Below are positions 1 to 64,000 of a DNA stretch of 64,000 bases, one piece after another. The stretch spans positions 4,898,001 to 4,962,000 of the forward strand of contig NZ_AP022600.1 in NCBI RefSeq assembly GCF_010725885.1. The letters are read 5' to 3'. The notes beneath the pieces were generated by a model that worked only from the letters and a program-made list of their open reading frames with translations, ran no database searches and was not told where the DNA came from. How positions within the stretch are numbered: the stretch's first letter is position 1; every line of letters begins with the position of its first letter. The stretch is from Mycolicibacterium tokaiense. GTDB lineage: Bacteria > Actinomycetota > Actinomycetes > Mycobacteriales > Mycobacteriaceae. The position numbers were made by a program, and so were the translations under genes.

Positions 1-744
1 CTCGTCGTGTTGCTGTGTGTACTGCCGCAGTTGGGCACGCGTCGCACGGTCGAGTGCCCGGTCCATGCTGGCGTGAGCACGGCGCCGGGCCACCTTGCGC
101 ATCACGTCGACGAGATCGGCCGCCCAGGCGAACTCGGCGTCATCGTCCGGGTACCAGCCGGCGCCGCGTTGTCGGACCACCTCGGCATGTGCGGCTGCCG
201 ACAGCAGGTGGGCCGCCTCGTCGAGTTTCTGGTCGACCGCTCCGGTGGTGGCCAGGATGGCCGACAACGGCATCTGGCGTGCGGCCAGTTCGGCGAAGTC
301 GTCGATCAGGCCACGATCGCGAACGAGATACGACTGCCCGTCGTCGGTGGGTTCGACGATGTCGCCGGCGATCAATTGCTGCACGGTCTCTTCCGACAGC
401 GGACCCAAACGAGTTTCCAGTTGCGCCCGCGTCATGGTGAGTGGCTTCGCGCGCGAGAACGGTTCGGTCACCAGTTCACCGAGATCGGTGAGGTCGAGCA
501 CCTCGGCGAGGCCCTGACCGCGCTGCACTCCGGTGATGAACTTCAGGATGTGCTTGACGGTGAAGCCCTGGCCGAGTAACCGGACGACCGCCAGCAACCG
601 GGTCAGATGCTCGTCGGTGTAGATGGCGGCGCGTCCGCGGCGCTGGGGTCGAGGCAGCAGACCGTTGTCGAGGTAGACGCGGACGTTGCGGGTCGTCGTC
701 CCCGCCTCCCGCGCGAGGTCGTCGATCCGGTATTCGGTCACCAT
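1..744 (-). CDS. MerR family transcriptional regulator (partial, 3' end outside window)
   Basis: The minus-strand frame is open from an ATG at 744 to the window edge, 248 codons without a stop. The N-terminus is a MerR winged helix: it reads MVTEYRIDDLAREAG, then TTTRNVRVYLDNGLLP, the usual helix-turn-helix and first wing, followed by the wing motif GRAAIYTDEHLTRL. The remainder is an all-helical effector or dimerisation region of unknown ligand. It starts 6 bp after the stop of the monooxygenase gene, so it is probably the last gene of that operon and may regulate it. An ATG at 752 is excluded because it meets a stop after three codons. The family is clear; the target and ligand are unknown. 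Confidence 0.85.
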   Translation of the reverse strand, partial: MVTEYRIDDLAREAGTTTRNVRVYLDNGLLPRPQRRGRAAIYTDEHLTRLLAVVRLLGQGFTVKHILKFITGVQRGQGLAEVLDLTDLGELVTEPFSRAKPLTMTRAQLETRLGPLSEETVQQLIAGDIVEPTDDGQSYLVRDRGLIDDFAELAARQMPLSAILATTGAVDQKLDEAAHLLSAAAHAEVVRQRGAGWYPDDDAEFAWAADLVDVMRKVARRRAHASMDRALDRATRAQLRQYTQQHDE

Positions 745-750
745 CGCATG

Positions 751-2235
751 CTAGGCGGTCAGCACCGGTGCACCCCGTCGTTCGCCCTCGGTGATCCGGT
801 AGTCCTGCAGATCCACTGACCGCAGCTGCCGGACGTACTGGCTGGCGAAACCGGGATACATCGTGGCGTTGAACCCGTCCGCGGTCAGATACCAGCTCTG
901 ACACCCGGAATTCCAGGTGGTGGAGCGCAGCCGGCGCTGGATCTCGGCGTTGTGGCGGGTCTGCGCTTCGGGGCGGACGTCGAGCGCCTTCCAGTCGAAC
1001 CGGAGCAGGGCGCCGATCGCCTCGACGATGTAGCCGATCTGGGCCTCCATGTACACCAGTGCCGAGCTGTGCCCGGGACCGGAGTTGGGCCCGAAGGTGA
1101 AAAACAGGTTTGGAAATCCCGAGACCGCGACGCTGCGGTAGGCGTAGGCGCCGTTGCTCCATTCCGATGCCAGGTCGCGGCCGTCGACACCGGAGACCGG
1201 AAACGGGGTGCCGGCCTTGGACACCTCGAAGCCGGTGGCGAACACGATGGCGTCGAACTGGTGCTCGATGCCCTCCACGGTGCGGATGCCGCGCGGCGAC
1301 AGGCGCGCGATCGGCCACGTGACCAGCTTGCAGTTGTCCGCCTGCAGCGCCGGGTAGTAGTCACTGGTCATCAGCAGCCGCTTGCACCCCGCCGCGAAGT
1401 CCGGTGTCAACTGCCGGCGCAGCCACGAATCTTTCACCTGCCGACGCAGATTGGCTCGGCTGATCGCTTCCACCAGCCGGGTGAACGGGGTGTCCCAGAC
1501 CACCCCGAGAGCCACCGATTCGTGACCCCAGAACCACGCCGAGCGCACGGCCTTCTCTGCCACGGGCGCGCTGGCGTAGAGGCGTCGGGTCCAGTCGGCG
1601 GTGCGGGTGTTCAGCCGCGGAAGCACCCAGCCCGGCGTGCGCTGGAACACCTTGACCGATCCGGCGGTCTTGACCAGTTGGGGGATGATCTGCACGGCGC
1701 TGGCGCCGGTGCCGATGACGGCGACCTTCTTGCCGGAGAAGTCGTATTCGTGATTCCAGCGGGCACTGTGGATCTTGGTGCCCTCGAAGGTATCGATACC
1801 AGGAATGTCCGGCAGGCTGACGTTGGAGAGCGGACCGGAGGCCACGATCACGGTCCGGGCCCGAATCGGCTTGCGGCCCTTCAACCTCACCGTCCACTCC
1901 CCCGCGGCTTCGTCGTAGGCCACCCCGGTGACGGTGTGTTCGAAGCGGATCCGCCCCGCCAGCCCGGCAGTCTCGACCATCCGCTCGATGTACTGCAGGA
2001 TCTCGGCGCTGCCGGAGTAGGTGTGCGACCAGTCCGGGTTGGCCGCAAAGCTGTAGGAGTACAGCCGCGACGGGATGTCGCAGGCCGCACCGGGATAGGT
2101 GTTGTCCCGCCAGGTGCCGCCCACCCGGGTGTCGCGTTCGAAGAGGACAACGTCGGTGATGCCCTGCTGCTGCAATCTGATGGCGGCGCCGATCCCGGCG
2201 AATCCGGCGCCGACGATCGCCACGTTGACGGTCAT
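751..2235 (-). CDS. Flavin-containing / Baeyer-Villiger-type monooxygenase
   Basis: 494 residues. FAD-binding Rossmann motif GAGFAG lies at residues 9-14, the Baeyer-Villiger fingerprint FxGxxxHxxxW at 150-160 (FEGTKIHSARW), the NADPH Rossmann GTGASA at about 175-180, and a late FATGFE motif typical of the family. It should use FAD, NADPH and O2 to insert oxygen into a ketone or to oxygenate a heteroatom; the substrate cannot be read from sequence. The ATG overlaps the stop of the upstream di-iron gene by one base (TGATG), so translation is coupled. An in-frame extension upstream to 3108 is only the antisense-frame shadow of that neighbour. With the esterase, SDR and di-iron protein it forms a mymA-like set, but it is not obviously a MymA orthologue. 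Confidence 0.9.
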   Translation of the reverse strand: MTVNVAIVGAGFAGIGAAIRLQQQGITDVVLFERDTRVGGTWRDNTYPGAACDIPSRLYSYSFAANPDWSHTYSGSAEILQYIERMVETAGLAGRIRFEHTVTGVAYDEAAGEWTVRLKGRKPIRARTVIVASGPLSNVSLPDIPGIDTFEGTKIHSARWNHEYDFSGKKVAVIGTGASAVQIIPQLVKTAGSVKVFQRTPGWVLPRLNTRTADWTRRLYASAPVAEKAVRSAWFWGHESVALGVVWDTPFTRLVEAISRANLRRQVKDSWLRRQLTPDFAAGCKRLLMTSDYYPALQADNCKLVTWPIARLSPRGIRTVEGIEHQFDAIVFATGFEVSKAGTPFPVSGVDGRDLASEWSNGAYAYRSVAVSGFPNLFFTFGPNSGPGHSSALVYMEAQIGYIVEAIGALLRFDWKALDVRPEAQTRHNAEIQRRLRSTTWNSGCQSWYLTADGFNATMYPGFASQYVRQLRSVDLQDYRITEGERRGAPVLTA

Positions 2236-3149
2236 CAGGCCACCGGCTCGTAGGTGAGTTCGTCCGACCAGGTCGGGGTGTGGCGCACCAGCGGCATCGG
2301 GATGGCCCCGGTGACCTTGACCAGCGAGTCCGCCAGCCAGTGGTACTTCGAGCTGCGGTCGATGACCTTCTTGCTGTGCCAGGAGATGAACCGGTACATG
2401 GGAACCCGGTGGACGAATTCGCTGCGCTGGCCGACACTGCGGAACCTGCGCATGGCCTGGTAGAGCTTCTCTTCGTCGACGCCCATGGCAACGATGTTGT
2501 CGCGCATCTTGTTCAACAGCGGAAAGTAGCTGAGGGTGCCGATCAGGAGTGCAGGGTTCATCCAGCTGCCGACGAACTCGACAGCCAGCTTGCGTGCGGT
2601 CGCGTGGCCCAGGATGTCCATCACCTCGAAATCGACGGCCAGATGCCGTGATTCGTCGGAGTTGATGCGCTTGAACACCTCCTGGGCCACCGGATCCTTC
2701 ACCTCGTCGGTGATGAACTTGATCAGCGCACCGTCGAGCGCCACCTCGAGCATCGGTATGACCGTGCCCAGAATCGACAGCGACATCCCGTCGGAGAACT
2801 TGTCCAGCCACGTGATCACCAACTGCACATTGACACTCGGCGGCGGGATCTCGTCGTCCTCCAGCATGCCCCAGCGGCGCATCAGGGCCAGTTCGGCGTT
2901 CGCATGCTTCTGCTCTTCGGCGTGGAAGTGCTCGTAGATGCTCTTCAGCGTCGGAGTGGGGGCCTTCTTCGCGAGCGCGGCGAACCCGCGGGCGCCGACG
3001 TTCTCGATCCACATCAGGTCTGTCATGAACGGCTTGAGCTTGGCCCACAGGTCGTCGTCGATGAGCTCGGCGCCGGGTGCATCCCAGTCGATGTCGACCA
3101 GGGCCCACTGCTTGTCCTTGATCTTCTGCAGCATGGTGTCCAGATCCAT
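2235..3149 (-). CDS. Ferritin-like di-iron protein (putative oxygenase or desaturase-like)
   Basis: 304 residues, predicted all-helical. A complete carboxylate-bridged di-iron ligand set is visible: E49, E79xxH82 (in HAEEQKH), E135, and E166xxH169 (in SDESRH). This is the pattern of acyl-ACP desaturase, AurF and ferritin-like oxygenases. No transmembrane run or signal peptide is seen. The start is the ATG at 3149, 6 bp after an AAAGGAC ribosome site; longer readings upstream have no support. It is one-base coupled to the monooxygenase and 17 bp downstream of the SDR. The reaction and substrate are unknown; it could hydroxylate, desaturate or N-oxygenate an intermediate of the operon. Confidence 0.8.
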   Translation of the reverse strand: MDLDTMLQKIKDKQWALVDIDWDAPGAELIDDDLWAKLKPFMTDLMWIENVGARGFAALAKKAPTPTLKSIYEHFHAEEQKHANAELALMRRWGMLEDDEIPPPSVNVQLVITWLDKFSDGMSLSILGTVIPMLEVALDGALIKFITDEVKDPVAQEVFKRINSDESRHLAVDFEVMDILGHATARKLAVEFVGSWMNPALLIGTLSYFPLLNKMRDNIVAMGVDEEKLYQAMRRFRSVGQRSEFVHRVPMYRFISWHSKKVIDRSSKYHWLADSLVKVTGAIPMPLVRHTPTWSDELTYEPVA

Positions 3150-3166
3150 CGCCACGAGCGGTCCTT

Positions 3167-4024
3167 TCAGTTGTCGGGCAGCAGGCGGCCGAGGAGTCCG
3201 GCGCCGCGGACGTAGAGGGCGGGAAAATGCCGTTTGAGGTGCCAGATGACGATGGCGTCGAGTTGCGGGACGACGTACAGCCGCCCGCTGGCGTGGGCGT
3301 CGAGGGTGCGCACGGCGACGTTGTCGGGCGACAGGCCGGTCCAGCGCGCCAGCTGTTGGCTCAGGTTCATCGAGGCCGGCGTGATGCGGCCGTCGGTGAA
3401 CACATTGGTCTGCACGAAGGTGGGACACAACACGGTGACCGCGATACCGGTGCCGTCCAGTTCGGCGGCCAGCGTTTCCGACAGCGACATCACGCCGGCC
3501 TTGGACACGTTGTAGGCGGCCATCGAGGGTGCGGCGGCGAAGCCGGCGGCGGAAGCGACGTTGATGATGCCGCCGCGGCCGGCCTGCCGCAGGATCGGGG
3601 TGAACACCTCACATCCGTAGACGACCCCCCAGAGATTGATCCCCAGCGCCCAGTCCCAGTCATCGAATCCGATGTCGCCGATCGGTTTTCCACCGATCCC
3701 GACGCCGGCGTTGTTGATCACCAGTGTCGGTGCGCCGTCGAAGATCTGCTGCGCCTGTTCGGCCAGGAGTTCCACTGCGGCTCGGTCGGACACGTCGCAC
3801 GGCACGGCATAGCCGGCGCCGGTGGGGAGTTCCTGGATCAGTGTGACAGTCTCCGCGGCGCGCTCGGGGTCGATGTCGGCACAGACGACGTGTCCGCCGC
3901 GGCGGGCCAGTTCGAGGGCGAACGCACGTCCGATGCCGCTGCCCGCGCCCGTGATCACTGCGTTGGCAGCGGTGGTGCGCCGCGGCCCGCGCCACGCCCG
4001 CAGGGCGGTGCCGATGCCGAGCAT
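3167..4024 (-). CDS. SDR family NAD(P)-dependent oxidoreductase
   Basis: 285 residues, classical short-chain dehydrogenase. The cofactor motif TGAGSGIG is at 25-32, NNAG near 103-106, and the catalytic Ser157, Tyr170 and Lys174 (YNVSK) are all present. An acidic residue after strand 2 (CADID) suggests NAD rather than NADP. The C-terminal tail is long and hydrophobic (HLKRHFPALYVRG), as in mycobacterial SDRs of the SadH group. The ATG overlaps the esterase stop by one base (TGATG). It probably interconverts an alcohol and the ketone used or produced by the neighbouring oxygenases; that link is inferred from the operon. Confidence 0.9.
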   Translation of the reverse strand: MLGIGTALRAWRGPRRTTAANAVITGAGSGIGRAFALELARRGGHVVCADIDPERAAETVTLIQELPTGAGYAVPCDVSDRAAVELLAEQAQQIFDGAPTLVINNAGVGIGGKPIGDIGFDDWDWALGINLWGVVYGCEVFTPILRQAGRGGIINVASAAGFAAAPSMAAYNVSKAGVMSLSETLAAELDGTGIAVTVLCPTFVQTNVFTDGRITPASMNLSQQLARWTGLSPDNVAVRTLDAHASGRLYVVPQLDAIVIWHLKRHFPALYVRGAGLLGRLLPDN

Positions 4025-4998
4025 CAGCCCAGCTCCCGAAGCTCGTCGACCCGGCTGACGGGGAGGTGTTCGGTGATGAACTCGGCCGCTCGGCGCAGCG
4101 CGACGGTCGCCTCCGGCGCGACCCTGGGCAGCGCCTGGAAGACGTGCACCATCCCCGGCCACACCTCCAGGGTGCTCCGGCCGCCGGATTCCGAGAGCTC
4201 GGCGTGCAGGTGCCGGGCGTCGGCGCTGAGCATCTCGAAGCTGCCGACCTGGATCAGCATCGGTGGGAGCAGGCGGGCGTCGGTGAAACGCAGCCGCAGC
4301 CGAACATGCAGCGGGTCCTGGCCGTGGGTGTAGAGCTCGACCATCCGTGCTGCCGCAGCTGCCGACATCGCGGGGTCGCGTCGTGTCCTCTCCTGCTGCT
4401 TGGCCAGTGCCATGGTCAGGTCGATCAACGGCGAGAACAGCACCACGGCTGCAGGCTGGAACGCGGCGTGGCGGGTGTGGGCCAGCAACATGTCGCAGGT
4501 GAGGTGCCCTCCGGCCGAGTCGGCGCCGATCACGATGTCAGAACCCGAGTAACCCTGCTCCAGCAGCCAGCGGTAGCCGGCCTCGACATCCTCGGCGGCA
4601 ATCGGGAAGCGGTGCCGGGGTGCCAAGCGGTAGTCCACCACGAAGAACGGCAGTCCCGTGGCTTCCGACAGCCGGGCCACCAGCTTGCGGTGGGTGGCGG
4701 TGGAGCAGAGCACGAAGGCGCTGCCGTGCACGTAATATCCTGCCCGCGAGCCGAATTCGACGCCGGGGCCGAGTACCCACTCGCCGCGCACGCGTGACGT
4801 GCGGACGGGGACGACCGTCGTGCCGGCCGGCATGGACCCGCCTGCGGCCATGATGGTCGCGATCAGTCCGCGGCCGAACCAGACGCCCGGTTGATTGGCG
4901 GGAATCGCGCTGGTCAGGCATCCCAGCGTCCAGCGCGTGATGGTCGCGGACGCCAGAGCACGCACGGTGGGGCCGGGCGGCATCGCAGTGGTGGGCAC
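4024..4998 (-). CDS. Alpha/beta hydrolase, HSL-type (family IV) esterase/lipase
   Basis: Up to 324 residues. The nucleophile elbow GADSAGG has Ser161; the oxyanion motif reads HGSAF at 91-95, a variant of HGGG; the acid lies after QVGSFEML and the histidine in GMVHVF, completing the triad. This is the LipR/LipH-type esterase architecture common in mycobacteria. It is the first gene of the minus-strand operon, with the divergent promoter region and an inverted repeat at 5017-5042 just upstream. The start is uncertain: GTG at 4998 or ATG at 4983 (five residues shorter); neither has a good ribosome site. Acyl substrate unknown. Confidence 0.88.
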   Translation of the reverse strand: MPTTAMPPGPTVRALASATITRWTLGCLTSAIPANQPGVWFGRGLIATIMAAGGSMPAGTTVVPVRTSRVRGEWVLGPGVEFGSRAGYYVHGSAFVLCSTATHRKLVARLSEATGLPFFVVDYRLAPRHRFPIAAEDVEAGYRWLLEQGYSGSDIVIGADSAGGHLTCDMLLAHTRHAAFQPAAVVLFSPLIDLTMALAKQQERTRRDPAMSAAAAARMVELYTHGQDPLHVRLRLRFTDARLLPPMLIQVGSFEMLSADARHLHAELSESGGRSTLEVWPGMVHVFQALPRVAPEATVALRRAAEFITEHLPVSRVDELRELG

Positions 4999-5016
4999 GC
5001 CTGAAGACCATCATCA

Positions 5017-5042
5017 ATTGTGTCATTTGTCAATGTCACAAT
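5017..5042. promoter_or_regulatory. Inverted repeat, candidate operator in divergent promoter region
   Basis: The arms ATTGTGTCAT (5017-5026) and ATGTCACAAT (5033-5042) are inverted with 9 of 10 matches around a 6-bp centre. The site lies between the divergent esterase operon and the deacylase gene, where a MerR- or TetR-type repressor would act. A smaller symmetric element, TGTGAACACA, follows at about 5073. The site is visible in the sequence; the regulator is inferred, and the MerR at 1-744 is one candidate. Confidence 0.45.
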
Positions 5043-5133
5043 GTCGAGTGCGCAAATCCGCAGTCGAAATTTTGTGAACACAGTTCGGAATCTGTGCATT
5101 CAGTCGTTGACAGTCATTTCTGGAACAGGTTCT

Positions 5134-6924
5134 ATGAACGATGTGACCTACGACACGATCATCCGCGGCGGGCGTTGGTTCGACGGTTCCGGCTCCGCCT
5201 CCGCAGTGCGCGACATCGGCCTGCGCGGCGGTCACGTGGCGGCCATCAGCGCCGAGCCGCTGGACGTCGGCGACTGTCCCGAGGTGATCGACGCCGCGGG
5301 ACACTGGGTGCTGCCCGGCCTCATCGACATCCACACCCATTACGACGTCGAGGTGCTCGGCGGCCCCGCGCTGACGGAGTCGTTGCGCCACGGTGTCACC
5401 ACGATCATGCTCGGGTCCTGCTCGCTGTCGACGGTGTACGTCGACGGCACCGAGGCCGGTGACCTGTTCGGACGCGTGGAAGCCATTCCGCGCGAACACG
5501 TGATCTCGGCGGTGGACGGGCACAAGACCTGGAACTCGTGCAGGGAGTACATCGCCGCACTCGAGGCTCGCCCGCTGGGCCCGAACGTGGCGGCGTTCAT
5601 CGGGCATTCCGACATGCGCACGGCCACCATGGGATTGGACCGCGCCACCCGCGCCGATGAGCGCCCCACCCGCGCCGAGCAGGCTCGGATGGAGGACATG
5701 CTCGCGGAGGCACTCGATGCCGGCATGGTCGGAATGTCCTCTCAGCAGCTGCTTTTCGACAAGATCGACGGCGAAACCTGTCGCTCGCGGACCTTGCCGT
5801 CCACCTACGCCAAGCCCCGGGAACTGCGCCGGCTCAAGGCGTTGCTGCGGCGCAGTGGCCGGATTCTGCAGTCCGGGCCCGATATCGCCAACCCGGTCAA
5901 CGTCGGCTCACAGGTGTTCAGCTCACTGGGCCTGTTCCGCAAGAAACTCAAGACCAGCCTGCTCTCGGCGGCCGACGTGAAGGCCAACCCCTACGCGGTG
6001 ACGATCATGGGACCGCTGGCGGGCCTGGTCAACCGGTTCGGCGGCGACTTCCGGTGGCAGCACCTGCCGGTGCCGTTCGAGGTGTACGCCGACGGGATCG
6101 ACCTGGTGATCTTCGAGGAGTTCGGCGCGGGGGCAGCGGCCCTACACCTGCGCGACGAGGTGGAGCGCAACGCGTTGATGCGCGACGAGGCCTACCGGCG
6201 CAGGTTCCGCAAGGAGTACGAGAGCAAGCTCGGTATCCGGGTGTGGCACCGCGACTTCTTCGACGCCCAGATCGTGGCCTGTCCCGACGCGGCCGTGGTG
6301 GGCAAGTCCTTCGGCGAGGTGGGCACCGACCGGGGCGGGCTGCACCCGGTGGACGCGTTCCTGGATTTGGTGCTCGAGCACGGGCGCGCCTTGCGCTGGC
6401 GTACCACCATCTCCAACCACCGCCCCGAGATCCTCAAGAAGCTGGCTGCCGAACCCGGTGTGCAGATGGGCTTTTCGGATGCCGGCGCACATCTGCGCAA
6501 CATGGCCTTCTACAACATGGGCCTGCGATTGCTGCGCCACGTGCGCGACGCCCAGCGCGCAGGCCGGGAGTTCATGACCATCGAGGCGGCGGTGCACCGG
6601 CTCACCGGTGAACTGGCCGACTGGTATCGCCTCGACGCCGGGCATCTGCGCATCGGTGACCGCGCCGACCTGGTGATCATCGACCCCGAGAAGCTGGATG
6701 GCTCCCTCGACGACTACGCCGAGGAGCCGGTGGCCCAATACGGCGGCCTCTCGCGGATGGTGAACCGCAATGACGCCACCGTGGCCGCGGTGCTGGTGGG
6801 CGGTGCGACGGTGTTCCGGTACGGCCGGACCACCGATCTCGTGGGCGCCGAGCGCACCGGTAGCTTCCTGCGGGCCGGCGTACCGGTCCCCGCCCGGCAC
6901 CGGGAGCTCAGCCATGCCGGTTGA
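5134..6924 (+). CDS. N-acyl-D-amino-acid deacylase family amidohydrolase
   Basis: 596 residues, amidohydrolase superfamily. The first metal motif is HTH at 67-69 in the LIDIHTHYD context typical of D-aminoacylases; GHSDMR supplies a later histidine region; the distal SDAGAH segment holds the catalytic aspartate; a composite beta-sandwich is formed by both ends (RADLVIIDPEKL near the C-terminus). It should hydrolyse an N-acyl or cyclic amide bond. The frame is open from 5020, but homology-like sequence starts at the ATG at 5134. Its stop overlaps the SnoaL-like gene by 11 bp. Related mycobacterial proteins often sit beside acyl-CoA or oxygenase genes; the true substrate is unknown. Confidence 0.88.
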   Translation: MNDVTYDTIIRGGRWFDGSGSASAVRDIGLRGGHVAAISAEPLDVGDCPEVIDAAGHWVLPGLIDIHTHYDVEVLGGPALTESLRHGVTTIMLGSCSLSTVYVDGTEAGDLFGRVEAIPREHVISAVDGHKTWNSCREYIAALEARPLGPNVAAFIGHSDMRTATMGLDRATRADERPTRAEQARMEDMLAEALDAGMVGMSSQQLLFDKIDGETCRSRTLPSTYAKPRELRRLKALLRRSGRILQSGPDIANPVNVGSQVFSSLGLFRKKLKTSLLSAADVKANPYAVTIMGPLAGLVNRFGGDFRWQHLPVPFEVYADGIDLVIFEEFGAGAAALHLRDEVERNALMRDEAYRRRFRKEYESKLGIRVWHRDFFDAQIVACPDAAVVGKSFGEVGTDRGGLHPVDAFLDLVLEHGRALRWRTTISNHRPEILKKLAAEPGVQMGFSDAGAHLRNMAFYNMGLRLLRHVRDAQRAGREFMTIEAAVHRLTGELADWYRLDAGHLRIGDRADLVIIDPEKLDGSLDDYAEEPVAQYGGLSRMVNRNDATVAAVLVGGATVFRYGRTTDLVGAERTGSFLRAGVPVPARHRELSHAG

Positions 6925-7378
6925 GCAGGCCACCCGCAGCGCCGCGGACACGGTGCTGGGCATGTGGCGGTCCCTGTCGGCCCGCGACTGGGCCGCCGTG
7001 CCGGCCTTCCTGGCTCCCGACTGCATCTACCTCGATATGCCGGTGGGCCCCACCGCCGCAGCCAAGGGCCCCGACAACATCGTCAAGCGGCTCAAGATCG
7101 GGCTGGCACCGCTGGCGGCGTACGAGAACTTCGACGGCCTGCTGGTGGCCGACGGCGAACACGTGATGTACGAGCACTCCGAGTCGTGGCGGTGGCGCAC
7201 TGGCGAATCCGCGTTGTTGGAGTTCGTCACCGTGCACCGCGTGGTCGACGGCCGGATCACGCTGTGGAAGGACTACTGGGACATGGGCGCGCTGACCGCC
7301 CACGCGCCGTCGACGTGGTTGAGCGACTTCGCCACCGCCGACATGTCCTGGGTGTACGACGCGTCGGCGGACCTCTGA
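6914..7378 (+). CDS. SnoaL-like / NTF2-fold protein
   Basis: 154 residues with the cone-shaped NTF2 pattern: an N-terminal helix pair (MWRSLSARDWAAVPAFLAPDC), then strands including LLEFVTVHRVVDGRITLWKDYWD, the typical SnoaL or limonene-epoxide-hydrolase-like finish. It may be a small hydrolase, isomerase or ligand-binding protein. The ATG lies inside the 3' end of the deacylase gene (11-bp overlap), so the two are probably co-translated and act on related compounds. No catalytic residue set can be assigned with confidence. Confidence 0.8.
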   Translation: MPVEQATRSAADTVLGMWRSLSARDWAAVPAFLAPDCIYLDMPVGPTAAAKGPDNIVKRLKIGLAPLAAYENFDGLLVADGEHVMYEHSESWRWRTGESALLEFVTVHRVVDGRITLWKDYWDMGALTAHAPSTWLSDFATADMSWVYDASADL

Positions 7379-7398
7379 GAACCCAGGCGCGGCACAGG

Positions 7399-7404
7399 TA
7401 GCCT
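7399..7404 (+). promoter_or_regulatory. Candidate leaderless -10 element (TAGCCT) for marR
   Basis: TAGCCT fits the mycobacterial TANNNT -10 box and ends 6 bp before the ATG at 7411. No Shine-Dalgarno sequence precedes that ATG, so the transcript probably begins at or within a base or two of the start codon. Confidence 0.45.
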
Positions 7405-7410
7405 GCCTGC

Positions 7411-7839
7411 ATGTCCGAGCCGCCACCGTTCAGTCCGACCATCATGCTGCTGACGGTGAGCCGGGTCTGGGAGGCCGCCCTGGCGGACGCGCTGAAGCCG
7501 CTGGGGCTGACCATTCGCAAGTACGGGATGCTGGGCCATATCCGCGGGACCCCCGACATCTCGTTCAGTGAGTTGGCCCGACGCTCGCGCATCACGGTGC
7601 AGAGTGCGCACGCCGCGGTGACGGGGTTCGTCGCCGCGGGCTGGGTGGACGACGGCACCGCCCATGCCGGGTCGGCCTCCACCCTGCGTGTGACGCCCGA
7701 GGGCGCGGCGCTGCTGGACCGAGCCGCCGCCCATGTGCGCCGCCTCGATGGGGATTTCACCGCGCGCTCCCCCGAGCTGGCGCAGATGCTGCGCCGGCAG
7801 ATGACCCGACTCGCGGAAGGCAACCCAACCTTCAGTTAG
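7411..7839 (+). CDS. MarR family transcriptional regulator
   Basis: 142 residues. The winged helix-turn-helix is clear: ISFSELARRSRITVQSAHAAVTG (recognition region about 50-72), then the wing GSASTLRVTPEGAALLDRA. The N-terminal helices (MLLTVSRVWEAALADAL) and the C-terminal helix would form the dimer. It is followed after 9 bp by a small membrane-protein gene, and a perfect 8-bp inverted repeat straddles its stop codon, suggesting that it controls the downstream genes. The ligand is unknown. Confidence 0.88.
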   Translation: MSEPPPFSPTIMLLTVSRVWEAALADALKPLGLTIRKYGMLGHIRGTPDISFSELARRSRITVQSAHAAVTGFVAAGWVDDGTAHAGSASTLRVTPEGAALLDRAAAHVRRLDGDFTARSPELAQMLRRQMTRLAEGNPTFS

Positions 7840-7848
7840 TCTGAAGGT
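7828..7848 (+). promoter_or_regulatory. Candidate MarR operator with embedded -10 box
   Basis: ACCTTCAG (7828-7835) and CTGAAGGT (7841-7848) form a perfect inverted repeat with a 5-bp centre, ending one base before the next ATG. TAGTCT at 7837-7842 fits a TANNNT -10 box 6 bp from that ATG. A regulator bound here would cover the promoter of the downstream genes. The upstream MarR is the natural candidate, but this is inferred. Confidence 0.55.
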
Positions 7849-8256
7849 ATGGAATCCGTTCTGCTGTCCGTCCACGTGGTGGCCGGCATCCTCTTCGTCG
7901 GCCCGGTGGCCGTGGCGGCGAGCCTGTTCCCGCGCTATGCCGTCGAGGGACCCACAGTGGCCGCCGCCCTGCACCGGATCACCCGGGTGTACGGCGTTCT
8001 GGCACTGGTGGTTCCTGCCGTCGGGATCCTGCTGGCGTTGGTGCAGGGCCGCACCACCGAGATCTGGGTGCTGATCGCGCTGGCCCTGACCGCGCTGGCC
8101 GGCGGGCTGCTCCTGGAGATCGCCCCGCGCCAGCGAGCGGCCCTGGCGGCGCCGGAAACTGCGGCGCTACGCAGCATCGGCATGCTGACCGGCGTGTTCA
8201 ACCTGCTGTGGGCGATTGTGGTGGTGCTGATGATCGTCCGGCCGGGGGCGTCGTGA
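7849..8256 (+). CDS. Small four-helix membrane protein (DUF2269-like)
   Basis: 135 residues, almost entirely hydrophobic, with about four transmembrane segments (roughly 5-25, 45-65, 70-90, 110-130). The opening HVVAGILFVGP and the middle RITRVYG resemble DUF2269-type integral membrane proteins, where the first-helix histidine is conserved. No enzymatic motif is seen. It lies behind the putative MarR operator and its stop overlaps the rhodanese start by 4 bp (GTGA), so both are likely expressed together under MarR control. Function unknown. Confidence 0.7.
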   Translation: MESVLLSVHVVAGILFVGPVAVAASLFPRYAVEGPTVAAALHRITRVYGVLALVVPAVGILLALVQGRTTEIWVLIALALTALAGGLLLEIAPRQRAALAAPETAALRSIGMLTGVFNLLWAIVVVLMIVRPGAS

Positions 8257-8579
8257 AGTTCCGGCACTATCTGCGCCGACCCCCAGCGGTCAGCGCCGCC
8301 GATGCCATCCAACTGATGGCCGAGGGAGCCCTGATCGTCGATGTCCGGCGGGACTTCGAGTGGAACCGGGTGCACATCCCCGGGTCGGTGCACCTGCCGT
8401 TGGAAGTCTTGGCGCAGCGCTGCCTGGAACTGCCCGATGACCGCTTGTTGATCGCCTTCTGCACCGGTGGACTGCGCTCTGCGGGGGCGGCGAATCTGTT
8501 GGTGGAGAACGGGTTTCAAGCCACCAACTGCAGCGGCGGGTTGATCCATTGGCGGGCCGCGGGCGGGCCGCTGACCTGA
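8253..8579 (+). CDS. Rhodanese-like sulfurtransferase
   Basis: 108 residues, a single rhodanese domain. It contains the conserved VDVRRDFEWNRVHIPGSVH motif and the active-site loop with Cys70 in CTGGLRS, so it can probably carry a persulfide. The start is taken as the GTG at 8253, which overlaps the stop of the membrane-protein gene (GTGA); the frame is open further upstream but that region lies inside the neighbour. It is convergent with the amidohydrolase gene ending at 8589. The physiological sulfur acceptor is not evident. Confidence 0.88.
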   Translation: MKFRHYLRRPPAVSAADAIQLMAEGALIVDVRRDFEWNRVHIPGSVHLPLEVLAQRCLELPDDRLLIAFCTGGLRSAGAANLLVENGFQATNCSGGLIHWRAAGGPLT

Positions 8580-8588
8580 CGGACAGAT

Positions 8589-9695
8589 CTAGCCCAGGTG
8601 GTAGATGCGCCGCGCGTTGCCGAAGGCGATCAGCTCCGCCACCCGGATGGCGTCGGCCTCGCACCACTGGCCGCTGTCGACGAATTCGCCCAGCACCCTG
8701 GCCATTCCGTCGCGCCACAGCCGGGCGCCGAGGTAGTGCAGTTCGGCGGGCCCGTAGGCGTCCGAGGAGTAGAGGATCTTGCGGAACGGCGCCATCTCCA
8801 GCAGCCGGGCCAGGAAGGACACCGACCGCGCGCCCAGGTAGTTGATGCTCAGTCCGCCGTCGAGGTACACGTTGTTGAACGCCTGTGCCAGATACCCCGC
8901 CTCACGTTCGAACGGGTAGCAGTGCAGCAGCGTCACCGGGGTGTCACCGGAGTGGCGCAGGAACTCCAACAGATGCAACGGGTTGGTTCGATGCAGATCG
9001 CAGTCACGGTCGCCGAACCCGACGTGGAACTGCAGCGGCTTGCCCAGCCGGAGCCCTTGATACAGCCCGAAGCGCAGCAGGGTCCGGTCGGTCAATCGGG
9101 TGCCACCCGCATCGCGCCAGCGCTGCGCGGCCTCGCGTACCTCGGCCGCAGACGGCTCCGTCAGATCACCTTCGAAGCCACCTCGGTAGGCCAGGATCGA
9201 CTTGGTGCCCACGGCATCAGCGCCCCGGCGCTCGACGATCTCGGTGAACGCCGCGGCGTAGTCGCCCTCGGCGGCCGCAGCCTCTTCGGCCACCTGTTCC
9301 AGCCGCACCACCTCATGGGCGCGGCCTCCGGACAGGGCGGCCATCTGCTTGGGCGCGCTCACCCCGGCGGCGAAACCGGTGTCGAGCACCCAGTCGCTGA
9401 CGCCGGCTGCGGGCAGGAACACTGCCGTCAGCTCCTGCTCGCCGAGCTCAGTGCGCCGGGACCAGTACTGCTGCGGCTCCGCATGTTCCGGCAGTCCCAG
9501 CAGGGGCGCGCAGTGTCTGCGGATGGCGAAGCCCAGCTGGGTGTCGAAGGCGGAGTCGAACGCCGCCAGCGGCTCGGTGTTGGCTTCGTTGAGACTGTTC
9601 TCGAACCGGGCCCGCGAACCACCGTCGACCCAGCAGCCGTGCACATGGTGATCCACCAGCGGCACCGTCGCCAGGAGTTCGGTCAGCAGCGACAC
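8589..9695 (-). CDS. Amidohydrolase paired with glutamine synthetase (FluG-N-like, Rv1879-type)
   Basis: 368 residues, amidohydrolase-2 fold, with the metal motif HHVH at 16-19 near the N-terminus and LLHCYPFEREAGYLA and YSSDAYG later (metal or catalytic His and Asp). It starts at a GTG two bases after the stop of the glutamine synthetase gene. In fungi the FluG protein fuses this kind of amidohydrolase to a glutamine synthetase-like domain, and M. tuberculosis has the same pair as Rv1878-Rv1879. The two proteins probably act in one route, amide hydrolysis and gamma-glutamylation of an amine. Longer starts are possible but would run into the neighbour. Confidence 0.85.
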   Translation of the reverse strand: MSLLTELLATVPLVDHHVHGCWVDGGSRARFENSLNEANTEPLAAFDSAFDTQLGFAIRRHCAPLLGLPEHAEPQQYWSRRTELGEQELTAVFLPAAGVSDWVLDTGFAAGVSAPKQMAALSGGRAHEVVRLEQVAEEAAAAEGDYAAAFTEIVERRGADAVGTKSILAYRGGFEGDLTEPSAAEVREAAQRWRDAGGTRLTDRTLLRFGLYQGLRLGKPLQFHVGFGDRDCDLHRTNPLHLLEFLRHSGDTPVTLLHCYPFEREAGYLAQAFNNVYLDGGLSINYLGARSVSFLARLLEMAPFRKILYSSDAYGPAELHYLGARLWRDGMARVLGEFVDSGQWCEADAIRVAELIAFGNARRIYHLG

Positions 9696-9696
9696 C

Positions 9697-11049
9697 TCAC
9701 AGACTCCAGGCCAGCCGGAACCGGGCGGCCAGCTCGTCGGCGGGCAGCGCGCCGAAGTGCTCGATCTCATAGCGGCGCACCGCCACCAGGGCGTCGACAG
9801 CCGGATCGCCAAGGATGCCACGCACCAGCGCCGAAGAGTCGAGCGCGTCGATGACGGTGGCCTGGCTGTCGGACAGCTGGACCGTGGCGGCCGCAGCGCG
9901 CTGCTCGGCGGTCTGCGTGGCCGGGTCCACGGTGGTCTCCCCCGGTAGCGTCGCCGACCGGTCGATGCCGTCGAGAGCCAGCCCGAGGATGGCCGCCGTT
10001 GCGAAGTAGGGGTTGGCCGAGGGGTCCACGATCTTCACCTCGACGTTCGCACCGTGGGGGTTGGCGGGGCCGCCGGTCAGGAAGCGCACCGCGGCTTCCC
10101 GGTTCTCCACGCCCCAGCAGGCGTAGGCACCTGCCCAGTGCCCGGGCTGCATCCGCAGGCCGGAGAGCACCGACCCGGAGAACACTCCCTGAGCCTGTGG
10201 CAGGCCCGCCAGCACGCCGGCCGCCGCGGCCTGGCCCTGCGGTGTCATCCCGTGCGGACCGTCCCCGCCGGAGAACAGTGGAACGTCGTCGCGACTCAGC
10301 GAGAAGTGTTGGTGGGCACCCGATCCCACGGCACCGGCAAACGGTACCGGTGAGAAGCTGACCCGCAGCCCGTGCGCGCGGGCCACCCGGCTGATGATGA
10401 TGCGGGCCAGCACCACATGATCAGCGGCGGCCACCGGTGTGCGGGGTCGCAGGGACAGCTCGAACTGGTTGCCGCCGTATTCGGGATGGAACTGTTCGAT
10501 GCCGACACCGGCGGCGGTGGCCGCCGTGGTGACTTCCCGGATGAAACCCTCGTACTCCAGCACGCCGGCCAGCCCGTATTGGGCCCAGGCACGGGTGGGC
10601 AGCGCGTCGCCGTCGTTGCCGACGAGCACGAACTCGAGTTCGTGCCCCACCTGTGCGGTCAGTCCGTGTTCGGCCAGTCGCTCCTCGACGCCGGTCAGCA
10701 CACCGCGGCTGCACTGGGGCACCCGTTGCCCGTCCTGGGTGTAGAAATCCCCTGGCGCCCAGGCCCATCCGTCGCCGAGGACACGCAGGGCCGTGAGGTC
10801 GATGCGGATACGCTGATCCCCCACCACGCCGATGTCTCCGGTGAAGGCGATACCGGCCTGGTCGATGGCGAAACCGTGCCACACCGGGCTGGCGCCCAGC
10901 CCGGGGTCGGCGAATGCGTTGGTCCGCATCACCGGAACGGTCTTGGCGTGCGTCAGGCCCGCGGGATTGACGACGGTGCCCAGCACCGTGACAACGCCGT
11001 TGGCGTCGAGTTGGGCCAGTGACGCCGAGGGGGCTGGGGTGGCTGTCAT
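9697..11049 (-). CDS. glnA3: Glutamine synthetase family protein (GlnA3-type)
   Basis: 450 residues. Glutamine synthetase hallmarks are present: GHELEFVLVG (metal-binding Glu), PEYGGNQFELSL (metal Glu), and GSGAHQHFSLS (ATP or metal His). The protein is diverged from GlnA1 and lacks a recognisable adenylylation segment, so it is unlikely to be under GlnE control. GlnA3-type enzymes in actinobacteria act as gamma-glutamyl-polyamine or related ligases rather than in ammonium assimilation; whether this one does is inferred. The ATG at 11049 is chosen as the start. It lies directly before the amidohydrolase, in the order of M. tuberculosis Rv1878-Rv1879. Confidence 0.85.
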   Translation of the reverse strand: MTATPAPSASLAQLDANGVVTVLGTVVNPAGLTHAKTVPVMRTNAFADPGLGASPVWHGFAIDQAGIAFTGDIGVVGDQRIRIDLTALRVLGDGWAWAPGDFYTQDGQRVPQCSRGVLTGVEERLAEHGLTAQVGHELEFVLVGNDGDALPTRAWAQYGLAGVLEYEGFIREVTTAATAAGVGIEQFHPEYGGNQFELSLRPRTPVAAADHVVLARIIISRVARAHGLRVSFSPVPFAGAVGSGAHQHFSLSRDDVPLFSGGDGPHGMTPQGQAAAAGVLAGLPQAQGVFSGSVLSGLRMQPGHWAGAYACWGVENREAAVRFLTGGPANPHGANVEVKIVDPSANPYFATAAILGLALDGIDRSATLPGETTVDPATQTAEQRAAAATVQLSDSQATVIDALDSSALVRGILGDPAVDALVAVRRYEIEHFGALPADELAARFRLAWSL

Positions 11050-11066
11050 GCAGCCATCATGCCCGC

Positions 11067-11561
11067 TTACCCGCGACTGGGGATGGTGAGCGCGCAGGCC
11101 TGCCCGATGTCCAGGGTGCGCAGCATCCGTCCCATGCCCACCCACATGGCGCAGGACAGGGCCAGGTCGGCCATCAGTTCGTCGGAGAAGTGGGCGCCCG
11201 CCCGCGCCCAGAAGTCCTCGTCGTCACGCAGCGCGGTGTGGTCGGTGCCGAAGCGGTGCGCGAATTCGGCGGCGATGCGTTCCTCCTCGGAATAGCCCGG
11301 CCAGGTGCGCCACTGGTCGGCGTGGTCGTAGAGCTCTTCGTCGACGCCGGCGGCGGGGCCGTCGGCGTCGCGGGTGTTGATGCACACGGCGCACTCGTTG
11401 TCGTGGGCGATCACGATCCGCGCGAGCTCCCGCACACGCATCGGCAGCCGGTTGTTGTTGTAGACGGCGTGGGTGTATCCCGCCATCGCGGCACCGATCT
11501 CCGGGGACTTGACGATCCAACCCGCGACATCGTCGGCCGGGAACTCTCCGATACGGCTCAT
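11067..11561 (-). CDS. Carboxymuconolactone decarboxylase / AhpD-like protein
   Basis: 164 residues, alkylhydroperoxidase D-like fold. The conserved helix LPMRVRELARIVIAHDNECAVC carries a redox pair Cys57 and Cys60 preceded by Glu56. The histidine that follows the second cysteine in AhpD itself is not present (CINTRDAD), so peroxidase activity is uncertain. It lies 17 bp upstream of the glutamine synthetase start on the same strand and 10 bp after the exporter. It is an extra gene compared with the M. tuberculosis order. Confidence 0.82.
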   Translation of the reverse strand: MSRIGEFPADDVAGWIVKSPEIGAAMAGYTHAVYNNNRLPMRVRELARIVIAHDNECAVCINTRDADGPAAGVDEELYDHADQWRTWPGYSEEERIAAEFAHRFGTDHTALRDDEDFWARAGAHFSDELMADLALSCAMWVGMGRMLRTLDIGQACALTIPSRG

Positions 11562-11571
11562 GGCCGCGATG

Positions 11572-13629
<2,058 letters not shown>

Positions 13630-13637
<8 letters not shown>

Positions 13638-15042
13638 GCATTACTTTGCGCTGTCCGAGCGTGAGGGCACTGGCGGCGGTATACCGATCAAGCACATCCG
13701 GCGTGGGTTCCCCGGTGTAGGTTTCCGAACCCTCCAACTGCCAGGCCGGCGGCGCATCGCCGCCGGCGAGCACCCAGGCCGCCTGCTTGGCCGCGCCGAG
13801 GGCGACGTACTCCCCTGGCGTGGGCACCTCGACCGCGCGGCCCAGCACCGCGGGGGCGATCTGGCGGACCGCCGCCGACCGTGCCGCGCCACCGACCATC
13901 AGCACCCGATCGACGGCCACCCCCTGCTCGGCGATCTTGTCCAGGCAGTACGCCATGGACGCCAACAGCCCTTCGACGGCCGCGCGCGCGACGTTGGCCG
14001 GCGACAGGTTGGTGGTGCTGACGCCCTGCAGCGCGCCGCGGGCCTCGGGCAGGTTGGGTGAGCGTTCCCCGTCGAAGTACGGCACCCAGATCAGCCCCTC
14101 GGCGCCGGGCGGCGCCGACAGGGCCAGCTCGGAGAAGCGGCTCAGATCCACGTCCAGCATCGCGGCCACCGCCGCCAACACGGGTGCGCCGTTGAGGGTG
14201 CACACCAGTGGCAGCTGCCTGCCGGTGGCATCGGCGAAGCCGGCGACGATGCCGTCCGGGTCGTGCGAGGCGGTCTCGCCGACCGCGCTGATGACCCCCG
14301 AGGTGCCCAACGACATCACGCAGTCGCCGGACGCCGCTCCCAGCCCCAGGGCAGCTGCGGCGTTGTCGCCCGCGCCCGGCCCCAGCGCCGCGCCCCGGTG
14401 CCGCAACACCGACTCGTGGGGGCTGAGCACCCGGGGCACCCGTGGCAGCCGGCCGCGGGTGGCCAGCAGCAACAGGTCCTCCTGGTAACTGTCGTCGGCA
14501 CCTGAGTAGTAGCCCGTGCCGCTGGCATCACTGCGATCGGTGATCAGGTCGGCGATGTCGGTCGAGCCCGACAGCTTCCAGGTCAGCCAGTCATGCGGCA
14601 GGCAGACCGCGGCGGTGCGATCGGCGTTGCCCGGCTCGTTGTCGGCCAGCCAGCGCAGCTTGGTCGCGGTGATCGACGCCACGGGTACGACGCCGGTCTC
14701 CTGCGCCCACTTCGCCGCCCCGCCGAGTTCATTGATCAGATCCACGGCGGCATCGGCGGAGCGGGTGTCGTTCCACAGCAGCGCCTTGCGCACCACCTCG
14801 CCGTCGGCGTCCAGGCAGACCATGCCGTGCTGCTGGCCACCCACCGAGATGGCGTCGACGTCGTCGAGGCCGCCGACGTCGGCGATGGCGCTCTGCAGGG
14901 CCTCCCACCAGGCAGCCGGATCCACCTCGGTTCCGCCGGGGTGGGGCGCCGAGGCGGAGCGAACGACGGCGCCGGTATCGGCGTCACAGACCAAGACCTT
15001 GCACGACTGCGTAGAGGAGTCGATTCCCGCGACTAGAGACAC
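13630..15042 (-). CDS. xylB: Xylulokinase (FGGY carbohydrate kinase)
   Basis: 470 residues. Both FGGY halves are present: the N-terminal phosphate 1 loop [10 protein letters not shown] (residues 6-15), the xylulokinase signature [10 protein letters not shown] near 66-75, the catalytic aspartate in LLWNDTRS, and the C-terminal ATP site [13 protein letters not shown]. The expected product phosphorylates D-xylulose. No xylose isomerase, transporter or sugar regulator lies in the window. The gene sits between bfrA and the Rv1877-like exporter, which are adjacent in M. tuberculosis, so it looks like an insertion into the ancestral order. GTG start at 15042. Confidence 0.88.
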
Positions 15043-15066
15043 GCCGACGAGATTACGCGCCGCGGA

Positions 15067-15561
15067 TCACTGCTCCTGTGAGCTCGGCGGGCGCGACACG
15101 CACTGCGCGAGGTAGAGCTGTTCACCCAGCTTGTCCATCAGCTCCAGCTGGGTCTCGAGGTAGTCGATGTGCTCTTCCTCGTCGGCCATGATCTTCTCGA
15201 GCAGGTTGGCACTGGTGCTGTCCTGCTTCTCGCGGCACATGATGATGCCGGGCCGCAGCCGCTCGGCCACCTCGTACTCGACGGCCAGGTCGGATTCGAA
15301 CTGCTCACGCAGGGTCTGGCCCACCCGCAGCGAGAACAGCCGCTGGTAGTTGGGCAGCCCGTTGAGCAGCAGGATGCGGTCGGTGATCAACTCGGCGTGC
15401 TGCATTTCTTCGAAGGACTCTTTGCGCGTGTGCGCTGCCACCTCGGTGAAGCCCCAGCTGTCCTGCATCTTGGAGTGCAGGAAATACTGGTTGATCGCGG
15501 TGAGTTCGCTGGTCAGCTGCTCGTTGAGCAACTTCAGAACGTCGGGGTCACCGTGCAACAT
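15067..15561 (-). CDS. bfrA: Bacterioferritin BfrA (haem-binding iron store)
   Basis: 164 residues, close to mycobacterial BfrA. Ferroxidase ligands E19, E52, H55, E95, E128 and H131 fit the bacterioferritin pattern, and Met53 is the inter-subunit haem ligand (one residue later than usual because the N-terminus reads MLHGDPDVLK). The protein forms a 24-subunit shell that oxidises and stores iron. Two IdeR boxes lie upstream, and the divergent gene encodes its partner ferredoxin. Neighbouring genes match the M. tuberculosis Rv1876 context. Confidence 0.96.
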   Translation of the reverse strand: MLHGDPDVLKLLNEQLTSELTAINQYFLHSKMQDSWGFTEVAAHTRKESFEEMQHAELITDRILLLNGLPNYQRLFSLRVGQTLREQFESDLAVEYEVAERLRPGIIMCREKQDSTSANLLEKIMADEEEHIDYLETQLELMDKLGEQLYLAQCVSRPPSSQEQ

Positions 15562-15682
15562 GAGGGGCTCCTGGGGTCGCGAGGAAACGGCAGGGTCGGT
15601 AGCGGCTGTGGTGTCGAATCTATCCCAGCAACCGCGTCAAAGCACGTGCGAATCGCCCGAAAAAGCCGATCTACCTGCGGTT

Positions 15683-15701
15683 TTATCGTAGGCACACCTA
15701 A
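15683..15701. promoter_or_regulatory. IdeR iron box, bfrA-proximal
   Basis: TTATCGTAGGCACACCTAA matches 14 of 19 positions of the IdeR consensus TTAGGTTAGGCTAACCTAA. It lies about 120 bp upstream of the bfrA start. IdeR bound to Fe2+ activates bfrA in M. tuberculosis from upstream tandem boxes, so this site probably serves iron-dependent induction here too. Confidence 0.7.
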
Positions 15702-15730
15702 CTGAGGGGGCCCTAACAAATCCGGCTAGG

Positions 15731-15749
15731 TTAGGTTAGACTCCGCTAA
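15731..15749. promoter_or_regulatory. IdeR iron box, bfd-proximal
   Basis: TTAGGTTAGACTCCGCTAA matches 15 of 19 positions of the IdeR consensus; a further GCTAGG half-repeat precedes it. It is 48 bp centre-to-centre from the first box and 31 bp before the bfd start, in a position suited to repress bfd when iron is plentiful. The opposite effects on bfrA and bfd are inferred from position. Confidence 0.75.
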
Positions 15750-15780
15750 TCATGCGTATCGACGAAAAGGTGGGGGCCTG

Positions 15781-15966
15781 ATGTACGTCTGTCTGTGCAC
15801 CGGCGCCACCAGCCACTGCGTGACCACCGCGGTGAACAAGGGCGCCTGCACGTCCAAGCAGGTCGCCGCGGCCTGCGGGGCCGGGTCGGACTGCGGCCGC
15901 TGCAAGATGACGGTCCGCGCCCTGATTGCCGCCACGCTGGCCGAACAGACCGCCGTCGCGTCTTAA
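15781..15966 (+). CDS. bfd: Bacterioferritin-associated ferredoxin, [2Fe-2S]
   Basis: 61 residues. The four cluster ligands Cys4, Cys6, Cys38 and Cys41 match the spacing of E. coli Bfd exactly (CxC then CxxC), with the helix ATSHCVTTAVNKGACTSKQVA between. Bfd passes electrons to bacterioferritin to release stored iron as Fe2+. It is divergent from bfrA and separated by a region with two IdeR boxes, and has a strong purine-rich ribosome site (AAAAGGTGGGGG). Its stop overlaps that of the convergent enoyl-CoA hydratase gene by two bases. Confidence 0.92.
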   Translation: MYVCLCTGATSHCVTTAVNKGACTSKQVAAACGAGSDCGRCKMTVRALIAATLAEQTAVAS

Positions 15967-16724
15967 TTCTTGCCCGGGGCGGTGTTGAACTCCGCCAACG
16001 CCGCGGCGTTGGCCGCAGCGCCCATCAGTTCCACAAAACACTGGTTCTCCCGCGCCCGCGCAGCGGCGATCTCGGCCCGCAGCGGCGCCATCATGGTCGC
16101 TTTCACCGCGGCCAGGCTGGCGATGGGCCGCGACGCCAAGACCTCGGCGTGGCTGCGCGCCTGCGCCAGCAGGTCTTCCGGTTCGCACACCCTCCACACC
16201 AGGCCCATGCGCAGCGCCTCCTCGGCGCTCACCCACTCCGAGGACATCAGCAGCCATGCTGCGTTCTGCCTGCCGATCAGTTGCGGCAGCAGGTAGGACG
16301 ACGCCGCCTCCGGCGCCACCCCCAGGCTGGTGAACGGGCACTTCAACTTGGCCGTCGACGCCATGAACGCGATGTCGGCGAAGCCGAGGATGGTGGTCCC
16401 GATGCCCAGACCCAGTCCGTTGACCGCGCAGATCAGTGGCTTGGGAAAGTCGGTCAGGGCGTCGACCAGGCCCAGGAACCCGTACTCCCCGGGCGTGAAG
16501 TCCGCGTCGGTGATCCGGGCCTGCATCTCTGCCAGGTCGGTGCCCGCACTGAAGGCGCGCCCGGTTCCGGTGATCAGCACGACGGCCACCTCGGGGTCCT
16601 CGGCGGCGTCGCGCAGCGCCACGGTGGTGGCGTCGTAGAGCGCCTCGTTGAACGCGTTGAGGGCGTCGGGACGATTCAGGGTCAGGGTGCGCACCCGGTT
16701 GTCATCGGCGATCGTCAGTGTCAC
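15963..16724 (-). CDS. Enoyl-CoA hydratase/isomerase family protein
   Basis: 253 residues, crotonase fold. The first oxyanion segment is AFSAGTDLAEM, the second NGLGLGIGTTILGFADIAFMA, and the glutamate of APEAASSYLLP occupies the usual catalytic position. The other usual catalytic glutamate, expected near the GIGTTIL helix, is not obvious, so isomerase or hydratase specificity is open. It ends on the bfd stop and lies 19 bp after the Rv1875-like gene. GTG start. It is absent from the corresponding M. tuberculosis stretch. Role probably in fatty-acid or acyl-CoA breakdown. Confidence 0.87.
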   Translation of the reverse strand: MTLTIADDNRVRTLTLNRPDALNAFNEALYDATTVALRDAAEDPEVAVVLITGTGRAFSAGTDLAEMQARITDADFTPGEYGFLGLVDALTDFPKPLICAVNGLGLGIGTTILGFADIAFMASTAKLKCPFTSLGVAPEAASSYLLPQLIGRQNAAWLLMSSEWVSAEEALRMGLVWRVCEPEDLLAQARSHAEVLASRPIASLAAVKATMMAPLRAEIAAARARENQCFVELMGAAANAAALAEFNTAPGKN

Positions 16725-16743
16725 GCCCCTGAGACTAGAGGGT

Positions 16744-17184
16744 CTAGTTCGAATAGACCCGCGTTGGTGTGATCAGGACCGCGGTGCGCCGCTGGCGGAC
16801 CATCTCGGCGTCGTACGTTTCCCAGTCGTCGTGGGTGCCGCCGGCCGCGGTGAAGATGTCGCGCAACAGCAGCCGCAACTGATCGGCGCCGGTCAGCCAG
16901 CCGGCCGGATCGTCGGGCCCGGCCAGCTCGGCGCGTCCCTCCACGGTCGCCCACTGCCAGCCGCTGCGGAACGTCGCGGCCAGCGCGGGACGGGTGCGCA
17001 GGTTGGCCAGCTTCACCCGGCCATAGGTGACGAACGCCAGCACCTCGTTGCCGGTACGGGGGTGGGTGATGATGCCCGTGTTGACCAGCGAGGCCTGCAC
17101 GGTGGCGTCGGCGCGCAGCGTCGAGACCACCGCCAGTCCGCTCTCGCCGCGCGCCAGGGCCACGGCATCCTGCAGCGTCGTCAT
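16744..17184 (-). CDS. PPOX/FMN-split-barrel (F420-type) family protein, Rv1875-like
   Basis: 146 residues, pyridoxamine-oxidase-like split barrel. Recognisable strands are LAVVSTLRADATVQASLVNTG, EVLAFVTYGRVKLANLRTRP and ATFRSGWQWATVEGRAEL. Members of this family in mycobacteria bind F420 or flavin and reduce diverse compounds. The ATG at 17184 is preferred over the in-frame GTG at 17208 because it overlaps the stop of the upstream gene (ATGA). In M. tuberculosis the same family (Rv1875, 147 residues) lies directly before bfrA. Confidence 0.85.
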   Translation of the reverse strand: MTTLQDAVALARGESGLAVVSTLRADATVQASLVNTGIITHPRTGNEVLAFVTYGRVKLANLRTRPALAATFRSGWQWATVEGRAELAGPDDPAGWLTGADQLRLLLRDIFTAAGGTHDDWETYDAEMVRQRRTAVLITPTRVYSN

Positions 17185-17882
17185 GCTGCCACAAACGGGT
17201 CGCGCCACACGTAGCGGCTGGTGGGAATGGTGTCGACGTTCTCGTTCGCTCCGAAAGCCGTTGTGCTGGTGATCATCCGGGTGAGCCGCCTGCTCAGCTC
17301 GTCGTCGTCGGCGGCGCCGAAGAACGCCTTGAGGTCACCGACCGCGGCGTCGGGGAACAGTTCCTCGACGATGGCGGCCAGCTCGGGCGCCTGCGGCGTC
17401 AGCGGCCGCACCACCGCGTTCTGCACATAACCGAAGGTGGCCTGGGTGTCGATCGCCACCGGGGTGTGGTCCACATGCCAGCGGTGCCGCCAGGTGGCCT
17501 CGTCCAGGGCCGCGGGACGGCGAAGCAGCGCGATGTTCGCCAGTCCCGTTGTGCGCGAGCCGGGTTCACCGATCGGTGGAACCAGCGGGGTTGACTCGGT
17601 GACCAGGTAGGCGAAGACATCGAGGGCGTCGGCGGCCAGGATGTCCACAACCGCGGACACCTGCGGACCGTAGGACTGTTGGGTCCAGATGCTCACGACG
17701 GCCGTCGCGGGCGGGTCGAGCACCGAGAGGGTCATCATCGACTCCCGGACCGCAGCGTCCTTGACGTTGACCGTCAGACCGGGCAGCCCCAGTTCCAGCA
17801 GTCGGGCGGCGACCGTGCCCCGCAATCGCTGACACCAGGCGTCGTCGGCGTCGGCGCGCACCACGAACATGACCTTCTCCAT
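17181..17882 (-). CDS. Conserved protein with EthD/dimeric alpha-beta-barrel-like region (Rv1874-like)
   Basis: 233 residues. The N-terminal third looks like a ferredoxin-like barrel strand-helix unit (MEKVMFVVRADADDAW), and a second unit carries ALLRRPAALDEATWRHRWHVDHTPVAI, a typical EthD/Dabb motif with a conserved WxxHxP-like core. The pairing with the next gene through ATGA overlap matches M. tuberculosis Rv1874-Rv1875. No function is established; such barrels bind small hydrophobic ligands or degrade quinone- or haem-like compounds. Divergent from the FUSC gene. Confidence 0.72.
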   Translation of the reverse strand: MEKVMFVVRADADDAWCQRLRGTVAARLLELGLPGLTVNVKDAAVRESMMTLSVLDPPATAVVSIWTQQSYGPQVSAVVDILAADALDVFAYLVTESTPLVPPIGEPGSRTTGLANIALLRRPAALDEATWRHRWHVDHTPVAIDTQATFGYVQNAVVRPLTPQAPELAAIVEELFPDAAVGDLKAFFGAADDDELSRRLTRMITSTTAFGANENVDTIPTSRYVWRDPFVAA

Positions 17883-17913
17883 GAACGCCGAATGTACCCG
17901 GTGCCCGCCAGCG

Positions 17914-17919
17914 CATAAT
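17914..17919 (+). promoter_or_regulatory. Candidate -10 element (CATAAT) for the FUSC gene
   Basis: CATAAT differs at one base from TATAAT and ends 7 bp before the ATG at 17927, with no ribosome site in between. This geometry fits a leaderless transcript and supports 17927 over the ATG at 17918 as the start. Confidence 0.4.
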
Positions 17920-17926
17920 GACGTTC

Positions 17927-19846
17927 ATGAAGCCGGCCTCGCCCTACGTCGGTGAGGTCACGCGCAGCCTGCTCGGGGCGCTGCTGGTGATCGCGGTGGC
18001 GCTGCTGTGGGGCCAGCCGGTGGGCGCCATGGCTGCCGGCGGCGGCGCGGCGATCGCCGGTGCCGCAGCGCTGCAAGACAATCCGCGACGATTGCGGTCC
18101 GCGGTCACGGTCACGGCGACCGCGGGTGCTGCCGTACTTCTCGGTACCACCGCGAGTGCGCACGGTCTGCTGACTGCGCTCGTCGTCCTGCTGTGGTCGG
18201 TGGGCGCCGGGCTGGTGTGGGCGGTCAGCGCGAACACCGGACTGGTGGCCGCGGCTCTGGGCGCCCTGCTGGTGTGCTGCGCGCGCGAACCGGTGTCGGC
18301 ACCGGATGCGGTGATCGCCACTCTGCTGGCGGTGGGCGGCGGCCTCACCCAGGTGGCCCTGGTGGCCGCGTGGCCGCGCCAGCAGTGGCGGGTGCAGCGG
18401 GACGCGCTGGCGGCCGCCTACCGGTCGGTGGCGGCGGGGGCCCGGGCTCTGACCACCGATCCTGCGGCCACCTTCGACGTCGCTCCCCTGCTTGCGCTGC
18501 GCGAGGCCCACACCCTGACCGAGGAACAGGCACGCCGCCGGCCGCCGGCGGTGCGGGGGTTGTTCGGATTGCCGGAGCGGGTGGCGATGACCATCACCGC
18601 AATACAGACGGCGTCGGCGGACCCTGCCACCCGGGTGGTGCTGACCGCCTCGGCCGAGGCACTCGACGGCATCGCCGACGGTTCGCGCGCCGCTGCCGAG
18701 GCGGGCCTGACCGCGCTGGACACCGCGGTGGACGGCGTCGGCGCCGCGGCGGTGCTTCCGGCCAGGCGCCTGCAGACCCTGGTGCACGAGGCGGCGACGC
18801 TGCGCTTCGGTGGGTCGACGGGTCCGCTTGCCACCCTGGCATCGGCGCGAAAGTCCTTGCACAACGAGATGTCCTGGAATTCGCCGGTGCTGCGGCACGC
18901 CGTGCGCCTCGGTGCCGCCGCGGGGCTGGGGGCTGCCGCGGTCGCACTCACGGGGATGGCCCAGGGGTACTGGGTGGCGCTGACGGTGCTGTTGGTGGTG
19001 CGCCCCGAGACCGCGCACACCTACACCCGTTGCGTGGTGCGGGTGGCCGCTCTGGTGGGCGGGGTGGTGGTGGCCACCGGGGTCAGCGCGCTGTGGCACC
19101 CCGCGGGCCTGGTGTCCGCCGTGCTGGCCGTGGCGTGCGTGGGGGTGGCCTACGCCGTCTCGGGCATCGGTTCGGTGGCGGTGACCGGCGCGGTGGCCGC
19201 CGCCACCGTGTTCCTGGCCGACATCGCCACCGCGGCACCCACCGACGCGCTCGGGGAACGGGCGTTGGCGGCCGTCCTCGGGGGCGCTCTGGCCATCAGC
19301 GGGCACGTGTTGTTGCCGGACCGGTCACTGGTGCGCCTGCATCAGCGGGCCGGGGAGCTGCTGAAGGCGGAGATCGACTATGCGGCGACGGTCATCCGTG
19401 GCCTGGTTCATCCGATGCCCGACGCGGAGGCAACCTTGTCGGCGTCCTGGGAACGTACGGTGCGCGCCCGATCGGCGTTCGAGGCCGCCACCGGCAGTGG
19501 CCGCGCCGATGTGGCAGCGGTGCGACGCTGGCTCACCACCTACCGTGCGGGGATCAACGCCGTGACGGCATCGTGTGCGGTACTCGAGCGTCACGTGCCT
19601 GCCTCCCGCACCCAGACCCTGGACCGTCGCTTCGTGGTGGCCGTGGACGATTTCGTGGATGCCCTGCGCGGCGAGACCCCTCGGGCCGGGCAGGCGTGGA
19701 CACTGGACGCCACCCATCTGGTGTCCACCGAACAGCAGGTGCGGGAGTCTGCGGCGCACCTGGACAAGACCCACGTTGCGCAGCGGGTCCTGGTGGGCGA
19801 GATCGAGACCATCACCCGGCATCTGATGGCTGTCGCCGACGCGTGA
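17927..19846 (+). CDS. FUSC-family integral membrane protein (aromatic-acid exporter-like)
   Basis: 639 residues. Two blocks of about six hydrophobic helices (roughly 12-155 and 325-470) are each followed by a soluble helical domain, the duplicated FUSC/YccS/AaeB layout; the second block holds the family-like GYWVALTVLLVVRPETAHTYTR. Such proteins are proposed efflux pumps for aromatic acids or cell-envelope proteins; no substrate is known here. Start at ATG 17927 because of a -10 box 7 bp upstream; ATG 17918 would add three residues. Divergent from the Rv1874-like gene by about 40 bp. Confidence 0.82.
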   Translation: MKPASPYVGEVTRSLLGALLVIAVALLWGQPVGAMAAGGGAAIAGAAALQDNPRRLRSAVTVTATAGAAVLLGTTASAHGLLTALVVLLWSVGAGLVWAVSANTGLVAAALGALLVCCAREPVSAPDAVIATLLAVGGGLTQVALVAAWPRQQWRVQRDALAAAYRSVAAGARALTTDPAATFDVAPLLALREAHTLTEEQARRRPPAVRGLFGLPERVAMTITAIQTASADPATRVVLTASAEALDGIADGSRAAAEAGLTALDTAVDGVGAAAVLPARRLQTLVHEAATLRFGGSTGPLATLASARKSLHNEMSWNSPVLRHAVRLGAAAGLGAAAVALTGMAQGYWVALTVLLVVRPETAHTYTRCVVRVAALVGGVVVATGVSALWHPAGLVSAVLAVACVGVAYAVSGIGSVAVTGAVAAATVFLADIATAAPTDALGERALAAVLGGALAISGHVLLPDRSLVRLHQRAGELLKAEIDYAATVIRGLVHPMPDAEATLSASWERTVRARSAFEAATGSGRADVAAVRRWLTTYRAGINAVTASCAVLERHVPASRTQTLDRRFVVAVDDFVDALRGETPRAGQAWTLDATHLVSTEQQVRESAAHLDKTHVAQRVLVGEIETITRHLMAVADA

Positions 19847-19916
19847 ATTGACCTGTTGCCGTTGCATTTTCGTCTTGTCCGGTCTGCTGCCGCACCGAGC
19901 CGGGGCAACCTGCCCT

Positions 19917-19938
19917 TACAATTGTCGACAGTCGACGG
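19917..19938 (+). promoter_or_regulatory. GntR promoter: -10 box TACAAT plus operator copy 1
   Basis: TACAAT (19917-19922) fits a TANNNT -10 box; it runs into TTGTCGACAGTCGACGG (19922-19938), which agrees at 14 of 17 positions with the perfect palindrome before the allophanate hydrolase gene. A repressor bound here would cover the transcription start of its own gene. The two matched copies point to autoregulation by the GntR protein. Confidence 0.65.
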
Positions 19939-19973
19939 ATTATGAACCCGCGGAGAGGACACCCAGCACCGCC

Positions 19974-20630
19974 ATGGCGGCACCCAGAACCCAGCCAGCA
20001 AGCGCACTTCCGGCGACTCTGGTCGAGGTCGCCGCCCACCGGGTGCGCGACGCCATCATGAGCGGATCGCTGCAACCCGGCGAGAAGATCGTCGAGGAGC
20101 AGCTGTGCGCCGATCTGGGCATCAGCCGGGCGCCGCTGCGGGAGGCGTTACGCCAGCTGGCCCAGCAGGGCCTCGTCGAACATCTCCCCCGCCGTGGGTC
20201 CCGGGTCGCGCAGTGGTCACCCCGGGACATCCTGCAGCTGTTCGAGCTGCGGGGTGTGCTGGAGCGGCATGCCATCGAATCCGCGTTGCCGCTGACCGAC
20301 CCCGACACCGCGCTGGCGCCTGTGCGCGCCGCTCTGGATCACATGCGCCGGGCCGGCACGGACCTGGAGCGCGACGACGCGCACCGCGAATTCCATGCCG
20401 CCGTCGTCGCCCTGGCCGACAACCGGCAGCTGGACATCGCGCTGGAGCCCATCCTGCTCAAGCTGCAGCTACCCATGGCGGTCAACCTGCGCGAAGAAGC
20501 CAGGCACCACCATGCGCACGATGGCATCGAGCGCCACGAATCGATTCTCACCGCGTTGTCGAGCAATGACGCCGCCGTGGTGGTGGCAGCCATGCACGAT
20601 CACGGCCACCTGAGTTATCTGCCGCTTTGA
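19974..20630 (+). CDS. GntR (FadR/VanR-type) transcriptional regulator of the ureide operon
   Basis: 218 residues. The N-terminal winged helix (about 15-80) reads VAAHRVRDAIMSGSLQPGEK, then EEQLCADLGISRAPLREALRQL, the GntR signature. The C-terminal FCD domain has the conserved Asp and His metal or ligand residues (DDAHREFHAAVV; HDGIERHESILTAL). It lies 83 bp before the allophanate hydrolase gene, and matching operators stand before both, so it is probably an autoregulated repressor of the ureide operon. The start is ATG 19974, 14 bp from an AGAGGAC site. Inducer unknown, perhaps biuret, allophanate or a related ureide. Confidence 0.9.
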   Translation: MAAPRTQPASALPATLVEVAAHRVRDAIMSGSLQPGEKIVEEQLCADLGISRAPLREALRQLAQQGLVEHLPRRGSRVAQWSPRDILQLFELRGVLERHAIESALPLTDPDTALAPVRAALDHMRRAGTDLERDDAHREFHAAVVALADNRQLDIALEPILLKLQLPMAVNLREEARHHHAHDGIERHESILTALSSNDAAVVVAAMHDHGHLSYLPL

Positions 20631-20694
20631 TCCGCGGTTTGCACCGGTCTTGCTAACACGATCGATACACGCGCGACCCTGATCCGCCATCATT

Positions 20695-20711
20695 CTGTCG
20701 ACAATCGACAG
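20695..20711 (+). promoter_or_regulatory. GntR operator copy 2, ureide operon
   Basis: CTGTCGACAATCGACAG is a perfect palindrome with 7-bp arms, ending two bases before the ATG at 20714. It contains GACAAT, a weak -10 match 8 bp before the ATG, and leaves no room for a ribosome site, so the operon is probably leaderless and the repressor would sit on the promoter. It matches the copy before the regulator gene at 14 of 17 positions. Confidence 0.7.
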
Positions 20712-20713
20712 TT

Positions 20714-22114
20714 ATGGTCGTCTACTCTTCGGGTCCGTCACTCGGGCCATCCGTTGCTGACATCCTGGAATCGCATGCGGGAGGGTCGGGTTCGCCCACC
20801 AAGACCGCCGCGCGTGTCGCCGACGCCATCGCCGCTCGCGGAGACGATGGCACCTGGCTGTCCACTGTCCCGCGCGACGAGCTCCTGGCGGCGGCCCGCG
20901 AGATCGAGAACCGCCCCGGAGCGCGGGCGCTGCCCCTGTACGGGGTGCCGTTCGGTGTGAAGGACAGCATCGACGTCGCCGGCGTCCCCACCACGCTGTC
21001 GTGCCCGGACTTCTCCTACGTTGCCACCGAGACCGCTCCGGTCGTCGCGCGCCTGCTCGACGCCGGGGCGCTGTACGTCGGCAAGACCAACCTCGACCAG
21101 TTCGCCACCGGACTGAACGGCACCCGCACGCCGTACACCGTGCCGCGCAGCATCTACAGCGCCGACATGATCTCCGGCGGCTCGTCGTCCGGATCGGCCC
21201 TGGCCGTCGCACTGGGGCAGGTGCCGTTCGCCGTCGCCACCGACACCGCGGGCTCGGGCCGGGTGCCCGCCGCCCTCAACGGTGTCATCGGTTTCAAGCC
21301 GTCGCGCGGGTTGCTGAGCACAGTCGGACTGGTACCGGCGTGCAAGTCGCTGGACTGCATCACGCTGATGGCCGGCTGCATCGACGACGTGGACCGCGTG
21401 TTCGACGTGATGGCCGCCCGCGACGACGACGATGCCTGGTCCCGCGACCGCGGCCCCCGCTACGACGGCGCCCGCATCCGGGTGGGCCTGCCTGCCGTCG
21501 ACGAGCTCGAGTTCTTCGGCGACGAGCCGATGAAGCAGGCCCACCTGGCATTCCGGCAGCGGCTGGCCGGCCAGGTGGACACCGTGGACGTGTCGCTGGC
21601 GCCCTTCCTGGCTGCCGGGGAGCTCCTGTATCAGGGGCCGTGGGTGGCCGAGCGGCTGGTGGTGTTCGGCGAATTCCTCTCGGCTGCACCGGATTCGATC
21701 CATCCGGTGGTACGGGACATCCTGCTGTCGGGGCAGCGCTACACCGCGGTGGACGCCTTCGCCGCACTACAGCGGTTGCAGGAGCTGCGCGCCGAGGTGG
21801 CCCGGCTGTGGCGCGACATGGATGTCCTGGTGGTGCCCACCATCGGCACCACCTTCACTGTCGACGAGGTGCTGGCGCGGCCCATCGACACCAACACCAT
21901 GCTGGGTCACTACACCCACTTCGGCAATCTGCTGGATCTGCTCGGGGTCGCGATCCCGCTGGGCACCCTGACCGACGGACGGCCCCACAGCGCGACCCTG
22001 CTGGGTGCCGCCCTCAGCGACGACACCGCACTGCACCTGGCCGCGCAGTTGCTCGACGAACCCCGCGTCGCTGTCCCGACCTCCACCGCCGTCCCCTCCA
22101 AGGAGCATCTGTGA
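20714..22114 (+). CDS. atzF: Allophanate hydrolase (amidase-signature enzyme, AtzF-like, short form)
   Basis: 466 residues, amidase-signature family. The Ser-cisSer-Lys triad is Lys83 (GVKDS), Ser157 (GGSSSGS) and Ser181 (TAGSGR). The block [17 protein letters not shown] and the spacing after SADMI are characteristic of allophanate hydrolases, which split allophanate to ammonia and CO2. AtzF-type proteins usually have an extra C-terminal domain of over 100 residues; here it is missing. The gene opens an operon with a BiuH-like hydrolase (GTGA overlap) and an NCS2-type permease behind a GntR operator. Other ureido or amide substrates cannot be excluded. Confidence 0.85.
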
Positions 22115-22803
22115 GTACTGCCGTCGAGATCCCCGCCGAGCCGTCGCCATTCGCGCTGATGGCCGGCAAGACCGCACTGATCGTCATCGACATGCAACGG
22201 GACTTCTTGCTGCCCGGCGGTTTCGGAGAGAGCCTGGGCAACGATGTCGGTCGGCTGGCCGCTGTGGTGGAGCCGCTGGCCGCGCTCATCGCCGCAGCGC
22301 GCCGGGCCGGCATCATGGTGATCCACACGCGCGAAGGTCATAAGCCCGATCTCTCGGACTGCCCGCCCGCCAAGCTGTCCCGCGGCGCCCCGTCGAAGCG
22401 CATCGGCGACCCGGGCAAGTACGGCCGCATCCTGATCCAGGGCGAGTACGGCCACGACATCGTTGACGAGCTGGCCCCGGCGCCGGGCGAGCTGGTGATC
22501 GACAAGCCCGGCAAAGGGGCCTTCTACGCCACCGAATTGCAGGACGTGCTGAGCGCGGGCGGCATCACCCAGTTGCTCATGACCGGCGTCACCACCGAGG
22601 TGTGTGTACACACCACCACCCGCGAAGCCAACGACCGCGGTTACGAGTGCCTGGTGGTATCCGATTGTGTCGGTTCATATTTCCCGGAGTTCCAGGAAGT
22701 CGGACTCAAGATGATCGCCGCCCAGGGCGGCATCTTCGGCTGGGTGGCCGACACGGCCGCCGTCATCCCCGCACTCACCTCGCTGACCCCCACCCCTGCC
22801 TGA
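22111..22803 (+). CDS. Cysteine hydrolase, biuret/triuret amidohydrolase-like (isochorismatase fold)
   Basis: 230 residues. Catalytic triad Asp27 (VIDMQRDF), Lys132 (DKPGKGAF) and Cys165 (TTEVCVHTT). Stretches [16 protein letters not shown] and [11 protein letters not shown] are nearly those of the characterised biuret hydrolase BiuH, whose triad has similar spacing. It should deaminate biuret (or triuret) to allophanate (or biuret), which the preceding gene's product then breaks down. The start is GTG 22111, overlapping the upstream stop by 4 bp; a much longer upstream opening of the frame lies inside atzF. The choice between biuret and triuret is not decidable here. Confidence 0.87.
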
Positions 22804-22813
22804 GAGGACCGTC

Positions 22814-24388
22814 ATGAGCACAGACGTCACACCGGTACAGCACACCTCCGGTATCCCCTGGTGGACCCGGGGCGATCTCAATGCGTTCTTCGGGCTGGGG
22901 TTCAACATCCTGGTCAATGTCCTGACCCTGACCGGGCTGATGATCGGCGTCGTCGCCGTACCCGCGGGCGACGTTCTGGGCACGGTGCTGCCGGCGCTGG
23001 GCGTCGCGCTGATCCTGGGCAATCTGTACTACACGTTCCTGGCCCGGCGGCTCGCGAAGCGCGAAAACCGCAGCGACGTCACGGCATTGCCCTACGGGCC
23101 CAGCGTGCCCCACATGTTCATCGTGGTGTTCGTGGTGATGCTGCCCGTGTACCTGAACACCGACGACCCCGTGCGCGCCTGGGAGGCCGGATTGGCATGG
23201 GCGTTTCTGATCGGCGTGATCGTGATGATCGGCGCCTTCGTCGGGCCCTACATCCGCAAACTCACTCCGCGCGCAGCCATGCTGGGCACGCTGGCCGGCA
23301 TCTCCATCACGTTCATCTCGATGCGACCGGCGGCGCAGATGTGGGAGGCCGCGTGGATCGGTCTGCCCGTGCTGGCGATCATCCTGATCGGCTTCTTCAC
23401 CAACATGAAGCTGCCGTTCAACATCCCGGTCGGCCTGGCAGCGCTGCTGGTGGGCACCGCGATCGGCTGGGCGGGCGGGTTCATGTCGGCGCCCGATGTC
23501 ACCGCGGCGGTGTCCAACATCGCCATCGGCATCCCGGATCTGCGGATCGATCTTCTGTTCAACGGTTTGTCAGACCTGGCGCCGCTGCTGGGGACCGCGA
23601 TCCCGCTGGGCGTGTACAACTTCACCGAGGCCATGAGCAACGTCGAGTCCGCCGCGGCGGCCGGGGACAACTACAACCTGCGCAGTGTGCTGCTGGCCGA
23701 CGGAGCCGGGGCCGTCGTCGGCTCGGCCTTCGGGTCGCCCTTCCCGCCGGCGGTGTACATCGGCCACCCCGGCTGGAAGGACGCCGGAGGGCGCGCGTCG
23801 TACTCGCTGGCCAGCGGCGTGGCCATCGGAATCCTCTGCTTCATAGGCCTTTTCGGCATCCTCGATGCACTGCTGCCGGTGCCGGCGATCGTGCCCATCC
23901 TGCTCTACATCGGTCTCCTGATCGGCGCGCAGGCGTTCCAGGCGGTACCGCGGCTGCACGCGGTGGCCGTGGTGGCCGCACTGCTACCCAACCTCGCGGA
24001 ATGGGGTCGCGGGCTGATCGACAATGCGCTGAACGCCGCGGGCACCTCGGCCGCCGAAGTGGGCATGGAAGCTCTCAACAGCGCCGGCGTGGTCTACGAA
24101 GGCCTGAAGGTGCTCGGCGAAGGCGCGGTACTGGTGGGCCTGATCCTGGGCAGCATGGTCTGCTTCATCCTGGAGAAGAAGTTCGTCTACGCCGCGATCG
24201 CCGCCGCGGTGGGTGCGGCGCTGTCGTTCATCGGGCTGATCCATGCTCCCCAGGTGGAGTGGGCGGCCAGCCCCGCGGTGTCACTGGGCTACCTGTTCTT
24301 CGCCGTGGTGTGCTTGATCTACCACGTCCTGCCGGGGTCCAAGGAGCCGGTGGTGGTCGACGAGTCGGATGTGGTGGCCGGGCACTGA
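22814..24388 (+). CDS. NCS2/AzgA-type nucleobase permease of the ureide operon
   Basis: 524 residues with about 12-14 hydrophobic segments. It opens with a soluble end and RGDLNAFFGLGFNILVNVL, and contains VTALPYGPSVPHMF and LGVYNFTEAMSNVESA, resembling xanthine/uracil/adenine permeases of the NCS2 group in place and spacing. It follows the cysteine hydrolase by 10 bp with a GAGAGGA ribosome site. As part of the ureide operon it probably imports the substrate, a nucleobase-like or linear ureide compound; that is inferred. Confidence 0.82.
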   Translation: MSTDVTPVQHTSGIPWWTRGDLNAFFGLGFNILVNVLTLTGLMIGVVAVPAGDVLGTVLPALGVALILGNLYYTFLARRLAKRENRSDVTALPYGPSVPHMFIVVFVVMLPVYLNTDDPVRAWEAGLAWAFLIGVIVMIGAFVGPYIRKLTPRAAMLGTLAGISITFISMRPAAQMWEAAWIGLPVLAIILIGFFTNMKLPFNIPVGLAALLVGTAIGWAGGFMSAPDVTAAVSNIAIGIPDLRIDLLFNGLSDLAPLLGTAIPLGVYNFTEAMSNVESAAAAGDNYNLRSVLLADGAGAVVGSAFGSPFPPAVYIGHPGWKDAGGRASYSLASGVAIGILCFIGLFGILDALLPVPAIVPILLYIGLLIGAQAFQAVPRLHAVAVVAALLPNLAEWGRGLIDNALNAAGTSAAEVGMEALNSAGVVYEGLKVLGEGAVLVGLILGSMVCFILEKKFVYAAIAAAVGAALSFIGLIHAPQVEWAASPAVSLGYLFFAVVCLIYHVLPGSKEPVVVDESDVVAGH

Positions 24389-24431
24389 CCGTGGCGTGAA
24401 CGTTTTGGCTCGCCGCGACGTTACACGCGGA

Positions 24432-26087
24432 ATGAGCACCTCGACGGACCTTGTTGTCACCAATGCCCGCGTCTACACCTGCGATCCCGCATCGAGCTGG
24501 GCGGAGGCGATAGCCGTATCCGATGGCCTGATCACCGCGGTGGGGACCGCCGCGGACGTAGCTGAGCACGTCGGGGCCGACACCGTGGTGGTCGACGCGG
24601 GTGGGCGCATGGTCATGCCCGGTCTGGCCGACGTGCACACCCACCTCATGCTCGGTGGAAACGCGATGGCATGGGAACTGACCATGCCACCCAGCGCCAC
24701 CCTCGAGGAGATACTCACCGCGGTGGAGGCACACGCGCGTACACTCGCCGCAGACGAGTGGATCGTGGGTGGAATCGTCGGCAGCCCCGTGCTGGATGAG
24801 CTTGCCTCCGGCGGGTACCTCGCGGCACTGGACAGGGCTGCCGGTGGGCGACCGGTGGTGCTGCGCGACGACTCGTATCACAACCGGTGGGTGAATTCGG
24901 TAGCTCTGGAGCGCATGGGCATTGATGAATCGACCCCTGCCCCGCCCACGGGAATCATCGGCAAGGACCGCAACGGACACCTGACCGGCCTGCTCTACGA
25001 GTCGGCCTCCGACCTGGCCGAGAACGCCGCCGCAGCAGCCATCGCCGATGCGGCCGGGCGTGATCGAGTGGCCATAGGGACTGCGATCTCGCTGATGAAC
25101 TCCTTCGGGATCACGGCAATTCAGGATGCTGCGACTCTGGAGCCCTCGCTGCGCGCGCTGAGCGACCTCGACGACAAGGGTGAATTGACAGCGTGGGTGG
25201 TGGGCACGCTTCCGGCTCGGCCGTGGATGTCGGACAACATCGCAGGAAACGATCTGTACGTCGCTGCGCCTGCCTATCGCAGGAACCAGGTACGCCCCGA
25301 CTTTGCGAAGTTCTTCCTGGACGGGGTCCCGATGACACGCACGTCGGCACTCCTGCAGCCGTACCTCTGCCATGGGCCTCACGAGGATCCAGCGGACGTG
25401 GGGCCGCTGTTCTGGTCCGACGACGAACTCCTGGATGCCCTCGAGCGTTGCCATGCGGCAGGACTGGGGGCAAAGTTCCACGCCACGGGTGACCGAGCCG
25501 TGCAACAGGCGCTCAACGCCGTTGAGATATTCCGAGAGCGCCATGGTGCCGGGCGGCTGTTCCACATCGCCCACGTGGCCTATATCGCACCCGCGGATCT
25601 GGCGCGGTTCGCCGCACTGGGAGTGGTCGCCGACGCGTCGCCGTACATCTGGTTCCCGACACCGTTTGCCGGCATCATCAACAGTCAGGTGCCGCCGGCG
25701 ATCGTCGATCGATCCTGGCCGTTCCGGGATCTGCTCGATCACAGGGCCGTGCTGGCTGTCGGGTCCGACTGGCCCGTCGTTCCGAGCCCGAACCCGTGGA
25801 TCGCCCTCGAGGCGCTAATCACCCGGGCCAATCCCGACCCTGACATCGACGGGCAGAGCAACCCGTCGGCCGCAATAACCCTGAGTGAGGCCATCTCAGT
25901 GCTCACCACGTCCGGCGCAGAAGCGATGGGCATGGGTGAGACCAACGGCGTCATCACACCCGGGCGATCTGCTGACTTCATCGTGCTGAACCACAACTTG
26001 TTCGACGTCGAGGCAACCGAGATCCACCGAACGACCGCGTTGCAGACCTATTTTCGAGGGCGGAGAGTCCACGGGACAGAACTGTGA
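24432..26087 (+). CDS. Amidohydrolase family protein (YtcJ-like, amidohydrolase 3)
   Basis: 551 residues, metal-dependent amidohydrolase fold. The N-terminal metal motif is HTH at 69-71 (LADVHTHLML); later elements are AKFHATGDRAVQQ, HIAHVAYI and the distal VGSDWPV with the catalytic aspartate, then a beta-sandwich end (SADFIVLNHNL). These proteins hydrolyse N-acyl, amide or ring C-N bonds; none has a firm general substrate. It lies 43 bp after the permease, and a near-inverted repeat (GCGTGAACG at 24394, CGTTACACGC at 24419) precedes it, so it may have its own control. It might extend the ureide pathway. Confidence 0.84.
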   Translation: MSTSTDLVVTNARVYTCDPASSWAEAIAVSDGLITAVGTAADVAEHVGADTVVVDAGGRMVMPGLADVHTHLMLGGNAMAWELTMPPSATLEEILTAVEAHARTLAADEWIVGGIVGSPVLDELASGGYLAALDRAAGGRPVVLRDDSYHNRWVNSVALERMGIDESTPAPPTGIIGKDRNGHLTGLLYESASDLAENAAAAAIADAAGRDRVAIGTAISLMNSFGITAIQDAATLEPSLRALSDLDDKGELTAWVVGTLPARPWMSDNIAGNDLYVAAPAYRRNQVRPDFAKFFLDGVPMTRTSALLQPYLCHGPHEDPADVGPLFWSDDELLDALERCHAAGLGAKFHATGDRAVQQALNAVEIFRERHGAGRLFHIAHVAYIAPADLARFAALGVVADASPYIWFPTPFAGIINSQVPPAIVDRSWPFRDLLDHRAVLAVGSDWPVVPSPNPWIALEALITRANPDPDIDGQSNPSAAITLSEAISVLTTSGAEAMGMGETNGVITPGRSADFIVLNHNLFDVEATEIHRTTALQTYFRGRRVHGTEL

Positions 26088-26108
26088 CTCGTGGGAAGGA
26101 CGGGGCTG

Positions 26109-26750
26109 TCACCGATTCGACGCTGATAGGTCGTTGCGGAGCCGGCGCTTGGCACGGTGGAGGCGAGACGCCACTGTTCCCACCGGCACCCCCAAGATGC
26201 CGGCGATCTCCGTGTTCCGGTAGCCCTCGATGCAGGCGAAGTAGACGACACCACGAAGCTCGACTGGTAAGCGGAGCAGCGCCGAATGGGCTTCGCCGAC
26301 CATCCGGCTCAGTGCCTCGGTCTCCGCCGATTGCTGACACTGGTCAATCCATCGAGAATCGACAGCCACCTGGACCTCGACGCCCTCCGCCGACATGCGC
26401 TCGACTGGTCGTCTCTGAGCTCGCCGGTGGTTGTCCAGCCATTTGTTGACCAGGATGCGATGCAGCCACGAGCGGATATTCGAGCCTTCGCGGAACGTCC
26501 CCAGGGACACATAGGCTCTCGCCATCGTTTCCTGCACCAGGTCTTCTGCATCAGGACGCTGACTGGTCAGCGCCAACGCATGCCGAAAGAGGTAGGACCT
26601 CAGGGGCAGGACATCACGGTCGTACTGCGCCTTATCGACAGTTTCGGCCGCCTCGAAACCCTCGTCCACCTCGGACGTCGTGGCCACAACAACGGGGACG
26701 GCGCCGTCGGTGCCGGTGATCTGATCATTCTCGATGTACCTGGACGCCAC
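26109..26750 (-). CDS. ECF-type RNA polymerase sigma factor
   Basis: 213 residues. Region 2 is clear: PDAEDLVQETMARAYVSLGTF, then SNIRSWLHRILVNKWLDNHRR (the -10 recognition helix); region 4 has YRNTEIAGILGVPVGTVASRLHRAKRRL. The layout resembles SigH/SigE-type sigmas, which answer redox or envelope stress. No RsrA/RseA-like anti-sigma gene follows; the upstream gene, 44 bp away on the same strand, encodes a cupin. GTG start at 26750; the first ~40 residues are poorly conserved and could be an over-extension. Confidence 0.88.
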   Translation of the reverse strand: MASRYIENDQITGTDGAVPVVVATTSEVDEGFEAAETVDKAQYDRDVLPLRSYLFRHALALTSQRPDAEDLVQETMARAYVSLGTFREGSNIRSWLHRILVNKWLDNHRRAQRRPVERMSAEGVEVQVAVDSRWIDQCQQSAETEALSRMVGEAHSALLRLPVELRGVVYFACIEGYRNTEIAGILGVPVGTVASRLHRAKRRLRNDLSASNR

Positions 26751-26794
26751 CGGTCGACGTGTCGACTGGATGCCGTTGCGTTACAGCGCCCGCA

Positions 26795-27178
26795 TCACTC
26801 CGGTATGAACGCCACTTCGGTGCCCGGCGCCAGAACGACGTACATCCGGCGCCAGGGGTCGTCGCCGACCAGTTGCCACTGATGTCCGCTGCCCACGGTG
26901 TCCTCCGCCAGCAGGATGTCGCCGGGGTACAGCACAAACTGCTCGCCGTCGCGGGTGACGAACTGCAGTGTGCCGCTCAAGGTCACGACCAGTTGTCGCA
27001 CCGGTGCGGTGTGCCAGGCCAGCTCTCCCCCGCCCGCGGTCTCCTCGACCGTGACGTGCGTCGTCGACATCGCTCCGGACACCAGGTCATCGTTGCGGCC
27101 CGGCTGCATGTCCAGACGCCCGACCTCCACGTGCGAGCCACCCTCTTGACCGGTCCACAATCGAACGCAACGAATCAT
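26795..27178 (-). CDS. Small cupin-domain protein
   Basis: 127 residues, one cupin barrel: WHTAPVRQLVVTLSGTLQFVTRDGEQFVLYPGDILLAEDTVGSGHQW (described here, residues about 73-120) contains the two cupin motifs with His in the first and second. A metal site is only partly complete. It precedes the sigma factor gene on the same strand; some cupins (ChrR type) act as anti-sigma factors, but this one lacks an obvious zinc anti-sigma domain, so the link is speculative. The start is ATG 27178; an in-frame GTG further up would run into the promoter of the DUF222 gene. Confidence 0.75.
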   Translation of the reverse strand: MIRCVRLWTGQEGGSHVEVGRLDMQPGRNDDLVSGAMSTTHVTVEETAGGGELAWHTAPVRQLVVTLSGTLQFVTRDGEQFVLYPGDILLAEDTVGSGHQWQLVGDDPWRRMYVVLAPGTEVAFIPE

Positions 27179-27296
27179 GGTGGTGATGCTACTGAGCGCG
27201 TCGAGACTGCACGCTGAGCGCAGTCTCGATGACATGCGAAAACCCCTGCGTCACTTGGGTATCTGGCGTCACATTCCGAGCCTTTTTGTCGGTGGT

Positions 27297-27312
27297 TCGA
27301 ACTAGTGTTCGA
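27297..27312 (+). promoter_or_regulatory. LexA SOS box of the 13E12-family gene
   Basis: TCGAACTAGTGTTCGA is a perfect match to the mycobacterial LexA site TCGAAC-N4-GTTCGA. It contains TAGTGT (27303-27308), a TANNNT -10 box ending 7 bp before the ATG at 27316, so LexA would lie on the promoter of a leaderless gene. SOS boxes are known at several 13E12-family genes of M. tuberculosis. Confidence 0.85.
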
Positions 27313-27315
27313 GGT

Positions 27316-28719
27316 ATGGGAACGTCAGCTGTCGCCGATCGTGAGGCGATGCTGGCCGCCCTGGCCCAGATGGAAACCCTGCAAGCGCAGATGAACTCAC
27401 TGTCCATCGACGCCTTCACCCCGCTGGAGTTGTTGGACCTGCAGCAGCGCCGCGAAACACTGGCCTGGCAACAACCCGTCCTCGACCACACGATCTACCA
27501 ACGCCTGCGCGCCGAATGCACCCCCAAAGAACTCGGCGCCAGCAGCTACACCAAAGTCCTGGCCGCCCGCCTGCGGATCAGCGAAGCCGAAGCGTTCCGG
27601 CGCCTCAAGAACGCCGAACTGCTCGGCCCGCGCACCGCCCTGACCGGTGAGCCGATGCCCCCTGCCTTGCCGAACGTCGCCGCCGCCCAAGAGAAAGGCC
27701 AACTCGGGCCTGAGCATGTCAGCGAGATCAAGTCGTTCTTCCGCACCCTGCCCCAATCGGTGGACTTCCAGGCCCGCGAGGCCGCCGAAACCGACCTGGC
27801 CCGGCATGCGTGCACTCTCGGTGTCGACGGGTTCGCTGCTGTTGCGGACCGGTTGAAGTATCTGCTCGATCAGGACGGCACCTTCACCGACGCCGACCGC
27901 CAAGCCCGCCGCGGGCTGCGCCTGGGCAGGCAACGCCCCGACGGCACCGTCCCTTTCTCCGGCTACCTGACGCCGGAAGCTGCGGCGACCTGGGAAGCGG
28001 TGAAGGCCAAGCTGGCGGCCCCCGGCATGTGCAATCCCGCCGATGACACCCCCCAGGTCGACGGCGAACCCGACTCCGAGCACGCGGCCACAGACGCCCG
28101 CACCCAGAGCCAACGCGACCACGATGCGTTCCTGGCGGCGGGTCGCGCGGTCCTGGCCTCGGGTGATCTCGGCCAACACAAGGGCCTACCGGCCACGATC
28201 ATCATCCGCACCGAACTCAAAGACCTGGAAAAAGCGGCCGGGCACGGACTCACCGCCGGCGGAACGTTGATTCCGATGCGCGACGTCATCCGCATGGCCT
28301 CCCACGCCTACCTCTGGCTGGCACTGTTCGACGGCAAGGGAGTGCCGCTGCACCTGGGGCGTACCCGCCGCACCGCCTCACCGGGACAACGCATCGTGCT
28401 GCTGGCCCAGCACCGCGGCTGCACCGCCCCAGGCTGCACCGCCGACGGCTACCACTCCGAGGTCCACCACGCGAACAAAGACTGGAAAGACGGCGGCAAC
28501 ACCGATGTCGAGGACATGACCTTGGCGTGCGGGCCGGACAACAGGATGGTCGAAACCACCGGCTGGACCACCCGCAACCGCCCCCAAGACGGGGTCACCG
28601 AATGGGTGCCGCCACCAGCCTTGGACTGCGGGCAATCCCGCACCAACCCCTACCACCACCCCGACCGCATCCTCGCCCCCGACGAACCCGACGACGACCC
28701 ACCCGGCGACGACCCCTGA
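27316..28719 (+). CDS. DUF222 / HNH endonuclease protein, 13E12 repeat family
   Basis: 467 residues. The long N-terminal DUF222 region (about 1-320) has the usual QQRRETLAWQQPVLDHTIYQ and LPATIIIRTELKDLE segments; the C-terminus is an HNH nuclease with a Cys pair (CTAPGC), HH in EVHHANKDWKDGGNT and CGPDNR. The 13E12 family is multi-copy in mycobacteria and its function is unclear; DNA damage-induced nuclease activity is plausible. The ATG at 27316 is chosen because of the -10 box inside the SOS site; the frame is open to 27229 without support. The last ~30 residues are acidic and Pro-rich. Confidence 0.9.
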   Translation: MGTSAVADREAMLAALAQMETLQAQMNSLSIDAFTPLELLDLQQRRETLAWQQPVLDHTIYQRLRAECTPKELGASSYTKVLAARLRISEAEAFRRLKNAELLGPRTALTGEPMPPALPNVAAAQEKGQLGPEHVSEIKSFFRTLPQSVDFQAREAAETDLARHACTLGVDGFAAVADRLKYLLDQDGTFTDADRQARRGLRLGRQRPDGTVPFSGYLTPEAAATWEAVKAKLAAPGMCNPADDTPQVDGEPDSEHAATDARTQSQRDHDAFLAAGRAVLASGDLGQHKGLPATIIIRTELKDLEKAAGHGLTAGGTLIPMRDVIRMASHAYLWLALFDGKGVPLHLGRTRRTASPGQRIVLLAQHRGCTAPGCTADGYHSEVHHANKDWKDGGNTDVEDMTLACGPDNRMVETTGWTTRNRPQDGVTEWVPPPALDCGQSRTNPYHHPDRILAPDEPDDDPPGDDP

Positions 28720-28810
28720 GCGCAGCGAAAGCCAATGAGCCGACGGACCCACCAGGGGCCGCCGGCCAGAGGTGCGCGCCGAGGCATGGCTGAACCGCAC
28801 CGCGACGCCC

Positions 28811-28816
28811 TAGGGT
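28811..28816 (+). promoter_or_regulatory. Candidate leaderless -10 element (TAGGGT)
   Basis: TAGGGT fits TANNNT and ends 7 bp before the ATG at 28824 of the TPR-like gene, which has no Shine-Dalgarno sequence. Confidence 0.4.
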
Positions 28817-28823
28817 ATGCAGC

Positions 28824-30491
28824 ATGACTACCGACACGGTGGACGCCGAACCCTATTACGACCTCGGTACGTATCACCGTCCTGTCGAAACCCCCTCGGC
28901 AGAAGCACAATTGTGGTTCGACCGCGGCCTCGTCTGGGCCTATGCATTCAACCACGACGAGGCCATCGCCTGTTTCGAAAAGGCACTCAGCCACGACCCG
29001 ATGCTGGCGATCGCGCGCTGGGGCATCGCGTATGCGATCGGCCCCAATTACAACAAGGCCTGGGACGCCTTCGACCCTGTCGACATGGCCGTATCGCTGG
29101 CCCGTGCCCGGACCGAGCTCGAGCTCGCCGCAGAGGGTCGCGCCACACCCGCCGAACGCGGGCTGATCGACGCTCTGGCCGCCCGCTTCCCCACCGACGA
29201 CCCGAACGATTCGACCGCGCTGTCGGCCGGCCACACGGCCTACGCCGACGCGATGCTGGAGCTCAGCGCTGCCCATCCCGCCGACATCGACATCCAGACG
29301 CTGGCCGCCGACGCCCTGGTGAATGTCACGGCGTGGGCGTTGTGGGACACCCGTACCGGTGAGCCCGCCCCCGGCTCCCGTGTGCTGGAGGCGACCCGCA
29401 TCCTGGACGCCGCGCTGGCCACCGACGCCGGCAAGGCACATCCCGGGCTACTGCACATCTACCTCCACACCATGGAGATGTCCGCTCATCCGGAGGTCGC
29501 GCTGCCCGCCGCCGACCTGCTGCGCAATCTCGTGCCCGACGCCGGGCACCTGCAGCACATGCCCACCCACATCGACGTGCTGTGCGGCGACTACCGCACC
29601 TCGGTGGTGTCGAATCAGTCCGCGGTCCGCGCCGACCGCAAGTTCGTGGAAAACGAAGGGCCACTGAACTTCTACTCGCTGTACCGCGCCCATGATCTGC
29701 ATTTTGTGGTGTACTCGGCGATGTTCAGCGGTCAGTTCGGCGTGGCACTCGCGGCCGCTGAGGAACTGGCGGGTCAGCTGACGCCGGAGTTGCTGTCCAT
29801 TGCCTCGCCCCCGATGGCTGACTGGCTGGAGGCGTTCGTGCCGTTGCGGACCCACGTGCTGATCCGGTTCGGCCGCTGGGATGACCTGCTTTCCCAGGCA
29901 CTGCCCGACGACACGGCGCTCTACTGCACCACTGCTGCCACCATCCACTACGGCCGCGGCGTCGCGTATGCCGCCACCGGTCAGACGGCGCAGGCCAGGG
30001 TGGAACGCGAGGCCTTCGAAGCCGCGTATGCCGGCATTCCGGAGAGCCGCTACCTGTTCAACAACACCAGCCGCGACATCCTCGACGTCGCGCGCGCCAT
30101 GCTGGACGGCGAGATCGCCTACCGCGAGGGCAACCACGAGGTGGCGTTCGAAAGCCTGCGCAAGGCAATCGAATTGGATGATTCACTGCCCTACGACGAA
30201 CCCTGGGGGTGGATGCAGCCCACCCGGCACGCCTACGGTGCGCTGCTGCTGGAGCAGGGCCGCGTGGCAGAAGCGGCCCAGGTGTACGAGGCCGATCTGG
30301 GGCTGGATCCCACGCTGGCGCGCTCCTGCCAGCACCCGAACAACCTGTGGAGCCTGCACGGCTATCACGAATGCCTGCAGAGGTTGGGCCGCACCGCGGA
30401 GGCTCAGATCATCAGCCGCCAGCTGGACCTGGCGGTGGCCCGGGCCGACGTGCCGATCACCGCCTCGTGCGCGTGCCGGATGAGCGCCTGA
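28824..30491 (+). CDS. TPR-repeat-like soluble protein
   Basis: 555 residues, no signal or membrane segment. Helix pairs resemble tetratricopeptide repeats: LWFDRGLVWAYAFNHDEAIACF, then FEKALSHDP (about 30-60), and late copies near 430-540 (REGNHEVAFESLRKAIELD; GALLLEQGRVAEAAQVYEADL; GYHECLQRLGRTAEAQ). The middle carries HIYLHTMEMS and HLQHMPTHIDVLCGDY, conserved histidine-rich loops. Such proteins are mostly uncharacterised and may scaffold others. It closes with CACRMSA. Convergent with the broken HNH gene. Function unknown. Confidence 0.78.
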   Translation: MTTDTVDAEPYYDLGTYHRPVETPSAEAQLWFDRGLVWAYAFNHDEAIACFEKALSHDPMLAIARWGIAYAIGPNYNKAWDAFDPVDMAVSLARARTELELAAEGRATPAERGLIDALAARFPTDDPNDSTALSAGHTAYADAMLELSAAHPADIDIQTLAADALVNVTAWALWDTRTGEPAPGSRVLEATRILDAALATDAGKAHPGLLHIYLHTMEMSAHPEVALPAADLLRNLVPDAGHLQHMPTHIDVLCGDYRTSVVSNQSAVRADRKFVENEGPLNFYSLYRAHDLHFVVYSAMFSGQFGVALAAAEELAGQLTPELLSIASPPMADWLEAFVPLRTHVLIRFGRWDDLLSQALPDDTALYCTTAATIHYGRGVAYAATGQTAQARVEREAFEAAYAGIPESRYLFNNTSRDILDVARAMLDGEIAYREGNHEVAFESLRKAIELDDSLPYDEPWGWMQPTRHAYGALLLEQGRVAEAAQVYEADLGLDPTLARSCQHPNNLWSLHGYHECLQRLGRTAEAQIISRQLDLAVARADVPITASCACRMSA

Positions 30492-30506
30492 CGCGGCCGA
30501 CGTCTG

Positions 30507-31414
30507 TCAAGCAGCGCTGAACCTCGCGAACCGAACGGCCAGGCGTTCAGGGTCGGGGCGATCAGCGCGCCGTTTGGGTATGTGCATCAGAGGCTGTTCA
30601 TGGTGATGTTGCAGACCATGGCGGAGCATAGGGCCGTCGATCTCGTCCAACAGTCGGTGATGTATCTCGATCGTGAGGTCGGGCCGAATACCGAGAATGT
30701 TCTGGTCGTAGGCGGCGTGGTGAATCTTGCACAGCGCTAGGCCATTGGGGACCACCGGGAGCCCAAGTGGTTCGCTGTCGGGCAGTATGTGGGCCGCATC
30801 GAGTAACTCTCGATGCTTCAGCGCACACACCGCGCAGCGCACCTCGTAGGCAAGCATCACGCGACTTGCGAAAAGCGGTTGATGCAGGCGGCGCTTGGTC
30901 TCGGCAAGCAGATAGCGTTTCAGCGCACCCTCCATCGGGCTGTCCAGGTCCACATCGACCTGATCCGGCGTAAGTGCCAGGACGAACTGATCCTGCTCAG
31001 CTTCTTCATCGATCAGGTACACGGGAGAGATGGCGTTGAAGATGCCAGGAGCGACCCCTACGAACCAGATCAATGGCAATCGATATCTCAAAGCGATTCG
31101 AAGTCCTTCGTTTTCGGTGCTGCCCCGCTGATCCCGTCGGAGCTTGTACCTGTGCAGGCCATCGGGTCCTTCTCGGTCGTCGTATGCCGCGATCCCCGCC
31201 TTGGGGTATGAGGTGGTGATTGACAGTGCCGCGTGCCACCCCGCGGGCTTTCTGATCCCGCGCCGCGATCGATCAGAGGAAACCGCTCTCCACCCACCAC
31301 GAAATCGTTTGCGAGCTCATCGCGGGTGATCGGCCGAGTGCCATCCAGCGTCTGCCTGCGGACCCATTCCAGCGCAGCCGAGCGCAACGCCTCTTGGTCG
31401 AATCCAGGGACCAC
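30507..31414 (-). pseudogene. HNH endonuclease gene broken by a -1 frameshift
   Basis: Two minus-strand frames make one protein. The upstream frame from GTG 31414 reads GFDQEALRSAALEWVRRQ and ANDFVVGGERFPLIDRGAG, then turns to nonsense. The other frame continues from GIRKPAGWHAALSITT into LRYRLPLIWFVGVAPGIFNAI and an HNH-like core (CAVCALKHRELLDAAHILPD; ALCKIHHAAYDQN), stopping at 30507. The switch is at a CCC run at 31257-31259; one more C would restore it, and 908 bp is 1 short of a multiple of three. Intact homologues run through. Either a real pseudogene or a sequencing error; the nuclease family is a restriction-like HNH protein. Confidence 0.82.
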
Positions 31415-31470
31415 GGCCGTATTTTGCCCTGCGGCCGCAACAGCGGCGGCGGTTTCGTCGAGGATCCGGG

Positions 31471-31476
31471 TACCTT
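31471..31476 (+). promoter_or_regulatory. Candidate leaderless -10 element (TACCTT)
   Basis: TACCTT ends 6 bp before the GTG at 31483; no ribosome site is present. It supports the GTG as the true start of the rhomboid-like gene. Confidence 0.4.
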
Positions 31477-31482
31477 CGGACG

Positions 31483-32124
31483 GTGGCTCAATGGTCGGAC
31501 ACTGCTGATCGTACGACGCGGCCCCGGTTCGCCGGCGGCGCACCGCTGACCTTCACCTGGCTGGGTGTACTCCTGGCCACCACGCTGATCCAGCACGCCC
31601 TCACCGGCCACAAGCTGCGCGAGGTTCTGCTGGGCGGCTCGACCAATCTGCACCACCTGGCCGTGGACCCCGTTCAGGTGTTGGTGGCCAGCCTGCTGTG
31701 GATCGACGGCTACTACTGGTGGCCGTGGGCCATCGTCTTCGCCCTGTTCCTGGCGCCGGCGGAGCGCTGGCTCGGACAATGGCGCTGGCTCGCGGTCGGG
31801 TTGCTGGCCCACGTCATCGCCACCTACGTCAGCGAGGGTGTGCTCTACCTGCAGATCCGGGAGGCCATCGCCTCACCGCGCCTGACCGACGCCCGTGACA
31901 TCGGCGTCAGTTACTTCGTCGCCGGAATCGCCGGAGTGCTGACCTACCGCATCGTGGTGCCGTGGCGCTGGTGCTACACCGCGGTGATGGTCCTGGCGGT
32001 GGGCATTCCGTTGGCCGTTCATCCGAACTTCACCGCCCTCGGACACGCGTGCGCCCTGGCGGTCGGTCTGGCGTGCTATCCGCTGGTGCGTAGACTCACG
32101 CCTCGTGGCCCTCAGCGACCTTGA
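31483..32124 (+). CDS. Rhomboid-like integral membrane protein
   Basis: 213 residues with about six hydrophobic segments. The order fits rhomboid-like proteins: LTFTWLGVLLATTLI early, a first loop LHHLAVDPVQVLVASLLW, GVSYFVAGIAGVL (the position of the rhomboid GxSG serine; here GVSY), and FTALGHACALAVGL with a histidine in the last helix. Serine and histidine are placed where a catalytic pair could be, but proteolysis is unproven; many actinobacterial members are uncharacterised. GTG start. The end overlaps the deaminase start by 20 bp. Confidence 0.7.
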   Translation: MAQWSDTADRTTRPRFAGGAPLTFTWLGVLLATTLIQHALTGHKLREVLLGGSTNLHHLAVDPVQVLVASLLWIDGYYWWPWAIVFALFLAPAERWLGQWRWLAVGLLAHVIATYVSEGVLYLQIREAIASPRLTDARDIGVSYFVAGIAGVLTYRIVVPWRWCYTAVMVLAVGIPLAVHPNFTALGHACALAVGLACYPLVRRLTPRGPQRP

Positions 32125-32584
32125 CGTCGAACTGTTGGCGCGGTGTGTCGAACTGGCTCGCGTCGCACTCGACGACGGAGACGAGCCGTTCGGGTCCGTC
32201 CTGGTGGACGCCGACGGCAACATCCTGTTCGAGGACCGCAACCGCGTCCAGGGTGGTGACGCCACCCAGCACCCGGAATTCGCCATCGCCCGGTGGGCCG
32301 CAGAGAACGTGGCACCCGTTCGCCGGGTCCGAGCCACCGTGTACACCTCCGGCGAGCACTGCCCCATGTGCGCGGCGGCGCATGCCTGGGTGGGGCTCGG
32401 ACGCATCGTCTACGCCACCTCGTCCCAGCAGCTCTCGCAGTGGCTCGGCGAATGGGGTGTACCCGCCGCGCCGGTCGCGGCGTTGCCCATCACCACCGTC
32501 GCGCCCCGTGTGGTCACCGACGGACCCGCCCCACAATTCGAGGCCGAAATGAAAGCCCTGTACGAAGCCCGGTTCCGCTCATGA
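32105..32584 (+). CDS. Zinc-dependent nucleoside/base deaminase (CMP/dCMP deaminase family)
   Basis: 159 residues. Zinc and catalytic residues are His56-Pro57-Glu58 (HPEF) and Cys86, Cys89 (CPMC), the cytidine/guanine deaminase pattern. The segment EPFGSVLVDADGNI is that of guanine deaminase or TadA-type proteins; the following YTSGEHCPMCAAAH is also near GuaD. It may deaminate a free base or nucleoside; it is shorter and different from the tRNA-specific TadA. GTG start within the upstream gene; TAGACT at 32091 could be a -10 box. Its stop overlaps the GH13 start (ATGA). Confidence 0.85.
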   Translation: MALSDLDVELLARCVELARVALDDGDEPFGSVLVDADGNILFEDRNRVQGGDATQHPEFAIARWAAENVAPVRRVRATVYTSGEHCPMCAAAHAWVGLGRIVYATSSQQLSQWLGEWGVPAAPVAALPITTVAPRVVTDGPAPQFEAEMKALYEARFRS

Positions 32585-33879
32585 CCGAGCCCGAGTGGGT
32601 CGAACACGCAATCTGGTGGCAGATCTACCCGCTCGGATTCGTGGGTGCTTTCCCCGCCGACGTCGACCCCGGGCCCGACGAGCACCGGCTGCGCAGGGTG
32701 ATCGACTGGCTCGACCACGCCATCACCCTCGGCGCCTCCGGCATTGCGCTCGGTCCGGTATTCGCCTCGCGCACACACGGTTACGACACCACCGATCACC
32801 GCCGCATCGATCCGCGCCTCGGTGACGACAGCGACTTCGACGCCGTGGTCGGCGCCGCACACGAGCGCGGATTGCGGGTGCTGCTGGACGGGGTGTTCAA
32901 CCACGTGGGTACCGATTTCCCCGCCTACCGGGCTGCCGTCGACGGCGACGAGGACGCCGCCCGTTGGTTCCGTGGCCGGCCGGGCCGGTTCCACACCTTC
33001 GAAGGTCACGGCGAGCTGATCACCCTCAACCACAACAACCCCACGGTGGTGGACTACACCGTCGAGGTGATGTCGCACTGGCTGGATCGTGGCGCCGACG
33101 GGTGGCGGCTGGATGCGGCATACGCTGTGCCGCAACGGTTCTGGAGTCAGGTACTGCCGCGGGTACGGGAAGCCCATCCGCAGGCGTGGTTCGTCGGCGA
33201 GGTCATCCACGGCGATTACACCGGGATGGTCACCCAGGCGGGCTTCGACGCCGTCACCCAGTACGAACTGTGGAAGGCGATCTGGAGCAGCCTCAACGAC
33301 GGTAACTTCCACGAACTGAACTGGGCTCTGCGCCGGCACAACGAGTTCCTGGACTGCTTCGTCCCGCAGACCTTCATCGGCAATCACGACGTCACCCGCA
33401 TCGCCAGTAAACTGGACCATCCCGCGCACGTCGCGCACGCGGTGGTGCTGCTCATGACGCTCGGTGGGGTGCCCACCATCTACGCCGGTGACGAGTTCGG
33501 ATTCCAGGGCATCAAGGAGGACCGGGCCGGCGGCGACGACGCCGTGCGTCCGGAGTTCGGCTCTCCCCCGTTCCCGGCCGACGAGACCGGCCGGGAACTG
33601 TTCGCCCTGCACCAGTTCCTGATCGGCCTGCGCCGCCGCCACCCCTGGTTGCACACCGCGCGCACCAAGTCCGTCAGCGTCGACAACCGCGGGTTTGTCT
33701 ACGAAACCCGCGGCGACGACCGGGCTTTGGTGGTGGCGCTCAACATCGACGACGCCCCCATGCCGTTGGACGTGCCCGGCCTGGTGGTTGCCGGCTCCGG
33801 GGCCCCGCCGCAGGAACGGGTGCAGCGCGCCGAGGTGCCCGCGCACGGCTGGCTGATCCTGGAACCGGGAACAAAATAG
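32581..33879 (+). CDS. GH13 alpha-amylase family glycosidase
   Basis: 432 residues, compact (beta/alpha)8 GH13. The four family regions are visible: DGVFNH (103-108), GWRLDAAY with nucleophile Asp178, FVGEVIH with acid/base Glu207 and FIGNHD with Asp270. It opens directly with WWQIYPLGF, so there is no extra N-terminal carbohydrate-binding domain, and there is no signal peptide, so it is cytoplasmic. Likely to act on alpha-glucans, trehalose or a glucosyl donor. The start is ATG 32581, coupled to the deaminase; the frame is open to 32293 only as a shadow of it. Confidence 0.9.
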   Translation: MTEPEWVEHAIWWQIYPLGFVGAFPADVDPGPDEHRLRRVIDWLDHAITLGASGIALGPVFASRTHGYDTTDHRRIDPRLGDDSDFDAVVGAAHERGLRVLLDGVFNHVGTDFPAYRAAVDGDEDAARWFRGRPGRFHTFEGHGELITLNHNNPTVVDYTVEVMSHWLDRGADGWRLDAAYAVPQRFWSQVLPRVREAHPQAWFVGEVIHGDYTGMVTQAGFDAVTQYELWKAIWSSLNDGNFHELNWALRRHNEFLDCFVPQTFIGNHDVTRIASKLDHPAHVAHAVVLLMTLGGVPTIYAGDEFGFQGIKEDRAGGDDAVRPEFGSPPFPADETGRELFALHQFLIGLRRRHPWLHTARTKSVSVDNRGFVYETRGDDRALVVALNIDDAPMPLDVPGLVVAGSGAPPQERVQRAEVPAHGWLILEPGTK

Positions 33880-33902
33880 GCTCCTGCGACGTTGGCCGAC
33901 TC

Positions 33903-34316
33903 GTGACCGAACTGAGCCCCACCGAGTGGGTACGCGAGCAGACCGAACGCATCCTGGCCCAGGGCACCACCGACGGCGTGGAGGTGATGGACCGCCCTGT
34001 CGTCCTGTTCACCACCACCGGGGCCAAATCCGGCAAGAAGCGGTATGTCCCGCTCATGCGGGTCGAGGAGAACGGCCGCTACGCCATGGTGGCGTCCAAG
34101 GGTGGCGACCCGCAGCACCCGTCCTGGTACCACAACGTCAAGGCCAACCCCACCGTCACGGTGCAGGACGGCGAGAAGGTCTTCACCTTGACCGCCCGCG
34201 AGATCGACGGCGCCGAGCGTGAGCACTGGTGGAAGCTCGCGGTCGAGGCCTACCCGCCCTACGCCGAGTACCAGACCAAGACCGATCGCCAGATCCCGGT
34301 CTTCGTCCTCGAGTGA
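33903..34316 (+). CDS. Deazaflavin (F420)-dependent nitroreductase family protein (Ddn-like)
   Basis: 137 residues, split beta-barrel of the Ddn/DDN family. The core TTTGAKSGKKRYVPLMRVEENGRYAMVASKGGDP is the signature of F420H2-binding proteins, followed by HPSWYHNVKANPTVTVQDG. Such enzymes reduce quinones or nitro compounds with F420H2 and protect from redox stress. The GTG start is 23 bp after the GH13 gene; convergent with the response regulator gene, with only 4 bp between stops. A second, less similar member is at 59075-59497. Confidence 0.9.
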   Translation: MTELSPTEWVREQTERILAQGTTDGVEVMDRPVVLFTTTGAKSGKKRYVPLMRVEENGRYAMVASKGGDPQHPSWYHNVKANPTVTVQDGEKVFTLTAREIDGAEREHWWKLAVEAYPPYAEYQTKTDRQIPVFVLE

Positions 34317-34320
34317 CCTC

Positions 34321-34968
34321 TTAACCCTGCAGGTAGGCCAGCACGGCCAGCACCCGGCGATTGCGTTCGTCACCCGCGTGCAGGTCCAGCTTGGTGAAAA
34401 TGCTGCGGATGTGCTTTTCCACCGCCCCTTCGGTGACCACCATGGTGCGCGCGATGCTGGTGTTGGAGTGCCCCTCCGCCATCAGCGTCAGCACCTCACT
34501 CTCCCGTGCGGTCAAAGTACGTAGCGGTTCGTCGCGACGGCGCCGCACCAGGAGCTGATTGACCACCTCGCGGTCCAGGACGGTCCCACCGGCCGCTACC
34601 CGTTCCACGGCGTCGAGGAACTCGTCGATGGCCATCACCCGGTCCTTCAGCAGATAGCCGATGGCGCCGGTACCCGCGGCCAGCAGGTCATCGGCGTAGG
34701 ACGCCTCGACGTACTGCGAGAGCACCAGCACCGGCGACCCCGGCACCTTTCGGCGAGCCTCCACCGCCGCGCGCAGCCCTTCGTCGGTGTGCGACGGCGG
34801 CATTCGCACGTCGACCACCGAGATGTCCGGCCGGTGCTCCTCGACCGCCGCGACCAGTGCGGGACCGTCGCCCACCGCCGCCACCACCCGGTGGCCGTTC
34901 TCGGTCAGCAGCCGCACCAGGCCTTCCCTCAACAGCACCGAATCGTCGGCCACCACCACTGTCAGCAC
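34321..34968 (-). CDS. NarL/LuxR-type response regulator
   Basis: 215 residues. The receiver domain has acidic residues DD (8-9), phosphoacceptor Asp53 (VVDVRMPP), and Lys in LLKDRV; the C-terminal LuxR helix-turn-helix is LTARESEVLTLMAEGHSNTSIARTM, then TEGAVEKHIRSIFTKL. It overlaps the kinase gene by 7 bp, which means co-translation and a cognate pair. Targets unknown. Confidence 0.93.
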   Translation of the reverse strand: MLTVVVADDSVLLREGLVRLLTENGHRVVAAVGDGPALVAAVEEHRPDISVVDVRMPPSHTDEGLRAAVEARRKVPGSPVLVLSQYVEASYADDLLAAGTGAIGYLLKDRVMAIDEFLDAVERVAAGGTVLDREVVNQLLVRRRRDEPLRTLTARESEVLTLMAEGHSNTSIARTMVVTEGAVEKHIRSIFTKLDLHAGDERNRRVLAVLAYLQG

Positions 34969-36239
34969 GGCAGCTCCACCCCGATCGTCGTCGGCCCACC
35001 CGCGGGGCTGTCCACGGTCAGCGTGCCGCCTCCGGCGCGTACCCGGTCGGCCAGGCCGGACAGTCCATGGCCCTTGCCGACATGGGCGCCACCGTCACCG
35101 TCGTCGGTGATCTGCACACGCAGCGCCCTCGGCCCCTGCGCCAGCGTGACCCGACAACACCCCGCGCGGGAGTGTTTGGCGACATTGGTCAACGCCTCGG
35201 CCACCGCGAAGTACGCGGTGGTTTCCACCACCGCAGCCGGCCGCCTGGCCGGGGTGCCCAGGTCGGGGTCGACAACCAGGTCGACCGGGACCGGGCACCG
35301 CGCCGCCAGGGCGGCCAGTGCACTGGGCAGCCCGCGGTCGGTGAGCACCGGCGGAGCGATGCCCCGCGACAGCGCCCGCAGCTCGTCGAGGGTCTCCTGG
35401 GTCTGCCCGATCGCCTCGTCGAGGGTGCGACGCAACGCCTCGGGATCGGTGTCGAGGTGTCGGCGGGCCCGGGTCAGGTCCATCGCCAGCCGGATCAACC
35501 TCTGCTGCGGCCCGTCGTGGATGTCGCGTTCCAGCCGGCGCAGCGCAATCGCCTCCGCCGACGCCGCGGCTGCCTTCTGATCGCTGAGCACCGTGATGGT
35601 CTGGCGCATCTCGGCCACCCCGCTGAGCAGCAGCCTGCTGAACCCCGCCGAGAACAACGCACAGCCGCGCACCACCAGCGGCAACGTGATCAGACAGACC
35701 AGGCCCGCCGCCGTCTGGAACCCGATGCGCGCCAGGTCGCTGTCCCCCAGCCCGATCAGCTGCGCCAGCGACACGTTGTCCCGGCCACGGGGAATGCTCC
35801 AGTCCCACAACACCGTCGACGTGCCCCCCACCGCCGTCGCCCACCAACTGACCACCACACAGAAGGTGGCCAGCGAGACGGGCAACACCAGGATGCCGTG
35901 GGCGACGTCGAGCCAGAACTGCACCTGCCCCAAGGGGGTGAGCATGCGCTTCCAGATCCCGGCGCCCGCAGCGGCCGCCGGGTAGGCGGGCCGGGCCCGG
36001 GGCCGGCGCAGCACCCCCGCGATCCGGAGGCGCTCGATATCGGCGAACGCCCGGCCGGTCAGCAGGGTCAGCGTCAGGATGGGCACGCCCACGATGATCA
36101 CCACCGTGCCCAGCCCGACGGACAACCCCGTGACCAGCACGCAGAAGCTCAGCACGGCCAACGGGAACCCGAACAGGACATAGCCGGTGTCGATGGCGAG
36201 CTGACGCAGCACAGCTTTCACCTGCACGACGCTAGGCAC
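34962..36239 (-). CDS. Sensor histidine kinase (HisKA_3 type)
   Basis: 425 residues. About four to five N-terminal membrane helices (within 20-200) with only short outside loops, so the signal is probably sensed in the membrane. The dimerisation/phosphoacceptor domain holds His241 in LERDIHDGPQQR, typical of NarL-partner kinases; the ATP domain has EALTNVAKHS (N box) and GHGLSGLADRV (G box). Similar kinases in actinobacteria have an N-terminal sensor fold of unknown ligand. GTG start at 36239; other in-frame starts lie close by. It is read before the regulator. Confidence 0.9.
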   Translation of the reverse strand: MPSVVQVKAVLRQLAIDTGYVLFGFPLAVLSFCVLVTGLSVGLGTVVIIVGVPILTLTLLTGRAFADIERLRIAGVLRRPRARPAYPAAAAGAGIWKRMLTPLGQVQFWLDVAHGILVLPVSLATFCVVVSWWATAVGGTSTVLWDWSIPRGRDNVSLAQLIGLGDSDLARIGFQTAAGLVCLITLPLVVRGCALFSAGFSRLLLSGVAEMRQTITVLSDQKAAAASAEAIALRRLERDIHDGPQQRLIRLAMDLTRARRHLDTDPEALRRTLDEAIGQTQETLDELRALSRGIAPPVLTDRGLPSALAALAARCPVPVDLVVDPDLGTPARRPAAVVETTAYFAVAEALTNVAKHSRAGCCRVTLAQGPRALRVQITDDGDGGAHVGKGHGLSGLADRVRAGGGTLTVDSPAGGPTTIGVELPC

Positions 36240-36275
36240 GTTGCGTCGTCACCCCCATCCCGTACGCCTGCGTGT

Positions 36276-36701
36276 TCAGGGTAGGGCTGCCCCTACCGTC
36301 GCGGGATCCTGCTCACCGCCGTAGAAGCGATCCAGCACGGCGGTGAAATCCGCCGCGTCCTCGGTGCTCAGGGCAAACAACGTCATGCAGCTGCGCAGCT
36401 TGAGGTCGTCGGGGAAGCCGAACACTTGCTGCGCCGACCGGCCCTCGATGCCCGCGACGATGCGCGCACACTCCCGCAGTCGCGGGCCGAGCACCGGATG
36501 AGCCAGGTAGGCCCTCGCCTCGTCGAGCCCCGAGATGCCGAAATGCTGCGCGGTCGCGCTGCGCCCCAGGCTGGCCAGTTGCGGGAAGACGAACCACATC
36601 CAGTGTGTATGTTTGCGCCCGGCCCGCAGCTCGGCGAGCACCGTGGCGTACACCGGTTCCTGGGCATCGAGGAATCGCTGGAGCGCAAACGGATCCGACA
36701 T
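36276..36701 (-). CDS. DUF1810 family protein
   Basis: 141 residues. The family-typical start DPFALQRFLDAQEPVYATVL, then HTHWMWFVFPQLASLGRSATAQHFGISGLDEARAYLAHPVLGPRL, is well conserved. DUF1810 proteins are small, soluble and uncharacterised. It lies 36 bp upstream of the histidine kinase on the same strand, but close linkage is not evident, and is divergent from the cyclase gene. A 7-bp hairpin (36280-36297) overlaps its 3' end. Confidence 0.85.
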   Translation of the reverse strand: MSDPFALQRFLDAQEPVYATVLAELRAGRKHTHWMWFVFPQLASLGRSATAQHFGISGLDEARAYLAHPVLGPRLRECARIVAGIEGRSAQQVFGFPDDLKLRSCMTLFALSTEDAADFTAVLDRFYGGEQDPATVGAALP

Positions 36702-36713
36702 GACAGTTCACGC

Positions 36714-36719
36714 TAGTGT
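36714..36719 (+). promoter_or_regulatory. Candidate -10 element (TAGTGT) for the cyclase-like gene
   Basis: TAGTGT fits TANNNT and ends 9 bp before the ATG at 36729, so the transcript would have at most a 1-3 base leader. No ribosome site is present. Confidence 0.35.
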
Positions 36720-36728
36720 TCTGAACCG

Positions 36729-38879
36729 ATGACCACACCCACCACGGAGCCGAAAGTCGGGCCGCTGGAAAAGCGCCTGCTGATCTCGCGGATCAGCATC
36801 CAGTCCAAGCTCCTGGTGATGTTGCTGCTGACCAGCATCTTGTCCGCGGCGGTGGTCGGCTTCATCGGCTACACCTCAGGCCGGGACTCTTTGCGAGCCT
36901 CGGTGTTCGACAGACTGACCGAGATACGTGAATCCCAGACCCGCCAGCTGCGCGCACAGTTCTCCGATCTGACGAACTCGCTGCTGGTCTACTCGCAGGG
37001 TGAAACAGCGACGCAGGCACTGCAGGATTTCACCGCCGGCTTCAACGAACTGGCCGGTGCGCCGGTCAGCCCGGCGCAACAGCAGCAACTCGTCGACTAC
37101 TACACCAACGTCTTCGCCCCCGCCAAGGAGGCCCAGACCGGGACCAAGCTGAACATCGACGCCCTGGTGCCGGCGTCCAATGCGCAGCGTTATCTGCAGT
37201 CGCTGTACACGGCGCCGTTCACAGACTGGAACGTCTCGCTGGCCAACAACGACGCTCGGGACGGCAGCGCCTGGTCGGCAGCCAACGCACGGTACAACAG
37301 CTTCTTCAGTGAGATCGTCACCCGTTTCGCCTACGAGGATGCCCTGCTGATCGACGATCGCGGCATCGTTGTCTACAGCGCCTACAAGGGCGTCGACCTC
37401 GGTACCAACATCTTCACCGGCCCCTACCGCGGGGGCCAGCTCACCACGGCCTACACCAAGGCCATGGAGTCGAATGCGGTGGACTACGTCGGCGTCACGG
37501 ACTTCAGCGACTATCAGCCCGCCGACGAGCCGACCGCCTGGCTGGTCTCGCCCGTACGCGCAATGGGCCAGGTGGGCGGGGTCCTGGCTCTGCAATTCCC
37601 GATCTCGCGGATCAACACACTGATGACGGTGAACGGCCAGTGGGAGACCGCTGGGATGGGCCGCACCGGCGAGACCTTCCTGGTGGGGCCGGACGAGCTG
37701 ATGCGCTCGGACTCGCGGCTGTTCCTGGAGGATCCCGACGAGTACCGGGCCGACGTGGTGGCTGCGGGCACCCCGCCCGATGTCGCCGACGCTGCCATCC
37801 GCCAGGGCGGCACCACCCTGGTCCAATCCGTGGCCACCACGGCCACCAAGCTGGCGTTGCAGGGCCAGACGGGCACAACCATCGACCGCGACTACCTGGG
37901 CCACGAGACCCTGCAGGCCTACGCGCCGGTGAACCTTCCCGGCCTCAGCTGGGCGGTGGTCGCGAAGATCACCACCGAGGAGGCGTTCGCGCCGGTCACC
38001 GATTTCACCCGGACACTCGTGTTGTCCACCGTCGCGATCATTCTCGGTGTGTCCATGGCGGCGATGGTGTTGTCGCGGCTGTTCGTCCGACCGTTGCGCA
38101 GACTGGAGGCCGGAGCCCACCGCATCAGCGCCGGCAATTACGGCATCACGTTGCCCGTGCACACCCGCGACGAGTTCGGGGATCTCACCAAGGCGTTCAA
38201 CGAGATGAGCCGCAACCTGTCGATCAAAGAGGAACTGCTGGCCGAGCAGCGCCGCGAGAACGACCGCCTGCTGCTGTCGCTCATGCCGGAACAGGTGGCG
38301 CAACGCTACCGCGACGGCGAAGAGACCATCGCGCAGGACCATCAGGACGTCACCGTGCTGTTCGCCGACCTCGACGGCCTCGACACCCTGTCCACGCAGC
38401 TGCCGGCCGAGGAATCGCTGGCGATCGTGAACCGGCTGATCCGGCAGTTCGATTCGGCCGCCGAGAATCTGGGTGTCGAAAAGGTCCGGACGCTGCACAA
38501 CGGTTACCTGGCCAGCTGCGGGCTCAACGTCCCCCGCCTGGACAACGTGCGGCGCACCGTCGACTTCGCCGTCGAGATGCAGCTGATCGTCGATCGCTTC
38601 AACAGCGAGACGGGCCACAAGCTGGGTCTGCGCGCGGGCATCGACACCGGCACCGTGACCAGCGGCTTGATCGGCCGCACCAGCCTGGCCTACGACATGT
38701 GGGGTGCGGCGGTGAATCTGGCCTTCCAGGTGCAGAGCGGCTCACCACAGCCCGGCATCTACACCACCTCACGGGTCTATGACCTGCTGCGTGACAATCG
38801 GCACTTCGTCTCCGCGGGAGTGGTGACCGTGGACGGCACCGAGGAACCCATCTGGCGACTCGCGGACCGGCCGCGATGA
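36729..38879 (+). CDS. Class III adenylate/guanylate cyclase-like receptor, catalytically degenerate (Rv2435c-like)
   Basis: 716 residues: membrane helix at about 30-50, a large extracytoplasmic sensor domain (50-420), a second helix (~430-455), a HAMP domain (LRRLEAGAHRISAGNY; ~460-505), then a cyclase homology domain. Metal Asp547 (FAD) and Asp656 (YDMWG) are kept, but the residue expected as second metal Asp is Asn591, the Lys that sets purine specificity is Arg587, and the transition-state Arg is Gln667, so canonical cyclase activity is doubtful. It overlaps the MscS-CNB gene by 4 bp (ATGA), the M. tuberculosis Rv2435c-Rv2434c arrangement. Confidence 0.9.
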   Translation: MTTPTTEPKVGPLEKRLLISRISIQSKLLVMLLLTSILSAAVVGFIGYTSGRDSLRASVFDRLTEIRESQTRQLRAQFSDLTNSLLVYSQGETATQALQDFTAGFNELAGAPVSPAQQQQLVDYYTNVFAPAKEAQTGTKLNIDALVPASNAQRYLQSLYTAPFTDWNVSLANNDARDGSAWSAANARYNSFFSEIVTRFAYEDALLIDDRGIVVYSAYKGVDLGTNIFTGPYRGGQLTTAYTKAMESNAVDYVGVTDFSDYQPADEPTAWLVSPVRAMGQVGGVLALQFPISRINTLMTVNGQWETAGMGRTGETFLVGPDELMRSDSRLFLEDPDEYRADVVAAGTPPDVADAAIRQGGTTLVQSVATTATKLALQGQTGTTIDRDYLGHETLQAYAPVNLPGLSWAVVAKITTEEAFAPVTDFTRTLVLSTVAIILGVSMAAMVLSRLFVRPLRRLEAGAHRISAGNYGITLPVHTRDEFGDLTKAFNEMSRNLSIKEELLAEQRRENDRLLLSLMPEQVAQRYRDGEETIAQDHQDVTVLFADLDGLDTLSTQLPAEESLAIVNRLIRQFDSAAENLGVEKVRTLHNGYLASCGLNVPRLDNVRRTVDFAVEMQLIVDRFNSETGHKLGLRAGIDTGTVTSGLIGRTSLAYDMWGAAVNLAFQVQSGSPQPGIYTTSRVYDLLRDNRHFVSAGVVTVDGTEEPIWRLADRPR

Positions 38880-40276
38880 CCGATCTGTTGGCGAGTTCGT
38901 GGTTCTACTGGGCCATCGGTGTGGCAGTCGGGCTTCCGGTACTGGTGGTGACGCTGACCGAAGTGCAGCACACGCTGGCCCACCGGCACAGCCCGCTGAT
39001 CCGGCCGATCACGTTGATCCGCAACTACATCCTGCCGCTGGGGGCACTGCTCCTGCTGCTGGTGAAGGGTTCGGACGTCTCTCCCGACGCGACCCCGGTA
39101 CGCGTCATCTCGACGGGACTGGCCTTCGTGGTCCTGATCCTGTTGTTGTCCGGCTTGAACGTCACGCTGTTCCACGGCGCTCCGGAAGGCAGCTGGCGCA
39201 ACCGGATTCCGACGATCTTCCTCGACGTCGCACGCTTCGTGCTGATCGCACTCGGCCTGGCCCTGATCCTGTCCTACATCTGGGGCGCCAACGTCGGCGG
39301 CCTGTTCACCGCACTCGGCGTCACCTCCATCGTGCTCGGCCTCGCGCTGCAGAACTCGGTGGGCCAGGTGATCTCGGGTCTGCTGCTGTTGTTCGAGCAG
39401 CCCTTCGAGTTGGGCGACTGGATCGACACCCCGTCGGCGCGCGGGCGGGTGGTCGAGGTGAACTGGCGGGCCACCCACATCGACACCGGCAGCGGACTGC
39501 AGGTGATGCCCAACTCCGTGCTGGCGGGCGCGTCGTTCACCAATCTCAGCCGCCCGGCGGGCGCCTTCGCGACGTCGGTCACCACCACGTTCGCCACCGA
39601 CGACCCACCCGACGAGGTCTGCGCGATGCTGGTCCGGGTTGCCGCGACGCTACCCCAGCTCAAACCGGGGGCACACCCGTCGAGCGTGACCACCGGGGCC
39701 GGGCAGTACAGCACGTCCATCCCGTTGCGCTCCCCGGCCGACGACTGGGCCGCGAAGACGACCTTCCAGCGCTGGATCTGGTACGCCGCCCGGCGGGCCG
39801 AGCTGCATCTGGACGAGGCGTGGGACGACTTCAACACCCCGGCCCGCCTCAGCCACGCGCTGCAGGTCGTGGCACCGACGTTGCGGCTGACGGCCGAGGA
39901 TCGGGAGCAGCTGCGCAGCGAGGTTCGGGTGGTCCGGTACGGGGCCGAGGAGATCATCCAGTTCCCCGGTGAGGTGCCCACCAGGATGCTGTTCGTGGTG
40001 CACGGGCGGGTGAGCTTGACCGCAGTGGGCGACGACGGCGAAGTGCTCACGGTGCGAACACTGACCGAGGGTGACTTCCTGGGGCAGACGACGCTGACCC
40101 GGGAACCGGTCATCGCCGGCGCTCACGCCCTCGACGAGGTGACAGTTCTCCAGATCGACCGGACTCCACTCGAGCAGCTGATGACGCGCAAGCCGGCCTT
40201 GCTGCACGACCTCGGCCACGCCATCGACGAACGCCGGTCCTCCGTGCGCCGGACGATCGCCTCGGCGGCCGACTGA
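38876..40276 (+). CDS. MscS-family mechanosensitive channel with C-terminal cyclic-nucleotide-binding-like domain (Rv2434c-like)
   Basis: 466 residues. Three to four N-terminal membrane helices, then the pore helix and MscS beta domain: GLFTALGVTSIVLGLALQNSVGQVISGLL, FELGDWI and VMPNSVLAG. Residues about 345-450 form a CNB-like beta-roll (GAEEIIQFPGEVPTRMLFVVHGRVSLTAVG), but the phosphate-binding cassette (FLGQTTLTREPVIAGAHA) lacks the usual Glu and Arg, so it may not bind cAMP or cGMP normally. The channel is translationally coupled to a degenerate cyclase, suggesting a sensor-channel pair. Confidence 0.9.
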   Translation: MTDLLASSWFYWAIGVAVGLPVLVVTLTEVQHTLAHRHSPLIRPITLIRNYILPLGALLLLLVKGSDVSPDATPVRVISTGLAFVVLILLLSGLNVTLFHGAPEGSWRNRIPTIFLDVARFVLIALGLALILSYIWGANVGGLFTALGVTSIVLGLALQNSVGQVISGLLLLFEQPFELGDWIDTPSARGRVVEVNWRATHIDTGSGLQVMPNSVLAGASFTNLSRPAGAFATSVTTTFATDDPPDEVCAMLVRVAATLPQLKPGAHPSSVTTGAGQYSTSIPLRSPADDWAAKTTFQRWIWYAARRAELHLDEAWDDFNTPARLSHALQVVAPTLRLTAEDREQLRSEVRVVRYGAEEIIQFPGEVPTRMLFVVHGRVSLTAVGDDGEVLTVRTLTEGDFLGQTTLTREPVIAGAHALDEVTVLQIDRTPLEQLMTRKPALLHDLGHAIDERRSSVRRTIASAAD

Positions 40277-40295
40277 CCCTGCTGTCCGACCGGCG

Positions 40296-41258
40296 CTAGG
40301 ACTGCCCCCCGCCCAGGTACTGGTTGTCCAGGAACTCGGCATAGTTCGGCAACGTGGTCGACGGTTCGATCGACTTCTGCGTCTTGGCCCACTCGCCGAG
40401 GTCGGTCAACTTGGTCGCGAGGTCCGGTTGCAGTTGAATGCCGAAGTCGAATTCGGCGAGAACGGTCCGCAGGAGTTCGGGCTCGAGCTGGGTGGCTTCG
40501 GCCACCGCGTCGACTGCGGCGCTGTCCTGCTGCGTCAGCGCGGCTCCCGCATCGGCGAGCGCCGCGAAGAAGGCGGAGATGGCCTCACCCTTGGTGCTGC
40601 GGGCACTCTCGGTGGCCAGAAAGAGGCTGTGCTGGTTGTAGGTGCCGCCGGTCAGCTCGACGACGTCGCCGTCGAGCGCGGCGATGGCCTGCGCCTGGTA
40701 CGGCTGGAAGATCGATACCGCGTCGACGTTGCGCTGGCTGATGGCGGTGACGATGGCCGACGGCGCCACCTGCACCAGGGTGGCCTCGATGTTCGCGGTG
40801 GCCAGGGCGTTCGAGATGAAGTAGGCCGCACTGGTGCCCAGTGGGGTGCCGATGGACTTACCTGCCAGATCCTCGACGCCGGTGATGCCGGCACTGCGGC
40901 GGGCCACGATCCGCGAGCCCTCCCACCGGGAGCCGTCGGCCACCACACGCAGCGTCGGTGTCCGGGTCAGGGCTGCTGCGGTGGGGACGTCGGCGGCGGT
41001 GGTGATGTCCACCTGTCCGGCGGCGGCGGCCTGCAGGGCCTCGACGCCGGACTGGAAGTTGATCACCTCCACCTCGACACCGTGCTCGGCGAACAGGCCG
41101 GTGTCGGCGGCCACCGGCACCTGCGCCCAGGACGGGTCGACGACAAAACCCACGGTGAGAGCCTGGGTGTCCGCGGTGTCGGAGCCGGCGCATCCGGCGA
41201 GTGCCAGCGCGGTGGCGGCGGTGATGGCGGTCAGAAGCGGTCTGAAGCGAAACGTCAT
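40296..41258 (-). CDS. ABC transporter substrate-binding lipoprotein (NitT/TauT type)
   Basis: 320 residues. Lipoprotein signal: hydrophobic stretch then LALAGC with Cys23. The mature part follows the NMT1/SsuA pattern: VGFVVDPSWAQVPVAADTGLFAEHGVEVEVINFQSG and later AGKSIGTPLGTSAAYFI. It would hand a sulfonate-, nitrate- or thiamine-precursor-like solute to the permease. The ATG overlaps the ATPase stop (ATGA); the upstream opening to 41762 is a shadow. With arylsulfotransferase in the same operon, an aryl sulfate or sulfonate is a good guess only. Confidence 0.88.
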   Translation of the reverse strand: MTFRFRPLLTAITAATALALAGCAGSDTADTQALTVGFVVDPSWAQVPVAADTGLFAEHGVEVEVINFQSGVEALQAAAAGQVDITTAADVPTAAALTRTPTLRVVADGSRWEGSRIVARRSAGITGVEDLAGKSIGTPLGTSAAYFISNALATANIEATLVQVAPSAIVTAISQRNVDAVSIFQPYQAQAIAALDGDVVELTGGTYNQHSLFLATESARSTKGEAISAFFAALADAGAALTQQDSAAVDAVAEATQLEPELLRTVLAEFDFGIQLQPDLATKLTDLGEWAKTQKSIEPSTTLPNYAEFLDNQYLGGGQS

Positions 41259-42019
41259 GTGCTGGGCGTCCTTTGGTCGATGCCGAGTTGGTGGTGCAGG
41301 GACTTGCGGATCTCGCTGTAGCCGGGCTGGTCGGCCAATGCGTCGGCGGGGCGGGGCCGGCTCAGCGGATTGGTGATGTGGTCGACCACCCGGCCACCGC
41401 GCAGCACGCTCACGGTGTCGCCGAGCCGGATCGCCTCGTCGATGTCGTGGGTGACGAAGACGACGGTCCGGTTGAACCGGGTCCACAGATCGATGAGCAG
41501 ATCCTGCATCCTGAGCCGGGTCAAAGCGTCCAGCGCGGCGAACGGTTCGTCCATCAGCATCACCGACGGCTCCCCTGCCAGGACCCGGGCGATGCTGACC
41601 CGCTGGCGCATGCCGCCGGACAGCTCGGTGGGGCGCTGCCGTGCCACGCTCGCATCGAGCCCCACCACATCGAGCAGTTCCCGGATCGTGGTGGTTCGTT
41701 GCGCCTTGGGCACCTTGCGCGCAGCGAGGGCGAAGTCGATGTTGTCGGACACGCTCATCCACGGGAAGAGCACGTCGCGTTGGAAGGCCACCCCGCGGCG
41801 CGGGTCCGGTGCGGTGACCGGCTCCCCATTGTCGAACACACCACCCGCGGTGGGGGTGAGCAGGCCCGCGAGGCAGTGCAACAAGGTCGATTTCCCGCTG
41901 CCCGACGCGCCGACGAGCACGGCGAAGGAACCGTCGGGAATGGTCATCGAGATCCCGGAGAGCGTCGGGTGCTCCTGTCCGGGGAAATGCAGGACGAGAT
42001 CACGGGTTTCGATGGCCAC
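41255..42019 (-). CDS. ABC transporter ATP-binding protein (NitT/TauT type)
   Basis: 254 residues. Walker A GASGSGKST (about 37-45), the Q-loop in AFQRDVLFPWMSV, signature LSGGMRQR, Walker B LMDEPFAALD and H-loop THDIDEA. This is the SsuB/TauB class. It is read after the permease and before the lipoprotein with ATGA coupling to the latter. Confidence 0.93.
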   Translation of the reverse strand: MAIETRDLVLHFPGQEHPTLSGISMTIPDGSFAVLVGASGSGKSTLLHCLAGLLTPTAGGVFDNGEPVTAPDPRRGVAFQRDVLFPWMSVSDNIDFALAARKVPKAQRTTTIRELLDVVGLDASVARQRPTELSGGMRQRVSIARVLAGEPSVMLMDEPFAALDALTRLRMQDLLIDLWTRFNRTVVFVTHDIDEAIRLGDTVSVLRGGRVVDHITNPLSRPRPADALADQPGYSEIRKSLHHQLGIDQRTPST

Positions 42020-42020
42020 G

Positions 42021-42851
42021 TCAGTGCTCCTCGGAAGCCCACCGCGTCAGCGGTGATGTTGCGCTGTGCACTGCGAGGTCACACAGCGCACCCACGATCC
42101 CGAGCACGATCAGGCAGAAGATCAACCGGTCGGCTTGGGAGAACAACTGCGCCTGGTAGATGCGGTACCCGATACCTGCTGTGGTGCCGGTCATCTCGGC
42201 AACCACGATCAGGACGAAGGCCATGGCGGCTCCCACGCGCAGGCCGGCTGCGATGTCCGGCGCCGCCTCCGGCAGCACCACCTTGCGCAGCGTCTGCCAC
42301 CTGCCCGCTCCCAGGCAACGGGCTGCTTTGAGGTAGTCGACGGGCGTGCCGGCCAGACCGGAGTGACTGTTGATCCACACCGGAACGAACACCCCGAGCG
42401 CGATCACCAGGATCTTGCTGTTCTCCCCCAGACCGAACCAGAGGATGGCCAACGGCACCAGGCCGATGGTCGGAATCGGCGAGAAGACCCGCAGGACCGG
42501 TTGCAACAGATTTCTGCCCGCCGCGGTCGTGGCGGTCAGCACGGCAACCACGATGCCCAGTACGGCCCCGATGGCGAACCCGGCGGCGGCCCGGCCGAGG
42601 CTGGCGGTCACGTCGTTCACCAGCAGGCCGTCGGCCCACATGGTGTGGCCGGCGGCCAGGATCTCCGGCACGCTCGGAAACAGTTGTCGGGGAAAGCGTC
42701 CCGAGGCCACCGCCACCGACCACAGCCCCGACGCCAGCAGCAGCGACGCGACAGTCCAGCCGAGCACCCGGAAGCGCGCCAGGCTGACCCGGCGCCCGGG
42801 TGAAGACGGGACCACCGACGCGACGGGGGCCGCGTCCACGCCGGCGGTCAC
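42021..42851 (-). CDS. ABC transporter permease (NitT/TauT type)
   Basis: 276 residues with about six membrane helices. The EAA loop reads YLKAARCLGAGRWQTLRKVVLPEAAPDIAAGLRVG, characteristic of SsuC/TauC permeases. GTG start overlaps the arylsulfotransferase stop by 4 bp (GTGA), and its own stop is one base before the ATPase start, so the four genes form one transcript. Confidence 0.92.
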   Translation of the reverse strand: MTAGVDAAPVASVVPSSPGRRVSLARFRVLGWTVASLLLASGLWSVAVASGRFPRQLFPSVPEILAAGHTMWADGLLVNDVTASLGRAAAGFAIGAVLGIVVAVLTATTAAGRNLLQPVLRVFSPIPTIGLVPLAILWFGLGENSKILVIALGVFVPVWINSHSGLAGTPVDYLKAARCLGAGRWQTLRKVVLPEAAPDIAAGLRVGAAMAFVLIVVAEMTGTTAGIGYRIYQAQLFSQADRLIFCLIVLGIVGALCDLAVHSATSPLTRWASEEH

Positions 42852-44158
42852 CCCCGACCCGGCCTCAGGTCGACTGCGCGCGGCGGCTCGACCGCGGTAC
42901 CGGCCGGGGCCCAGTCGAAGGGGACGGCCTGTGCGCGGTAGACCAGCGAGGTCAGCGACAGCCGGTCCACGCCGGGCACCCTGGGTTGCTTGACTTCCGG
43001 CTCGCCGGCCACGCCATAGCCCTGGTAGGGGCTGTGATACTCCCAGACCACATCACCGTCGGGGGTGACCTGGAAAAGCCTGCCCTGCATACCTTCATCG
43101 ATCAGGGTGTTGCCGTTGGGCAGGCGTTGGGCATTGCTGACGAACGAGCTGAAGAACGCCCACGACGGCAGACCGGAGTCCTCGGCGGTGTACTGCCACA
43201 CAATGTCTCGCGTGGACGGGTCGATCTCCAGCACACGCGAACCGGCATAGATGCCCAGCGGGGCCGGGGGGTAGCCGGCGCCACCCTGGTTGTCGAACAC
43301 CAGGATGTTCCCCGCCCCGGGCAGCCCCGGCGCGATCATGTGCGGATTGTGTTGCCCCGAGGTCTGGTCCAGCGGCCGCGGCACCTTGTGTGCGTTGATG
43401 CGTTGGTGCTGGGCACCCGCCTCGGCGGTGTAGTACGGGCCCAAGCGCCAGACGACGGCACCGGTGGACTTCTCGATCACTGCGATGATGTTGGCCTTGC
43501 GGAAGCTGACCAGGATGTTGTCCGCGGCGAAGACCGGGTCATCCCAGTGGTTGTGGCCCAGGGACTTCGCACTGTTCATCTCCAGGTAGCCCCACGGGTC
43601 TTCCGGATCGCGCGCGACGGTCTCCCGCAGCGCCGCCCAGCCGGCCTCGGAGAACCCGAATTCGTCGAGGTGGTCACCGGCCAGCCACTGCCAGACCACC
43701 TCTCCTGCGGCGGTCACCTCCACGAGGCCCTGGTCGCCCACCACGTCGTCCCCCAGCCCGGGGACCACGCGCGGGAACGTGACCAGGATCAGCCGGTTGC
43801 CACTCGGCAGCAACTCCCAGTCGTGGTTCTGGCGCGCCGCGCCACCGGCGGCCTGGGTGCCCCACTCCCACACCCGCTCTCCGGCCCAGTCGAGTTGGCC
43901 GATGGTGCCGTTGGCATAGATCCCACCGCGTGGGTCACCGCTGTCGGTCAACTGCACCCCCACGTCGCCGACCCGCCCACTGTTGAGCGCCGGGTCCAGG
44001 ATGCGCGGTGGCACACCGGCATACGGCCACTGGTGAATGACGGTGCCGTTCAGATCGATCAGCCGGGTGATCGAGTCGGCGCCACTGAACAGCACGTAAC
44101 TGGGGTGGGCGAGTTCGGGGTCGAGGTAGGTGACTCCAGAGAGTCGAACGAAAGCCAT
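42848..44158 (-). CDS. Arylsulfotransferase (ASST)-family protein
   Basis: 436 residues, beta-propeller-type repeats. Conserved His-bearing blades include ARQNHDWELLPSGNRLILV, SLGHNHWDDPVFAADNILVSFR and GQHNPHMIAPG, as in PAPS-independent aryl sulfate sulfotransferases, where a histidine is sulfated in the active site. No signal peptide, so it is probably cytoplasmic, unlike the periplasmic E. coli type. It starts the ABC importer operon behind a LacI-type palindrome. It may move sulfate between phenols or simply bind an aromatic ligand. Confidence 0.82.
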   Translation of the reverse strand: MAFVRLSGVTYLDPELAHPSYVLFSGADSITRLIDLNGTVIHQWPYAGVPPRILDPALNSGRVGDVGVQLTDSGDPRGGIYANGTIGQLDWAGERVWEWGTQAAGGAARQNHDWELLPSGNRLILVTFPRVVPGLGDDVVGDQGLVEVTAAGEVVWQWLAGDHLDEFGFSEAGWAALRETVARDPEDPWGYLEMNSAKSLGHNHWDDPVFAADNILVSFRKANIIAVIEKSTGAVVWRLGPYYTAEAGAQHQRINAHKVPRPLDQTSGQHNPHMIAPGLPGAGNILVFDNQGGAGYPPAPLGIYAGSRVLEIDPSTRDIVWQYTAEDSGLPSWAFFSSFVSNAQRLPNGNTLIDEGMQGRLFQVTPDGDVVWEYHSPYQGYGVAGEPEVKQPRVPGVDRLSLTSLVYRAQAVPFDWAPAGTAVEPPRAVDLRPGRG

Positions 44159-44213
44159 GTCAACTACTCCACCAAGGGGTTGTTACGTCCATGCGTCCTC
44201 CCAGTAAATTGTC

Positions 44214-44225
44214 TAATCGATTAGC
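44214..44225. promoter_or_regulatory. Candidate LacI operator (perfect palindrome)
   Basis: CTAATCGATTAG is a perfect 12-bp palindrome with the central CG of LacI/PurR-type operators. It lies 56 bp before the arylsulfotransferase start and 102 bp before the LacI-type GTG start, in the shared divergent region. A LacI protein bound here could control both directions. Confidence 0.65.
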
Positions 44226-44315
44226 GTAATCGGCGGCGATCGAAGCGGAAGTGTCACAATCATGGTGATTCGAACTCACCGGCCATCGGTGACCGACACG
44301 TCGGAGGACAACGCG

Positions 44316-45329
44316 GTGAGTGGTAAGCGGCCAACTCTGGCCGATGTGGCAACCCGCGCGGGTACGTCGACCGCGGTGGTGAGTTACGTGCTGAACAACG
44401 GGCCGCGACCGGTCTCGGAGTCGTTGCGCGCCAAGGTCGTCAACGCACTGGACGAACTGAACTATCGGCCGGACACCCGGGCCAGGGCACTACGCAGACC
44501 CCGTCGCTGGCAGCAGATCGGGCTCCTGGTTCCCGATCTGACCCTGCCCCTGTTCGGTGAATTCGTCGGCCGCATCGAGATCGAGGCGCGCGCCCGCGAT
44601 CATCTGACCATGATCGGCAACACCGGTTACGACCCCGAGCGGGAACTGGAATTCGCCACCGCATTCACCGAAGTCGGTGTCGACGGTCTGGTGGTGATCG
44701 GCGCCGCGAATGCCCGCGAGACGGCCAAGTTGTGCAGCCAGGAGCGCGTTCCCGTGGTGTGGATGCACAACGTCCGAGGCGAGGTCGACGCCGAGATCGT
44801 CGGTGTCGACCATGAGCTGGCCGGGGCAATCGTGACCGGCCACCTGGTGGACGTTCACCACTGCTCCGACATCGCGTTCATCGGCGGTATCACCGAAGAC
44901 GATGCCGCCCACGGCGACCTCGAGACCGTCAAACAGCGGTTCGCCGGGGTGCGGGGCAGGGCCGGCGCGGACGTCACCGTGGTGCCCACCAATCTGACCG
45001 CCGACGGCGCGTATGCCGCCGTCAGCCAGTTCCTGTCCGGAGTTGCCCACCCTCCCCAGGCGTTGGTGGTGGGAACCTTCGGCCAGGCCTCGGCAACCAT
45101 CCGCGCGGTCACCGACGCGGGGCTGGCCGTGGGCACCGAGATCCGGGTGGTGGGGTTCGACGGCCACCCGCATGACTACGGGCAGTTCGACGTGACCGCG
45201 GCCCAGCAGCCCGTCGAGACCATCACGGCGCGGGCAGTGGCCCGGCTGCTGGATGAACCGACATCCGACGATCCCATCGCGGTGTCATTGCACATCGGCG
45301 TCACCTGCGGCTGTACGCCGCAGGCATAG
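44316..45329 (+). CDS. LacI family transcriptional regulator of the arylsulfotransferase/ABC operon
   Basis: 337 residues. N-terminal HTH and hinge: PTLADVATRAGTSTAVVSYVLN, then DELNYRPDTRARALR; the rest is the periplasmic-binding-like effector domain (GLLVPDLTLPLFGEFV; VVGFDGHPHDYGQFDVTAAQQP). The start is GTG 44316 because a perfect GGAGGA lies 7 bp upstream; ATG 44262 would add 18 residues before the HTH, which is unusual for LacI. Divergent from the importer operon and behind a CTAATCGATTAG palindrome. The inducer is likely the imported solute. Confidence 0.92.
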   Translation: MSGKRPTLADVATRAGTSTAVVSYVLNNGPRPVSESLRAKVVNALDELNYRPDTRARALRRPRRWQQIGLLVPDLTLPLFGEFVGRIEIEARARDHLTMIGNTGYDPERELEFATAFTEVGVDGLVVIGAANARETAKLCSQERVPVVWMHNVRGEVDAEIVGVDHELAGAIVTGHLVDVHHCSDIAFIGGITEDDAAHGDLETVKQRFAGVRGRAGADVTVVPTNLTADGAYAAVSQFLSGVAHPPQALVVGTFGQASATIRAVTDAGLAVGTEIRVVGFDGHPHDYGQFDVTAAQQPVETITARAVARLLDEPTSDDPIAVSLHIGVTCGCTPQA

Positions 45330-45355
45330 CGGGGAACAATTCCGGCACCCCAAAG

Positions 45356-45376
45356 GTTGAGCGCAACAGAATCAAC
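45356..45376 (+). promoter_or_regulatory. HAIR-like inverted repeat before lon
   Basis: GTTGAGC-N7-AATCAAC has the spacing of the HspR element HAIR (CTTGAGT-N7-ACTCAAG) and 10 of 14 consensus matches. HspR controls lon in Streptomyces. The element lies 12 bp before the lon start, between it and the LacI gene. Confidence 0.5.
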
Positions 45377-45388
45377 TTTGGAGGTTTG

Positions 45389-47707
45389 ATGCCTGACACC
45401 ATCACAGTGCCCGTCCTGTTCCTGAGCGAACCCATCGTGCTGCCCACGATGGTGGTGCCCATCGAACTCGACGACGCCGCTCGTGCCGCGGTGGACGCAG
45501 CCCAGGCCAGTGAATCCGGCAAGCTGCTCATCGCACCCCGCCTGGACGACCGCTACCCCACCCACGGCGTGCTGGCCTCGATCGTGCAGGTCGGCCGCAT
45601 CGCCGGCAGCGGTGGCGCCGCAGCCGTGGTGCGCGGCGAACGTCGTGCCCACATCGGCTCCGGCACCACCGGCCCCGGCACCGCGCTGTGGGTCGAGGTC
45701 ACCGAGGTCGAGGAAGATGTCGTTGCCGACGACACCAAGACCCTGGCGGCCGAGTACAAGAAGCTGCTGCTGGCCATGCTGCAGCGCCGCGAGGCCTGGC
45801 AGATCGTCGACGTGGTGAACCGGATCACCGACCCCTCGGCGCTGGCCGACACCGCGGGATACGCGTCCTACCTGACCGATCCGCAGAAGCGCGAGCTGGT
45901 GGAGACCGAGAACGTCGCGGCCCGGCTGCGGCTGCTGATCGACTGGACCGGCGACCACCTGGCCGAGGTGGAGGTCAACGACAAGATCGCCGAAGACGTC
46001 CGCTCCGGCATGGAGAAGACGCAGAAGGAGTTCCTGCTGCGCCAGCAGCTGAACGCGATCCGCAAGGAGCTCGGCGAGGGTGAGCCCGAGGGTTCCGATG
46101 ACTACCGGGCCCGGGTGGAGGCAGCCGACCTGCCGGACACCGTGCGCGAAGCCGCGCTGCGGGAGGTCGGCAAGCTCGAACGCGCCAGCGACCAGAGCCC
46201 CGAAGGCGGCTGGATCCGCACTTGGCTCGACACGGTGCTGGAGCTGCCCTGGAACACGCGCACCGAGGACTCGACGGACCTCAAGGGCGCCCGCGAGATC
46301 CTGGACGCCGACCACCACGGCCTCGACGATGTGAAGGACCGCATCGTGGAGTACCTGGCGGTGCGGGCACGGCGCGCCTCGCGAGGCATGGCGCTGGTCG
46401 GCGGCCGCGGTTCCGGTGCGGTCATGGTGCTGGCCGGTCCCCCCGGTGTCGGCAAGACCTCACTGGGTGAATCGGTGGCCCGCGCGCTGGGCCGCACGTT
46501 CGTCCGCGTCGCCCTCGGCGGCGTGCGCGACGAAGCCGAGATCCGCGGACACCGGCGTACCTACGTCGGCGCGCTGCCGGGCCGCATCGTGCGGGCCATC
46601 AACGAGGCCGGTTCGATGAATCCCGTTGTGCTGCTGGACGAGATCGACAAGGTGGGCTCCGACTACCGGGGCGACCCGTCGGCGGCGCTGCTGGAGGTGC
46701 TGGACCCCGCGCAGAACCACACGTTCCGCGACCACTACCTGGAGCTGGACCTGGACCTGTCCGACGTGGTGTTCCTGGCTACGGCCAACGTCATCGAGAA
46801 CATCCCCGGTGCGCTGCTGGACCGCATGGAGCTGATCCAGCTGGACGGCTACACCGAGGACGACAAGGTGGCCATCGCCCGCGACTACCTGCTGCCGCGG
46901 CAGCGGGAACGCGCCGCGCTGTCGGACGACGAGGTGTCGGTGACCGACGCCGCGCTGCGCAAGATCGCCGCCGACTACACCCGCGAGCCGGGTGTGCGGC
47001 AATTCGAGCGGCTGCTGGCCAAGGCCATGCGCAAGGTCGCCACGCGGCTGGCGGACGACCCGATCCAGATCGACGAACCGGATCTTGTCGACTACCTGGG
47101 CCGTCCGCGGTTCACCCCGGAATCGGCGGAACGCACCGCAGTGCCCGGGGTCGCGACCGGGCTGGCGGTCACCGGCCTGGGCGGCGACGTGCTCTACATC
47201 GAGGCAGGTTCGGTCGAGGGTGAAACCGGGCTGAAGCTCACCGGTCAGCTGGGTGACGTGATGAAGGAATCGGCGCAGATCGCGCTGTCCTATGTCCGGG
47301 CCCACGCCGCAGAGTTGGGCGTCGACCCGACCACTCTCAACCGGCAGATCCACGTGCACGTGCCTGCCGGGGCGGTGCCCAAGGACGGTCCGTCGGCGGG
47401 TGTGACGATGGTGACCGCACTGGTCTCGATGGCCACCGGACGCAATGTCCGCTCGGATGTCGGCATGACCGGTGAGGTGACGCTCAACGGCCGGGTGCTG
47501 CCCATCGGTGGGGTCAAGCAGAAACTGCTTGCGGCGCAGCGGGCCGGGCTGACAACGGTGTTCATCCCGCAGCGCAACGAGGCCGATCTCGATGAGGTGC
47601 CGGCCGAGGTGCTGGAGGCGCTGACGGTGCTGCCGATGACCGATGTCGCCGAGATCGTCGCGCAGGCCCTCGAGCCGGCTGCCGAGTCGGTGACGCAGGC
47701 CGCCTAG
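45389..47707 (+). CDS. lon: ATP-dependent protease Lon (LonA type)
   Basis: 772 residues. N-terminal LON domain (about 1-200; starts [22 protein letters not shown]), AAA module with Walker A GPPGVGKT (Lys356), Walker B VLLDEIDK and sensor regions, and the protease domain with Ser669 (KDGPSAG) and Lys712 (GVKQK). It degrades damaged and some regulatory proteins. Start ATG 45389 is 4 bp after GGAGG; TTG 45386 is less likely. M. tuberculosis has no Lon, while M. smegmatis does, a hint of an environmental mycobacterium. Followed by a strong terminator. Confidence 0.97.
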
Positions 47708-47717
47708 CGGTGCCAGG

Positions 47718-47752
47718 AAAGAGCTCGGGTGCTGGTGCACCCGAGCTCTTTT
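47718..47752. terminator. Bidirectional intrinsic terminator
   Basis: A perfect 15-bp stem (47718-47732 with 47737-47751, core GAGCTCGGGTGC) closes on the four-base loop TGGT and ends in TTTT on the plus strand; on the other strand the run is AAA at 47718-47720, so both strands can end here. It lies between the convergent lon and NAD-binding protein genes. Confidence 0.9.
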
Positions 47753-47757
47753 GGTGC

Positions 47758-48417
47758 TCAGGCCGGGTTGCCGATGTTCACCTGGACCCGGTGGTGGCTG
47801 TCCTGCTCGATGAGGTCGACGACGCCGAGCGCGTAGTCGGGCGCCGAGATGGCGCCACCGGACTGCGGGTCGACGGCCACGTCGTCACCGAGCAGATAAC
47901 GGCCCAGCTTCTCCCCCGGCGCGAACGAGCCGAACATCCGCGGCGGGCTGACGAACACCCAGTCCAGGCTCTCCGGGGCAGCCGGCAGGTCCTCGAGGAT
48001 CAGCGCGGCGCCGGCGAGGATCTCGTCGTGCACGTCGGCCGGGACGTTACTGAGGTCGGTGACGAAGCGGTCCGCCCCCGGGGCGGGGCGCAGCGACGAG
48101 AAGCCGCCGATCACGAACAACCGGGCCCCGGCGGCATCGGCCAGCCCGGCGACGGTGCGGTAGACGTCACGGAAGGTGCGCGCCAACAGCCCCCGGGGTG
48201 CCAGCGCGGCCACCACCACGTCGGCGTCGGCGATCACCGCGGAGAGAGTTTTCTCATCGGTGGCGTCACCCTCCACGTAGTGCACGCCGGCAACCGGTTC
48301 GGGGGGCGCCGTCCTGCTCAGCGCCGTGACCTGGTGCCCACGGGAGGCGGCCTCATCGACAATGGCCGACCCGGCGTAGCCGGTGCCGCCGAGGACAGTG
48401 ATACGAGACAACTCCAT
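47758..48417 (-). CDS. NAD(P)H-binding protein, atypical SDR (NmrA/BVR-B-like)
   Basis: 219 residues. N-terminal ITVLGGTGYAGSAIVDEAASRGH is the nucleotide-binding motif of atypical SDRs; VVVAALAP and RLFVIGGFSS follow. The classical Tyr-x3-Lys is absent, so it may be a binding protein or flavin-type reductase. A strong AAAGGAG ribosome site precedes the ATG at 48417. Divergent from the HxlR gene, a common arrangement in which the regulator controls an oxidoreductase. Confidence 0.87.
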   Translation of the reverse strand: MELSRITVLGGTGYAGSAIVDEAASRGHQVTALSRTAPPEPVAGVHYVEGDATDEKTLSAVIADADVVVAALAPRGLLARTFRDVYRTVAGLADAAGARLFVIGGFSSLRPAPGADRFVTDLSNVPADVHDEILAGAALILEDLPAAPESLDWVFVSPPRMFGSFAPGEKLGRYLLGDDVAVDPQSGGAISAPDYALGVVDLIEQDSHHRVQVNIGNPA

Positions 48418-48455
48418 GTTCTCCTTTCGCGGCGGATGGCACGCGCCGCCCGCCC

Positions 48456-48511
48456 TGGTTACCGTAGGAGCGTTGGTCTCTCCCGGGAAGAAGGCACTGT
48501 GTGGTAACCAC
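48456..48511. promoter_or_regulatory. Candidate HxlR-controlled divergent promoter
   Basis: Two inverted elements, TGGTTACC (48456-48463) and GTGGTAACCAC (48501-48511, itself a palindrome overlapping the HxlR start codon), lie in the divergent region. TACCGT at 48460 could be a plus-strand -10 box. Repeats of this kind are often sites of the regulator encoded next to them. Confidence 0.35.
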
Positions 48512-48875
48512 CTCCCTCTTCGGCCCCTACCAGGCGGACTGCCCCACGCGGCGGATCCTCGACCGCATCGGCGACCGGTGGACAGTGCTGATCGTGGGTG
48601 TGCTCGGCGACGGCGACGCCCGCTTTTCCGAGCTGCGCCGACAGATCGAGGGCGTGTCCCAGAAGATGCTCACCCAGACGCTGCGCAACCTCGAACGCGA
48701 CGGCCTGGTACACCGCACCGTCTACCCGGAGGTGCCCGTCCGGGTGGTCTACTCCTTGACCGAGGCCGGCCGCACGCTGCAGGGCCCGCTGCGCGCTCTG
48801 CAGGACTGGTCGATCGAGCACCTGTCCGAGGTGTCCGCTTCGCAGGCCGCCTACGACGCTGCCACGGCGGACTGA
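48501..48875 (+). CDS. HxlR family transcriptional regulator
   Basis: 124 residues. Typical HxlR start with a conserved cysteine, CPTRRILDRIGDRWTVLIVGVL (Cys14), then RFSELRRQIEGVSQKMLTQTLRNLERDGLVHR for the winged helix. Such proteins often sense aldehydes or redox signals through the cysteine. GTG start 8 bp after GAAGAAGG. Divergent from the NAD-binding protein and 3 bp before the LLM oxidoreductase, so it may regulate both. Confidence 0.9.
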   Translation: MVTTSLFGPYQADCPTRRILDRIGDRWTVLIVGVLGDGDARFSELRRQIEGVSQKMLTQTLRNLERDGLVHRTVYPEVPVRVVYSLTEAGRTLQGPLRALQDWSIEHLSEVSASQAAYDAATAD

Positions 48876-48878
48876 ACC

Positions 48879-49901
48879 ATGCCACGACGCGGAGAACCCC
48901 TGCGCAAGTTGGGCTTTCTGACCATCGGCCGGTTCGACACCGCCGCCCCGTTGCCCGGCCACGAAGAGACCCTTGAGGTGATCGAGCGGGCCGAGCACCT
49001 CGGTTTCGACAGCGTGTGGTTGCGCTGTCGCCATCTGCAACCCGGCATCTCGTCGCCGGTGGCCATCATGGCCGCGGCCACGCAGCGCACGCGACGGATC
49101 GAACTGGGCACCGCGGTGATCCCCCTGGGCCTGGAGAATCCGTTCCGGCTGGCCGAAGACCTTGCCACCGTGGACATCCTGTCCGGCGGTCGGGTCAATC
49201 CGGGGGTCTCGGTGGGCACACCGATGCGCTACGACGACTACAAGACCGCGCTGTACCCCGATACCTCCGACGCCGAGGACTTCTCCAAGGAGCGGGTGCT
49301 GCGACTGCTCCGGCATCTGCGGGGTGAACCGGTGAGCGAGTTCGAGGGCACCGTGGGCATCGAACGGTTCACCCGCAGCATCCAGCCGCACTCCCCCGGC
49401 CTGGCCGATCGGGTCTGGTACGGCGGCGGTATGTCGTCGGCCCGGTGGGCCGGCGAACAGGGCATCAATTACCTCACCAGTTCGGTGGTGAGCATCGAGG
49501 GCACCGACAGCTTCGATTTCGCCACCATCCAGGCGCAGAACATCGACACCTACCTGGCGCACCATCCGAGACCCGAAAACGCCAGGGTGTCACAGGGTTT
49601 GGTGGTCATTCCCACCGACAGCGCCACCGCTGACCAGGTGCGGCGCTACCGTGAGTACGCCGCAGGCCGGTTCGAGCGCACCAGGACTCCGCAGGGACCC
49701 CGCGGCATGCTGTTCTCCCCCGACTACGTAGGCACCTCCGACGAGCTTGCCGACCAACTGTTCGATCACGCGGGGTTCCAGCGCGCTTCGGAGGCGGCCT
49801 TCGCGCTGCCCTTCAGCTTCGGCGCAGACGATTACCAGCAGATCATCAACGATCTGGCCGAAAACCTGGGGCCTAGACTGGGCTGGCGCCCGACCAGCTG
49901 A
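48879..49901 (+). CDS. LLM class (luciferase-like, FMN/F420) oxidoreductase
   Basis: 340 residues. Bacterial luciferase-like TIM barrel: KLGFLTIGRFD, AEHLGFDSVWLRCRH, MAAATQRTRRIELGTAVIPL and LATVDILSGGRVNPGVSVG are the usual strands for flavin or F420 binding. It would oxidise or reduce a small organic substrate. It follows the HxlR gene by 3 bp. The C-terminal part is conserved but not diagnostic; FMN- or F420-dependence cannot be told apart by eye. Confidence 0.87.
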   Translation: MPRRGEPLRKLGFLTIGRFDTAAPLPGHEETLEVIERAEHLGFDSVWLRCRHLQPGISSPVAIMAAATQRTRRIELGTAVIPLGLENPFRLAEDLATVDILSGGRVNPGVSVGTPMRYDDYKTALYPDTSDAEDFSKERVLRLLRHLRGEPVSEFEGTVGIERFTRSIQPHSPGLADRVWYGGGMSSARWAGEQGINYLTSSVVSIEGTDSFDFATIQAQNIDTYLAHHPRPENARVSQGLVVIPTDSATADQVRRYREYAAGRFERTRTPQGPRGMLFSPDYVGTSDELADQLFDHAGFQRASEAAFALPFSFGADDYQQIINDLAENLGPRLGWRPTS

Positions 49902-49924
49902 CCCTCCCACCGAACGGGACCGAG

Positions 49925-50254
49925 ATGGCCTTCGACGAGTACACGGCCAACCGCATCCGCGAACTGCTCAGCGGCGAAAACGCCGAGGAGAAGCCCATGT
50001 TCGGCGGGCTGGCCTTTCTGATCGGCGGCCACATGGCGGTCGCGGTGAGCGGCCAGGGCGGCCTGCTGGTGCGGGTACCCAAGGAGGAGACCGCGACCTT
50101 GAGCAGCCGAGCACATGTGTCGCCCATGATCATGGGCGGCCGCGAGATCACCGGCTGGCTGCGGGTGGCCGCCGAGGGGGTGCAGACCAAGCGCCAGCTC
50201 GCGAGCTGGGTGAACAGAGGCGTGTCGTATGCGCGCACGCTGCCGGCCAAGTGA
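49925..50254 (+). CDS. TfoX N-terminal-domain protein
   Basis: 109 residues with the core KPMFGGLAFLIGGHMAVAVSGQGGLLVRVPKEE typical of TfoX-N domains. No C-terminal TfoX domain. In gammaproteobacteria full TfoX controls competence; the stand-alone N-domain in actinobacteria has no known role. Own ribosome site (GGGACCGAG) before ATG 49925. Confidence 0.85.
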   Translation: MAFDEYTANRIRELLSGENAEEKPMFGGLAFLIGGHMAVAVSGQGGLLVRVPKEETATLSSRAHVSPMIMGGREITGWLRVAAEGVQTKRQLASWVNRGVSYARTLPAK

Positions 50255-50293
50255 CACCCGTTTCCCGGGGCAGGCAGTGGGTACGCCGCGGCT

Positions 50294-50905
50294 ATGAGCA
50301 CACCGCACGAGATCGCCGCGGATCTGCTGGACCGAGCGGGCACCACCTATGCCGCCGATGCGGGCATCACCCTCAAGGACACCCCGAAGCCGCTGTTCCA
50401 GCTGCTCGTGCTGTGCATGCTGGCCAGCAAACCGATCGACGCCGACATCGCGGTGGCCGCCGCCCGGGAGATCTTCCACGCCGGTCTGCGCACGCCTGAG
50501 GCGGTGCTCGACGCCGACCGGCGCACCATGATCGACGCCTTCGGGCGGGCCGGCTACGCCCGCTACGACGAGAGCTCGGCGACGCGGCTGACGGAGATGG
50601 CCCAGCGGGTCCAGGAGCGCTACGACGGCGACCTGCGCAGGCTGGCCGAGGCCGGCGACCGGGACGTCGGCCAGGTCGCACGGCTGCTCCAGGAGTTCAC
50701 CGGCATCGGCCCCACCGGCGCGGACATCTTCCTGCGGGAGGTCCAGGCGGTGTGGCCATGGGTGGCACCGTTCTTCGACGAGCGTGCCCGCAGCTGCGCC
50801 GGCGACCTCGGATTGCCCACCGACACCGCCGAACTCGCCAGTCTCGCACCGCGACGGACTGCCGAGTTGGCCGCGGCGCTGGTGCGGACCGCACTGGACA
50901 GGTGA
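50294..50905 (+). CDS. HhH endonuclease-like protein (EndoIII fold, no FeS cluster)
   Basis: 203 residues, helical. KPLFQLLVLCMLASKPIDADIA and EFTGIGPTGADIFLREVQ (the helix-hairpin-helix) match the endonuclease III/AlkA-like fold, but the Lys and Asp of the glycosylase site are not obvious and the C-terminal four cysteines are missing. It may act on DNA or have lost catalysis. Its stop overlaps the DUF72 start by 4 bp (GTGA), so the two are co-translated. Confidence 0.75.
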   Translation: MSTPHEIAADLLDRAGTTYAADAGITLKDTPKPLFQLLVLCMLASKPIDADIAVAAAREIFHAGLRTPEAVLDADRRTMIDAFGRAGYARYDESSATRLTEMAQRVQERYDGDLRRLAEAGDRDVGQVARLLQEFTGIGPTGADIFLREVQAVWPWVAPFFDERARSCAGDLGLPTDTAELASLAPRRTAELAAALVRTALDR

Positions 50906-51627
50906 TCCGGATCGGAATCTCCGGGTGGTCCTATGACCACTGGGAGAACGTCTTGTATCCACCGGGGCTACCCACCGCCCGCCGCCTGGCCCGCTACGTG
51001 GAGGTGTTCGACACCGTGGAGCTCAACGCGAGCTTCTACCGGTGGCCCAGGGACAGCACCTTCGCCGGCTGGCGCACCCGGCTGCCCGAGGGTTTCACCA
51101 TGACCGTGAAAGCCCATCGCGGGCTCACCCACTTCCGGCGGTTGTCCACCCCCGAGCCATGGGTGGAGCGCTTCGAACGCTGTTGGGCGGCACTGGGTGA
51201 GCGCCGCGAGATGCTGCTGGTGCAACTGCATCCCGAACTCGAGCGCGACGACGCGCGCTTGGAGCATTTCCTGACCGTCATGCCCGATCAGATCCCTGTC
51301 GCCGTCGAGTTCCGGCACCCGTCCTGGTATGACGATGCGGTCTACCGAGTGCTGGAACGCCACGGCGCCACGTACGTGGTGACCAGCGGCGCGCATCTGC
51401 CCTGCGTGCTGCGCGCCACCAGCCCCCGGGTCTACGTGCGTATGCACGGCCCCGACCCCGACGTCCTCTACGCCGGCTCGTACTCCGACGACGACCTGCG
51501 CTGGTGGCGGGACCGCATCCGGGAATGGCAGGAGCAGGGCCGCGACGTCCTGGTCTACTTCAACAACGACGGCGAGGGGCACGCGGTGCGCAACGCCCTG
51601 CGCCTGCGGGAACTCCTGTCCAGCTGA
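50902..51627 (+). CDS. DUF72 family protein
   Basis: 241 residues, TIM-barrel-like. It opens IRIGISGWSYDHWENVLYPPGLP, the DUF72 hallmark, followed by FDTVELNASFYRWP, FTMTVKAHRGLTH, VAVEFRHPSW and YVRMHGPD, all conserved. DUF72 proteins are widespread but their reaction is unknown. GTG start overlaps the HhH gene (GTGA); the frame opening at 50752 lies inside that gene. Confidence 0.9.
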   Translation: MIRIGISGWSYDHWENVLYPPGLPTARRLARYVEVFDTVELNASFYRWPRDSTFAGWRTRLPEGFTMTVKAHRGLTHFRRLSTPEPWVERFERCWAALGERREMLLVQLHPELERDDARLEHFLTVMPDQIPVAVEFRHPSWYDDAVYRVLERHGATYVVTSGAHLPCVLRATSPRVYVRMHGPDPDVLYAGSYSDDDLRWWRDRIREWQEQGRDVLVYFNNDGEGHAVRNALRLRELLSS

Positions 51628-51633
51628 CGCCGG

Positions 51634-51639
51634 TAGGTT
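51634..51639 (+). promoter_or_regulatory. Candidate leaderless -10 element (TAGGTT) of the nuclease-ATPase cassette
   Basis: TAGGTT fits TANNNT and ends 6 bp before the GTG at 51646, with no ribosome site. It suggests that the three-gene cassette has its own promoter and does not depend on the DUF72 transcript. Confidence 0.45.
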
Positions 51640-51645
51640 GGTCCG

Positions 51646-52659
51646 GTGCGATCAGCCCTCTCGGAGCTCCCCACCGATCGGGTGATCTGCCTCGAGGGGC
51701 CGACCGTCGAGCAGTTCGCAGTGGCCATCGACCCACTGCCCGAGAACGCCCCGGTGATTGTCATGCTCGAGATCGGTGCGGCAGCGGATGCGGCCGGCGC
51801 CGTGGGCATCGTCTTGGACGCCCTGGAGTCGGTGGCCCGGGCGCAGCTGACCGCCTGGCTTCCCGCCGCCGTCGCGGTGACCGCCAGTAGCGACGCAGAG
51901 CGCCGCACCATCCGCCGACTGGCTCGCGAAACCGCTTCGAGCACATCTCTTTACGGCCCCTACCTGGCCGACCTGGCCGAAGCGGCCCTGCGGCGGCAAC
52001 CGCGCGTCCACCGCCACGATGCCGACACCCGCGCCGCCGCGCTGTCCGGGATTCTGGCCCGCACCTACGGCCGCGCCGCAGTGACCCTGGCGTGGTGGGC
52101 CGCGGCCGCGCTGCCGCCGGTGGCGCAGCAGGTGCTGGGAACCGCAGCGCACTGGTTCACCGGGCGCGGCTTCGGGATCTGGATCCTCGGGGCGGGCGTG
52201 GTCGAGCCGGGCCGGTTCCCGACGGTGACGCTGACCGCTGCTCCGCCCGCCGACGCTGCGAGCCCCGCGCTGACTTTTCCGGTGCTGGCGGGCCGACCGC
52301 ACCCGGGCAGCGCTGTCGAACTGGACGTCGAAGCACGGCTGCAGCGGCACGCCTGGGCACGTGGGCGCACCTGGAACCAGATTTATCACCCGCACCCGCT
52401 CACCCCGCCCATCCGGGTGGACCTGATGTGGCCCGCCGAGCGGGTGGTGGTGGAGCTCGACGGGCCGGACCACCGTGGCATCGTGAAGTACGCCGACGAC
52501 CGTCGGCGTGACAACGCGCTGACCGTCGGCGGCTACGCGGTGCTGCGGTTCACCAACGCCGAGGTGACCACCGATGCGTCACGGGTTCTTGCCATGATCG
52601 AAGGACTGCTGGCCGCACGACGTGAGGGAGGGACACCGGGTGAAGATCGGGCTCGATGA
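51646..52659 (+). CDS. DUF559/Vsr-like PD-(D/E)xK nuclease-domain protein (cassette gene 1)
   Basis: 337 residues. The C-terminal ~120 form a DUF559-like nuclease: GSAVELDVEARLQRHAW, Asp259 in RVDLMW, Glu270-x-Asp272 in VVELDGPDH, then KYADDRRRDNALTVGGYAVLRFTNAEV. The carboxylates match the restriction-endonuclease-like active site. The N-terminal ~200 are unrecognised, with WWAAAALPPVA as a hydrophobic helix and FGIWILGAG. It starts a tight operon with a winged-helix protein and a double ATPase. Possible roles are anti-phage nuclease or DNA repair. GTG start is supported by a -10 box 6 bp upstream. Confidence 0.75.
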   Translation: MRSALSELPTDRVICLEGPTVEQFAVAIDPLPENAPVIVMLEIGAAADAAGAVGIVLDALESVARAQLTAWLPAAVAVTASSDAERRTIRRLARETASSTSLYGPYLADLAEAALRRQPRVHRHDADTRAAALSGILARTYGRAAVTLAWWAAAALPPVAQQVLGTAAHWFTGRGFGIWILGAGVVEPGRFPTVTLTAAPPADAASPALTFPVLAGRPHPGSAVELDVEARLQRHAWARGRTWNQIYHPHPLTPPIRVDLMWPAERVVVELDGPDHRGIVKYADDRRRDNALTVGGYAVLRFTNAEVTTDASRVLAMIEGLLAARREGGTPGEDRAR

Positions 52660-53284
52660 GCTGACCGGAACCGAACAAGCCGTACTCCTGGTGTTACTGG
52701 CGCAGGCGCGGCCGGTGCCCAACCCCGAACTCGGCGCCCTGGGCCCCGTTCTGACCAAGCCCAGCCGCGACAAACTCAACCGAATGGGCCTGGTGCACAG
52801 CGCCAAGGTGGGGCCGCGACTGGTCCACGAGCTGACCGACGACGGCTGGGCGTTCTGCCGACGGCTCTTCGGTGCGCCGGCCCCCGAACGGGCCACCGCG
52901 CAGGGCAGGGCGCTGTACACGGTGCTCCGCAGCCTCGACCGGTTCTTCACCGGTGCCGACCTGCCGCTGGCCGAGGTGTTCGGTCCGGGCGCGGCGCCGT
53001 CCGACACGCCGACGCCGACCGCGCCGCCCGATGAGCAACAGGTCCGCGACGCCTACCGCCGGCTCGCAGGTCAGGCCGGCGACTGGGTGGGGTTGGCCCG
53101 GCTGCGGGCCGAACTCCCCGATGTGGCACCCGCTGAACTCGATGACACACTGAAACGGATGTATCGCAAGACTGGCGTGCACCTGATCCCCGAAGAGAAC
53201 CAGAAAGTGCTCGGCGAGCACGACTGGGCCGCTGCCGTCGTCATCGGCGACCAGCACAAGCACCTGATCGCGATCGAGGCCTGA
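52640..53284 (+). CDS. Two-winged-helix-like protein (cassette gene 2), unrecognised family
   Basis: 214 residues. The N-terminal ~75 look like a winged helix (LTGTEQAVLLVLLAQARPVPN, PSRDKLNRMGLVHSAKVG, RLVHELTDDGWAF); the C-terminal ~95 look like another (VRDAYRRLAGQAGDWVGLARLRAELPDV; ELDDTLKRMYRKTG), ending in strands VVIGDQHKHLIAIE. A Pro/Thr-rich linker lies between. It probably bridges DNA or partners in the cassette. GTG 52640 is chosen because AGGGAGGGA lies 7 bp upstream; GTG 52622 adds six residues. It overlaps gene 1 by 20 bp and gene 3 by one base (TGATG). Confidence 0.65.
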   Translation: MKIGLDELTGTEQAVLLVLLAQARPVPNPELGALGPVLTKPSRDKLNRMGLVHSAKVGPRLVHELTDDGWAFCRRLFGAPAPERATAQGRALYTVLRSLDRFFTGADLPLAEVFGPGAAPSDTPTPTAPPDEQQVRDAYRRLAGQAGDWVGLARLRAELPDVAPAELDDTLKRMYRKTGVHLIPEENQKVLGEHDWAAAVVIGDQHKHLIAIEA

Positions 53285-56200
53285 TGCAACCACGCGATCG
53301 CGAGGCGCTGTCGTCGCTGCGTCTGACCTGGGCGCCCACCACCGACGATCTGTGGCGTTCGCAGGCCGGCCTGCATGTCAGCGGTCTCAACGAGGGTCCG
53401 CTGTCGGAGGTGCTGGCCGCCGTCGACGACGCCAGGCTGGGTCCGGACGCCAGCCCGCTCGGGGTGGTGCTGCGAGGGCAGGCCGGATCCGGCAAGACCC
53501 ACATGCTGGGCCAGGTGCGCGAGCGGGTGCAGGCCGACGGAGGATACTTCTTCATCGTCGAACTGCTGGACGCCACCAGCTTCTGGCAGTCGGCGCGCGC
53601 CGGGATCCTGGAGAGCCTGGGCCGTCCGGGCGTCACCCGCGAAACCCAGCTCAAAGACGTGCTGTGGGAACTGGCGTCGGTGGCGCACGTGTCCCGCGCC
53701 GACCGCCGCGCCATCGTCGGCGACGACGAGCTGACCCCTGACATCCTCGAGCGTTTTGTCACCGCGCTGTTCAAGGTGCACCGCGAGACGGTGCGCCAGT
53801 GCCGGCATGTGCTGCGTTCACTGGTGCTGCTCGGCGCCCTGGACTTCGGGCAGCAGGACATCGGGCAGGCGTTCCTGAGCTCCAACGACGAACCCGACGA
53901 CCGGTCTCGGTGGGGGTTGCCCGCACCCAAGGCCACCGCCCAGGAGACCGTGCGCGACATCGCCAGGGTGGTGGCGCTGGCCGGACCGATGGTGCTGGCG
54001 GTGGACCAGATCGACACCCTGTTGGCGCAGTCGCCCGAACGCACCGAGTCCTCCAGCGAGCAGACCGACAACCGCGATCTCGAACACGTCGCGCACGGCC
54101 TGATGTCGGTGCGGCAGAACATGCGGCGCACGGTGGCGGTGGTGGCATGCCTGCCCGCCGCCTGGGAGGCCATCCGGGTACGCGCGACATCGACGGTGGC
54201 CGACCGGTTCCGTGTCACCTCACCGCTGCAGGGCCTGCCGACTCCCGAGCTGGGCCGGGCGATCCTGGAGCGACGCTTTGCCGCCGCGTACGCCGGTGTG
54301 GGCTTCACCCCGCCCTACCCCAGCTGGCCGATCGCCGCGGCCGCCTTCGACGACGCCCCGGAGTACACCCCTCGGCAGCTCCTCAAGCGGGCCGACAGCC
54401 ATGTGCGGCACTGCCTGGGCACCGACACGCTGATCGAATTGACGTCGCTGTCAACGGAATCCGAGGCGGTGGAGCGCCCCGCACCCGCACCGGACGTCGA
54501 CGCCGGCGACCTCGCTGCTCTGGACGCCCGGTTCGTGGCCTACCGCAGACAGGCTGTCGCCGCGGTGGCGTTCGACCCCGAGGGCGAGGACACCACCATG
54601 CCGGAGCTGCTGGACGCGGCGCTGCGGGCGTGGATGGTCGAGGCCGGCGACGCCGGATCCGACTTCCGCGTGGACCCCCCGCCGGGTGCCAAGGTGACGC
54701 TGCACGCGCGGCTGCGTCAGAGCCTGGACGCCGACACCGACGACGAACAGCACTGGGCGTTTCGGGCCATCGCCGCGTCCAACGCCGTCGCCGCGCTCAA
54801 CCGCATCCGAAGCGCCAGCGACGCAGCAGGTCTCAACGCCACCACCGATCGCCGCAAGCTGTTCCTGCTGCGTAACTCACCGTGGCCCAGCGGCAAGAAG
54901 ACCGCCGAGGTGATCGCCGATTTCGAGGCCGCCGGCGGCCAGACGCTGCCCCTGTCGGATGAGGACCTGCGCACCATGACGGCGCTGCGTGATCTGGTGG
55001 CCGATGACAACCCCCGGCTGCAGGCCTGGCTCACCGCCCGTAAACCGGCCCACGGAATCACCGTGCTGCGCACCGCACTCGGCGACGTGGCCGATGCCCA
55101 GGCCGTCGAGGTGCCCGACGCCGTCGAGGACGCCGCAGAGGCGGCGGCACCCGCGGACCTCACACCCCGCAGCGACACCGCGATCGCCGTGGGCGTCGAC
55201 GTGGGCAGCGGCGAGCGCCAGGATGTCGAGCTCGAGGAGTTGCGCAAGCACACCGCGATCTTTGCCGGCTCGGGCTCGGGCAAGACGGTGCTGATCCGTC
55301 GCATCGTCGAGGAGTGCGCCCTGCGCGGGGTGTCCTCCATCGTCCTGGACGTCAACAACGACCTCTCCCGCCTGGGCAGCCCCTGGCCGCAAACCCCGCG
55401 GGGCTGGGACCCGGCCGATGACGCGCGGGCCGCCGAATACCTGCAGAACGCCGAGGTGCTGGTGTGGACGCCGGGCCGAGAAGCCGGGCGCCCCTTGACG
55501 TTTGCGCCCCTGCCCGATTTCGCCGGCGTGCTCGGCGATCGTGACGAGTTCGCCCAGGCGGTGGACTCGGCGGTCGCCGCACTGGAACCGCGGGCCCTGA
55601 TCACCGGCAACTCCGGCAAGGCCGGCCGGATGCGCGCGGTGCTGCGCGAGGCGCTCACCTTCTACGGCAGCCAGGGCCGCTCGGATCTGCCCGGGTTCAT
55701 CACCCTGCTCGGCGCCCTGCCCGAGCACGCCAGCACCATGACGCGGGCCGCCGAGCAGGCTGCCGAGATCGGGCAGAACCTTAAGGCCGCCGCCATCAAC
55801 GACCCGTTGTTCGGTGGCGCGGGGCAATCCGCCGATCCCGGGGTGCTGCTCACGCCGTCGCCGGGGCACCGCGCCCGCGTATCGGTGATCAGCATGATCG
55901 GACTCGCGTCCGAACAGCAGCGCGAAGGCTTCGTCAACCAGCTGCAGATGGCGTTGTTCGCCTGGATCAAACAACATCCGGCCGGCGATCGCCCCTTGGG
56001 CGGGCTGCTGGTGATGGACGAGGCGCAGAACTTCGCCCCGTCGGGCCGGTCCACCATCAGCCTGCGCAGCACCTTGGCGCTGTCGTCGCAGGCCCGTAAA
56101 TATGGGCTGGGGCTGGTTTACGCCACCCAGTCCCCCACCGGGCTGCACAACCACATTCCGGGCAATGCGGCCACCCAGTTCTACGGGCTGCTGAACTCCG

Positions 56201-56415
56201 CCACCCAGATCTCCTACGCCAAGGAGCTGGCCCGGGTGAAGGGTGGGCTGGTGCCCGACATCAGCCGGCTGCGGGCGGGCAACTTCTACCTCGCTGCCGA
56301 AGGCCAGGCCTTCCACCGGATCCGCTCGCCGTGGTGCCTGTCATTCCATCCGCAGAGCCCGCCGACGACGGAGGACGTGCTGCGGTTGGCTCAGGCCGGT
56401 CAACGAGGCGGGTGA
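53284..56415 (+). CDS. Double ATPase: N-terminal AAA and C-terminal HerA-like motor (cassette gene 3)
   Basis: 1,043 residues. First ATPase: Walker A GQAGSGKTH with Lys71 and Walker B-like VLAVDQID (about 237-244) with a following arginine-rich sensor region. Second ATPase: HerA/FtsK-type, Walker A AGSGSGKT with Lys667, Walker B LLVMDEAQNF with Asp912-Glu913, then SSQARKYGLGLVYATQSPTGLHN and ATQFYGLLNSATQ, the DUF87 pattern. The two are joined by a long helical region (about 390-640). HerA motors translocate DNA with nucleases; here the nuclease is probably gene 1. No close family is recognised. The 3' end lies in a 62-bp tandem duplication. Confidence 0.85.
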   Translation: MQPRDREALSSLRLTWAPTTDDLWRSQAGLHVSGLNEGPLSEVLAAVDDARLGPDASPLGVVLRGQAGSGKTHMLGQVRERVQADGGYFFIVELLDATSFWQSARAGILESLGRPGVTRETQLKDVLWELASVAHVSRADRRAIVGDDELTPDILERFVTALFKVHRETVRQCRHVLRSLVLLGALDFGQQDIGQAFLSSNDEPDDRSRWGLPAPKATAQETVRDIARVVALAGPMVLAVDQIDTLLAQSPERTESSSEQTDNRDLEHVAHGLMSVRQNMRRTVAVVACLPAAWEAIRVRATSTVADRFRVTSPLQGLPTPELGRAILERRFAAAYAGVGFTPPYPSWPIAAAAFDDAPEYTPRQLLKRADSHVRHCLGTDTLIELTSLSTESEAVERPAPAPDVDAGDLAALDARFVAYRRQAVAAVAFDPEGEDTTMPELLDAALRAWMVEAGDAGSDFRVDPPPGAKVTLHARLRQSLDADTDDEQHWAFRAIAASNAVAALNRIRSASDAAGLNATTDRRKLFLLRNSPWPSGKKTAEVIADFEAAGGQTLPLSDEDLRTMTALRDLVADDNPRLQAWLTARKPAHGITVLRTALGDVADAQAVEVPDAVEDAAEAAAPADLTPRSDTAIAVGVDVGSGERQDVELEELRKHTAIFAGSGSGKTVLIRRIVEECALRGVSSIVLDVNNDLSRLGSPWPQTPRGWDPADDARAAEYLQNAEVLVWTPGREAGRPLTFAPLPDFAGVLGDRDEFAQAVDSAVAALEPRALITGNSGKAGRMRAVLREALTFYGSQGRSDLPGFITLLGALPEHASTMTRAAEQAAEIGQNLKAAAINDPLFGGAGQSADPGVLLTPSPGHRARVSVISMIGLASEQQREGFVNQLQMALFAWIKQHPAGDRPLGGLLVMDEAQNFAPSGRSTISLRSTLALSSQARKYGLGLVYATQSPTGLHNHIPGNAATQFYGLLNSATQISYAKELARVKGGLVPDISRLRAGNFYLAAEGQAFHRIRSPWCLSFHPQSPPTTEDVLRLAQAGQRGG

Positions 56416-56515
56416 GGTACGAGCCCGCCGAGGAAGGGCCGGGCTTCGATGTTCAGGCCGGTCAACGAGGCGGGTGAGGTACGAGCCCGCCGAGGAAGGG
56501 CCGGGCTTCGATGTT
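56392..56515. repeat. Exact 62-bp tandem duplication at a convergent gene boundary
   Basis: 56392-56453 is repeated base for base at 56454-56515, and the first eight bases appear again at 56516-56523. Each unit carries the last 24 bp of the ATPase gene, including its stop, and a hairpin-capable segment (AGCCCG with CGGGCT). 62 is not a multiple of three, but the first copy already holds the stop, so the protein is intact. The convergent kinase gene stops at the end of copy two. Confidence 0.95.
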
Positions 56516-57138
56516 CAGGCCGGGTCGCCGTAGATCACCAGGTCGGCACGGTTGCGGGTGGCGTCGATCAGCCGGGCGTTGGGTTCGTCGCTGCGCTGCA
56601 CCCAGTCCTGGGCCTGCGCGGCGGTCTTGCCGAACTCGATGTGCCGGGCCACCAACCGGCTGACCCGCTGCTGCTCGTCGGGCACCAGGAACCAGGCCTC
56701 GTCCAGCAGGTCGCGAACCTCGCCCCACGGATCATCGGGCAGCAGCAGGTAATTGCCCTCGGTGATCACCAGCGGCACCTCCGGCGGCACGGCGATGGCG
56801 CCGGCGAAGGACTCCTCGACCTCGCGGTGGAACTCCGGGGCGTAGACCGTCCGCCCGTCCGGGTGGCGCAGCCGCTGCAACAGCGCCACGTACCCGGCGG
56901 CGTCGAACGTCGGCGGGGCGCCCTTGCGGTCGGCCAGCCCCAGGCGGGCCAGTTCCGCACCGGCGAGGTGGAATCCGTCCATCGGCACGATCACCGCCGC
57001 CGCCCCCAGCGCCGCACGCACCGCCTCGGCCACCGTGCCCTTGCCCGACCCCGGCGCTCCGGCGATGCCCAGCAGCCGCCGCTGCCCCGGGACAGCCAGC
57101 GCGGCGGCGCGGTCGATCAACGTGGCCAGGTGCATCAT
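56515..57138 (-). CDS. P-loop small-molecule kinase (uridine kinase/PanK-like fold)
   Basis: 207 residues. Walker A GAPGSGKG (about 27-34), then IVPMDGFHLAGAELARLG, with the D-G-F-H motif of nucleoside/phosphoribulo-type kinases, and PLVITEGNYLLL for Walker B. These are the features of the uridine kinase-like family whose members also phosphorylate sugars (fructose, ribulose). It is coupled to the SIS-domain gene (ATGA or TGATG with two tandem ATGs at 57138 and 57135). The pair suggests sugar or sugar-phosphate metabolism. Confidence 0.85.
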   Translation of the reverse strand: MMHLATLIDRAAALAVPGQRRLLGIAGAPGSGKGTVAEAVRAALGAAAVIVPMDGFHLAGAELARLGLADRKGAPPTFDAAGYVALLQRLRHPDGRTVYAPEFHREVEESFAGAIAVPPEVPLVITEGNYLLLPDDPWGEVRDLLDEAWFLVPDEQQRVSRLVARHIEFGKTAAQAQDWVQRSDEPNARLIDATRNRADLVIYGDPA

Positions 57139-57701
57139 TCGAGGTTGGTGTGGCGGGCGCGCATCACCTCGGCGGATTCCTGGCGCAGTGCGCGCACCCG
57201 GTTGGTGATCAGGTCGACGAGCACGAACAGAGCGATCTCGTAGCCACTGCCCATCGGCAGCACCGCTGCGGATCCCCCATCGGAGGCCATGGTCTGGGCG
57301 GAGATCACCACCACCCGGTCGGCCAGCGGGGCCGGCGGCTGGCCGGGCTCGGCGGTGAACAGCAGCACCCGGGCACCGGCCTTGGATGCCACGCCTGCCA
57401 AGGCCTCGACCATCGAGATGTTCCCCGGGCCGCAGGACAGGATCAGCAGATCACCCTGGCCGACCGCCGGGCAGGTCATCTCGCCGACGGAGTGCGCGTC
57501 CAGCCCGGCGTGGAACAGGCGCATGGTCAGGCCCTTCATCACCAGACCTTCGCGGCCCCCGGCGTAGGTGGCGATGACCTTGGCCGCGGCGATGTCGGCG
57601 GCAACGGCGTCCAGGGTCGGCGCGTCCACACTGTGGACGGCGGCGGCGACTTCCTCGATGGCGCCGTCGACGTCCGACGCGGGTGATTGCTGCTGGCTCA
57701 T
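57135..57701 (-). CDS. SIS-domain sugar-phosphate isomerase-like protein (HxlB/PHI-like)
   Basis: 188 residues. SIS fold signs: AAAKVIATYAGGREGLVMKGLTMRLFHAG, then GDLLILSCGPGNISMVEALAGVASKAGARVLLFTAEP. The closest pattern is 6-phospho-3-hexuloisomerase, but no hexulose-6-phosphate synthase gene is near. The late GYEIALFVLVDLITNRV matches the HxlB end. It is read before, and overlaps, a kinase gene, so it probably converts the kinase's product or a related phosphosugar. Confidence 0.82.
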   Translation of the reverse strand: MSQQQSPASDVDGAIEEVAAAVHSVDAPTLDAVAADIAAAKVIATYAGGREGLVMKGLTMRLFHAGLDAHSVGEMTCPAVGQGDLLILSCGPGNISMVEALAGVASKAGARVLLFTAEPGQPPAPLADRVVVISAQTMASDGGSAAVLPMGSGYEIALFVLVDLITNRVRALRQESAEVMRARHTNLE

Positions 57702-57719
57702 CGCAGCGAATCTACCGGC

Positions 57720-59018
57720 TCAGTCGGCGGCGTCCGCCCGCGCCATGGCATCGTTGTAGTCGGCAGCGTTGAACTCCTCGGCCACAACGGTTTTGGTGCC
57801 GTTGTAGACATCTCTGTCGATCTCGTCGTCGGCGGTGGCCACCAGCATCGCCACGAAGGTATCGCCGTTGACGTTGAGGAAGGTGCGGAAGATGCCGGCA
57901 AACCAGTCCACCGCGATCAGCAGACCCACGGCTTCGAACGGCAGCTCCAGCGAGGTGGCCAGGAACATGGCCACCACCGGGAAACCGCCGGGGACCGTGA
58001 TGGTGCCCATGTTCAGCAGGATGGCCAGACCCATGCCCAGCACGATCTGACCGAACGACAGCTCGATGTCACCGGCCTGGGCCAGGAACACCACCACGAT
58101 CATGTAGTTCAGGACCGCGCCGTAGGAGCCCATGGTCAGGCCGATGGACAGAGTGAAGTTGGCGACCCGCTGGCTGACGCCCACCTTCTCCACGGTGTTC
58201 TTCAGCACCGTCGGGAAGGTGACCGCCGAGCTGGTGGTCGTGATGGCGATGGCGGTCTGCTCGGCCAGCTTGCTGGGCAGCTTCGAGGGATTGAGCCGGG
58301 TGCGCACGGTCACCACCACGACGAACAACACAAACAGGATCAGCACACCGAGCAGCGTCGTCCCGAGGTACTTCAGCGCGGTGGTGACCACAGAGAAGCC
58401 CACATCCCCGGCGAGGGCGGCCAACAGGCAGAACACCCCGACGGGCGCGACGTACATCACCAGCCGGATCATGGTGAGCACGATCTGCTGGATCTGGTCG
58501 ATGAAGCCGAGCACCCGGGTGTCCCCGGTCTTGCTGATCTGGCTGCGCAGCGCGATTCCGAACAGCAGCGAGAACACGATGATGGGCACCATGGTCGCCG
58601 TCGACATGGCGTCGAACACGTTGGTGGACACGAAGTTCAGCACGGTGTCCTGCCAACCCAACGCCTCCCCCGCGGACTCCTGCAGGCTGGGGTCCAGTTC
58701 CTCGGTGAACACCATGCCGGCGCCGGGTCGGATGAGGACGCTCAGCACCCACGCGAGCACCGCCGCGACCACGGAGAAACCGAGCATCCAGGCGAAGGTG
58801 CGCACCGCGATCCTGCCGGTGCCGGTGCCGGTCATGGAACCGGTGGCCACGATCACCGACGCCATCACCAGCGGTACGATCGACATCTGGATGAGCCGGA
58901 TGAAGATGTCGCCGATGAACTTGACGTTGGCCGCCCAGTCACCGACGACCAGACCGAAGACGATGCCGGCCACGGCGGCGATTCCGATCTGGACAGCGGG
59001 GTGTCGCAGTGTGGTCAT
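57720..59018 (-). CDS. Dicarboxylate/amino acid:cation symporter (DAACS family)
   Basis: 432 residues with about eight membrane helices and two hairpins. The serine-rich re-entrant loop TTTSSAVTFPTVLKN, the TM7 NMGTITVPGG and VDWFAGIFRTFLNVNGD near the C-terminus match GltP/DctA transporters; the usual substrate-binding Asp is in VDWF and the Asn in the NVNGD stretch. It imports glutamate, aspartate or C4-dicarboxylates with Na+ or H+. 18 bp downstream of it lies the SIS gene on the same strand, but a functional link is not clear. Confidence 0.92.
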   Translation of the reverse strand: MTTLRHPAVQIGIAAVAGIVFGLVVGDWAANVKFIGDIFIRLIQMSIVPLVMASVIVATGSMTGTGTGRIAVRTFAWMLGFSVVAAVLAWVLSVLIRPGAGMVFTEELDPSLQESAGEALGWQDTVLNFVSTNVFDAMSTATMVPIIVFSLLFGIALRSQISKTGDTRVLGFIDQIQQIVLTMIRLVMYVAPVGVFCLLAALAGDVGFSVVTTALKYLGTTLLGVLILFVLFVVVVTVRTRLNPSKLPSKLAEQTAIAITTTSSAVTFPTVLKNTVEKVGVSQRVANFTLSIGLTMGSYGAVLNYMIVVVFLAQAGDIELSFGQIVLGMGLAILLNMGTITVPGGFPVVAMFLATSLELPFEAVGLLIAVDWFAGIFRTFLNVNGDTFVAMLVATADDEIDRDVYNGTKTVVAEEFNAADYNDAMARADAAD

Positions 59019-59074
59019 GGTCGCAACCTAGGTCGGCTACGTGCCGACCTCGTTGCGCCCAGGTAACCCCTGTG

Positions 59075-59497
59075 TCAGGCCGTCCTGACCAACTCGATCA
59101 CCGGGATGACGCGCTCGGTGTTGCGCTGGTACTCGGCGAACTGCGGTTCGACGGCGCACTGGCGGGCATATACCTCGTCGCGTTCGGCGCCGTCGAGAAA
59201 GCGTGCGGTGGCCTGGTAGGTCTCGGTGCCCTGTTCGACCGTGATCTGCGGGTTGGCCACCAGGTTGCGGTACCAGTCCGGGTGGGTGTCGGCGCCGCCC
59301 TTGCTGGCGAAGACGTACGACCGGTCTCCCTCGACCAGCGCGACCAGCGGGGCGATGCGCTCAGTGCCGGATTTGGCGCCGATGTGGTGCACCAGCACCA
59401 GCGGTTTGCCCTCGAAGATGCCGCCCGCCACGCCACCGCGGGCGCGGAACTCCTCGATCACGGGGTTGTTCATCGCGTCGAAGTCAGCTTTGTCCAT
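59075..59497 (-). CDS. Deazaflavin (F420)-dependent nitroreductase family protein (Ddn-like), second copy
   Basis: 140 residues. LVLVHHIGAKSGTERIAPLVALVEGDRSYVFASKGGADTHPDW is the Ddn signature, followed by NLVANPQITVEQG. It is F420H2-linked by family, with unknown substrate. It is between the symporter and the thiolase-like gene on the same strand but 37-56 bp from each. Only moderately like the copy at 33903-34316, so an old duplication at best. Confidence 0.9.
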   Translation of the reverse strand: MDKADFDAMNNPVIEEFRARGGVAGGIFEGKPLVLVHHIGAKSGTERIAPLVALVEGDRSYVFASKGGADTHPDWYRNLVANPQITVEQGTETYQATARFLDGAERDEVYARQCAVEPQFAEYQRNTERVIPVIELVRTA

Positions 59498-59534
59498 GAC
59501 TCCAGTCAGCGCCGTCGGCGCACGGCTTATTCCG

Positions 59535-61004
59535 TCAGAGCAGGGCGGCCGTGCCGTCGGCCCTCACGGTCACCTTGGTGCCGGAGATGTCGCCGGTGAC
59601 GACCTCGGCGGCGACCGCAGGGTCGGTGATCACCGCCAGGGTGCGGGCGTCCTCGGGCGTGCGTACCGCCAGGAACGCCTTCTCGGGTGCGCCGTCGCGA
59701 CCGAAGGGTGCGGTCCACGTCTCGACGGTGCCGATCCCCTCCCAGGACACCAACGCCTCGCGGGTCGGCTCGCGGTCCACGGCGTCCTGCACGTCCTCCC
59801 AGGCGAACTGGTGCGGTGGCGGTTCGCTGCTGTACACGCCGAAGGCGTGTTTGGTGAGGTAGCCGCCGTTGGCGGTGATCAGGCCGCGGGTACCGGGATT
59901 GGCCGTCAGGATCTCGGCCATGGTGGCGATCGAGTGCATGACGTAGTTGTTCCACGGTCCACCGGCGAAGGTCAGGCCACCGGTGACGGTGAGTGGGCGG
60001 GCCGGGTCATCGAGACCCAGGCCGATCTCGGCGGCGGCGATCTGCACCGCGGACGGGAAGCAGGAGTAGACGTCGACATGGGCGATCTCGTCGACTCCGG
60101 TGCCGGCGAGCTCCAGGGCCCGCCGCGCGCCGATCCGGATGGCGGGTGAGGTGTGGTACTGGAACCTCTCGGTGATCGAGTAGGTGTCGTGGGAGTCGGT
60201 ACCCGCCCACGGGAAAACCCAGCGTTCCGTGGGGATCCCGAGTTCGGTGGCGCGCCGCACCGAGGTGAGGATCAGAACCGCACCCTGGTCCACCATGTTG
60301 TTGGAGTTCATCAGCTTGGTGTAGGGCCAGCTGATCATGCGGTTGTCCGGGGCGGGCGCCCAGATGTCATCGGCGGTGTAGGCGGCATTGCTCCACGCGT
60401 GCGGATTCTGTTGCGCCACTTCGTTGAACCGTGCCCAGAGCGCGCCGATACGCATGCGGTGAGCATCCGGAGTCTCGCCGGAGGCCACCCGGATGGCCTC
60501 TTCGAACATGGGGTACACGTCCGACGGCAGCCCGAGCCCGATGCGCATCAGGGACTCTCCGGCCATCTCCATCGGATCCTCGCCGCCCGGCGGGATGGGC
60601 ACCGACTCGTCCTGCACCGGCCAGTCCGGCCGCACCCCGGCGCTCTTGAGTTTTTTCCTGGTCCGCCACGTCTCGGCTCCGGCCAGCAGCACCACCTGGT
60701 GGCGGCCGGCGATGATGTCCAGGCAGGCCTGGTTCACCAGCGATTGCGGGACGTTGCCGCCGATGCCGGTGTACACCGTGGCGGGGTTGTCCGCGCCGAT
60801 CAGCTGACCGAGCAGCAGGCCGGGATCACGGTAGCGCCAGGACAGCAGGTTGACCACCCGGATGGCGTCGACGTCGGCCAGCACCGTGTCCGTGGTGGCC
60901 TCGCGGGCTGCCGCAGCCATCAGACCGACCGGGTCGAGCTCGCCGTCGTGCTGGTTGACCTGGCCGTAACCGACCAGCACAGGAGTGGTGGGATCCAGTG
61001 ACAT
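59535..61004 (-). CDS. Thiolase-like (SCP2/acetyl-CoA acetyltransferase-type) protein, Rv1867-like
   Basis: 489 residues. Thiolase fold: DAIRVVNLLSWRY, GAETWRTRK, HVDVYSCFPSAVQIAAAEIGLG and late TANGGYLTKHAFGVYSSEPP, where the His of the GGxxxKHA motif is kept. The position of the nucleophile cysteine reads GIGGNVPQSLVNQ, so it lacks the normal catalytic Cys and may be an SCP2-type thiolase-like or retro-aldol-like protein. It lies next to CoA-transferase and aldehyde dehydrogenase genes on the same strand. M. tuberculosis Rv1867 is of similar size. Confidence 0.83.
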   Translation of the reverse strand: MSLDPTTPVLVGYGQVNQHDGELDPVGLMAAAAREATTDTVLADVDAIRVVNLLSWRYRDPGLLLGQLIGADNPATVYTGIGGNVPQSLVNQACLDIIAGRHQVVLLAGAETWRTRKKLKSAGVRPDWPVQDESVPIPPGGEDPMEMAGESLMRIGLGLPSDVYPMFEEAIRVASGETPDAHRMRIGALWARFNEVAQQNPHAWSNAAYTADDIWAPAPDNRMISWPYTKLMNSNNMVDQGAVLILTSVRRATELGIPTERWVFPWAGTDSHDTYSITERFQYHTSPAIRIGARRALELAGTGVDEIAHVDVYSCFPSAVQIAAAEIGLGLDDPARPLTVTGGLTFAGGPWNNYVMHSIATMAEILTANPGTRGLITANGGYLTKHAFGVYSSEPPPHQFAWEDVQDAVDREPTREALVSWEGIGTVETWTAPFGRDGAPEKAFLAVRTPEDARTLAVITDPAVAAEVVTGDISGTKVTVRADGTAALL

Positions 61005-61033
61005 GGGATGACCGTATCAGTAGTTGACAGGTG

Positions 61034-62455
61034 TCAAGACGACACTCTCCGGTAGATCGACTTGACCGTCTGATACGCCTGCAGCCCTTCGGGTCCGAGC
61101 TCTCTGCCCAGGCCGCTGGCCTTCACGCCGCCGAATGGTGCGGCGATGTCCAACTGGTAGTCGTTGACCCCGATGGTGCCGGTGCGGACGCGGCGCGCCA
61201 CCTCGGTGGCCCGGTCGGTATCGGTGGACCACACCGTGCCCGCCAACCCGTACTCGCTGTCGTTGGCCAGGGCGACGGCCTCGGCGTCCCCGTCGTAAGG
61301 GATCACGGCCAGGACCGGACCGAACACCTCTTCCTGCGCCAACCGGTCGGAATTCGACACCCCGGCGAACACCGTCGGCTCGACGAACCAGCCGCGTGAC
61401 CGGTCCTTCGGAACCGAGCCGCCGGCAACGAGTTTCGCCCCGCCCGCCTGACCGATGGCGATGTACTCGAGCACCCGCTGCTGTTGCCGCTGGCTGACCA
61501 GGGGCCCGATGTCGGTGGCCTTGTCCAGCGGGTCACCGACCTGCAGACCGGCCGCCAACGCCGCGATGGCCTCCACCACCTCGTCATAGCGTGACCGGGG
61601 CGCCAAAATGCGTGAGCTCAGGTGGCAGGTCTGCCCGTTGTTGACAAACGCCGCCGAGCGCAGGCCCTTGATGGCCGCATCCAGGTCGGCGTCGTCGAGG
61701 ATGATCGCTGCGGACTTGCCGCCGAGCTCGAGGGTGACCGGCCGCATCAGCCGACCGCAGATCTCGCCGATGGCCCGTCCCGCAGCCGTGGAGCCGGTGA
61801 ACGCCACCTTGTCCACCCCCGGGTGGCTCACCAGATGCGCGCCCGCGGCGGCGTCGCCGGGCACGATGTTCAGCACCCCGGCGGGCAGCCCGGCCTCATC
61901 GGCGGCCTCGGCGAACACCAGGGCATCCAGAGCGGTCTCGGGTGACGCCTTGAGCACCATGGTGCAGCCGGCCGCCAGGCCCGGTGCCAGCTTCATCGCC
62001 GCGAGCGCCTGCGGGTAGTTCCACGGCGTGATGGCCCCCACCACGCCGACCGGTTCGCGGCGCACGATCGTGTGCCCGATCGCGCTGGGCCGGATCTCCT
62101 CATCGGGGGTGTCGATGATCAGGCCCGCGTAGTAGTCGAGCAGCACCGCTGGAAACATCCCGTTGGCGCCCTTGGACAGCCGCGCCGGCATCCCGTTCTC
62201 CCGGCTGACCAACTCGGCGGTGGCCGCACCCCGGGCCATCAGTGCGGCGCCGAACGCCCGCAGCAGTGCGGCCCGGTCCTGTGCCGGAGTGGCCGACCAT
62301 GCCGGCAGCGCCGCCCCGGCGGCCGCCACGGCGGCGTCGATGTCGGCAACGGTGGCAGCAGCACCGTCACCGAGGTGCTCACCGGTGGCCGCTTCGATGA
62401 CGGGGTGGGTGCCGGTGGTGCGGAACGTACCGTCGATGTACACCTGCGCGGTCAT
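61034..62455 (-). CDS. Aldehyde dehydrogenase family protein
   Basis: 473 residues. Catalytic residues are in place: the glutamate of TLELGGKS and the cysteine of FVNNGQTCHLSSR; ITPWNYPQALAAMKLAPGLAAG and FTGSTAAGRAIGE are the cofactor regions. It oxidises an aldehyde to acid or acyl-CoA with NAD(P). The start is ATG 62455, overlapping the CoA-transferase stop (ATGA); the opening to 63223 belongs to that gene's shadow. Function is probably linked to the CoA-transferase and thiolase-like neighbours. Confidence 0.92.
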   Translation of the reverse strand: MTAQVYIDGTFRTTGTHPVIEAATGEHLGDGAAATVADIDAAVAAAGAALPAWSATPAQDRAALLRAFGAALMARGAATAELVSRENGMPARLSKGANGMFPAVLLDYYAGLIIDTPDEEIRPSAIGHTIVRREPVGVVGAITPWNYPQALAAMKLAPGLAAGCTMVLKASPETALDALVFAEAADEAGLPAGVLNIVPGDAAAGAHLVSHPGVDKVAFTGSTAAGRAIGEICGRLMRPVTLELGGKSAAIILDDADLDAAIKGLRSAAFVNNGQTCHLSSRILAPRSRYDEVVEAIAALAAGLQVGDPLDKATDIGPLVSQRQQQRVLEYIAIGQAGGAKLVAGGSVPKDRSRGWFVEPTVFAGVSNSDRLAQEEVFGPVLAVIPYDGDAEAVALANDSEYGLAGTVWSTDTDRATEVARRVRTGTIGVNDYQLDIAAPFGGVKASGLGRELGPEGLQAYQTVKSIYRRVSS

Positions 62456-64000
62456 CGGGCCTCCTGTCGAGGTGCTTCGGTGTGGAACAGCACGCCGTCG
62501 TCGATCAGGCGCGTGATGGTGTCGTCGTCGAAACCCAGTGTCTTCTGGCAGATTTCGCGGGTGTCCTGGCCGGGCAGCGGTGCCGGCCGGGTGGGTGCGG
62601 GCCCGATGCTGCGATACGGTGCCGGGCCGCGTTCGCTGGGCAGGGGCACGTCGAACAGTGGATGCCGCATCGGCTGGAAGAGCCCGCGGCTGAGCAGTTG
62701 CGGATCCTCGAGCAGTTCCATCCGGCGCAACATCGGTGCCGCGGCGATCCCCACCGCCTGCAGCGCCTCGGCGGCGTCGGCGGGTGAGCGGGCGGCGGTC
62801 CACTCGGCGAGCGCCGTGCCCCCGGTGAGCTCGGCGATCGCGGCGCGGTCCTCGTCGCGGACCGAGACGACACACCACTCGTCGTCGCCTGCACACGGGT
62901 ACACGGCGTGCTCGACGGCCTCGGGCACCACGTCGGCGCCCGCGGCCTGTGCCACGAACACGGTGTCGAGCTGGCTCACGCAGGCCTCGGCCTGCGAGAC
63001 GTGCACCCGGGCACCGGTACCGGTGAGGTCGCGGTGGATCAGCGCGGCGAGCGCGCCGATGGCCGACACACGCCCCACCACGTGATCGGGGAACACCGTG
63101 GTGGCGTCGAAGAACCTGTGCCGGTGCGAGGTCTCTTCGCCGGGCCCGGGCGGTGCGGTCCACAGCCGGGTCACCCCGGTGCCCGCCCGCACCAGCGGTC
63201 CGTAGCCCATCCGGGTGCTCCATGGCCCGGTGTCGCCGTAGGCGCTGCTCTCGGCCAGCACGATGTCAGGATTGATCTCACGCAACCGGTCATAGGGGAA
63301 GCCAAGTGCGGCAAGGGTTCCGGGCTTGAAGTTGGCGAACACGGCGTCGGCGTCGGCGACCAGCCGGGTGAACACCTCGGCACCTGCCTCGCTGCGCAGT
63401 TCCAGCCCGAGGCCCAGCTTGTTGCGGTGTGTCCAGGCGAAAGACTCACTCATCAGATCCCCGGCCCGCGCCTGACGCAGCCCGTCGGGATAGGCCTTGC
63501 TCTCCACCTTGATCACCTCGGCACCGAGGTCGGCGAACAACCGGCTCAGCTCGCCGCCGGCGACGATGATGCCGAGGTCGACGATACGCAGCCCTTCGAA
63601 CGGCAGCGCGCCGAAGCCGACGTTTCGCCCATCACCACTCGACTTTTCGGGCCCGTGTGTCGGTGTGGGCGGGGTCAGCCAGCGGGGTTCGTCGGCGCCG
63701 GCGGCCGGGGCGGGGGTACGCAGACCGGCGCGGGCGCCGTCGACGGTGTAGTAGCCCAGCGGCACGGTGGCGCTGACCCCCGGCGCCAGTTCGGTCACCG
63801 CGGCGGCCCCGACCGTGCGGAAGTGCTCGGAGTCCAGCGCATCGGCGGGATCGAGCACCTCGGCGATCGGCACCCCGTGCGACTGTCCCTGGGCCACCAG
63901 GTCGGCCATCGACTGTCCGGCGAACTGCTGCGCCAGCACGGTCCCGATGCGGTCCCACACCGCGAACCGCTCGGCGATCACGTCGTACCTGGGGTCCTGG
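62452..64000 (-). CDS. CaiB/BaiF family CoA-transferase, two-domain (partial, 5' end outside window; Rv1866-like)
   Basis: At least 516 codons; the frame stays open to the window end. One complete CaiB/BaiF domain begins at FEGLRIVDLGIIVAGGELSRLFADLGAEVIKVE and includes RNKLGLGLELRSEAGAEVF. About 130 residues precede it and look like the C-terminal part of a first such domain (QSHGVPIAEVLDP; DSEHFRTVG), so the protein is a tandem-domain form, as in M. tuberculosis Rv1866 (778 residues). It moves CoA between acids. It opens the operon of aldehyde dehydrogenase and thiolase-like genes. A GTG at 63981 is not its true start. Confidence 0.87.
   Translation of the reverse strand, partial: QDPRYDVIAERFAVWDRIGTVLAQQFAGQSMADLVAQGQSHGVPIAEVLDPADALDSEHFRTVGAAAVTELAPGVSATVPLGYYTVDGARAGLRTPAPAAGADEPRWLTPPTPTHGPEKSSGDGRNVGFGALPFEGLRIVDLGIIVAGGELSRLFADLGAEVIKVESKAYPDGLRQARAGDLMSESFAWTHRNKLGLGLELRSEAGAEVFTRLVADADAVFANFKPGTLAALGFPYDRLREINPDIVLAESSAYGDTGPWSTRMGYGPLVRAGTGVTRLWTAPPGPGEETSHRHRFFDATTVFPDHVVGRVSAIGALAALIHRDLTGTGARVHVSQAEACVSQLDTVFVAQAAGADVVPEAVEHAVYPCAGDDEWCVVSVRDEDRAAIAELTGGTALAEWTAARSPADAAEALQAVGIAAAPMLRRMELLEDPQLLSRGLFQPMRHPLFDVPLPSERGPAPYRSIGPAPTRPAPLPGQDTREICQKTLGFDDDTITRLIDDGVLFHTEAPRQEAR

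Follow-up and report, generated by a model that had tools for sequence, protein, structure and literature searches.

A three-gene cassette of a DUF559 nuclease, a winged-helix protein and a HerA/FtsK-like double ATPase in Mycolicibacterium tokaiense, a probable anti-invader system

Introduction

In the window, that is, the whole stretch of 64,000 nucleotides of Mycolicibacterium tokaiense analyzed here, three overlapping genes encode a nuclease, a winged-helix protein and a large double ATPase with a HerA/FtsK-like motor, which raises the question of whether they belong to DNA repair or to defence against foreign DNA. The earlier note on this DNA had pointed to the layout shared by end-processing and anti-phage systems and kept housekeeping repair as an option. 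This interpretation is partly supported, with defence now favoured over repair: the cassette is probably an accessory DNA-degradation system directed against invaders, most likely phages or plasmids.

Gene order and promoter

The features of the locus are as follows.

51634-51639, + strand: putative -10 element TAGGTT, 6 nt 5' of the g1 GTG, leaderless start
51646-52659, + strand: g1, DUF559 nuclease with an N-terminal AAA+/STAND-like domain, 337 aa
52303-52626, + strand: nuclease domain of g1 (aa 220-327), predicted to be Vsr/EDxHD-like, with D259, E270, D272, H276 and D285 invariant
52640-53284, + strand: g2, tandem winged-helix protein, 214 aa (from model and alignments)
53284-56415, + strand: g3, double ATPase of AAA+, middle region and HerA/FtsK-like motor, 1043 aa
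53401-54423, + strand: N-terminal AAA+ domain of g3 (about aa 40-380), Walker A GQAGSGKT at 65-72, Walker B D241
54502-55068, + strand: middle region of g3 (about aa 407-595), conserved in the alignment, no family match
55168-56394, + strand: HerA/FtsK-like motor of g3 (about aa 629-1037), K667, D912 and E913, with a conserved QARKYGLG stretch

The open reading frames are co-directional and overlap by 20 bp (g1/g2) and 1 bp (g2/g3), in agreement with the coupling proposed earlier. The start of g2 was placed at the GTG at 52640, and an alternative start at 52622 would give 220 aa. A leaderless promoter had also been proposed, and the TAGGTT element is well placed and plausible, but a TANNNT at that spacing was observed in a minority of orthologues: it lies 6-9 nt upstream of g1 in 9/62 orthologous upstream regions, compared with 6 at all other positions combined, and 3 of the 62 regions lie within TIR fusions.

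The source genome is a single contig of 6.33 Mb. Neighbours in the window to which Pfam assigns a family have metabolic or protease functions, and no integrase, relaxase or transfer family was found in the 9 flanking proteins scanned.

Domains of the three proteins

For g1, the DUF559 PD-(D/E)xK core read from the sequence was confirmed. The Pfam match to DUF559 was above the gathering cut-off (E 4.5e-12), and D259, E270 and D272 were invariant in 27/27 and 34/34 aligned orthologues in two alignments, as were H276, D285, R288, D289 and N304 in both. The structure model indicates a Vsr/EDxHD-like fold for the nuclease domain. The N-terminal domain is AAA+/STAND-like and has no Walker A; its structure-alignment rows mix ABC transporters with AAA+/STAND chains, and the absence of a family from these rows carries no weight. 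A profile comparison of the AAA+ domain of g3 with this domain was not significant, the PADLOC scan of g1 yielded nothing beyond a weak match to DpdF (E 0.012), and Foldseek at E <= 0.001 returned no match for the g1 or the g2 model.

The two winged-helix domains proposed for g2 are visible in its structure model (mean pLDDT 93.8, pTM 0.61), and no family match was obtained against Pfam, NCBIfam and PADLOC at E 1. The structure-alignment rows of g2 span its first half only, and a family missing there is not evidence either.

The AAA unit and HerA-like motor of g3 were likewise recovered in Pfam, each above its cut-off (AAA_22, E 4.5e-10; DUF87/HerA, E 2e-7). K71, D241, K667, D912 and E913 are all kept in 137/138 g3 rows; the remaining row, L131, is blank at the first site, and the motor residues K667, D912 and E913 are present in 138/138. 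R938 of the motor is missing in three long variants (L185-L187). Across 25 members scanned, the AAA+ domain matched AAA_16 in 25/25, AAA_22 in 21/25 and nSTAND_NTPase5 in 16/25. PDB profile searches with this domain and with the middle region gave nothing specific, and Pfam gave only noise on the middle region, which is a candidate site of the inactive REase described for Orc/CDC6-HerA systems. The nearest g3 row is that of Mycolicibacterium palauense, with 74% identity over 1020 columns.

Distribution and co-occurrence

Full-length g3 was found in 53/201 genomes of the family, and g2 (E <= 1.4e-42) in the identical 53; g2 and g3 are an inseparable pair. Full-length g1 (E <= 3.4e-100) was present in 41 of these 53 genomes and in 0 of the 148 remaining ones, and the trio, which the earlier note had treated as one cassette, does co-occur elsewhere. 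Outside the 53 genomes, weak g2 fragments were observed in G107 (E 6.5e-7, residues 2-78) and G008 (E 2e-4), neither of which has a full-length g3. Within the window's own genus, g3 is carried by 3/15 genomes of one set and 7/26 of another, own genome included.

At a wider scale, scanning of genome contigs yielded at least 574 relatives among 597 pattern stretches; the best 80 of these, which were kept, come from Mycolicibacterium, Rhodococcus, Streptosporangium, Actinoplanes and their kin. A g2 profile match precedes g3 in 80/80 kept loci (partial in L119), and a g1 match was found in a minority. None of the 89 pattern stretches in viral contigs codes for a relative, and the phages searched gave no match. 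If the defence reading is right, the cassette is a widespread actinobacterial defence system, present in 46/394 genomes of a class-level sample (g3 at E <= 1e-30) and unnamed in the two catalogues scanned, where the adaptor g2 has no profile and the motor is picked up solely as generic HerA/mad8.

Exchange and loss of g1

In the 138 g3 loci, the slot in front of g2 contains g1 in 67, a TIR-g1 fusion in 3, a DUF4365 gene with a partner in 5, and none of these in 63. L196 and L067, in which the contig end truncates g1 or g1 lies on another contig (G030), were counted as g1-bearing, and L053, in which a gene clusters with the DUF4365 partner with no adjoining DUF4365 gene, was scored as having none. 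TIR_2 was detected at the g1 N-terminus of the two fusions scanned (E 1.4e-33 and 5.4e-33), and the third fusion was recognized by sequence. In the loci scanned, the DUF4365 gene matched PDC-M02A (best E 4e-71) and its partner PDC-M02B (best E 4.8e-141) of PADLOC. The five loci were assigned by Pfam DUF4365 in L190 and L191, PDC-M02A in L191 and L076, PDC-M02B in L191, L076 and L054, clustering of the L054 nuclease with that of L076, and likeness of the L190 and L192 partners to the L191 partner (42% and 65% in the alignment), while the L192 nuclease was assigned by the likeness of its start only. The g1 slot is exchangeable. The DUF4365 partner was also considered as a g1 relative, and profile comparison shows no relation; in L099, L102, L105 and L148, gene 87, which lies ahead of g2, was considered as a nuclease and by eye is not nuclease-like.

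Relics of g1 were observed ahead of g2-g3 in L090, L094, L117 and L147, i.e., 4/60 loci without a g1 profile match, which speaks for losses of g1. On the g3 tree (FastTree with long-branch warnings; 131 of 138 rows distinct; L071 excluded for its broken g3 with no g2 match), the g1 labels require 14 changes, at least 12 of them forced by starred branches, a count that does not set the direction of gain or loss.

Selection was estimated by NG86 in 24 hand-chosen pairs, some with dS > 1. In the 12 pairs with g1, dN/dS was 0.03-0.29 for g3, 0.05-0.53 for g2 and 0.14-0.36 for g1; in the 12 pairs without g1, it was 0.05-0.19 for g3 and 0.09-0.38 for g2, indicating that the g2-g3 core is maintained without a linked nuclease. 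Both ATPase sites of g3 are visible and intact in 62/63 loci lacking g1. The low g3 values in the g1-less pairs, the intact ATPase sites, the 63/138 loci without g1 and the four relics would also suit an independent DNA-handling pair, e.g., for segregation or silencing of foreign replicons, to which g1 is an optional linked helper. This explanation is rather unlikely, since full-length g1 was never found away from g2-g3 (0/148 genomes), other nuclease modules replace it, and two phyla share the trio as a unit.

Genomic sites and mobility

Beside DUF72, the cassette is absent in 10/10 relatives fetched, which were drawn from 13 genomes of the genus that match DUF72 strongly. A thiolase-like gene on the other side is also common to 8/10 of them, with variable genes in between, and in L208 and L209 the DUF72 side alone is shared. 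One of the ten, G052, carries the cassette elsewhere on the contig (0.23 versus 4.15 Mb). The cassette is accessory. In a large Mycolicibacterium clade, the same DUF72/reductase genes precede g2-g3, and the interval between rplN and rpsQ holds the cassette in Tsukamurella and many Rhodococcus-type loci; such constant positions count against easy mobility. The cassette flanks vary between lineages.

Three matches were found in the plasmid collection. Plasmid pMaq22A_1p of the alphaproteobacterium Methylobacterium aquaticum (1.57 Mb, mobilizable) carries g1 (E 2.9e-41), g2 (E 7.2e-28) and g3 (E 9e-269) in unchanged order, and the trio spans two phyla. The donor of the Methylobacterium trio cannot be named because its g3 sits on a long branch. 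The other two "plasmid" records look chromosomal, one being a Nonomuraea record of 11.85 Mb and the other a Tsukamurella record of 224 kb with ribosomal-protein operons.

These sites bear on two further explanations. Under the first, the cassette is an actinobacterial analogue of HerA-NurA for housekeeping end-processing and repair, in which g3 feeds broken chromosomal DNA to g1 for resection while g2 regulates or loads. The combination of a nuclease with a HerA motor, the purifying selection, the site on the chromosome, fixed in many Rhodococcus-type loci, and the metabolic or protease neighbours in the window all speak for such a system, but a repair function is improbable for a cassette that is present in only about a quarter of the family and a minority of its own genus, is missing beside DUF72 in all ten relatives, lacks a linked nuclease in 63/138 loci, is plasmid-borne in another phylum, and admits TIR and PDC-M02 modules into the g1 slot. 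Under the second, the three genes are the transfer or maintenance apparatus of a mobile element, consisting of a HerA/FtsK-like pump and a cutter. HerA/FtsK pumps are described as serving conjugation and phage packaging (PMC10853773), and the plasmid location in Methylobacterium would be in line with this; with no transfer-related family among the flanking proteins scanned, flanks that differ between lineages and no viral or phage copies among those searched, this origin is very improbable.

Proposed mechanism

In the favoured anti-invader system, g2 and g3 would form the invariant core. Invader DNA would be recognized by g2 together with the AAA+ domain of g3, or these would load on it, and the HerA/FtsK-like motor, presumably a ring, would pump it. 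The cutter would be g1, whose N-terminal AAA+/STAND-like domain may dock on or sense the ATPase; the Vsr-like nuclease would be restrained by this domain until the motor engages, and would then cut the translocated DNA. The place of g1 is taken in some lineages by the TIR-g1 fusion, with NAD depletion as a possible added effect, or by the DUF4365 nuclease and its partner. No methylase match was found in g1-g3 (Pfam, NCBIfam and PADLOC), so self and non-self would have to be told apart by the state of the DNA, by its location or by a signal from the phage.

We more tentatively consider g2-g3 as a "loader-motor" chassis of actinobacterial immunity with interchangeable effectors, which may also work without a linked nuclease. 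The effectors would then be the AAA+/STAND-like-Vsr nuclease, the TIR-nuclease and PDC-M02A/B, and in the loci without a nuclease an effector might be recruited in trans or translocation alone might act. If the anti-invader reading is true, DUF559, listed in Pfam as a family of "unknown function", gains a defined partner motor, PADLOC candidate PDC-M02 is linked to a motor, and the susceptibility of Rhodococcus and environmental mycobacteria to phages could be affected.

Comparison with known systems

The earlier note had not recognized this combination, and the trio is indeed unnamed in the catalogues scanned, but it is not without relatives, since the predicted class of HerA/FtsK capture systems is close to it in kind. 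As described in the main text of PMC10853773 (Rakesh, Aravind, Krishnan 2024), these systems, predicted computationally and proposed to intercept invader DNA, combine HerA/FtsK and wHTH with an AAA+ of the Orc/CDC6 family and two REases, one inactive and one active. The parts are either fused or encoded separately, a multi-wHTH gene is present in some of the systems, and TIR/STAND fusions occur in related neighbourhoods. The cassette shares with them a HerA/FtsK ATPase whose Walker A and B motifs are intact (DUF87; K667, D912, E913) and, through the two winged helices of the g2 model, the wHTH feature. Where the capture systems have an Orc/CDC6 AAA+, g3 matches AAA_16, AAA_22 and nSTAND_NTPase5, with nothing specific among PDB profiles; where they have the inactive REase between AAA+ and wHTH, g3 has its conserved, family-less middle region. 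Two families, one of them as in AbiJ, supply the active REase of the capture systems, and the main text gives no Pfam names for them, whereas the cassette nuclease is DUF559/Vsr-like and carries an AAA+/STAND-like domain of its own. In the cassette, the fusion partner of TIR is the nuclease, whereas TIR/STAND is fused to the ATPase in the capture systems. The terms "DUF559", "Vsr" and "Actinom*" do not appear in that main text. The trio fits the capture scheme in kind, with two of its five features clearly shared.

In a literature search covering titles and the openings of abstracts, together with the main text of PMC10853773, no paper among those listed names the trio or reports experiments on it, none is titled as a system of HerA with DUF559 or with DUF4365, and none mentions PDC-M02.

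HerA-NurA, which is described as acting in archaeal end resection (PMC12977600), resembles the cassette in its HerA-type motor and nuclease, but the cassette differs by its DUF559/Vsr-like partner, the extra AAA+ and wHTH and the patchy accessory spread, and g1 has no NurA match in Pfam, NCBIfam or PADLOC scans. The HerA-DUF4297 and HerA-SIR2 defence systems are described as a HerA motor plus an effector in two genes (PMC11291478), whereas the cassette has three genes and a second ATPase, and neither DUF4297 nor SIR2 matches any of g1-g3. BREX-Related Capture (BRC), as presented in PMC12839542, has HerA, Orc/Cdc6 AAA+, a STAND-type NTPase, a wHTH protein and a nuclease in common with it, but the cassette has no PglZ, DUF6079, DUF4007, GNAT or TGT match. 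Neither PglZ nor BrxC/DUF6079 of BREX/BRC was found in g1-g3 or the 9 flanking proteins, where the sole Brx match is that of BrxL to a Lon protease.

In PADLOC, the best match of g3 is mad8 of MADS (motor part, E 1.2e-14), with several HerA models ranking next, and no other mad gene was detected in g1, g2 and the 9 flanking proteins. The matches of g3 to DndH are short (E 0.021 and 0.054), with no DndF or DndG match, which does not place the cassette in DndFGH. The PADLOC candidate PDC-M02 (A, DUF4365; B, unknown) fills the nuclease slot before g2-g3 in the five loci described above. At E 1e-8, no PDC-M02B match was found in the genome of the window, whose cassette has no PDC-M02 match either, and 9 other loci around PDC-M02B matches, two of them on short contigs, showed no g2 or g3 profile match among their predicted genes. 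In one of these nine (L235), the neighbours by eye resemble McrBC and GmrSD homologues.

Genomic setting of the cassette

At many Rhodococcus-type loci and in Tsukamurella, the rplN-rpsQ junction serves as an insertion site, both of the cassette and of other genes (examples: L044, L128, L130 and L203). In L203 (NZ_LR134464.1), a Tsukamurella record labelled as a plasmid, the trio lies inside a core ribosomal-protein operon, indicating that this record is probably chromosomal sequence despite its label.

In the window, the 3' end of g3, the double ATPase gene, falls within a perfect 62-bp tandem repeat (56391-56523; 2.1 copies, 100% match), and the repeat unit has no full-length match elsewhere in the window's genome (G000). 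The same genome contains five further DUF559 matches above the cut-off, all sited away from the cassette (G000:C1:2500995, 2972924, 3075253, 4242117 and 5757841).

Variant forms and neighbouring genes

The features discussed below were located as follows.

Long g3 variants: L185:672-5630; L186:5879-10723; L187:6118-10356; L188:11843-16186
Large WD40-repeat protein gene: L142:1893-6116 (same cluster in L145, L149, L153 and L155); also L195:10037-14068
Proteins of about 2000 aa with a g2-type domain: L183:6957-12965; L184:6833-12718

The long g3 variants (1412-1652 aa) carry a large insert ahead of the motor, which is Pro/Ala-rich in L185 and L187. Motor residue R938 is missing in L185-L187, and no match to g1, the DUF559 nuclease gene, was present at these three loci. 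Nearby opposite-strand genes at the long-g3 loci begin like Ser/Thr kinases, and for L185 a Pfam match supports this identity.

Where Actinoplanes-type loci lack g1, the large WD40-repeat protein gene adjoins g2-g3 divergently; the repeats of the L142 protein were matched by Pfam, and by eye its N-terminus also appears protease/ATPase-like.

A copy of the C-terminal domain of g2, the tandem winged-helix gene, lies at the N-terminus of the ~2000-aa proteins in L183 and L184, and the L183 protein has matches to SF2 helicase families and weak ones to methyltransferase families.
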